Shown here piece after piece: positions 1-30,422 of a stretch of 30,422 bases of DNA. How positions within the stretch are numbered: the stretch's first letter is position 1; each line of letters starts with the position of its first letter. Position numbers and translations under genes: made by a program. The stretch is taken from positions 1 to 30,422 of IMG/VR virus record IMGVR_UViG_3300046028_002293. The stretch is one strand, 5' to 3'. Below the pieces are notes generated by a model. That model was not told where the DNA came from and made no database searches. It was given only the letters and a program-made list of their open reading frames with translations. The stretch is from a virus.

Positions 1-1856
1 TCAACCCCTATAAATACACTTTGAGTAGCAGTACGACTTGAAACTAATACACCATTATATAATCCACCCGTAACTGCCCCACTCACCCTCGCAGTTCCGT
101 TGACATCGAGTATAAACGTACTCTCTGACGTTGTTCCCAACAATAGCCTTCCTGCTGAAGTTATTCTTGCTCTTTCAGTTAATGAACCATTATTTGGTAT
201 AGTTTGAAATGCTAAATAACCTGCATAGTTTCCCGATGTTGAATTTTCTTTACCACCTCTAATACTTGCAAATGGTGCTAAAGCAGAACCACTAAAAAAA
301 CCACCAAAAGCAATAGTACCACCAACATCTGTGTTTTGAGTACTTGATGTATAAATACCTACGTTTGCTATATTAGTTGAATTTGCTCTATTTGCTTCGC
401 TTATTTCTAATCTGCTTTGTGGACTTGCAGTTCCTATACCTACTGAACCCGATGTTGTAGCCATATTTACCCCTAATGTAAATCTTGCACCACCTTCAAC
501 TTGAAATCTACTACCATCTACACCAGCAGTATTTAACAAGAAATTACCATCACCATTTAAACGCCAACCTTCGACAAAAGTTCCTGCTGAATTATATAAA
601 AAACTTACTCCGCCTGTATTTGCATTTGCATTATTTGTTGTAATTCTACCAAATTCTAAACCTGCAGTTCTAAGATTAATTATACCATTAATGTCTAATG
701 TTGTGTTTGGAGTTGCAGTACCTATTCCTAATCTATTAGATGAATCATCCCAAAATAAGTTTGCATTGTCTTGAGCAATAGTTGTTCCATTGCTAAATAA
801 TACTGAACCATTTGTTAATGATGGTAAAGTATATTTCCCATTAAACGTACTCCAATCCGCACTACTCAAAGCACCTCGATTTGTTGCACTTGCCGTTGGT
901 AGATTAAATGTATGGGTGTCTGTTAGTGAACTTATCGCAAAGTCAGTTCCACTTGTACCCGTTGCTAAATATTGTGTATTTGCAGTTAGTCCATTCAATG
1001 CAGCGATACCTCCTGCAAAATTTGTGATGATTTCACATAAATGTGAATTTTCGGTGTGCATTGTTATAGTCCTGCCACCCGTACTATTGACAATGTACAC
1101 TCTTATTGCAAGTCTATCAGTTGCAAGTAAAGTTGTTTGTGGAATGGCTAATGACGTTAAATACAAATCAATTATTGTCCCACTTGTAATTGCTTCAGGT
1201 ATTGCTGATGATGATGCAATAGATGTAAATGTTGTCCCATTATATTTAAGTAGTTCAACATAGAATGCAGGAGTTCCCCCCGATGATGATGCACTCATGT
1301 ACATTTCAAAATTCCAATTACCAGCAGGTATTTCTAATCTATTAGGGTCTGCAACGTCTGTCAAGAATTGAGAAATTAAACCATTTCCTGCTTTACTAAA
1401 ATCAGTTCCTGCACCAAGAACGGCAATTTTACTCATTTGGTAATAAGTACCTACACTTGCAGCAACACTTCCATTCAAATAATAAGCAACCGAACTTCCA
1501 CCACTTGAATTACTTGGTAATGTAGCAAGTTGCCCATCACCACGAATATATTGAGCAGCAGTTCCGTTTGCAGTAACGGCTAATGTACCAGAACTTGTTA
1601 TTGGACTATTTGCAACGCTAAACGCAGATGGCATTGATAAGCCTACTGATGTAATGCCTGAACTAATTGTCCATGCACGATTTGCTGATAAATCGAATGC
1701 TACACCATTGATTGTTAATGTCCTTGATGTTGGAACCAATGGCAAATCATTTAATGTTGATTTAAATGCAATCCCTGATGTCGGATCACCTACCAACATC
1801 AAATCTGTTCCAACCGCTGTTCTTACATCTAACTGATTTATTTTTTTATTTGCCAT
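1..1856 (-). CDS. Tail fibre / receptor-binding protein, partial (C-terminus beyond the window)
   Basis: Leftward gene still open at the window edge; about 618 codons are present without a stop. The N-terminus reads MANKKINQLDVRT, as in many tail fibres of Bacteroidota siphophages, where the N-terminal part attaches to the tail tip. The motif AAQYIRGDGQLATLPS (about residue 98) and two NRLGIGTATP / VGIGTASPQSRLEI shaft repeats (about residues 365 and 470), followed by ARITSAGRLLLGT near 565, are typical of fibres ending in a peptidase S74 chaperone domain; that domain would lie outside the window. The region around residues 140-240 is probably the variable part. The start codon overlaps the stop of the upstream gene (TAATG). 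Base use differs from the rest of the window: no CCGG site occurs in these 1.86 kb. Role as a fibre is secure by family resemblance; receptor is unknown. Confidence 0.85.
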   Translation of the reverse strand, partial: MANKKINQLDVRTAVGTDLMLVGDPTSGIAFKSTLNDLPLVPTSRTLTINGVAFDLSANRAWTISSGITSVGLSMPSAFSVANSPITSSGTLAVTANGTAAQYIRGDGQLATLPSNSSGGSSVAYYLNGSVAASVGTYYQMSKIAVLGAGTDFSKAGNGLISQFLTDVADPNRLEIPAGNWNFEMYMSASSSGGTPAFYVELLKYNGTTFTSIASSSAIPEAITSGTIIDLYLTSLAIPQTTLLATDRLAIRVYIVNSTGGRTITMHTENSHLCEIITNFAGGIAALNGLTANTQYLATGTSGTDFAISSLTDTHTFNLPTASATNRGALSSADWSTFNGKYTLPSLTNGSVLFSNGTTIAQDNANLFWDDSSNRLGIGTATPNTTLDINGIINLRTAGLEFGRITTNNANANTGGVSFLYNSAGTFVEGWRLNGDGNFLLNTAGVDGSRFQVEGGARFTLGVNMATTSGSVGIGTASPQSRLEISEANRANSTNIANVGIYTSSTQNTDVGGTIAFGGFFSGSALAPFASIRGGKENSTSGNYAGYLAFQTIPNNGSLTERARITSAGRLLLGTTSESTFILDVNGTARVSGAVTGGLYNGVLVSSRTATQSVFIGV

Positions 1857-2863
1857 TATTCAAAAATTATTAAATTGTCAACTTCATTAATTAAAAACTT
1901 ATCTGAATCATTCCATAATAAGAAATTGCCTGATTCAAATATAACCGCCTCGCAAAGATTTGCATCAAATCGTGTTGCAATCTCAACTTTAAAACTTACC
2001 CCGGATGTCAAATCCTGTAATTGATAATCAGAAATTGTAACATCATAATTATCATCAATGATCCAACTATGTTGATATCCAACATAATTCAACATTGAAA
2101 TAACATCCAACGCAACCGAATGCATATCTGATTTAACTTCCCATTCATTTTGCAATGCATTATTTGAAATGTCCAACAAATCAAATAAATAAAATGTAAA
2201 TGTATATTTTGCCATTCTATCGGTAATGCTGAAAACTCCTGGTGTATTTAATTCGCAAAAACATGCCGGATATGTTACATCATCACCATCCAAAAACTCA
2301 TTGAATGATCCAATAAAAAATGTGTTGATCTGCTTATGTGATAATGCCAGGCTTTTAATCCTGGTAATCACTTGTTTCAATGTTAAATTGGATTTTTGAT
2401 ATTCTGTAAATACCAATGATGTTGGAACCTCGCAAAGATTTGCATCATATTTTTTACCAATGCTGATGTCAAACGATATTCCGGAAACAAGATCCTGTAA
2501 TTGATATTCCGTAACTGATGAATTAAAATCTTCGTTGATTTCCCAATCTTTGAAATCCTGATCATAAATCAATGAAATGTAATCCTGGGCAATGGATGAC
2601 ATATCCGAAATTATTTCATACCGGTTTTTCAATGAATTGTTGGCAATATCCAACAAATCAAAAAAGTATATTGTGAAATTGAAATTGGCAATTCTATTTT
2701 CTAATGAAACATTATGATCCGGCTTTAATTCACAAAAGCATGCCGGATAAACAACATCCGCATCATCCAAAAACTCATCTGCCCCACCAACAAAAAAAGT
2801 TTTAATTTGTTTTTGTGATAGTGCTAATTGTTCTAACCTGGTGATTATTTGCTTTAATGTCAT
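1856..2863 (-). CDS. Virion-associated protein made of two tandem homologous domains
   Basis: A 335-residue protein that consists of two copies of one roughly 150-residue domain. Copy 1 (about 1-150) and copy 2 (about 161-310) share TLKQ(I/V)ITR, ALS.KQI.TFF, YPACFCEL, FFDLLDI.NN, YQLQDL.SG.SF and DANLCE in the same order, at about half identical positions. The tail from 311 (ending LINEVDNLIIFE) is unique to copy 2. I do not recognise the family with certainty. Its place between a head-tail connector candidate and the tail fibre, and its length per domain, fit a tail-completion or neck protein, but that is inference. The gene starts about 70 bases after the upstream gene and its stop overlaps the fibre start codon, suggesting co-translation. 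Confidence 0.75.
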   Translation of the reverse strand: MTLKQIITRLEQLALSQKQIKTFFVGGADEFLDDADVVYPACFCELKPDHNVSLENRIANFNFTIYFFDLLDIANNSLKNRYEIISDMSSIAQDYISLIYDQDFKDWEINEDFNSSVTEYQLQDLVSGISFDISIGKKYDANLCEVPTSLVFTEYQKSNLTLKQVITRIKSLALSHKQINTFFIGSFNEFLDGDDVTYPACFCELNTPGVFSITDRMAKYTFTFYLFDLLDISNNALQNEWEVKSDMHSVALDVISMLNYVGYQHSWIIDDNYDVTISDYQLQDLTSGVSFKVEIATRFDANLCEAVIFESGNFLLWNDSDKFLINEVDNLIIFE

Positions 2864-2934
2864 TTTTCTTTGTCTGTTGAATCAAATAAATTTTTAATTT
2901 ATTCTCATTTTTTTTGGATGTTGCTTTTGGCATA

Positions 2935-3534
2935 TCAAATATAATAAGGATCGTTCGAATTGTACCCGGCCGGCGGCCTGTTTTTCAATGAATAATCATC
3001 CGGCGGCACCGATGAAACATCCCCCAGGTAAATTGGTGATGAATAATCTGTATAGTCAGGATATACAACATCAACCCCGGCAACAAATGTTCTGTATTCC
3101 GGGAACATGGCATTACCATTTTGTACCAAATACATTCGGGCCCTCTTTGCGTAATATTCTGCCCTTGATTTGTATTTTGCAACGATGGAATACATTTCAG
3201 ACATGGTCGGTTGGGTTGCGTTATCAACAACCTTTTGGCTTAATCCTTTGTTCCAAAATTGGTAATTCAACCCTTCCGGCAATTCACTCATTACATAATT
3301 GCAAATACACATTATAATATAATCATCCACCAATATTTTATAATTGCCTGTTAATGTGTTGTTGTTGATATCGGTTAATATTTTGTTGAATAATGTTGAT
3401 CCTAACAATGGCATGATGAACATATCTTGAACCGCCTTGATTTCAGGATAAATCAACTTATCATCCACATTATCGTGAATACTCATTCTCTCTTTTAAAA
3501 CTGATGGTAAAATTAAATATGTTACAACCGCCAT
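2935..3534 (-). CDS. Head-tail connector-like protein
   Basis: 199 residues, starting MAVVTYLILPSVLKERMSIH. The helical N-terminal half (EIKAVQDMFIMPLLGSTLFNKI, then VDDYIIMCICNYVMSELPEGL) resembles the small helical proteins that follow the portal in Bacteroidota phages (the family I know as DUF6712) and are thought to be head completion/connector proteins. The C-terminal third is rich in Tyr and Pro (VVYPDYTDYSSPIYLGDV) and likely extended. It begins 4 bases after the portal gene ends, so it belongs to the same transcript. Function by position and resemblance only. Confidence 0.65.
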   Translation of the reverse strand: MAVVTYLILPSVLKERMSIHDNVDDKLIYPEIKAVQDMFIMPLLGSTLFNKILTDINNNTLTGNYKILVDDYIIMCICNYVMSELPEGLNYQFWNKGLSQKVVDNATQPTMSEMYSIVAKYKSRAEYYAKRARMYLVQNGNAMFPEYRTFVAGVDVVYPDYTDYSSPIYLGDVSSVPPDDYSLKNRPPAGYNSNDPYYI

Positions 3535-3538
3535 TTCT

Positions 3539-5572
3539 TTATTTGTTTTTTATTACAATATGCTTTTTCCATTGATGTCTGCAATGCCATTCAATCGTTC
3601 CGTTATTGTTCCAAAATCCGCCGGCCCTTTTGAATACTGAATATCCCAATCTCTCGGATAACTTTTGAATGTCGGTGATGCTAAACATCCGCTGTTTTGA
3701 AATATTTACCATCCTTACACAAAATGGCCTGGATGTTTTAAGTAACGTATCACCTGGCACATCATCCCTTTTTTCGTATGTGTATGTTGTGATGATTTCA
3801 GGTAATTGTTTTTTGGGCAATCTTTCCGTTATTTTCCGGATGGTATTCCCTTTGACAATTTCCGCAACAATAATTTTTTGCCCAACTAATTTTCCAACGA
3901 TGTCATCAACAACATTCAATTGGTATTTCAAGGCCTCGGCAATTTGTGCATTTGATAAATCCGGTTGGGCCTTTAACAATTCCAAAATCTTTGCTTCCCT
4001 TTCGGTGTAATCTGCAAATGCTTCATACATGAATGAAAAATTATTATCATCCTCGCCGGTGTATGGTGTTGTTTTTAAGATCGTGAAATTTTCCCTGGGT
4101 TCTCCGTAATCCTCAAACATTTCTGCAATGAATTCCAATTCATCTGTTTCAAATTGCTGATCATTGGTGATTGGGTTTTCATCTAATCCCAGGTATTGAT
4201 TAATTTGATTCCCTGTGAATCCATAGGCCGCCAATTGAATTGATGCCTGGCCCTTTGTCAATTTACCCTGGCTAAATAATCTAACGATTCTCAATAGGTT
4301 CTGTTGCTGTCTGCCGCTGATGTTAACCAATGCTTCATTTCCCAATGCAATTGGTTCTGTTGATCCTGGATTGATTTCATCCAGGTATAAATTGGGATCA
4401 ATGCCGAACTTTTCAAGGATCCATTTTTTAGGTAACAATTCTTTGAATTGAACAGGATCCAAATCCATGCCCACCGGTTCAACATCTTTTAATTTATATT
4501 CTGCAATAACCCCGGCAACCTCTGAAAAATAAGAAACAATTTCTTCAATGTGTTTCTGCTTATTGTTGATGTAGGTGTTTTTGAATATCTCAAATGCTGT
4601 TTTTAACTCCGATGAATTTCCCAATTTTCCGGGTTCCTGGATGGCGAATAACAATCCGGATGTTACATTGTGCCCTGTGATTATGTTGGATGTAATCAAT
4701 GAATCAATCTGTTGAAAATTCTCCTTTGTTAAATCACTTTGCCCCAGGTCATCAATTGTTGGCTTTGCGGATGTTGCGTTATTGAATGCAATCAACAATT
4801 TTTTACCCTCTGCCCCTGTTGCCTGATTTTCTAAACCCCTGGTGATCCTAGCCTTTTTTTCCTCGGATGGTTCACCATTGTAAAAATTGATAAATTTTGA
4901 TGCAGAAAATCCGGTTTTTGCATTTGTCAATGTATGCCTGGAAACTTCAATATCCGATTCGATCCAATTACATGCCGGAATAAATGTTGGCAATGGATAG
5001 GGATTTTTTCCGCATCTGTATTCCTTATAAAAAAATATTGATGTGGTTGTTATCCCTGGCCTAAATGCCGGATATTCTTTCTCTGCCTTTTGTAAATTAT
5101 TTTTCCATTCTTTTTTGTAGTAAAAACATGTGTTGTCCTCATTGGTTCTCAACCTTTCGTATGCTACATGATAATAATTATATCCACCGGCTAATTTCGG
5201 GATGCATTGCAAATAAACCCCACCGAAATTTTCAATGTCCAAACACATCAATTTAATTAACTGATCCCATGATTGATTTTCATTTGCCTTCAACAAAAAT
5301 TGTTCACCCTGTTCATTATCACTTTTCAATCCATTCCCCAGGATGTAAACACATTTACCGGTAATAATTGCGTTATGCTTTGCACTCTTATTGTATAACC
5401 ATAACAAATAATTAGGATAATCATTACGATCACCAAATGGGATGTAATCATAACCCCGTCTTTCCGTCATTACCGGGATCGTTGAATCTGCAAATGATTC
5501 TGAATGCACTTGCAATATTTCCCCGGTTGTTGTACTAACCTCCGTAACCTTTGTATGTTGTTTCCGGTTCAT
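3539..5572 (-). CDS. Portal protein with C-terminal winged-helix and MuF-like extension
   Basis: 677 residues. Residues about 35-430 look like a phage portal: GDRNDYPNYLLWLYNKSAKH near the N-terminus, then ITGKCVYILGNGL, and a helical stem/crown region. The portal forms the dodecameric ring through which DNA enters and leaves the head. Beyond about 430 the protein is longer than a usual portal. Residues about 535-595 (TEREAKILELLKAQPDLSN and AQIAEALKYQLNVVDDIVGK) read like a winged helix-turn-helix. The last 70 residues (TSRPFCVRMVNISKQRMFS, then GGFWNN and EWHCRHQWKK) resemble the end of Mu gpF-like minor head proteins. The start overlaps the previous gene by 38 bases; the N-terminal residues resemble other portals of this group, so I keep it. 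Portal call is good; the two appended domains are inference. Confidence 0.75.
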   Translation of the reverse strand: MNRKQHTKVTEVSTTTGEILQVHSESFADSTIPVMTERRGYDYIPFGDRNDYPNYLLWLYNKSAKHNAIITGKCVYILGNGLKSDNEQGEQFLLKANENQSWDQLIKLMCLDIENFGGVYLQCIPKLAGGYNYYHVAYERLRTNEDNTCFYYKKEWKNNLQKAEKEYPAFRPGITTTSIFFYKEYRCGKNPYPLPTFIPACNWIESDIEVSRHTLTNAKTGFSASKFINFYNGEPSEEKKARITRGLENQATGAEGKKLLIAFNNATSAKPTIDDLGQSDLTKENFQQIDSLITSNIITGHNVTSGLLFAIQEPGKLGNSSELKTAFEIFKNTYINNKQKHIEEIVSYFSEVAGVIAEYKLKDVEPVGMDLDPVQFKELLPKKWILEKFGIDPNLYLDEINPGSTEPIALGNEALVNISGRQQQNLLRIVRLFSQGKLTKGQASIQLAAYGFTGNQINQYLGLDENPITNDQQFETDELEFIAEMFEDYGEPRENFTILKTTPYTGEDDNNFSFMYEAFADYTEREAKILELLKAQPDLSNAQIAEALKYQLNVVDDIVGKLVGQKIIVAEIVKGNTIRKITERLPKKQLPEIITTYTYEKRDDVPGDTLLKTSRPFCVRMVNISKQRMFSITDIQKLSERLGYSVFKRAGGFWNNNGTIEWHCRHQWKKHIVIKNK

Positions 5573-5930
5573 ATCCGTTTTGTGTTAAATTTGTGGCCGG
5601 CAATAAATTCATCTTTCCGCACTCAACCAAATTCAACCCTGTTGGATCTAAATTTGATGATGATGCCTGTTCGTAAACATCGTATGAATATTGCCCTGGC
5701 TGTGCTGTTGAAAATAATGTTATCGTGTTGAAATTGTAAATGTTGGCCCTTTCCGGAAATTGATTTGTATCATCTGCGGAATTTACAATTTTTTTGATGA
5801 TCACTTTTGTTGCAACATTCGTAAAAACAAATAAATAATAAGGATTAACCAATGTGGTTGATTCCGTTAATGTTACGATTGTTTCCGATTGTGTTCCTTT
5901 CGTGTAAATGATCATCATTAATTGTATCAA
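5535..5930 (-). CDS. Probable virion protein, unknown function
   Basis: 131 residues, mostly beta-type sequence (TIVTLTESTTLVNPYYLFVF, KVIIKKIV, YSYDVYEQ). The central LTE.TTLVNPYYLFVFTN stretch resembles hypothetical proteins next to portals in Bacteroidota phages; no function is known to me. Three in-frame methionines lie in the first six residues (MIQLMM), so the true start may be up to 15 bases further in. It follows a strong terminator hairpin on the same strand, and its 3' end overlaps the portal gene by 38 bases, so it probably opens the portal transcript and is translationally coupled to the portal. Confidence 0.6.
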   Translation of the reverse strand: MIQLMMIIYTKGTQSETIVTLTESTTLVNPYYLFVFTNVATKVIIKKIVNSADDTNQFPERANIYNFNTITLFSTAQPGQYSYDVYEQASSSNLDPTGLNLVECGKMNLLPATNLTQNGYEPETTYKGYGG

Positions 5931-5950
5931 ATAACATCACATTGTTGATT

Positions 5951-5979
5951 AAAAAAAAAGGCCGGATATGATTCCGGCC
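5951..5979 (-). terminator. Rho-independent terminator after the tail tube gene
   Basis: Arms GGCCGGA / TCCGGCC with a six-base loop, followed on the minus strand by nine T. It lies between the stop of the tail tube gene and the start of the 131-residue gene, so it ends or attenuates the capsid-tube transcript. Confidence 0.8.
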
Positions 5980-6006
5980 CTAAAATTAATATCAACATGA
6001 AAATAT

Positions 6007-6519
6007 TTATGTCAACAATGTTGCCAATGCTGTCGAATTCACTTCATAGGCCAAATTCTTTTCATCACCTTCAAAAACCAATTCATAGCCATTGCGATCT
6101 GCTAAAACCTTTCCGGTTTTGTTGGCTGATGTGGTCAATGTCAATCCATAATCTCTGCCATACATCCAACTTGTGCCATTCTCATCTGTATAAACAAAAA
6201 TCAATCTGTTCTGTGCCAACAAAAATAATTCATTCCTTACGGCTGTGGTCATTTTGTTTATTGGAAACTTGATGGTTTGTTTGTTTGACAATGTGCCCAT
6301 TTCCCTGGATGCTGTCAATGCCTCATCCCCTTCCGCTGTATGTGCGATCAGGTTGTATTTCTTAAATGTTTTTGATGCAACCTTGGTGATCACCGAAATA
6401 ACTCCGGCCGATTCCGTAATTGTTGTAACATTTTCAAATTCTATCAAATAAATGTCCTTTATTCCCCCATAACTTAGGCGACAATCAAGGTTGTATCCGG
6501 TCGTCAAAACACATGGCAT
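6007..6519 (-). CDS. Major tail (tube) protein
   Basis: 170 residues. The opening MPCVLTTGYNLDCR and the middle KQTIKFPINKMTTAVRNELF, with a closing DRNGYELVFEGDEKNLAYEV, match a compact family found beside the capsid gene in many Bacteroidota siphophages and taken to be the tail tube subunit. It is a beta-rich sequence of the right size for one tube ring subunit polymerising around the tape measure. It is bracketed by two hairpins, which would allow a separately tuned, abundant transcript, as expected for a high-copy protein. Function rests on family resemblance and position. Confidence 0.65.
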   Translation of the reverse strand: MPCVLTTGYNLDCRLSYGGIKDIYLIEFENVTTITESAGVISVITKVASKTFKKYNLIAHTAEGDEALTASREMGTLSNKQTIKFPINKMTTAVRNELFLLAQNRLIFVYTDENGTSWMYGRDYGLTLTTSANKTGKVLADRNGYELVFEGDEKNLAYEVNSTALATLLT

Positions 6520-6569
6520 ACCTGTATATTAAAAATTTTTATAATATGTTCAATACTTGAATTAAAATT

Positions 6570-6593
6570 AGGGCCGGTTAATTTACCGGCCCT
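6570..6593 (-). terminator. Hairpin between capsid and tail tube genes
   Basis: Nine-base arms AGGGCCGGT / ACCGGCCCT around a TAATTT-type loop. On the minus strand it is followed by TAATTTTAATT rather than a clean T run, so it may act as a partial terminator or as an mRNA-stabilising 3' structure for the capsid transcript. Confidence 0.55.
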
Positions 6594-6601
6594 GTAATCA
6601 A

Positions 6602-7600
6602 TTAACCTAAGTATAAAACGTTTGTGCTTTGTCTTGCAACGTGTGCGGCAATTGTGAAAATGTGCTTTACGAACATATCTTCACGATTGTTTGCAATTTT
6701 GTTGATCTCCATTTTGTTAAGATCAGAAACCAAATCTGTTGCCCAAATCAAATTTGAAGGCAATGCAACGATCATTGTATTTTCAGGTAAAGGAACAAAT
6801 TTGATTTCGATTCCATTGTAAAAATACTTATCGGCATTGATATCAACCGCAAACAAATCACGATATGTTGCACTAACATTAAAAATGTTAATCAATTGTT
6901 TGTGGCTGTATGGTGCATAAATAAACGGCTTTTGGGTTTGTGCTAAAACAACGGCCGGCAATGCTGCGTATGCTTTTGCATATTCTGCATTTATGTTGGT
7001 GCTGCTGATTGTTGTGCCTGCCACTTTCACCCTGGTTCCTAATGCACCATTGTTGTAAATCATCTTTGCAACAACCCCATCAAACAATGTCGCTGTTTGT
7101 GCCGCTGCCCATGTTTGTTCGGCTGCACCAACTGCAGTTTGGCCGGTTCCTGGTGTTAATGCGGCAATTGCTGTTTTTGTTGCTGATGTGATTCCTGTCC
7201 ACCACTTTGATTCCGCATCCAAAGAAACTTCCTTGCCGTATGTTGCCAATACAACCCTTTCGAATTCTGTTGATGCGATTTCCCATGCCCCAGGCCTCAT
7301 TGATCTTTTGAATCTTGATGGTCTTAATGCATTTGGATCAAATTCATTATAAAACATCACTTTGGTTGGTGTAACAATGGTATCAACCAAAGTAAATGTA
7401 CCACCTGATGTTGGTGCACCTGATGCAAATGCTTGCATTGAAACTGCATTTGTGTTCTCGGTAAAAATACTTTCATTCTTTACATCACCTTCAAATGAAA
7501 CTAATGCTTCGGAAATTGTTTTGTTCTCAAATAACAATTCCTCTAAAATAGGTTCGTATGCTTTACCCCTTATGTCGCTTATCGTTAAACTCAATCCCAT
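6602..7600 (-). CDS. Major capsid protein, HK97 fold
   Basis: 332 residues. The N-terminal arm (EPILEELLFENKTISEALVS) is helical; then come stretches typical of small HK97-fold capsid proteins of this host group, including RPSRFKRSMRPGAWEIAST, YAPYSHKQLINIFN and the C-terminal FVKHIFTIAAHVARQSTNVL. The sequence is rich in Ala, Thr and Asn, as is usual for capsid subunits. It is preceded by protease, scaffold-like and small genes in the order protease-scaffold-capsid, the normal head assembly order. No separate decoration gene is evident. Confident on context, with the fold inferred from sequence features. Confidence 0.8.
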   Translation of the reverse strand: MGLSLTISDIRGKAYEPILEELLFENKTISEALVSFEGDVKNESIFTENTNAVSMQAFASGAPTSGGTFTLVDTIVTPTKVMFYNEFDPNALRPSRFKRSMRPGAWEIASTEFERVVLATYGKEVSLDAESKWWTGITSATKTAIAALTPGTGQTAVGAAEQTWAAAQTATLFDGVVAKMIYNNGALGTRVKVAGTTISSTNINAEYAKAYAALPAVVLAQTQKPFIYAPYSHKQLINIFNVSATYRDLFAVDINADKYFYNGIEIKFVPLPENTMIVALPSNLIWATDLVSDLNKMEINKIANNREDMFVKHIFTIAAHVARQSTNVLYLG

Positions 7601-7611
7601 GGCCTAAATTT

Positions 7612-7776
7612 TTATTTTTTTATTGATTGTTTTGCTTCTTTAATTTCTTCAATGTCATCCGGAAATCTTGATTGTAAATGTTCCAAAATTTCCTGGCTTA
7701 ATTCGCTTTTGCTGTCAAATCCATTGCATGCTTTGCCGTATGGATATAAAACAACATCATCTTTTATTTTCAACAT
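7612..7776 (-). CDS. Small protein between scaffold-like and capsid genes
   Basis: 54 residues when started at the methionine of MLKIKDDVVLYPYGK. A longer frame reaches 7824 but would run 40 bases into the upstream gene; the internal ATG lies 4 bases after that gene's stop, matching local spacing. The core LYPYGKACNGFDSKSELSQE followed by ILEHLQSRFPDDIEEI is compact, acidic and helical. I do not know its function; small genes in this position often encode head accessory proteins. Confidence 0.55.
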   Translation of the reverse strand: MLKIKDDVVLYPYGKACNGFDSKSELSQEILEHLQSRFPDDIEEIKEAKQSIKK

Positions 7777-7780
7777 AATG

Positions 7781-8302
7781 TTATTTTTGTGCTCTGAATT
7801 TTTCCAATGGTGATAATTCATCAAATGATTTCACTTTTTCAATTGGCCTTTCAATGCTGCTTTGTGCAATCTTTTCAACCAATGAAAACATTTGCTTCAA
7901 TGATTCTTTTTGTGTTGCAATGGTTTTTTTAAGATCTGCAATTTCATTTTTTGTCGCTGCAAAATCTGCATTAATTGCTGAAAACATCCCAGGCAATTTC
8001 TTCATGGCTTCAACTTCAATTTCAACCTTTGCAGGTTCTTCCGCTGCCTGAATCTCGGTGATCAATCCGCTAACAACTTTCATTTTCGTTCCATCTTCCG
8101 CCTCATAATCACCATCCGCAACCGGTGCCCCATTTAACAAAACTGATCCACCAACTTCAAGTTTATCCACTTCCAAAATCACCCCATCTTTTGTTTTCAC
8201 TTCAACCATTTTCACCGGTTCAACTTTTGGTAATTCAACTCCTGGTGCGTAATCGTTGAACAACATATTTTTTATTTTTTCTATTGCTTCCTTTGTGCTC
8301 AT
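7781..8302 (-). CDS. Probable capsid scaffold-like protein
   Basis: 173 residues from the methionine of MSTKEAIEKIKNMLF; an upstream in-frame ATG at 8341 exists but adds only a basic-hydrophobic stretch that looks like untranslated leader. Residues about 35-100 form a Gly-rich beta domain (VKTKDGVILEVDKLEVGGSV, LNGAPVADGDYEAEDGTKM). Residues about 105-160 are an acidic, then Lys-rich coiled coil (FAATKNEIADLKKTIATQKE). This domain order and its position between the head protease and the capsid are those of a scaffold or protease-processed assembly protein. The KSFDELSPLEKFRAQK tail could interact with the capsid. Inference from layout; no catalytic motif seen. Confidence 0.6.
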   Translation of the reverse strand: MSTKEAIEKIKNMLFNDYAPGVELPKVEPVKMVEVKTKDGVILEVDKLEVGGSVLLNGAPVADGDYEAEDGTKMKVVSGLITEIQAAEEPAKVEIEVEAMKKLPGMFSAINADFAATKNEIADLKKTIATQKESLKQMFSLVEKIAQSSIERPIEKVKSFDELSPLEKFRAQK

Positions 8303-8365
8303 AATATAATATTTAATTGATTGTATCATTTTTTTAAACAATGTTGAATTTATAAAAACAATTTT

Positions 8366-9397
8366 TTATTTAACACTATTTAAAATCTCCACTATCTTTT
8401 CAAATTGTATTTGATATTTTGATTTTAATTTCATTCCAAAATTGCCTTCAACGGAAAATCCCTTCACAATGTCATTCTTTACCATATCCCAGGCAACATC
8501 ATTTTCAACGTACATTGATCCAAACAATGTTCCATCCGGTAAATCTTCAAAACCTTGCATTGGCTTTATTCCCCTGGATTTATCCGATTGGAATATTTCA
8601 AATAATGTAACTCCTGATGCCACCATATCCGGATTGTGCATGATGTTTACATTCTTTTGAAATCCACGTTTTGCATATTTGATGGCAATCTTTTTAATTG
8701 TTTCCGGTGAAAAATAAACCTCATATTCCGTTCCGGTTTCCTTTTCGTATCTGTATATTTTTTGATTTGGAATCATCAATGGGCCGGAAATGATACGCTG
8801 TTCTTCATTCTGTATTGCAAATGATTTCCGTTCGATTTGTTTGATTTTTGTTTCTGCCCAACTCAATGCGGATTTCCCCCCCCAGGAATCATACATTAAT
8901 TTTCCGCATCCATCCGCATAACTTTTGGATGTTTCCAAATCCACTTCATGCCTGGATAAATATGAATACATCCGTTTAATCGTATCTAAACTGATGGGAT
9001 CACCTTTTGAAAGGGTGTTAGCACGAATTTTTCCCACCTCGGTTCCGCACGATCCCCATCCGTTTTTATTGGCCCAATCTAATGCGGATTGTGCATTGTT
9101 TTTGACTGCATCCGGATAATCTGAATATGATTCATCCGCAAAATGTTGTTCCCAAATAGAATTGCATATTGCAACCGCCTGATCATTATCTTTGCCCTCA
9201 TTAATTACATAGGAAATACATTTAGGCAAAAATGATTCTTTATTTTGCCCCTTTGATGGTGCTATGAATTCATCATTGAATTTCAAAAATGGCCGCTTTA
9301 TGGCCGGAGAATCCACTAATGCGATGAAATCTATTTCCAAATCTGATGATAATTCATCATCAATCAACATTTCATAAACCGGTAATTTTACTTTCAT
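8366..9397 (-). CDS. XkdF-like head maturation protease
   Basis: 343 residues. The opening EIDFIALVDSPAIKRPFLKF and the later ISGPLMIPNQKIYR, MHNPDMVASGVTLFEIFQSD, DGTLFGSMYV and VKGFSVEGNF are hallmarks of the XkdF-type putative serine protease that processes phage prohead proteins. Two further segments are inserted between them: FLPKCISYVINEGKDNDQAV (about 55-90) and YPDAVKNNAQSALDWANKNG leading to the SYADGCGKLMYDSWGGKSAL block (about 95-190), both seen inside or next to phage portal/protease genes. The position before the scaffold-like and capsid genes supports the role. Catalytic residues were not assigned with certainty. Confidence 0.75.
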   Translation of the reverse strand: MKVKLPVYEMLIDDELSSDLEIDFIALVDSPAIKRPFLKFNDEFIAPSKGQNKESFLPKCISYVINEGKDNDQAVAICNSIWEQHFADESYSDYPDAVKNNAQSALDWANKNGWGSCGTEVGKIRANTLSKGDPISLDTIKRMYSYLSRHEVDLETSKSYADGCGKLMYDSWGGKSALSWAETKIKQIERKSFAIQNEEQRIISGPLMIPNQKIYRYEKETGTEYEVYFSPETIKKIAIKYAKRGFQKNVNIMHNPDMVASGVTLFEIFQSDKSRGIKPMQGFEDLPDGTLFGSMYVENDVAWDMVKNDIVKGFSVEGNFGMKLKSKYQIQFEKIVEILNSVK

Positions 9398-9414
9398 ATT
9401 TTTATTTTTATTTT

Positions 9415-11232
9415 TTATCCTAATCTTGCCAACCTTTGCAATCTTGATTGTCTTTCCTCGTTTGAATTAATATCACTTAATACAACGTATGCCCTATTTA
9501 TGCCCCCGGCCGCCGCATTCCCGATCCCTTGTATTGATGCGGAATCCAATGTTGTTTGTGCTGATGCCGGCATTAATGGTGATGATGTTGGTATTGATGG
9601 TGCCGATGTCGCACCGCCGCCACCGGTTCCCCCTTTAACCTGGGTTAATATTCCCCTGGCTTTGTTTGCCGCTGCTAATACTGCCCCGATTTGTGATGCG
9701 TAAAAAATAGGAAATGCAAATGGTGCCGCCGGCCCTGTTGCATTTGCCCCCTTTTGTGCAATAACTAAACCTTGCATGAATCCCAATCCGGTGTTTACAA
9801 TAATTTCCGCCAATGCCGCTGTTTTGCTCGCCGCTGATCCCTGTTCAAACAATTGGGAAATTTGCCCCAATGCACCCCCAACTACTTGAACAAATTGGAA
9901 TTGATTTGCAATCTTTGCATCCATCAAGGCCTGATCATCCAAAATGGCCTGTTTGTTAAGATCTGCAATTTGTTTGGTGTATTGCATGTCCTCAATATCT
10001 AATGCCGCCTTTTTTTCATTGTAGGCAATCTGTGCATCAATTCGGGCCTGGGTTCCTAACTTTGTATTATTTATGTTTTCCTGTAACCTCTCCAATTCAA
10101 CTTGCCTTTCCTCATCCCTGATGGCCTTTAATGCTTGTAATTTTGTGTATTCATCATTTATGATTTCTGCCCCGGCTTTTTTGCGTTCCAATGCAATTTG
10201 GTTATCCGATTCCATCACCGCCTGGGCCATTGCAATCTGTTCTTTTGCCAATGCCACCGCATTAATTTTCTGTTCGGATTCAAGGCCGGTGATCTGTGCC
10301 AATACTCCTTGTCTTTCATTCAATGCCTGTGTTAATGCAACCTGTAAATCAATATTCCCTTTGTTTAAATTCAAATCATTTTGTGCGGATGCAATTTTTT
10401 GATTTGCCAGGGCCAACATTGCCTGTTGTTGCTGTTTTAATACTTCACCTAATTTATTATTCGCCGCAATCCTTACATCAATTGAATTGGTTTCATCATC
10501 TCGGATCTGCCTTTGCTGTTCTGCTAAACGATCGTATTTCTCAACTAAACCCTGTAATTGTGCCGCTGATAATTTTGCCGTATTTTGCAATTTTGTTTGT
10601 GCATCCGCCGCATTGTATGTGGCTGTCGCATAGTTTACAATGGCTGTGGTTGCATCAACAATGATCCCGGCCGTATCATCCACCCCTGTCATTACATCCA
10701 ACATTTCTTTGCCGGCTTCCTTTACCGAATCAATGGCACCTTTAAAATCACCGGTGAACAATTGCTTTAATGCTGTTCCCAGGTACCCGATTGTTTCCAA
10801 AAATGAATTGAATCTTTCAATCAAATTATCCTGGATGGCATCCCCGAAATTCTTTAATGATTCAACCGGATTTTCAAATATTGATTTAAAATATCCGATA
10901 ACATTGCCAATGTTTTTACTCAAATATGTAAACAAATCATTAAATGCAATGCTCAAAAAATTCATGGCCGTACTCATGGCATCCGCAACCTTTTGATTTT
11001 TGCCCAATGTTTCTTTGAACAATCCAAATGCTGCTTCAATCAATGTTAAAACCCCCAGGCCCTTCAATGCTGTTCCCAATGATGCAAATGCCCCGCCGCC
11101 TTTTTTTGCTGCTTCCGCTGTTTTATCTATTTCCTCACCGGCTTTTTTAATTCCCTTTTGGGCCTTGTTTATTTCCTTCTCTGCATCCGCTGTATCAACC
11201 GATAATTTCGCTTTTACGTTTATGTCTGCCAT
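9415..11232 (-). CDS. Tail tape measure protein
   Basis: 605 residues. Begins MADINVKAKLSVDTADAEKE and continues as long amphipathic helices, with hydrophobic segments near 50-70 (GLGVLTLIEAAFGLF) and 470-530 (AEIIVNTGLGFMQGLVIA, AFPIFYASQIGAVLAAANKA). Coiled-coil heptads rich in Gln, Ala and Lys fill about 200-440. A Gly/Ser/Pro linker (GGTGGGGATSAPSIPTSS) precedes the C-terminus. This is the standard tape measure composition; it sets tail length and passes into the cell envelope at infection. By the usual 0.15 nm per residue the tail would be about 90 nm. It is short for the family. It follows the baseplate-like gene with a one-base gap. Confidence 0.85.
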   Translation of the reverse strand: MADINVKAKLSVDTADAEKEINKAQKGIKKAGEEIDKTAEAAKKGGGAFASLGTALKGLGVLTLIEAAFGLFKETLGKNQKVADAMSTAMNFLSIAFNDLFTYLSKNIGNVIGYFKSIFENPVESLKNFGDAIQDNLIERFNSFLETIGYLGTALKQLFTGDFKGAIDSVKEAGKEMLDVMTGVDDTAGIIVDATTAIVNYATATYNAADAQTKLQNTAKLSAAQLQGLVEKYDRLAEQQRQIRDDETNSIDVRIAANNKLGEVLKQQQQAMLALANQKIASAQNDLNLNKGNIDLQVALTQALNERQGVLAQITGLESEQKINAVALAKEQIAMAQAVMESDNQIALERKKAGAEIINDEYTKLQALKAIRDEERQVELERLQENINNTKLGTQARIDAQIAYNEKKAALDIEDMQYTKQIADLNKQAILDDQALMDAKIANQFQFVQVVGGALGQISQLFEQGSAASKTAALAEIIVNTGLGFMQGLVIAQKGANATGPAAPFAFPIFYASQIGAVLAAANKARGILTQVKGGTGGGGATSAPSIPTSSPLMPASAQTTLDSASIQGIGNAAAGGINRAYVVLSDINSNEERQSRLQRLARLG

Positions 11233-11233
11233 T

Positions 11234-13264
11234 TTAATAAATTCTATTGATGATCTTTAATAATTCAATTGTACATGTATCTTCATTTGTGGCATTGAAA
11301 TCAATAATTTTATTTATCCGATACAATCCACCATCAATCCAAATCAACTTACTGAAATCAATTTTATAAATATCCTTGTAATCTAATTTCATGGTGCATG
11401 TTAACAACCTGGAATCCTTATCGGTAATCTCTGCCAGGTATGCGGCCCAATACGTGTTGAATAAATTACTTGATGGATAAACCCCGGTAAATGTTGGGAT
11501 CAATTCCGATGGTGCCGCAAAGTTCAAATCAAAAACCGCTGATGATGGTGAATCCAAATGGCCGGAATATCCGTAATCTGTTGATGAAACCAATGTTGTG
11601 CCGCCATTCTTTAAATCCCATGATGTTACCCCGGTTATCTTTTTGGCTTGCATGATCCTAATGATGGAATCTATTTGATCCTCGGTTGTGTTATTGTTGG
11701 ATAACTTGTATATTGCCGGATAAATTTTATCCGTTCCGGTTTTTTGGTACAAAACCGATTGGGCAAAGATCAATTCAACGGAAATAATATCTTTTGAAAA
11801 TTCATATTCGGAATCATAGTTAAAATCACCATATCCCAGGTTAAATTTCTTCCTGTAATTCTCCGAATAAAAATCATTATCCGTTTTGAACTTGTATTGA
11901 TAATACCTGGCATTTAATTCCGCCATGGGTTTCATCTTCATTGGCTTTGATCTGTCAATTTTATTACTCCAATCAATTGCTGTGGCATCTGCATAAAAAT
12001 CAACAAATGGAACAACCTTAATTTTTTTATCCGTTTCATAATCTTCAAAAACATAAAGATTGAACATTTTGCAAATGGATGAAAAAAATTCCTTTTGAAA
12101 AATACCCTTTGGAATCGTATCATTTACGTTTATCGTATCTCCATAACTTACCGGGATCCGGGCCGGTGTTGTGGCTGTGATGGTAAATGCCCCACCATAT
12201 TGTTGAATTTGCACAACATTGGATTGGATTTCCAATTTAATTTGATCTGATGTGTTAAATGTTACATTGTTTACGGATAAGTTCACCCCAAATGGCCTGG
12301 GCACCGATGGAACCGAAATTGTTACCTGGGATAAAATTGTTGCATTCTTTTTTAAATAAAATGTTACTGATGTGGGTGCTGATGTAACTGAATTTATTTG
12401 CCCTGAATAGAAACAATAAATATTTGTGTTTAATGATGTTGCCGGTGTAAAGGTAAACACATCATTATTGATTGATGCTGTGAATGATCCCAGGGTTGTG
12501 ATTGTGTACCTGGCATTTGAAATGGATGAATATGTTGCCGCTGTTGCATCTGCATCAAATGCTGTTGCGGATGCTGTGGTAAATAACCCAATTTGATTAT
12601 TTGGAACATGCAATGTTGCAAACAATGCGGATGATAATATTGGAAAATCCCAGGTGTAACCGGATGCACTAATGATTTTTTCCAAATATTCTTTAACATA
12701 CAATGCCGGTTTGAATGTCCTAAAATCAAAATCAACTTTGTTCGATGATGTTGCACCATAATCAATCAAAGGAAAATAAACCCCTGATCCTGTAATTGAA
12801 TTCCATGAATTAACTATGTTGGTATAATTGTACGTTAAATTGTACGTTGAAAAATCCAATTCCTCAATCTTTTTGTTTGCCAATGCAGTTACAAAACCGG
12901 CCATTTCTCCAAATACTGCGGCCTCATATTCAATGAATCCATCATCAACGATGATTTCCATCACCCGGAATATCCCTTTAAAAATCTGCATGTTGTCGGC
13001 AAATATTACGGCCTTTGCTGAAACGGATGCATTGAAATTGATGTTTACGTTTTTTAATGCCGGGTTGTATTCATTGCTTTGGTTGATGTTGAAGATATTG
13101 CCGAAAATAACATTATTGTTTTTCGTTCCTGGCAATATGATCGTTTTTGAAAACGTTGAATTCTTTGCACCAAAATCCCTTACATCATCAATTGACAATG
13201 TCAACATGGTTGAAAACCCCTGATTAATATCAACCTGATAACCTTCAACAAATAATTCAATCAT
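11234..13264 (-). CDS. Tail tip / baseplate-like protein
   Basis: 676 residues starting MIELFVEGYQVDINQGFSTM. The first 150 residues (DDVRDFGAKNSTFSKTIILP, IFADNMQIFKGIFRVMEI) match a family of large tail proteins found beside the tape measure in Bacteroidota phages, probably the tail hub. Residues about 240-370 are Thr/Ser/Asn-rich beta sequence, likely a carbohydrate-binding-like insertion. From about 375 the hub-like part returns (GIFQKEFFSSICKMFNLYVF, IKVVPFVDFYAD). The end (YKIDFSKLIWIDGGLYRINK) is characteristic. The start overlaps the upstream gene by 4 bases. Function is by family and position. Confidence 0.65.
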   Translation of the reverse strand: MIELFVEGYQVDINQGFSTMLTLSIDDVRDFGAKNSTFSKTIILPGTKNNNVIFGNIFNINQSNEYNPALKNVNINFNASVSAKAVIFADNMQIFKGIFRVMEIIVDDGFIEYEAAVFGEMAGFVTALANKKIEELDFSTYNLTYNYTNIVNSWNSITGSGVYFPLIDYGATSSNKVDFDFRTFKPALYVKEYLEKIISASGYTWDFPILSSALFATLHVPNNQIGLFTTASATAFDADATAATYSSISNARYTITTLGSFTASINNDVFTFTPATSLNTNIYCFYSGQINSVTSAPTSVTFYLKKNATILSQVTISVPSVPRPFGVNLSVNNVTFNTSDQIKLEIQSNVVQIQQYGGAFTITATTPARIPVSYGDTINVNDTIPKGIFQKEFFSSICKMFNLYVFEDYETDKKIKVVPFVDFYADATAIDWSNKIDRSKPMKMKPMAELNARYYQYKFKTDNDFYSENYRKKFNLGYGDFNYDSEYEFSKDIISVELIFAQSVLYQKTGTDKIYPAIYKLSNNNTTEDQIDSIIRIMQAKKITGVTSWDLKNGGTTLVSSTDYGYSGHLDSPSSAVFDLNFAAPSELIPTFTGVYPSSNLFNTYWAAYLAEITDKDSRLLTCTMKLDYKDIYKIDFSKLIWIDGGLYRINKIIDFNATNEDTCTIELLKIINRIY

Positions 13265-14403
13265 GCAAATTGGGTTTTATAGGTTGTTGCAAATTCAACA
13301 TCAATGGTAAAATTAATCAATCCATCCACTAAATGAATTTTCCGATCATAGTTATTATTCGTAATCATCACCGGATAAAATGTGCCGGCATCCTCAACAA
13401 AAACATCCGCTGATGTAATCAATTGCTGTAAAAATTCATAATCCGCATCCGTTACCCAATCCGAATTCAACCTTAATTTTTCTTTAAACCTTCCGGCAAA
13501 TTGTGTTTTTTGTTTGTGCATCACATTTCCGGTTTTAACAGAAACAATCCCTGATCCGTTTACCCTGTATGGCAATTGATTCCAGGATTTGCGTTCCACC
13601 TCAATTGTTTTTTTACTTACCTTATTGAACAAAAACGATTCAAATCCACCCCATTGATTCATAAAATGCATCATGTAATTTTGGTACATGCCATTACATA
13701 CAATATTTACAACATAAGTTTTTGAACCAATTTGAACTGAATAACTTTCGGTTGATGCTGTGAAATTCCCGGCATATTCCGCATTTATGGCCCCTGGTGA
13801 AATGTTTATCATCTGCATTGTATTTACTGCGGATGGTGTGATGACTTTTGTCCTGGTTGATGTTCCGCCGGTAATTACAACATTGTATGTTGATGATGCT
13901 TCCGCAAAATATGGGATGAAATAAAAATTTGTTCCAAATGTCAATGTGATTGGTGAAACACGATCGGATAAAACATCATCATTGTAATTCGCCAAAATGG
14001 TGAAATTGGAAATCCTTCCGTTAAAATGATTGAAATAAATCCTGGCTGAATCGGTTAACACAACGGCCCCAACGGATCCGGAATATTCTTCCCGGATCTT
14101 TATCACAATTGATAATTGCCAACTACCCTGGCCCAATTCCTGGGCATTGATAACATTTGATGATGGTGCAAATGTTGCTGTAACATATTCCCGGATAACT
14201 GATCCAAAATCCATGATGCCCCGATTGCTGACAGGATTTGGAAAATATTTGCCTGTGAATACCTGGGTGCCATTAATCCAAATTTCCCCAACATATTTAT
14301 AATTTGGATATGTTGCCGGATCTGCGGCATGTGCATCATAGGCAACATAAACAAGGAAATCATTTACTGATGAATATGCCGCCGGTGTACTTTCAAATGT
14401 CAT
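13261..14403 (-). CDS. Tail protein, distal-tail type
   Basis: 380 residues, almost entirely beta (SSVNDFLVYVAYDAHAADPA, YVGEIWINGTQVFTGKYFPN). The C-terminal part (QLPYRVNGSGIVSVKTG, LNSDWVTDADYEFLQQLIT, GLINFTIDVEFATTYKTQFA) resembles tail components placed before the tail hub in Bacteroidota phages. Start and stop overlap both neighbours by 4 bases (ATGA type), so it is co-translated with the 209- and 676-residue proteins. Likely part of the distal tail complex; no enzymatic motif seen. Confidence 0.6.
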   Translation of the reverse strand: MTFESTPAAYSSVNDFLVYVAYDAHAADPATYPNYKYVGEIWINGTQVFTGKYFPNPVSNRGIMDFGSVIREYVTATFAPSSNVINAQELGQGSWQLSIVIKIREEYSGSVGAVVLTDSARIYFNHFNGRISNFTILANYNDDVLSDRVSPITLTFGTNFYFIPYFAEASSTYNVVITGGTSTRTKVITPSAVNTMQMINISPGAINAEYAGNFTASTESYSVQIGSKTYVVNIVCNGMYQNYMMHFMNQWGGFESFLFNKVSKKTIEVERKSWNQLPYRVNGSGIVSVKTGNVMHKQKTQFAGRFKEKLRLNSDWVTDADYEFLQQLITSADVFVEDAGTFYPVMITNNNYDRKIHLVDGLINFTIDVEFATTYKTQFA

Positions 14404-15029
14404 GTTGTTAAATTATTTATGATGTCAATTTTTAGTGCAACCCCCAATTCCGTTTCTGCATATTTTGTAAAATCTTCGGTTGCATTTGTCCAAAATCTCT
14501 TGGGTTTTATACCTTGTCTTTTTATTGTTGCTGCCAATGCCAGGATCTGTTTTGTTTCTACGTTCTGCAATTTCATGCCTCTGCGTTCCCTGGATGAAAT
14601 TCCCACCTTTACATTCCTAGCACTTAATCCCTCTCTGTTCACATATTGTTTCAATGACATGAACATTGGTGATCCTTCACGTGTTCCCTTTGTTTTGAAT
14701 TGAAAACGTGATCCCCTGTTAACCTTCCATCCGTTTACCCCTTCATCCAAATATGATGCATATTCCGCCGCCTTAATTCCAACGGAATAAACCCCACCGG
14801 TTTCACTCAATTCCGTTAATTGCAATGATCGTTCCAAATCACCGGATGATTTCAAATCCTGGTTAATAATTTCCTCGGTGATAAAATCAATGTACTTTGC
14901 CCCCAGGTGAACAATTGTATCTTTAATATCACTCAAATCAACTTTTGATAAATTGGCCGAATCGTATTCCGCCAATTCCAAATCTGATGATTGCAATACC
15001 TCATGAACTAATTTCGCTGATGCTGCCAC
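14400..15029 (-). CDS. HK97 gp10-like head-tail/tail completion protein
   Basis: 209 residues. The core ELSETGGVYSVGIKAAEYAS followed by YLDEGVNGWKVNRGSRFQFK, and the C-terminal KRQGIKPKRFWTNATEDFTK, follow the HK97 gp10 plan: an N-terminal helix, a loop 'Y..YLD.G' and a 'GI.P..F...A' helix. These proteins form a neck ring or tail terminator. The loop at about 110-130 (FQFKTKGTREGSPMFMS) is unusually basic. The gene starts one base after the preceding stop and ends in an ATGA overlap with the next. Confidence 0.6.
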   Translation of the reverse strand: MAASAKLVHEVLQSSDLELAEYDSANLSKVDLSDIKDTIVHLGAKYIDFITEEIINQDLKSSGDLERSLQLTELSETGGVYSVGIKAAEYASYLDEGVNGWKVNRGSRFQFKTKGTREGSPMFMSLKQYVNREGLSARNVKVGISSRERRGMKLQNVETKQILALAATIKRQGIKPKRFWTNATEDFTKYAETELGVALKIDIINNLTT

Positions 15030-15701
15030 CTATTTATTTTTTTTGTTTTTATAACTCTGTTCACTTTTTAAATATGCCAAATCATTCAATGCCTGGATGA
15101 TGGGCAAATTGTATGCATCTTCCAATTTTATGCCTTCATGTTCTGCGATCTGCTTTGCAGAAAAAAACCATCCGAATTTGGAAATGAATTCATGTGGTTC
15201 CTCATAGGTTTTAATTTCATCATCATCATCACTTTCCGTTTCATCCTGGATTTCAAATAATCCTTTGTATGAATTAATCAAATCGTTAAATGAATTGATG
15301 AATTTCATAATATCATTTAAAACATAATTTGCCGGCATGTTGGAAATCAATTCGGATTTATGCACATGATCACGTTTATCATCCCAAATTGATGCCCCTA
15401 CCAAATGCAATGATTCCGATTGCCCATCCTTCAAAAAATGTTGAACCTCTATAAATTGCCCCAGGGTGATTTTCTTTGCATCTGTTTGGAATTTCATCCG
15501 CACCCAAAATGGTTTTTTATTAACCTGGTTGAAGATTTTAATTATCTTTTTTGTGTACCTGATGAACTTTTTGGCATCCATTGAATAAATATCATTCAAT
15601 TCCAATCCAAAATAATCACATATTAACAATGAAATCATTTGGATTTCATCATTTTCAGGATCATAAAAACCGGCTAATCTTTGATATTGATAAAGTTTCA
15701 C
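15030..15701 (-). CDS. Tail assembly chaperone-like protein
   Basis: 223 residues starting at a GTG (MKLYQYQRLAGFYDPENDE). The upstream in-frame codon run ends in a stop, and the overlapping ATG is out of frame and immediately followed by TGA, so GTG is the only reasonable start. An all-helical acidic protein with LKDGQSESLHLVGASIWDD and a Asp/Glu cluster (QDETESDDDDEIKTYEEP, about 155-172). The size, acidity and place before the tail genes fit tail assembly chaperones, which carry the tape measure in the cytoplasm; a frameshift product was not seen. Function is inference. Confidence 0.55.
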   Translation of the reverse strand: MKLYQYQRLAGFYDPENDEIQMISLLICDYFGLELNDIYSMDAKKFIRYTKKIIKIFNQVNKKPFWVRMKFQTDAKKITLGQFIEVQHFLKDGQSESLHLVGASIWDDKRDHVHKSELISNMPANYVLNDIMKFINSFNDLINSYKGLFEIQDETESDDDDEIKTYEEPHEFISKFGWFFSAKQIAEHEGIKLEDAYNLPIIQALNDLAYLKSEQSYKNKKNK

Positions 15702-15733
15702 ATTAATTGTATCACGAATTTATGAATTGTTGT

Positions 15734-15764
15734 AAAAAAAATGGCCAGGATAGAAATCCCGGCC
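15734..15764 (-). terminator. Rho-independent terminator after the large terminase gene
   Basis: Arms GGCCAGGAT / ATCCCGGCC (one G-U pair) with a short loop, followed on the minus strand by eight T. It separates the packaging genes from the tail genes. Confidence 0.8.
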
Positions 15765-15795
15765 CATCATAACCAAATGTTAAACCAACAACAAT

Positions 15796-17026
15796 TTACC
15801 AATCATTTGCAAATGAATATGATCCATTATTTTCATATTGTGATAATTTGTTTAGTGCAACATAACGGATGGCATCAATCGCATGATTAAGCACATCTTC
15901 CGGTGCGTTAATTGCCTTCCCTGTCTTATCCTTTGCCCATTTGTATTGCCTAATCTCTTTGATCAAATTTAGGCTGCCCCTGGTGATTCTCATGTCATAT
16001 TGTTGTAACCTATCAATTGAATTCTTTATGGAATCCGGCCCTTTCCTGGCTGCCTCAACATAAAACCCGGCTAATGATAAATCCATTATTGATTTTGGTT
16101 CGGCTGAATCCGCAACAATGCATTCATTCACATTTACATTTTTCTGCTTCAAATGTTGGATGATGTCTGAATTTGTCAATTTGGTTTGATACAACATTTC
16201 ATCAATGTAAATTTTATCATCAAAACGATAAACCCCTACCAATGCTGTTGGATCTGCGGAAAATCCCCAATCTAAACCATAACTGATGAATTCGGCATCA
16301 TCCGGAATCATGTCGCATTGTTCCCAATTGTTAAAAATAACCCCTTCCAATGATCCTATTTCCCCCAGGCCATAAACTTTGAACCAATTGGCCCAAAATG
16401 ATGATCCCTGTTCCGCCTTTGCTTTTGCTTTGTTGATGAAATTCAATGATTCCGCCGGGCATGCTTCGTTATCGGTGTAATTAATGATCAGGAAATCAAC
16501 ATCGTTATCATTCATCAATTCATCATGAAACCAAAACGGATTTGTTGGGTTCCAATCCAGGTAAACCCCCTTTTTTGTCCTGGATGCAAGTTCGGTGTAT
16601 GAATGAAAATTCATGTTGTTTGCCTCATTCATGTATAACCAATCTCTCCTGGCCCCTCTTAATTTGGAATCATTATCTGCGGAAAAAAATTCAATCTGTG
16701 ATCCATTGGCAAAGTTATATTTGAAATCTGTTTGATTGAACCTATCTGAAAACCACCGGCCGGTATCAATCATGATCTTTCGAAAATCTTTCATGGCCCC
16801 CCTTTTCAAATGTGGTATGGATTCCGCCACAATGGAAATTTCTGAATTTGGAAATTTTGTTGCAATATCAATTAAAATTGGGATGATTGCGTATGTTTTG
16901 CCGGCTTATTGTATCCCCTGAATATTACTAATCAGGGGATTAATAAGCAGAAGAGCCGCCCTGGACTCCTCTACAAAACTTTTTAAGATTCTTAATTTTA
17001 TTTACCGCTGTTGTTCTAATAAACAT
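15796..17026 (-). CDS. terL: Large terminase subunit, reading frame interrupted by a 43-nt hairpin insertion
   Basis: Packaging motor ATPase and nuclease. The 5' part starts at ATG 17026 (MFIRTTAVNKIKNLKK, 27 residues to GVQGGSSA) and overlaps the upstream gene by 11 bases. It then meets TAT TAA. The gene resumes one frame over at 16905 with the alanine codon GCC, then GKTYAIIPILID, and runs unbroken to 15796. Joined, this gives 395 residues, a normal length for the family. In joined numbering the P-loop is GGSSAGKT at 23-30, the Walker B-like LYMNE at 116-120, and nuclease acids Asp238 (YGLDWG), Asp292 (VADSAEP) and Asp370 (HAIDAIRY). So every catalytic residue is kept, and only the 43-nt insertion inside the P-loop breaks the frame. 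Either a recoding/removal event restores the protein or the gene is dead. A GTG at 16830 would give a product without the P-loop. Confidence 0.85.
16904..16948 (-). other. Hairpin insertion in the terminase P-loop; candidate translational bypass element
   Basis: On the minus strand: GCTTATT, A, ATCCCCTGA, a ten-base loop, TCAGGGGAT, AC, AATAAGC. The 7-bp outer and 9-bp inner stems are perfect, with one small internal loop between. Removing 43 bases restores an uninterrupted terminase frame. Flanking alanine codons are GCT (16948-16946) and GCC (16905-16903), with 40 bases between them containing stops in the entry frame (TAA at 16942) and directly before the landing codon (TAA at 16908). Resembles T4 gene 60 bypass layout; mechanism is inference. 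Confidence 0.7.
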
Positions 17027-17135
17027 AAATGAATAATTTTATTAATAGTTTGATCAAAATAAACCAACAAAATAAACCAAGGAAAAAACGAAATGCAAAA
17101 ATTAATTTTTCTGTAATTGTCCAACCTTTAAACAT
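17016..17135 (-). CDS. Small membrane protein upstream of terL
   Basis: 39 residues (begins MFKGWTITEKLIFAFRF). From about residue 10 to the end it is nearly all hydrophobic (FFLGLFCWFILIKLL), giving one transmembrane helix with a short charged N-terminus. It starts 8 bases after the stop of the 66-residue gene and its end overlaps the terL start by 11 bases, so it could couple translation into terL. Function unknown. Confidence 0.55.
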   Translation of the reverse strand: MFKGWTITEKLIFAFRFFLGLFCWFILIKLLIKLFIYVY

Positions 17136-17143
17136 ATTGTTTA

Positions 17144-17344
17144 TTAAAAACGTTCGATTAATCTAATCCGATTATTTAAACATGATAAATATGTTACCAT
17201 TGCATTTTCTTGAATTTCCAACAATGCTTGTTGATGTCCATCCAATTTTTGATATTCATCCGTAAATAAAAAATCTTCTAAATTCTGAATCTTTTGATGC
17301 AATTCATTGCGTTCAATTTCTAATCTTTCAAAAAAATCACTCAT
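17144..17344 (-). CDS. Small helical protein, unknown function
   Basis: 66 residues: SDFFERLEIERNELHQKIQN followed by LEDFLFTDEYQKLDGHQQAL and LLEIQENAMVTYLSCLNNRI. Two amphipathic helices with a 'QQALL.IQ..AM..YL.CL..R' pattern that I recognise as common in small phage proteins of many hosts, without a known role. Lies between the two terminase genes with about 20-base spacing. Confidence 0.65.
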   Translation of the reverse strand: MSDFFERLEIERNELHQKIQNLEDFLFTDEYQKLDGHQQALLEIQENAMVTYLSCLNNRIRLIERF

Positions 17345-17364
17345 GTTGTTGGTTTTAATTATTT

Positions 17365-17826
17365 TTAATCAGGAAACAAAGGTTGTTCAACTTTCAAATC
17401 CGTTTGGGTTTTCTCCACCAGGTTGTTCAATCTCTGTGTTATGCTCGGATTGTAAATTCCGGCCATGCCCCCGGCTATCTGATCTTCCCGGATTGTTCGC
17501 TTTATACGTGAACAGACATCCGAAAATTTTTCGTATGCCCCCCCGGTGTTGCCAAAATAATCATCCGTATCTTTTAAGATCCCCAATGAAAAAACATAAT
17601 TGGAAAATCCTTCGTATGTTAAAGGTTTTTCTTTTGGCCTTTCAACTTGCTGTGCCATTCCACCAACCCAATCTCGAACATAAAACGGATTTGATTTAAC
17701 TTTTGCTTTGTATTCCAAAAACAATTCAAACATCATTTCCGGTGATTCTATTTGTTTGGGCCTTCCAACCGGTTGTTTATTTGTTTTCGGCTTTGTTTTC
17801 GGCTTTGGTTTTATTTGCTTTTGCAT
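17365..17826 (-). CDS. terS: Small terminase subunit, GP3-package type
   Basis: 153 residues. A Lys/Pro-rich N-terminus (about 1-22) precedes VGRPKQIESPEMMFELFLEY, then LTYEGFSNYVFSLGI, YEKFSDVCSRIKRTIREDQI and AGGMAGIYNPSITQRLNNLV. This order (GRP, F..Y, GF..Y, F...C.RIK, A..G.YN.....RL.GL.) is that of the DNA-packaging protein gp3 family, which recognises the genome end and loads the large subunit. The start overlaps the upstream gene by 50 bases in another frame, through a duplicated 12-bp unit. Next methionines (MMFEL) would cut the DNA-binding part, so the long start is preferred. Confidence 0.75.
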   Translation of the reverse strand: MQKQIKPKPKTKPKTNKQPVGRPKQIESPEMMFELFLEYKAKVKSNPFYVRDWVGGMAQQVERPKEKPLTYEGFSNYVFSLGILKDTDDYFGNTGGAYEKFSDVCSRIKRTIREDQIAGGMAGIYNPSITQRLNNLVEKTQTDLKVEQPLFPD

Positions 17827-18022
17827 TTATTTGGCTTTGGTTATCAAATACGAATTTCACCATGTAGTTAACGCATGATTGACATCCTCTGTATGAAAAA
17901 TCCCCATTGGGTGAAATGGATGTGGCCCATGTGTGTAATTGTTCCAATTCCCTTTGTGATGGATGTGCATCAATGCCCAGGTTAACTCTTTCGAATAGGT
18001 AATTAAAATCTTCAATTTTCAT
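17777..18022 (-). CDS. Unknown 81-residue protein
   Basis: Begins MKIEDFNYLFERVNLGIDAH. An acidic helical first half, then a Cys pair (YRGCQSCVNYMVKF) and a Lys/Asn/Ala-rich tail (NKTKAENKAENK) generated by a 12-bp tandem repeat. It overlaps the sigma-like gene by 11 bases and terS by 50 bases. No family recognised; its site before terS suggests a packaging or late-regulation role only by position. Confidence 0.55.
   Translation of the reverse strand: MKIEDFNYLFERVNLGIDAHPSQRELEQLHTWATSISPNGDFSYRGCQSCVNYMVKFVFDNQSQINAKANKTKAENKAENK
17783..17806 (-). repeat. Tandem 12-bp repeat coding in two overlapping genes
   Basis: Two exact copies of AAAGCCGAAAAC on the minus strand. In one frame they give KAENKAEN at the end of the 81-residue protein, and in the other KPKTKPKT at the start of the small terminase. 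The 12-base unit keeps both frames whatever its copy number. Confidence 0.8.
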
Positions 18023-18494
18023 TTTCGATATGTTTTATTATTTCTTTTCTTACTTTTTGAATGGTTTTGCAAATGCCGCTGTATTCAATCCCTGTTTCTG
18101 CCTCTATTTTCCTGTATGATTTGTGTTCTGCATAAAGTTCCAACATTTTTGCATCATACCAATTTAATTTGTGCAAAGGTATAATTATTTTTTCAGGTGC
18201 AATTTCTTCCGGGATGTCTATGAATTCGAATACGGATAATTCTTTTTGAAGGGTTTTTTTATAGGATGATCTTTGCCATTTTAGTTGATTGTACATCATG
18301 TTTATCACATATTGTTTCAATTTGTTCCTGGTGTAAAGATCAATTATGAATTCATCCGGCTTTTCAAGTAGTTCAAGAAATGTTACCTGGATGATGTCAT
18401 TTTGTATTTCAACCGGTTTGATGTATTTTTTAACACATTCATTTAGTTCCTTTGATCTGTAAAGTTCATCAATAATTTGATTTTTCCTTTCCAT
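18012..18494 (-). CDS. Sigma-70-like phage transcription regulator
   Basis: 160 residues. Residues about 20-95 (IQNDIIQVTFLELLEKPDEF, KQYVINMMYNQLKWQRSSY) resemble sigma region 2 with its helices and aromatic/basic cluster. Residues about 118-155 (MLELYAEHKSYRKIEAETGI followed by EYSGICKTIQKVRKEI) form a helix-turn-helix like region 4. It is a shortened sigma-like protein, of the type that controls late transcription in such phages, and sits directly before the packaging genes. Its promoter region carries ACGTGTAAA boxes, so it may be autoregulated or controlled by another phage protein. A TAACTTTG element ends only about 5 bases before the ATG, suggesting a leaderless transcript. Confidence 0.65.
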   Translation of the reverse strand: MERKNQIIDELYRSKELNECVKKYIKPVEIQNDIIQVTFLELLEKPDEFIIDLYTRNKLKQYVINMMYNQLKWQRSSYKKTLQKELSVFEFIDIPEEIAPEKIIIPLHKLNWYDAKMLELYAEHKSYRKIEAETGIEYSGICKTIQKVRKEIIKHIENEN

Positions 18495-18498
18495 GAAT

Positions 18499-18506
18499 CA
18501 AAGTTA
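18499..18506 (-). promoter_or_regulatory. Putative promoter -7 element of the sigma-like gene
   Basis: TAACTTTG on the minus strand fits the Bacteroidota TAnnTTTG consensus. The expected -33 region about 20 bases upstream coincides with the first ACGTGTAAA box (18522-18530) instead of TTTG, which suggests regulation at that box. Confidence 0.5.
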
Positions 18507-18520
18507 CAATGTTTTTTCAA

Positions 18521-18747
18521 AACGTGTAAATACACATTATGTGTAAAGTGTGTACGGCTGAAACTCAATGTGGTTGGGCATTTACACGATTTACACGTTT
18601 ACACAAAAATTTTCATTTTCTATATTTATATGTATCTCTTTATAATAATAATATATTATTATAATATCTATACGTACACGTGTAAACGTGTAAACGCTGT
18701 CCTGTATTGGGTTTCATCGTACACGTTGACGTGTAAACGTGTGTAAA
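18521..18747. other. Candidate replication origin: repeated ACGTGTAAA boxes around an AT-rich core
   Basis: The longest gene-free stretch (18495-18790). Exact ACGTGTAAA boxes occur at 18522-18530, 18678-18686, 18686-18694 and 18729-18737, with reverse boxes TTTACACG(A/T) at 18581 and 18590, and near copies at 18539, 18598 and 18738. A perfect 15-bp palindrome TACACATTATGTGTA lies at 18531-18545. Between the left and right box groups is about 70 bases of nearly pure A/T including the 18-bp palindrome ATAATAATATATTATTAT (18645-18662). Iterons flanking an unwinding element, next to the primase-helicase gene, is the layout of an iteron origin. The same boxes could instead be operators for the late regulator. 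Confidence 0.6.
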
Positions 18748-18753
18748 TCACAT

Positions 18754-18777
18754 AAAAAAACCCGGATAAACCGGGTT
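18754..18777 (-). terminator. Rho-independent terminator after the primase-helicase gene
   Basis: Arms AACCCGG / CCGGGTT around ATAAA, followed by T residues on the minus strand. It closes the replication transcript 14 bases after the gene and shields the repeat region from read-through. Confidence 0.8.
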
Positions 18778-18790
18778 GATGTGTAATTGA

Positions 18791-21004
18791 TTAAATCCGT
18801 TTCTGATAAACCCCTTGGGAAATTTTAACAAATAATGATGAAAAATCTTTGGTTCTCATGGATGAATCAAATTTCCTTTCGGATAAATTGATTTTTTTAC
18901 AAATTTCCGCCGCCTCTTTTCGGTTGAATTGATCAGGCAAGGCATTGTAAAGGTTCTCCAATTTTTCCGGTAAACCGGTTTCATTGGATGTATGTAATCG
19001 GGAAATAATCTTTAATGTGGTTTCTGAATAGTATTTGTACAATTTTTGTGATAAAATCACAATTTCTTTTGTTATGATTGGATTGCATGGATTGTTAAGG
19101 ATTGCTACGATTTGTGTTAACCGGCCCATGTAATTACTCATTTTGGCATGTGTTCCCAGGATGTAACCTTCAACCCTGTTTTCAATTCGTTGATTTGCTG
19201 CCACTAAATCGGCTTTGTAAATGATTCTATATGTTTCCCTCGCCTCATTGGTAAGATTGATTTTTATCGGTTCATTTTCAGTTTCATTGTATTTTTTGGC
19301 ATTGTTGTAAACCTGACTTAAAATATCTGTCCAATCCTGGCAAATTTCCCTGGATCGGCTGAATGGATCGGCTTCAATGTTTAATAATTTGTAATCTGAT
19401 TCGCACATCAAAAACCTGGATGCAAATCCGGATGTGATGCGATCCATTGGGAAAATGTTTTGGATCCTTTCCGTTTGTGTTCCCATCAATAGGTTGATGT
19501 TTAGATTTTTCACAATCCTTTCGTTTTCTCTGTTGGCCCTGGATTGAACAAATCTTCCGCCGCCGAATGCCTGTGTTAAAAATGATATGGTATTGTTGTT
19601 GGATTTGTATGCACCGGCATTTAAAATATCTTCCGCCTCATCAATGTATATTCCGATTCCGGTTTTTTGATCCATACATAATGAAATGTAACCTTCAATT
19701 GTTCCATCTTTAACAATTGGGATGAATCGTTTGGGCCTGGATTCAAAAAATGGTTTTTTGTCAATCTGTGCCTTTGCTTTGCGGCCTTCCCATAATTTAA
19801 GATCGGTTGCGTAATCTCTATCCGATTGTTCCAAAATCCGTTTCATTGGGTTTTGTGCCATTACTTCCTGGGCCGGTGATTTTCCAACACTCATTGGTGC
19901 AATTAGGAAACAATAAAGGATGTTTTTTGCGGATCCAATTTCGGATTCATACGATGCACCGGCTAATGAACTAACGGCCCAAATTCCGGCTGTGGCAAGG
20001 AATTCCGGGGACATTGATCGTTCCTTTGCCACCTCAAAAATTGATTCCTTTATTGCTTCCGGGAAAATATCAAATGGAAATGCCAGGCCGGATTGCTTTT
20101 TTATTCCGATGTGATCAAAAACATTTTCCCATGATCGTTTTAAATGATAGAATAAAATAAACGATGGTGATAAACTCCAAACAGGATATTCATGTTTGTT
20201 GTGCCAATTTGGGAAATTGTGCAACGATGCCGAAAATAATAAAACCCTTCGTGATTGATAATAAACTTTTGCGGAAATGGCATTCGATGTTGATCCGTTC
20301 CGTTTGTATGCATGAAATTTATCCTTTTTGGAATATTTGAAATCGGTGATTAATTCAATTCCGATGGCATTTAAAATGTTATCAAATGCATCATCGGAAA
20401 TATTTTTATCATAATCAATCAATTCGTTTTCATATCCTTTCGGATAATTGATGGCTTTTTTTGTGGGATCGTATGCCGGTTTGTATTCGTTAAAGTATTG
20501 CGAAATTGATAATAAGTAGTTGAAATCATCATCATTTAAATCCTCAACATCCAACATGGATTGGTAAAATTCTGTGTAACCTGGTGTTGGATAAGTATAA
20601 ACCAATGGGCCATTGCAATACAATGCAATTACTTCCGCACCATCATCCGCATCCGCCAGGGCCATTTTTTTTGGTAAATTGTTATATTTAATCCAAACAT
20701 GAAATCCCTGGTTCCTGGTTTCTTCAATAAATACTTTGTTTAGGATGTCGGGATTATCATTTGTGATAATATCCATCCATTGTTTAAATAGGTTTTTGTT
20801 TTTGGTATTTTTCAAATCAAAATCAATGGCCCCGAAATTGTTTTCGGTTTTGATCATCAATCCATTATGTTTGGAATACAAATCAAAATCCGTTTCTGTT
20901 GCCCAATTCCTATGGCTAACGGGTTGTTTTTTTTTAACATCCCATTCAATAGGGATGATCGTTAAACCCAATGATTTGTAATCATTGTAAATTTCTTTAA
21001 TCAT
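18791..21004 (-). CDS. Primase-polymerase / superfamily helicase fusion (DUF3987-like)
   Basis: 737 residues from the ATG of MIKEIYNDYKSLG. A TTG 66 bases upstream is in frame but adds a non-conserved segment inside a putative regulated leader, so I reject it. N-terminal primase-polymerase domain: FGAIDFD (catalytic Asp61 and Asp63) and GFHVWIKY (His102). The ATPase domain has Walker A APMSVGKS at 369-376 and Walker B IYIDE at 452-456, followed by TQAFGGGRFVQSR and MDRITSGFASRFLMCE, typical of DUF3987 helicase-like proteins. A C-terminal winged-helix-like part (FNRKEAAEICKKINLSERKF) probably binds DNA. It would prime and unwind at the phage origin, which likely lies just downstream. Confidence 0.8.
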   Translation of the reverse strand: MIKEIYNDYKSLGLTIIPIEWDVKKKQPVSHRNWATETDFDLYSKHNGLMIKTENNFGAIDFDLKNTKNKNLFKQWMDIITNDNPDILNKVFIEETRNQGFHVWIKYNNLPKKMALADADDGAEVIALYCNGPLVYTYPTPGYTEFYQSMLDVEDLNDDDFNYLLSISQYFNEYKPAYDPTKKAINYPKGYENELIDYDKNISDDAFDNILNAIGIELITDFKYSKKDKFHAYKRNGSTSNAISAKVYYQSRRVLLFSASLHNFPNWHNKHEYPVWSLSPSFILFYHLKRSWENVFDHIGIKKQSGLAFPFDIFPEAIKESIFEVAKERSMSPEFLATAGIWAVSSLAGASYESEIGSAKNILYCFLIAPMSVGKSPAQEVMAQNPMKRILEQSDRDYATDLKLWEGRKAKAQIDKKPFFESRPKRFIPIVKDGTIEGYISLCMDQKTGIGIYIDEAEDILNAGAYKSNNNTISFLTQAFGGGRFVQSRANRENERIVKNLNINLLMGTQTERIQNIFPMDRITSGFASRFLMCESDYKLLNIEADPFSRSREICQDWTDILSQVYNNAKKYNETENEPIKINLTNEARETYRIIYKADLVAANQRIENRVEGYILGTHAKMSNYMGRLTQIVAILNNPCNPIITKEIVILSQKLYKYYSETTLKIISRLHTSNETGLPEKLENLYNALPDQFNRKEAAEICKKINLSERKFDSSMRTKDFSSLFVKISQGVYQKRI

Positions 21005-21080
21005 GGCAAATAAATGTGGCCGATAATGGAATGATCCAAGGTAGCATCTCGGATCCCCAAAACCGGCCAATAAGTTTTTA

Positions 21081-21114
21081 CAATTATGCTACAATTGTAT
21101 TTAATACAAATTTA
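21081..21114 (-). promoter_or_regulatory. Promoter with palindromic operator before the primase-helicase gene
   Basis: TAAATTTG on the minus strand (21114-21107) fits the Bacteroidota -7 consensus. A perfect 15-bp palindrome TTGTATTTAATACAA (21095-21109) covers its 3' end and the expected start site; a second inverted repeat, CAATT/AATTG, lies at 21081-21097. About 100 bases of untranslated leader would follow. Confidence 0.55.
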
Positions 21115-21119
21115 GGAAT

Positions 21120-21338
21120 TTATTTCGTCAATTGCTTATCTTCCGGAATAAATCCGGTTCCCTGTGTTCTGTCGGTTGCTTTTAAGAAATCCACTTCCAT
21201 TTTAACTGAATTAACAATCACCTGGGCAACATCTGCAATGGCTTTGGCCCTGTTGATTTCCATGGGATTGTCGGGATCCATCAATGATTCCATGGTTGCA
21301 AATAAATGATTCCGTAAATCTTCAATCTTGTTTTTCAT
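21120..21338 (-). CDS. Conserved small phage protein, unknown function
   Basis: 72 residues. KIEDLRNHLFATMESLMDPD followed by PMEINRAKAIADVAQVIVNS and AKMEVDFLKAT-like VKMEVDFLKATDRTQGTGFI form a helical pattern ('DRAK.IADVAQ.II..AK.EVD.LK') shared by small proteins in replication regions of phages of many hosts, including enterobacteria. No role is known to me. Its start overlaps the HNH gene by 17 bases, and it ends just before the promoter/operator of the primase-helicase gene. Confidence 0.7.
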   Translation of the reverse strand: MKNKIEDLRNHLFATMESLMDPDNPMEINRAKAIADVAQVIVNSVKMEVDFLKATDRTQGTGFIPEDKQLTK

Positions 21339-21945
21339 TAATTACTTTTTTTATTTTGTTTAAAATTCTGATTGTCTGCCTTACTTCCTTTGGAAATCTC
21401 ATGATGGTATTTTTCGCCATGTTTTCCCCATTACTTACCAATTCCAGGTTTTCAATGTTTACGTTTAATCTGTTGCCATCCTTAAACCTAATTTTCATAT
21501 CATCCGGAATTGGGCCATGGTGTTGCTCATAAACAACCCGGTGTTTTAATTTGTAAACATTTTTACTAATCCTGATTTGTATGTAACCATCTTTTGTTAT
21601 CCGTTCTGCCCCTTCATGTTGAAGATTATGCGGCTCATGTCCTTTTTGGTACATGGTGGCTGCAAATCGTTTGTAAAGTTCTTCCGGCATTGGTTTGCCT
21701 TTGTTTGGTGGTGTGCTGCCCTTTTTGAATCTGTATGATGCCCCATCTGTTTTCAGACGTTCCGCCTGTTTACCCAATTCCATTTTTAAAAATTCCGGTG
21801 ATTTCTTTAATCTCAATGCATAGGATTTGCCGGCAACTTGTGTGTATGATTTATTTAATGCGGCACAAATATCTTTTGTGTATGTGTTGGCAAAATTCAT
21901 TTTTAAATATTTTATGTCCTGATCTGTCCATTTTTTACCATACAT
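21322..21945 (-). CDS. HNH-type endonuclease with Myb-like N-terminal domain
   Basis: 207 residues from MYGKKWTDQDIKYLKMNFAN; a longer frame reaches 22044 but would run through the upstream gene by 89 bases, and this ATG lies 10 bases after it. N-terminal helix-turn-helix (about 5-45), a basic linker with GSTPPNKGKPM, then an HNH-like core: YIQIRISKNVYKLKHRVVYE followed by HHGPIPDDMKIRFKDGNRLN and IENLELVS. The first His (KHRVVYEQHH) and Asn (GNRLNVNIENL) are present, but the middle His of HNH is replaced by Phe (IRFKDG), as in a known phage subset. Free-standing homing-type nuclease is the likeliest identity; activity uncertain. Confidence 0.75.
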   Translation of the reverse strand: MYGKKWTDQDIKYLKMNFANTYTKDICAALNKSYTQVAGKSYALRLKKSPEFLKMELGKQAERLKTDGASYRFKKGSTPPNKGKPMPEELYKRFAATMYQKGHEPHNLQHEGAERITKDGYIQIRISKNVYKLKHRVVYEQHHGPIPDDMKIRFKDGNRLNVNIENLELVSNGENMAKNTIMRFPKEVRQTIRILNKIKKVINEKQD

Positions 21946-21955
21946 AATTAATAAT

Positions 21956-22168
21956 TTAAATTTTTTTTCTTGCAAATATTTTAAATGTTCTACCATTACC
22001 ATCGTAAAAGCAAATGTTTGATGTACTGGTGTTGTTAATTTCAATAACTAACTTTTTAGTATCTTCTAATGGTTTTGCTAACAATATTGGTTCATCATCA
22101 TCAAATTGGAAAACCCATTCTACATTCTCAAAAACGATTGTTTCTATAATTTTTTTTTCTTTTGACAT
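21956..22168 (-). CDS. Unknown small acidic protein
   Basis: 70 residues starting MSKEKKIIETIVFENVEWVF. Alternating hydrophobic strands (VEWVFQFDDDEPILLA, KKLVIEINNTS, ICFYDGNGRTFKIFARKKI) suggest a small beta protein. It sits between the zinc-ribbon gene and the HNH gene, 10 bases apart on each side. No family recognised. Confidence 0.5.
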   Translation of the reverse strand: MSKEKKIIETIVFENVEWVFQFDDDEPILLAKPLEDTKKLVIEINNTSTSNICFYDGNGRTFKIFARKKI

Positions 22169-22178
22169 ATTTATTTTT

Positions 22179-22286
22179 TTAATTTACTGCCTTACATGTT
22201 GGGCAAATTATTGCATGATTTGTTGTTGTTATGGTGAAATAATGTTTGCATGCTCGGCATTTGATGAATTTAAAAATGTATTTCAT
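22179..22286 (-). CDS. Zinc-ribbon micro-protein (35 residues)
   Basis: Short gene starting MKYIFKFIKCRACKHYF and ending IICPTCKAVN. Two CxxC knuckles (Cys10/Cys13 and Cys28/Cys31) separated by 14 residues are a classic zinc ribbon. Its ATG overlaps the end of the VRR-NUC gene (ATGGATAAATG), and a 10-base gap leads to the next gene, so it is embedded in the operon. Likely nucleic-acid binding or a fold-only peptide; function unknown. Confidence 0.65.
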   Translation of the reverse strand: MKYIFKFIKCRACKHYFTITTTNHAIICPTCKAVN

Positions 22287-22750
22287 TTATCCATTTTTAG
22301 GATAAAATCATATAAAACAAAGAATTGTTCCGGTGATGTGATGAATTCATAAATTCCCCCGGCCCTTCGTTCTCGGATTTGTTCCGCAATCTGAAATTCA
22401 GATGGTTTATCCTTTCCAACCTTGATTTCCAACATCACCGCTTTACCATTGATGGTTGCTGAAATGTCGGCTGTTCCTCTCCTGGTTGTTGATGGCATCC
22501 ACTTTTTAACATGCAGCACAACCCCGGATGGTTGTTTTTCTGTTCCATCAATTAACCGGCCTGAAACGTTTATCCTGGTTGATCTGTGCTGTTCCCAATT
22601 CAAAAAATTGTTAACGATTTTCGTTAATCCATTTGCCGTTTTTGCATTTGGGATTTGTGGGTTAGTGTAAAATCCATCCTTCCAGGCTTCCGGATATGCA
22701 TTTTGAAAATGCTTTTGATGTGCTTGTTGATAACGTAATTTCCAAATCAT
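22283..22750 (-). CDS. VRR-NUC-like nuclease
   Basis: 155 residues. The C-terminal half has the PD-(D/E)xK pattern of VRR-NUC domains: GTADISATI (Asp95), VMLEIKVG (Glu108 and Lys110), FQIAEQIRERRAGGIYEF (Gln120) and then a strand. Such phage nucleases are linked to Holliday junction or branched-DNA cleavage. The N-terminal half (MIWKLRYQQAHQKHFQNAYP, NAKTANGLTKIVNNFLNWE) is a variable extension. Start overlaps the upstream stop by 4 bases (ATGA). Confidence 0.75.
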   Translation of the reverse strand: MIWKLRYQQAHQKHFQNAYPEAWKDGFYTNPQIPNAKTANGLTKIVNNFLNWEQHRSTRINVSGRLIDGTEKQPSGVVLHVKKWMPSTTRRGTADISATINGKAVMLEIKVGKDKPSEFQIAEQIRERRAGGIYEFITSPEQFFVLYDFILKMDK

Positions 22751-23208
22751 ATTGAATCCAAATTTTTATCAACTTCAAATAAAAAATGTATCTGTTCTGA
22801 ATGTGTTTTAAAATTGTATTGTGCAATAATGTTTAAAATAATTTCATGGGCAAATGATTTTGCTAATGATGTTATCAAACATTCTTGGCTTAATTCTCCG
22901 CCTTCAATCATTAAAATATTATAACATCTATTGAAAATCTTTTCTGCTTCCTGTTTTGCTGTTGTTGTTTTTAGTTTTTGTTCCTTTTCAAATTCCTGTT
23001 TCATTTTCGTTATTGTTTTGATTTCTGTATTTTCTTCTTTATTTCCTCGGTTCAATCCTTTTTTATATTCCAATTCCATTTGTTCACTTTCCATTTTTAA
23101 TGCTGTTTCAATTTCATTTGCATAAAGTTCTTTTTGTGGTTTGTACATTGTTTCATGTATAAACCATTCTAATGCTGTTTTTTTGTTGATCATGTCTTGA
23201 ATACTCAT
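22747..23208 (-). CDS. Unknown coiled-coil protein of the recombination operon
   Basis: 153 residues. KTALEWFIHETMYKPQKELY near the start is a motif I have seen in small phage proteins ('TA.EW.......'). Residues about 30-95 are a highly charged coiled coil (EMESEQ-type, KQEFEKEQKLKTTTAKQEAE). The rest (IFNRCYNILMIEGGELSQEC) is helical with a Cys pair. Its end overlaps the VRR-NUC start by 4 bases. No function assigned. Confidence 0.55.
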   Translation of the reverse strand: MSIQDMINKKTALEWFIHETMYKPQKELYANEIETALKMESEQMELEYKKGLNRGNKEENTEIKTITKMKQEFEKEQKLKTTTAKQEAEKIFNRCYNILMIEGGELSQECLITSLAKSFAHEIILNIIAQYNFKTHSEQIHFLFEVDKNLDSI

Positions 23209-23274
23209 ATTTTATTTTTATTATGTTTTTTGATTAGTTTTTAAACCATTTTGTTGCCTTCAACAATATGGTAT

Positions 23275-23643
23275 TCATATCATTTTGTTGGGATCAACAA
23301 TTTGATCTTTGTTGATTTCTATTGTGAATTTTTCACCTTTCAAAATGGCATCAATTATTTGTTCCAACATTTCCCTGTGCTGTGGTGTTACCAATGCCAA
23401 TTTCTCATTTATTGCCGGGATGGTAAACGGATCCGATTTGATTTCATTTTTGATTCCATCCCTGATCTCCTTTGGAAAATGCGGATATGAATAAAAATCT
23501 GCAATGATCCAATTTAACTTTTTGGAATATGATTTGAAAATATTTGCACCGGCTGAATCCGGATGTGATCGAACAAAATCTTTACAAAATTCATCTGCAA
23601 TGATAATGTGTTGAATTGATGATATGATTGCACTAATTGACAT
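23275..23643 (-). CDS. Unknown 122-residue protein
   Basis: Starts MSISAIISSIQHIIIADEFC. Helical N-terminal half, then YPHFPKEIRDGIKNEIKSDP and a C-terminal amphipathic helix with TPQHREMLEQIIDAILKGEK ending in DQIVDPNKMI. No recognisable motif. A hairpin lies upstream and 66 bases without a gene lie downstream, so it may be a separate expression unit. Confidence 0.5.
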   Translation of the reverse strand: MSISAIISSIQHIIIADEFCKDFVRSHPDSAGANIFKSYSKKLNWIIADFYSYPHFPKEIRDGIKNEIKSDPFTIPAINEKLALVTPQHREMLEQIIDAILKGEKFTIEINKDQIVDPNKMI

Positions 23644-23657
23644 GATGTGAAAATTAT

Positions 23658-23687
23658 GGCCAGGATTTTAACCCTGGCCGTTTTTTT
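23658..23687 (+). terminator. Hairpin with T-run facing the plus strand, between leftward genes
   Basis: Arms GGCCAGG / CCTGGCC around an eight-base loop, then G and seven T on the plus strand. Both flanking genes are leftward, and on that strand only ATAATTTTC follows. Probably a terminator of antisense transcription or a partial bidirectional one. Confidence 0.6.
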
Positions 23688-23973
23688 AAAATGGTAAATC
23701 GTTTTCAAGTTCTAAACGATCAACCGGCTTTGATTCCGCTTTGGTAAATTCAACCAATTTGAATTTTGATGTTAAATAACATTTCTTTTCTTTGGCTTCC
23801 CTTTCCTCTTTTTTCTGTGAAATGTTGATTGATCCAATGTTGTCGAATTTATCCGGTTCCTCATTAATCCAAATATCCAAATTCAAATAAAGATTTCCCG
23901 TTTGATCCAATTTAAAGATCTTTTCTTTGTCAATCTTTGACAAGTTTAATAAGACTGAATATAACTTTGACAT
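23686..23973 (-). CDS. SSB-like single-stranded DNA binding protein
   Basis: 95 residues. Beta-rich (MSKLYSVLLNLSKIDKEKIF, GNLYLNLDIWINEEPD, GSINISQKKEEREAKEKKCY, LTSKFKLVEFTKAESK) and ending in an acidic tip ELENDLPF. That C-terminus matches the (D/E)DxPF tip that bacterial SSB proteins use to dock partner enzymes, and small OB-fold proteins of this size stand next to RecT and exonuclease genes in phages. No long Gly/Gln linker as in host SSB. Assigned as SSB-like by the tip, size and place in the recombination cluster; fold not proven. Confidence 0.6.
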   Translation of the reverse strand: MSKLYSVLLNLSKIDKEKIFKLDQTGNLYLNLDIWINEEPDKFDNIGSINISQKKEEREAKEKKCYLTSKFKLVEFTKAESKPVDRLELENDLPF

Positions 23974-24005
23974 GTTGTAACCGGTTTAACCATTGCCGGC
24001 CTGGT

Positions 24006-24572
24006 TTAAAATTTAAAATTGTTTATTGGAATTCCATGTGCTAAAACTTTTCTTTCCCAAAATCCGATATTTTTCCGAATTGTTGCTTTTTCCGTTTTAA
24101 ATGTTTTCGGACATGCTCGGATGATCATTCCTGTATCACATCCCATGGCCAGGCAATACCCGGTTAATTGTTCCGCATACCCGAAAAAATCAATTGATCT
24201 GTTTAATGGGATTTCCGAAATTTTAAGATCAATAACTAATGATCCCATCCGAACCAAATCAACCCGGCCCCGATATGGCATTACATATCCATCATGTTCA
24301 AAATCACATGTTACGGATAATTCGGCATCCAGGAATGGCAACATGGGCCCCAAATCTTTAATCAATACATTTGCAATTGGATAAATAACATCCCGGTTTT
24401 CATGGTTGTATTTACTTGGTTCCAACATAAATTGATGTACTGATGTGCCCAATTTCATTTTTTCGGTTGGTGTATAATTACCTTTTTTAAATGATGAATA
24501 TGAATACCCAGGTAATTGCAAATAACTATCAAATGAAAAATCTTTGTAAATATCTACGTTTGTTACTTGCAT
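24006..24572 (-). CDS. RecB-like PD-(D/E)xK exonuclease
   Basis: 188 residues. Nuclease signatures in order: LGTSVHQFML (His46), MPYRGRVDLVRMG (Asp105), LVIDLKISE (Asp115 and Lys117) and the C-terminal FFGYAEQLTGYCLAMGCD helix that carries the QxxxY pattern. This is the exonuclease partner expected for RecT (exonuclease VIII/lambda Exo role): resecting double-strand ends. The start overlaps the upstream gene by 10 bases. Co-occurrence with RecT, two genes upstream, supports it. Confidence 0.75.
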   Translation of the reverse strand: MQVTNVDIYKDFSFDSYLQLPGYSYSSFKKGNYTPTEKMKLGTSVHQFMLEPSKYNHENRDVIYPIANVLIKDLGPMLPFLDAELSVTCDFEHDGYVMPYRGRVDLVRMGSLVIDLKISEIPLNRSIDFFGYAEQLTGYCLAMGCDTGMIIRACPKTFKTEKATIRKNIGFWERKVLAHGIPINNFKF

Positions 24573-25603
24573 ATTTCCTCAATTTTAAATGATGGTATTT
24601 GTTCCCCGGTTTCCTGGATATGCTTTGCCAATGCTGTTGACATTTGCCCCAATGTTAATTTATCCCATGATTTTACTTTGATGTACTTTGAAATAAATTG
24701 ATAATTTTTCATGAAATGGGTGATGATATTCAATGCCCATGTTTCGGTGTTGTCATTTACAATCCGGATTTCATTTTTGAATTTAGGCATTTCCAATTTA
24801 ACGGAATTTGCATCATCAATCAATTCATTTGATAATTTTTCAAAGGTTTGTTGTTCCAATCGTGATTTATCAATTTCAATCTGCTTTTGTTGGTTTGCCA
24901 AAATTGCCATTTCTGCATTCTGCAAATCCAATTGATATGTTTTAAAAACATCATTGATTGAATAAATAGCATTTTCCAAATCCTGTGTTCCATCGTATTT
25001 TTCAAAATCCATAAAAATTTCATGTGCTTGTTGTTCCGTTACTGCATTCAATGGAAATCTTTGAAAATCATCCAATTTGAATGAACTTATTAAACTTGCT
25101 GCATGCAATTTTATGGATTCAAGCATTTCAATTGGTTCCTTATTCAACAAAAATTCACGATACATTACATTAATTCCCTTCCTAAGATCATCAATGTATT
25201 TGTTTTTGATCCTGGCCAATTCATTTTTGATGTGTGTTTTAAATGCTGCCACCTCATTCAAATAAATTTGCTCGGCTTGAATCCGCATTGCTTCCGCCTT
25301 CCTGGATTCCAATTCAATTACAATCCCGGCATCAATATTTTTCTGCATCCGCTTTTCGTAATCCATTATTGGGTTGATCAACTTATCATCAATTAACCTG
25401 GTGAATTCTAAACGGATTCCCTTTGCCTGTTTGAATACTGATTTTGCTTCGTTGATTGCATGTTCAATTTTCGCATGATCCCTTGATTGTAAATCTGCTA
25501 ATATGCCCTGTATTGATATTTCGGCATTGTTTAGGTCTTTCACCAATGTTTCTTTAATTCCGGCTAACTTAACCCATCCGCTTTGCTGTGGTGTTAATTC
25601 CAT
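24563..25603 (-). CDS. Coiled-coil protein between RecT and the exonuclease
   Basis: 346 residues, nearly all helical. Residues about 10-130 (NAEISIQGILADLQSRDHAK, EHAINEAKSVFKQAKGIRLE, RMQKNIDAGIVIELESRKAE) and 225-265 (AILANQQKQIEIDKSRLEQQ) form coiled coils. The C-terminal domain (WALNIITHFMKNYQFISKYI, KVKSWDKLTLGQMSTALAKH) resembles DUF1351-type phage proteins found beside recombinases. Likely a recombination-module accessory or host nuclease inhibitor; no enzyme motif seen. Confidence 0.6.
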   Translation of the reverse strand: MELTPQQSGWVKLAGIKETLVKDLNNAEISIQGILADLQSRDHAKIEHAINEAKSVFKQAKGIRLEFTRLIDDKLINPIMDYEKRMQKNIDAGIVIELESRKAEAMRIQAEQIYLNEVAAFKTHIKNELARIKNKYIDDLRKGINVMYREFLLNKEPIEMLESIKLHAASLISSFKLDDFQRFPLNAVTEQQAHEIFMDFEKYDGTQDLENAIYSINDVFKTYQLDLQNAEMAILANQQKQIEIDKSRLEQQTFEKLSNELIDDANSVKLEMPKFKNEIRIVNDNTETWALNIITHFMKNYQFISKYIKVKSWDKLTLGQMSTALAKHIQETGEQIPSFKIEEICK

Positions 25604-25605
25604 GG

Positions 25606-25992
25606 TTAAACGTTTTTGAATTTGAATGATAAAATGTGGCCATTTTTGTTGTCGCTTCGTTTTATCTCAATTAATCCCCTATCCTGTAAAAATGATAAAA
25701 CGGATCCAAAATTTGTAACACGATATTCATAAATCGTATCAATAACAAATTTATCATGTCTATCAATTTCAATTGGATCAACTCCAAAATGATCACGAAT
25801 TTTCATTACTGCATCCCTGGTGCGGAATCCCATCCCTTTGAAGTAATCTGTTGGCTGTGGTTTAGGTTGAATTGGATATGCTGTTAATTCCTTTAAAACT
25901 TTTAATTCTTCCCAGGCTAATTTTAAATTCCTGGAAACTTCCAATATAGATTTTTCAATCTTTTCTATTGATGTTAAAAATTCTGTTGTCAT
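25606..25992 (-). CDS. Unknown protein downstream of RecT
   Basis: 128 residues. N-terminal coiled coil (IEKIEKSILEVSRNLKLAWE), a Pro-rich spacer (YPIQPKPQPTDYFKGMG), then a winged-helix-like C-terminal part (TNFGSVLSFLQDRGLIEIKR followed by HILSFKF). Start overlaps the recT stop by 4 bases (ATGA), so it is made with RecT. A DNA-binding accessory is plausible; family not recognised. Confidence 0.5.
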   Translation of the reverse strand: MTTEFLTSIEKIEKSILEVSRNLKLAWEELKVLKELTAYPIQPKPQPTDYFKGMGFRTRDAVMKIRDHFGVDPIEIDRHDKFVIDTIYEYRVTNFGSVLSFLQDRGLIEIKRSDNKNGHILSFKFKNV

Positions 25993-26696
25993 AAAATGAT
26001 GTTGTTGTTGTTATTATTATTTGCATTTTCGATCATGTCCAATTGATCCTGTGATAATTCGCAATTGGTAATTGCCCATTCGTACAATGGCATATTTGAA
26101 TTTGAAACATTGGCCCCGGATGCAATACCATCAACCATTTTTTGAAATTGATCGTGTGTTAACTTCCGCTTTGTTGGCTTTGCCGGTTCAATGATTTCCG
26201 CTGTTGTATCTTCGGTGATATGCCCCATTTCTTCGGGAACATAAACAGATTGAGAAAAAACATCCGGTGTATAAAATTTCACTCCGTTACTTAATGCCCT
26301 GGCAAATAACATGTTTTTAGGAAAACGATCAATGTTTTTTGTTCCGGCTTTTTTTGCATCATCAATTGAAAATGTGCTGATTCCCAATGATTCTTTGTTC
26401 GGCAACAATTGGAAAAATTCGATTGAACAAACAACATCATTCATTTCAATAACATGATAATCATATTTCCCGGATGATTTAACACGATTTGCCATTAAAC
26501 CACTTCCGATTGTTGGTTTCCCCTGGATGATGTGGATTCCACCCATTGCGGCAAATGGTGAAATTCCCATTTCTGCCCCGGCCCAAATTTTAACGGCTGC
26601 CTGTTGCATGCTTTTAATGTCTGCAAACATTCCTGATTTGTAGAATGTTTCCGCAATTGTCATTACATCGTTTGTTGCAATTAATTCATTTTTCAT
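25989..26696 (-). CDS. recT: RecT-family single-strand annealing recombinase
   Basis: 235 residues. The conserved block AAVKIWAGAEMGISPFAAMG followed by GIHIIQGKPTIGSGLMANRV and KSSGKYDY is diagnostic of RecT-type phage annealing proteins; RFPKNMLFARALSNGVKFYT marks the core's end. The C-terminus has a Lys-rich stretch (AKPTKRKLTHDQF), a helix and an Asn run encoded by a trinucleotide repeat. It pairs single strands left by the exonuclease encoded two genes downstream. Near the start of the leftward early transcript, after the small regulator. Confidence 0.85.
   Translation of the reverse strand: MKNELIATNDVMTIAETFYKSGMFADIKSMQQAAVKIWAGAEMGISPFAAMGGIHIIQGKPTIGSGLMANRVKSSGKYDYHVIEMNDVVCSIEFFQLLPNKESLGISTFSIDDAKKAGTKNIDRFPKNMLFARALSNGVKFYTPDVFSQSVYVPEEMGHITEDTTAEIIEPAKPTKRKLTHDQFQKMVDGIASGANVSNSNMPLYEWAITNCELSQDQLDMIENANNNNNNNIIL
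26001..26023 (-). repeat. Trinucleotide repeat at the 3' end of recT
   Basis: GTT units followed by ATT units on the plus strand code for the run of Asn before the IIL terminus of RecT. A short simple repeat like this can slip and change the length of the tail without frameshift. Confidence 0.7.
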
Positions 26697-26714
26697 GTTG
26701 AAATAATTTTTTGT

Positions 26715-26873
26715 TTAAATTAATGGTAAAATACATTCACGAACGGCTTTTGAAACGGATCCCCATTTTTTTATAATGGCTTCCTTTTCTTCCTTTTTAA
26801 GATAAAGTGAAACCAATTTCACTTTTTCGGCTTCCGGAAGTTCTTTTCTTCCTGGCTTTTGTCTGATGATCAT
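26715..26873 (-). CDS. Small ribbon-helix-helix-like regulator
   Basis: 52 residues when started at MIIRQKPGRKELPEAE. An ATG at 26915 in the same frame would put the TATATTTG promoter element inside the coding region, so the internal start is preferred; it leaves about 20 bases of leader. KVKLVSLYLKKEEKEAIIKK gives a strand followed by a helix, then WGSVSKAVRECILPLI a second helix, the Arc/CopG plan. The basic first 12 residues may help DNA contact. It is the first gene of the leftward early operon and could bind the inverted repeat in the divergent promoter region. RHH assignment is by pattern only. Confidence 0.55.
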   Translation of the reverse strand: MIIRQKPGRKELPEAEKVKLVSLYLKKEEKEAIIKKWGSVSKAVRECILPLI

Positions 26874-26896
26874 TTTTTTTGTTATTTGGTGAAATG

Positions 26897-26904
26897 CAAA
26901 TATA
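26897..26904 (-). promoter_or_regulatory. Leftward early promoter -7 element
   Basis: TATATTTG on the minus strand matches TAnnTTTG exactly, about 24 bases before the chosen start of the small regulator. The upstream 40 bases are nearly pure A/T. Confidence 0.65.
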
Positions 26905-26956
26905 GGAATAAACATTATAATAAAAAAAATAAAAAATATTTTAAATATTAATAAAC

Positions 26957-26980
26957 ATAATGTTATTTACATTATCTTTG
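26957..26980 (+). promoter_or_regulatory. Rightward promoter with overlapping inverted repeat
   Basis: TATCTTTG (26973-26980) fits the Bacteroidota -7 element, 19 bases before the ATG at 27000. The inverted repeat ATAATGT-TATTT-ACATTAT (26957-26975) overlaps its 5' edge and is placed like a repressor site. No good TTTG -33 box is seen. Confidence 0.6.
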
Positions 26981-26999
26981 TGAAACAAAACCAAAAAAA

Positions 27000-27155
27000 A
27001 TGAACTTACAAAATTTTACCAACGCACAAAAAATCATTTTCAATTACGATGTTAAATTTCACATGGCTAATGGAATGAGTAAACCGGATGCAGAAAAAAA
27101 AGCATTTGACAAATTGAATAGGTTAAAAAACAATAAATCAATTATCAAATATTAA
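27000..27155 (+). CDS. Small basic protein, first gene of the rightward cluster
   Basis: 51 residues beginning MNLQNFTNAQKIIFNYDVKF. Helical and Lys/Asn-rich, with ANGMSKPDAEKKAFDKLNRL in the middle. Follows the rightward promoter after about 15 bases, without a Shine-Dalgarno site, and is closed by a terminator hairpin right after its stop. No family recognised. Small early proteins in this position often target the host, which is inference. Confidence 0.65.
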   Translation: MNLQNFTNAQKIIFNYDVKFHMANGMSKPDAEKKAFDKLNRLKNNKSIIKY

Positions 27156-27162
27156 TCACCCA

Positions 27163-27193
27163 GGCCGGTTCATCCCGGCCATAATTTTTTTTT
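27163..27193 (+). terminator. Rho-independent terminator directly before the next start codon
   Basis: Arms GGCCGG / CCGGCC around TTCATC, then ATAA and nine T. The T run touches the ATG of the next gene at 27194, so downstream expression must rely on read-through or another promoter. Confidence 0.75.
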
Positions 27194-27313
27194 ATGATCA
27201 CAATTTTTGAATTTTTAGTTATCTCCGTATTTAGTATATTTATTTATGCAATCGGATTCGCAATCAACAAAACTTTTTTCGATAAACCAAAAACAAACAA
27301 AAATGACAAATGA
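27194..27313 (+). CDS. Small membrane protein
   Basis: 39 residues: MITIFEFLVISVFSIFIYAI is one transmembrane helix, followed by a basic tail (NKTFFDKPKTNKNDK). N-out/C-in topology is expected by the positive-inside rule. Overlaps the next gene by 11 bases. Function unknown. Confidence 0.6.
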   Translation: MITIFEFLVISVFSIFIYAIGFAINKTFFDKPKTNKNDK

Positions 27314-27638
27314 AAAATGGATGGATATTCCATCAAAAAAACGGCATTTTATTTTAGGATCAATTGTGGATGGTATGGTTTACCATCCTGAATGTGTTGA
27401 TGATATTTTGAATCTCCTTTTTACCTGGGAAAAAAAAGGATTGTTAAAATCCATCATTTTGCCGGATGAACATATTTATTTCCAGGATGAAACAATTGTT
27501 GATTCGTATGATCAGGAACCGGATTCAATGTGTTCATTTTGTAATGGCACCGGCGAAGGTTCCAACCCGGATTTAATTTGTGCATTTTGTTCCGGATCAG
27601 GTGCAATCATCCGCATAAATGATGAATATGAAGATTAG
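27303..27638 (+). CDS. Protein with DnaJ-type zinc-finger knuckles
   Basis: 111 residues from MTNEKWMDIPSKKRHFILGS, whose ATG overlaps the end of the previous gene; an ATG 57 bases upstream would overlap it much more. The C-terminal third has two CxxCxGxG motifs, CSFCNGTGEG (Cys77, Cys80) and CAFCSGSGAI (Cys93, Cys96), the pair that makes a DnaJ/anti-TRAP-type zinc site. The N-terminal 70 residues (GSIVDGMVYHPECVDDILNL, LLFTWEKKGLLKSIILPDEH) are a helical unknown domain. Could bind protein or RNA; function unknown. Confidence 0.65.
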   Translation: MTNEKWMDIPSKKRHFILGSIVDGMVYHPECVDDILNLLFTWEKKGLLKSIILPDEHIYFQDETIVDSYDQEPDSMCSFCNGTGEGSNPDLICAFCSGSGAIIRINDEYED

Positions 27639-27714
27639 AATTTTGATTGCTTCAATTTTAATGGGTTGCTGTATATGGTATTTAATATTTAAATTTTTTA
27701 CATTATTTTTATGA
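27628..27714 (+). CDS. Membrane micro-protein (28 residues)
   Basis: Single hydrophobic helix: KIRILIASILMGCCIWYLIF then KFFTLFL. Starts within the last codons of the zinc-knuckle gene and ends in an ATGA overlap with the next gene. The tight overlaps on both sides support it as a real gene, but it is too short for recognition. Confidence 0.45.
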   Translation: MKIRILIASILMGCCIWYLIFKFFTLFL

Positions 27715-27842
27715 ACAGATTTAAAAACGATCTCCAACTATTAATTGAAATATTTTTTTTCATCACCATATCAATTCCGGTTTGGATTGCATTCACCATT
27801 GCAAACGAAATTTATTGGTTTACAAAACGATTGAAAAAATGA
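27711..27842 (+). CDS. Small membrane protein (43 residues)
   Basis: MNRFKNDLQLLIEIFFFITI followed by SIPVWIAFTIANEIYWF: one long transmembrane segment of about residues 9-34, with basic ends (TKRLKK). ATGA overlaps at both ends keep it within the same operon. Function unknown. Confidence 0.55.
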   Translation: MNRFKNDLQLLIEIFFFITISIPVWIAFTIANEIYWFTKRLKK

Positions 27843-28048
27843 AAATAACACATAACATTGCTGAATACATCCAGGCAAAAAATCAACGATCAATGGTGCC
27901 CTGGAAAATGTGGGATGGTAAATTATATTTCAATCCTGGGTTCGGCCTGTGGCAACATGAACGATTGTTTGATAAATTTTATCCGCCGGTTGATTATGTC
28001 AAATTCAACGATAAAGGTTCAAATATTGATAAAACAAAAGTAATATGA
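27839..28048 (+). CDS. Trp-rich small protein
   Basis: 69 residues from MKITHNIAEYIQAKNQRSMV; the earlier ATG at 27782 would lie inside the previous gene, while this one makes an ATGA overlap. The middle VPWKMWDGKLYFNPGFGLWQ is rich in Trp, Gly and aromatic residues, followed by KFYPPVDYVKF. Unknown family; looks like a compact early protein. Confidence 0.55.
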   Translation: MKITHNIAEYIQAKNQRSMVPWKMWDGKLYFNPGFGLWQHERLFDKFYPPVDYVKFNDKGSNIDKTKVI

Positions 28049-28218
28049 TTCAATCCAAAGTATGCAATACATGCAACATCCGCAAATCATTGGATCAATT
28101 TAAATCAAATGTTTTGATGCATGATCTCCGGGAAAATAAATGTAAACAATGTAAAAATGAGTATGAAAAGGAAAGGTATAAAATCAGGAAAAAAAATCGT
28201 GAAATTTCACATTTTTAA
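28045..28218 (+). CDS. Zinc-ribbon protein (57 residues), last gene of the rightward cluster
   Basis: MIQSKVCNTCNIRKSLDQFK and later NKCKQCKNEYEKERYK give two CxxC pairs (Cys7/Cys10 and Cys33/Cys36), then a very basic tail (KIRKKNREISHF). This CxxC...F....CxxC...Y plan with a following charged helix is common in phage zinc fingers related to HNH-associated or recombination-endonuclease (gp49-like) N-termini. The stop overlaps the endolysin stop by 4 bases tail to tail. Confidence 0.65.
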   Translation: MIQSKVCNTCNIRKSLDQFKSNVLMHDLRENKCKQCKNEYEKERYKIRKKNREISHF

Positions 28219-28700
28219 ATCTTGATGAATCCATGATCATCAACTTTTCCGGCCTGGTGTAATGCCAGGCATTTTTTTATATTCAATCCCATCAACTTTT
28301 GGAAATGCGGATTATCTGTGAATTTCCAATCACCCCCCCATTCCCAACCATAGAATTTAAATATTTTTACAACTTCCATCCAATCCGGAATCCCATCCTT
28401 ATCATAATCATTTTTGATGTTCCAAATTGCCTTCCCCTCATGGATCAATACAATATCAACCGCCAACCCGAAATTGTGTGCTGATTGCCCCGATTTGCTT
28501 TTGGTAACGATTGGGCCTGGCTTTGTTCTGCCCTGGGCATAAATTGCATCCTGTTCCGCAAATGTTCGCAAAGTATATGAAAACCGGCAAAATGATTTAC
28601 TTGTTAATGAACTGCATATTTCATCATAAATTTCTGATAATTCATCCCTTAAAACCGGATGAATCAATTTTATTCTGTCCAATGTTATTTGATCTTTCAT
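28215..28700 (-). CDS. Peptidase M15 endolysin
   Basis: 161 residues from the ATG that overlaps the upstream stop as ATGA (another ATG 6 bases earlier is less well placed). Zinc peptidase signatures: GQSAHNFGLAVD (S-x-H-x-x-G-x-A-x-D; ligands His75 and Asp82), WEWGGDWKFTDNPHFQ (His132). It cuts peptide cross-links of the cell wall, D-Ala type, as in VanY/L-alanyl-D-glutamate peptidase endolysins. A calcium-site-like NDYDKDGIPDW loop lies at about 98-107. No signal peptide, so release needs the holin genes upstream. Last gene of the lysis cassette. Confidence 0.85.
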   Translation of the reverse strand: MKDQITLDRIKLIHPVLRDELSEIYDEICSSLTSKSFCRFSYTLRTFAEQDAIYAQGRTKPGPIVTKSKSGQSAHNFGLAVDIVLIHEGKAIWNIKNDYDKDGIPDWMEVVKIFKFYGWEWGGDWKFTDNPHFQKLMGLNIKKCLALHQAGKVDDHGFIKI

Positions 28701-29038
28701 GTGCAAATAATTATGATGATAATAAAAATTATATAATATGCAAAAAATCCATATTGTTTTTGATAATTGAAACTAATTCGATCAATTATGGATGTTGTTG
28801 TTTCTGAAATATAATTATACTTTAAACCCCGGAATAAATTTAATGCAACATCAAAAACAATCCGCCGCAATGCCAACAATCCCACCGGATAATGCCAGGA
28901 TATAAAAAATGTCGGTGCAATCAATGCAACATAAAACATGGCATTAATTCCATGTTTTATGCGTAATTGCTTTTTTATTTTGTCTGCATCAATTTTCGCC
29001 AACAAAATGTTTAAGATGGTGTAAATGATTAAAATCAT
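28697..29038 (-). CDS. Membrane protein in the lysis cassette
   Basis: 113 residues. Hydrophobic N-terminus (MILIIYTILNILLA), a central helix (INAMFYVALIAPTFFISWHY) and a very hydrophobic C-terminus (FFAYYIIFIIIIIICT), so 2-3 transmembrane segments. Stop overlaps the endolysin start (ATGA). Its role in lysis is by position only. Confidence 0.55.
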   Translation of the reverse strand: MILIIYTILNILLAKIDADKIKKQLRIKHGINAMFYVALIAPTFFISWHYPVGLLALRRIVFDVALNLFRGLKYNYISETTTSIIDRISFNYQKQYGFFAYYIIFIIIIIICT

Positions 29039-29340
29039 GCCTCGGAAATCGCTTCAAATGCAATTCCTAATCCAAGTATTAACATAAGTAATCCAACGGC
29101 TAAAAACACGTTATATGCACTATTTCCATTTTCATCTGTTTCCTTCCAATAACTAAAAGAAACTTTACCAACCATCAACCATGTTGCAAGGAATGCAAAC
29201 AATGGTGAAACTGCAAAAGGTAAATATTTAAATCCATTTAGGATCAAATCAACTTTCCATCTCCAAAATCCGATCTGCCCCAGGGTTCCCAATAAAAAAC
29301 CGATTGCACTAATTATTCCAAATTCCCTTAATTTTTTCAT
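29035..29340 (-). CDS. Three-helix membrane protein in the lysis cassette
   Basis: 101 residues starting MKKLREFGIISAIGFLLGTL. Transmembrane segments near 7-25, 41-58 and 79-97 (VFLAVGLLMLILGLGIAFEA). A basic start (MKKLR) puts the N-terminus inside. Overlaps the next gene by 4 bases. Could be a holin variant; not recognised. Confidence 0.55.
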   Translation of the reverse strand: MKKLREFGIISAIGFLLGTLGQIGFWRWKVDLILNGFKYLPFAVSPLFAFLATWLMVGKVSFSYWKETDENGNSAYNVFLAVGLLMLILGLGIAFEAISEA

Positions 29341-29341
29341 G

Positions 29342-29782
29342 TTACTTGAATTTATATAAAATGATAATTACAATTAATAAACAGGCAATGATTAACCAAT
29401 TTAACCTGGTTTGTGCCTGTGATTTAAAATGATTTAATTTTATTGATAACCGATCGTTTTCTTTAATCAAAATGTAATTCCTGGCATGATCAACAACAAT
29501 TGATTTGATTGTATCATGAATTAAAAATGTGTTGGTAAAATTTCGATTATTCCATTTGGTGATGTAAATGGTATCATTGATATTTAATGTATCTGTGTAA
29601 ATTTCAATCAATGAATCAATGATGTATGTTGTATCTGATTTAAAAATCAAGGTTGTATCATTGGCACAATATCCCCTTTTAATCACCTCATCTTTAACCT
29701 GGTTAAATTTTTCGGGATTATTCAAAACCTTTTTAACCGGATTACATGCAACAAAAAATAATATGATTAAATATTTATGCAT
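29342..29782 (-). CDS. Lipoprotein with C-terminal TM: unimolecular spanin candidate
   Basis: 146 residues. N-terminal lipobox FFVAC (Cys13) after a short hydrophobic signal (MHKYLIILFFVAC) marks outer-membrane lipoprotein export. The C-terminus has a transmembrane helix (LNWLIIACLLIVIIILYKFK). A lipid-anchored start and an inner-membrane end in one chain is the plan of unimolecular spanins (T1 gp11 type), which fuse the two membranes in the last step of lysis. Between them lie beta-rich repeats (DTTLIFKSDTTYIIDSL, LNINDTIYITKW). Position with endolysin and holin candidates supports this. Confidence 0.65.
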   Translation of the reverse strand: MHKYLIILFFVACNPVKKVLNNPEKFNQVKDEVIKRGYCANDTTLIFKSDTTYIIDSLIEIYTDTLNINDTIYITKWNNRNFTNTFLIHDTIKSIVVDHARNYILIKENDRLSIKLNHFKSQAQTRLNWLIIACLLIVIIILYKFK

Positions 29783-30008
29783 CTTTTTTCAATAATTCAC
29801 CATCTGAATTTGAAAATAAATTTTTGGTTATGTATGAAATCCCGGCTGTAAATCCGATCAATGCATAATTTTTAAGATCAATAATGCCTGGCATTAATCC
29901 GCTGTTTAACATAGAAACAATGGCTGATAAAAATGCCGTTAAAAATGCAATCAAAAATCCATTAATTGCATCCCTTAAATTCAATGAAAACAATCCTGAT
30001 AAATTCAT
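29775..30008 (-). CDS. Holin candidate
   Basis: 77 residues from MNLSGLFSLNLRDAINGFLI; a longer frame to 30077 would overlap the XhlA-like gene. Two transmembrane helices (about 13-34 and 47-65) joined by a short loop with MPGIIDLK, and a charged C-terminus (SDGELLKKDA): the class II holin plan. Ends 8 bases inside the spanin gene, starts two bases after the XhlA-like stop. Confidence 0.6.
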   Translation of the reverse strand: MNLSGLFSLNLRDAINGFLIAFLTAFLSAIVSMLNSGLMPGIIDLKNYALIGFTAGISYITKNLFSNSDGELLKKDA

Positions 30009-30010
30009 AT

Positions 30011-30226
30011 TTATTTGTTTATTTGTTTTTCGATGTAAAAACCGGTGATTGTTCCAACAACTCCGATGATGGCCCAAATCACCTTATAAATATGTTTTCG
30101 CCAATCTTCCAAAGATGAAACCCGGCCATTTGTTTTGGTTGTTTGAATCAATATTGCATCCAATTTATCATCAAATTTTTTGTCCATTGCTTCAATACGA
30201 TCCACAATAAATTGTAAATTATCCAT
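30011..30226 (-). CDS. XhlA-like holin accessory protein
   Basis: 71 residues. A coiled coil (VDRIEAMDKKFDDKLDAILI, SSLEDWRKHIYKV) followed by one transmembrane helix (VIWAIIGVVGTITGFYI) and a basic end. This is the haemolysin XhlA plan, a membrane protein paired with holins in many phages. Directly upstream of the holin candidate. Confidence 0.6.
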   Translation of the reverse strand: MDNLQFIVDRIEAMDKKFDDKLDAILIQTTKTNGRVSSLEDWRKHIYKVIWAIIGVVGTITGFYIEKQINK

Positions 30227-30347
30227 CTACTTTTTCTTCGTTTATTTTTTCACCAATTAGTTGATTTGTTTCTTGCAACTTCTTTTGCAAAAATTCAATC
30301 TGAGCTAAAATGTCGTAGGCTTGTGCTTTCAATTCAGTTAAAGTCAT
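30219..30347 (-). CDS. Small coiled-coil protein (42 residues)
   Basis: MTLTELKAQAYDILAQIEFL followed by QKKLQETNQLIGEKINEEKV. One coiled-coil helix of the type 'TL.ELKA.AYD..A.IE.LQ..L...N', which I recognise from short genes next to tail fibres and lysis genes in Bacteroidota phages. Overlaps the XhlA-like gene by 8 bases. Function unknown; a trimerisation or assembly factor is possible. Confidence 0.6.
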   Translation of the reverse strand: MTLTELKAQAYDILAQIEFLQKKLQETNQLIGEKINEEKVDG

Positions 30348-30357
30348 AATATTATAT

Positions 30358-30422
30358 TTAAGGTAAAATTACAACATTTATCTGTTCTGCAACCCAATCG
30401 TATATCCAAGCATTAATACTCA
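30358..30422 (-). CDS. 3' end of an upstream leftward gene (partial)
   Basis: The minus strand reads SINAWIYDWVAEQINVVILP and then TAA; the 5' part is outside the window. The frame is open to the edge and the sequence looks coding (Trp, Asp, Glu in a helical pattern), 10 bases before the next gene start. The product cannot be identified from about 20 residues. Confidence 0.45.
   Translation of the reverse strand, partial: SINAWIYDWVAEQINVVILP

Follow-up and report, generated by a model that had tools for sequence, protein, structure and literature searches.

High-efficiency bypassing in phages has so far been treated as unique to gene 60 of T4, and bypassing has been called apparently unique to this gene among T4-related phages (PMC3014915). 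In T4 gene 60, a topoisomerase gene, the gap is 47 nt long, its hairpin starts right after the take-off codon and a further 25-30 nt or so lead to the landing codon. A stem-loop 5′ of the take-off site re-forms as the ribosome departs (PMC5009743). Bypassing of this type is further characterised by a stop codon immediately after take-off, a stimulatory nascent peptide and a Shine-Dalgarno-like sequence some 6 nt ahead of the landing codon. The HNH gene mobA lies upstream of gene 60, and the 50-nt bypass region of T4 has been proposed to protect against mobA cleavage (PMC5009743); Bonocora and colleagues (2011) reportedly presented mobA together with the bypass region as one mobile cassette. 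The byp elements of Magnusiomyces capitatus mitochondria are also small bypassed inserts and tolerate imperfectly matched landing codons (PMC5009743). For the terminase gene of Streptomyces phage Hau3, a bypass has been proposed from its sequence; the gap has a UUA codon at its centre and a suggested regulatory role (PMC5009743). A 29-nt hop has been reported for an adhesin gene of Prevotella loescheii, a member of the Bacteroidota (PMC5009743).

Here, a 43-nt insert that splits the P-loop of a phage large terminase gene (terL) was analysed. We consider it likely, with a probability of roughly 0.8, that it belongs to a family of inserts that occupy the terL P-loop, are mobile and are bypassed by ribosomes; the bypass is inferred, without protein, cDNA or reporter data. 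These inserts resemble the T4 gene 60/mobA system in being tens of nucleotides long, in lying in a phage ATPase gene, and in having a gap hairpin with a tetraloop, a stem-loop (here putative) 5′ of the take-off codon and an upstream HNH gene (PMC3014915, PMC5009743). Unlike in T4, the hairpin fills the gap, with 5-6 nt before it and 1-8 nt after it, the gap is only 29-41 nt long, a stop codon is not obligatory, the gene encodes a terminase, and the inserts occur in dozens of lineages of Bacteroidota-type phages rather than in one. The terL inserts would work like T4 gene 60 but are not classed in that family, because a stop next to the take-off codon is not a general feature, the two geometries are different and terL is unrelated to gene 60. 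They also differ from the byp elements, 81 of which lie in most genes of one mitochondrial genome, in that there is one per phage and only in the P-loop; from Hau3, in which the gap is much shorter and no hairpin insert with an HNH gene has been described (PMC5009743); and from the P. loescheii adhesin, a cellular gene known from a single report without follow-up. No other account of a terminase bypass was found in the openly licensed literature searched.

The split terL of the window

The window is the whole stretch of DNA analysed, 30,422 nt of the IMG/VR record IMGVR_UViG_3300046028_002293. Its minus strand carries a tailed-phage packaging module that includes a primase/helicase-like gene (DUF3987), the small terminase gene terS, a crAss001_48-like ORF and terL, with the following features:

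17365..17826, minus strand: terminase small subunit (terS), phrog_606
17144..17344, minus strand: small crAss001_48-like ORF of 66 aa between terS and terL, PF21825
16946..17026, minus strand: N-terminal reading frame of terL, from the ATG to the take-off codon, reading MFIRTTAVNKIKNLKKFCRGVQGGSSA
16947..16959, minus strand: possible 5′ stem of GCGG (16959-16956) with CTGC (16950-16947) and a 5-nt loop, taking in two bases of the take-off codon; the stem is inferred
16946..16948, minus strand: take-off codon GCT, the P-loop Ala, a homologous site in all Ala-type inserts
16906..16945, minus strand: coding gap of 40 nt, with the in-frame stop TAA (16942-16940) as its second codon
16913..16940, minus strand: gap hairpin with arms 16940-16932 and 16921-16913 and loop 16931-16922, based on covariation and fold z
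16903..16905, minus strand: landing codon GCC
15796..16902, minus strand: C-terminal reading frame of terL, from GKT to the stop, with ATPase and nuclease residues, based on a match to terminase families in PHROGs and on alignment

From the ATG at 17026, terL runs to CAG GGC GGC TCT TCT GCT (16948-16946), which is followed by TAT TAA. It resumes in another frame at GCC (16905-16903) GGC AAA, encoding A-GKTYAIIP..., and its stop ends at 15796. The two reading frames are 43 nt apart and the Ala codons GCT and GCC are separated by 40 nt (16945-16906). The hairpin has a 9-bp stem and a 10-nt loop, plus an outer 7-nt pairing of 16948-16942 with 16910-16904, and its predicted fold beat 200 of 200 dinucleotide shuffles (z -3.95). 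An earlier note, made without database searches, had described a hairpin insert splitting the terL P-loop, with a 7+9-bp stem, a ten-base loop and the Ala codons GCT and GCC at the edges of the gap; this description held, and its coordinates, frame separation and gap length were confirmed. No second terL was found within the window, and no DNA match to the window was found among 50,697 phage records.

Inserts at the same P-loop in other phages

A scan with the C-terminal half of terL yielded 80 relatives, most of them with an uninterrupted GG[ST]SAGKT motif; ten carry an insert at the same codon, with differing sequences. When contigs were scanned by pattern for P-loops interrupted by 30-62 nt, with no assumption on the sequence of the insert, the total rose to 81 further IMG/VR viral contigs from 66 metagenomes, and one Chitinophagales MAG (L280) also carries an insert. 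Because homologous and analogous inserts at the same P-loop recur in all of these, the insert is not an assembly error and goes beyond chance. The earlier note had named an assembly artefact and, in combination with a lack of junction peptide and packaging, a second intact terL as findings that would refute its reading; the former is ruled out by these inserts and the latter is absent from the window. Bacterial genomes with terminase relatives are mostly those of Bacteroidota, and therefore the hosts of the inserted phages are probably Bacteroidota. Inserted phages diverge down to about 42% terminase identity. In cultured relatives (Flavobacterium psychrophilum phages, e.g. FpV9), terL is annotated as uninterrupted, and two surveys of about 400 genomes each, covering the order and the class of the Bacteroidota relatives, gave nothing beyond the known MAG.

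The earlier note had also suggested looking for the hairpin in other genes. A motif scan for hairpins of the window type matched terL only, apart from chance matches without a proper stem, and the exact loop sequence of the window had no match in viral contigs. A clade-specific hairpin scan returned 17 contigs, 16 with terL inserts that were already known and a new one (L354) likewise in terL. An insert-only covariance model run over about 1.4 Mb found no second insert. Of 20 whole records searched for the insert, 17 matched at one site each (some on both strands of the palindrome), and the other three (the Gly-site alleles L206 and L225 and the unrelated L208) were below threshold. The only low-E-value match of the insert model outside terL was a terminator-like intergenic hairpin with a T-run, CCCCTGCA...TGTAGGGG, at L114:3957-3998 and L118:2550-2591.

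Comparison of the 49 distinct gap sequences showed one common plan. The take-off codon is usually followed by 5-6 unpaired nt and then by a C-rich/G-rich stem of 6-12 bp, after which come 1-8 mostly A-rich nt, the landing codon and resumption of the reading frame. The loops are of 4 (often GUAA, GCAA or GAAA), 6 or about 10 nt, many of them GNRA tetraloops, and gap position +4 is U in all 49 gaps. The stem is shown to covary: for a nine-bp stem in 40 sequences, the covariation score was 0.591 compared with 0.184 ± 0.021 after shuffling, double-change cells numbered 86 compared with 27.8 in the shuffles, 92% of the stem cells were paired, and covariation was also far above that of slid controls.

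Simple frameshifting and stop read-through were rejected, because the gaps, 29-41 nt long, occur in all three phases and straight in-frame read-through is possible in none of the 62 unique alleles, every one of which meets a stop or a frame change. The first stop after take-off lies at codon +1 in 3/49 gaps and at codon +2 in 27/49, and is later or lacking in 19/49. The UAU between take-off codon and stop, which the earlier note had regarded as a difference from T4, falls within this range: a near stop after take-off is common in the family but not universal. Reinitiation was also rejected, since the P-loop is incomplete in either half. The G-run in the 3′ arm of the stem lies upstream of the landing codon at a variable distance, the run itself being within the stem; a strict Shine-Dalgarno role for it was considered, for which the spacing to the landing codon is too variable.

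Both halves of the gene are shown to be under purifying selection, with dN/dS among inserted alleles of about 0.30 for the N-terminal part and 0.22 for the C-terminal part, whereas the gap read as codons showed no purifying selection. The N-terminal frame is intact in all inserted relatives, and this part of terL resembles that of uninserted relatives. The in-frame stop and the frame change in the window could also mean that terL is dead, or yields two separate polypeptides, and that the phage is defective. This is very unlikely, as in more than 80 phages the two halves evolve under purifying selection and retain every motor and nuclease residue, the window has no second terL, and each half lacks half of the P-loop. 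The disrupted packaging gene that the earlier note had offered as an alternative is thus unsupported.

Take-off codons, landing codons and an upstream synonymous signature

The insert site is a Ser, Ala or Gly codon of GG[ST]SAGKT, mostly the Ala codon and in a minority the next Gly codon; in one phage (L366) the insert follows the preceding Ser codon. The landing codon is shown to shift with the take-off site, from GCN to GCN or GTN at Ala, from GGN to GGN at Gly and from TCC to TCA at Ser. The two codons share their first two letters in 46 of the 62 inserted alleles; among other same-frame triplets, 37 of 712 share them with the take-off codon. With a G-U pair allowed, the count is 61 of 62, and the third base matches weakly (29/62, p 0.04). 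All Ala-site alleles have C or U as the second base of the landing codon, and both can pair with G35 of tRNA-Ala. The sole Ala-site landing codon without an initial G is the ATA of the Chitinophagales MAG contig, mismatched at position 1, which makes this allele useful for testing the stringency of re-pairing. In L366, TAA directly follows the take-off codon and an HNH gene lies in front of terL.

A synonymous signature upstream of the insert is firmly established. The first Gly codon of QGG[ST]S is GGT or GGC (GGY) in 56/56 inserted compared with 21/50 uninserted alleles, and the Ser codon is TCT or TCC (TCY) in 54/56 compared with 1/50, whereas adjacent synonymous positions showed no difference between the two groups. 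On the terminase tree, 9/9 independent comparisons agreed (p 0.004). The GGY and TCY pair permits a 4-bp GYGG...CYGC stem that ends in the take-off codon, in 54/56 inserted and 0/50 uninserted alleles. It is likely that the signature forms a small 5′ stem that aids bypass, but both the stem and its function are inferred, and energy predictions are not always favourable: the stem is absent from the minimum-energy fold of the window, and folding predictions do not favour it in every member.

In the proposed mechanism, the peptidyl-tRNA would leave the take-off codon (GCT in the window), the hairpin would remove the gap from the decoding path, and the anticodon would re-pair at a cognate or near-cognate landing codon (GCC in the window). 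Translation would then restart at the next codon, giving a single full-length terminase with an intact Walker A loop. The small 5′ stem would probably help, like the 5′ stem-loop of T4 gene 60.

The main rival, which cannot be excluded without RNA data, is splicing of a tiny intron, in which an unknown nuclease and ligase would excise the hairpin and leave GC|C GGC AAA. The exact restoration of the P-loop, the covarying hairpin and the variable length would also suit an excised RNA, and the GTN and ATA triplets before resumption would be free under excision. However, no splicing system is known to us for about 40 nt of such form, and no Rfam intron or ribozyme match was obtained; no group I or group II catalytic core was found in the insert, which is only about 40 nt long. 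Splicing also gives no reason for the downstream triplet to follow the take-off codon at the Ser, Ala and Gly sites, or for the second base of the Ala-site landing triplet to be restricted to C or U, and T4 gene 60 is a direct precedent for bypass with HNH linkage (PMC3014915, PMC5009743). We thus regard splicing as unlikely and ribosome bypass as the preferred reading.

Patchy distribution and HNH linkage

At least nine changes between presence and absence were counted on the terminase tree, and the patchiness of the insert is shown. Phages with about 93% identity over kilobases can differ in whether they carry the insert; identity then drops to about 70% in roughly the last hundred bases ahead of it and nowhere else, as seen in L062/L060/L063 compared with L057/L056. 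This short tract is probably a trace of conversion, although the evidence is indirect as to nuclease cutting.

Of 56 inserted phages, 15 have an HNH_3 gene (in part with NUMOD4) that overlaps or directly adjoins the terL start, compared with 0 of 73 uninserted phages (Fisher 1.1e-6), demonstrating a linkage between the two. Such genes occur with Ala-site and Gly-site inserts and in two C-terminal types. For one HNH protein, 10/10 matches of at least 60% identity (query included) precede an inserted terL. In the window, as in the majority of inserted phages, no HNH gene adjoins terL; the terS-terL interval of the window, the one that holds the HNH gene in other inserted phages is occupied by the crAss001_48-like ORF, whereas its nearest relative (L002) carries a terL-abutting HNH gene. 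Taken alone on the tree, the HNH linkage rests on few independent cases. Under the bypass reading, the inserts would spread between phages by recombination, with the HNH gene before terL in many of them acting as a homing endonuclease gene, and the insert would shield terL from that nuclease, by analogy with T4 mobA and gene 60; both homing and protection are inferred.

The repeated gain and loss, together with matching edge bases that resemble a target-site duplication, would also fit a palindrome of transposon-like or REP-like nature acting at the DNA level, which duplicates 2 nt of its target and is either tolerated or excised from the DNA. This is very unlikely, as each phage record has a single copy, always in the same loop, and contigs retain the insert; moreover, the GNRA loops, the invariant U, the synonymous signature and long-term covariation indicate selection on RNA. 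An element may insert at the DNA level and still be bypassed at the RNA level.

The two proposals of the earlier note, a programmed bypass and a small mobile element, both have strong comparative support from the covariation, the matched take-off and landing codons at three codons, the variable gap phase, purifying selection on both halves, the patchy distribution and the HNH linkage, although bypass is unproven at the protein level. Its view that a terminase bypass would be new held in part, a different, short one having been proposed for Hau3 (PMC5009743). A bolder reading, which we also consider likely although bypass is inferred, is that bypassing is common in nature and that mobile inserts spread by HNH genes parasitise the terL P-loop of Bacteroidota phages, with take-off at Ser, Ala or Gly, a simple hop-over-hairpin geometry and no obligatory stop codon. 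If this is true, the roughly 50 distinct gap sequences, whose natural variation spans take-off codon, stem, loop, spacers and landing codon, would reveal the features that ribosomes need to skip mRNA, and would support bypass inserts as mobile elements tied to homing endonucleases. Gene callers split such terminases, and hence complete phages may be scored as broken.

Other HNH genes were observed at different positions. The window encodes an HNH_3 protein (phrog_1891; 21325-22044, minus strand) about 4.3 kb upstream of terL and before the DUF3987 gene, elsewhere than the terL-abutting HNH genes of other inserted phages. In L162, an HNH ORF ends 409 nt before an uninterrupted terL without abutting it, possibly marking another homing site, and in L061 (contig ~4442-4573) an HNH_3 gene lies just downstream of an uninserted terL.
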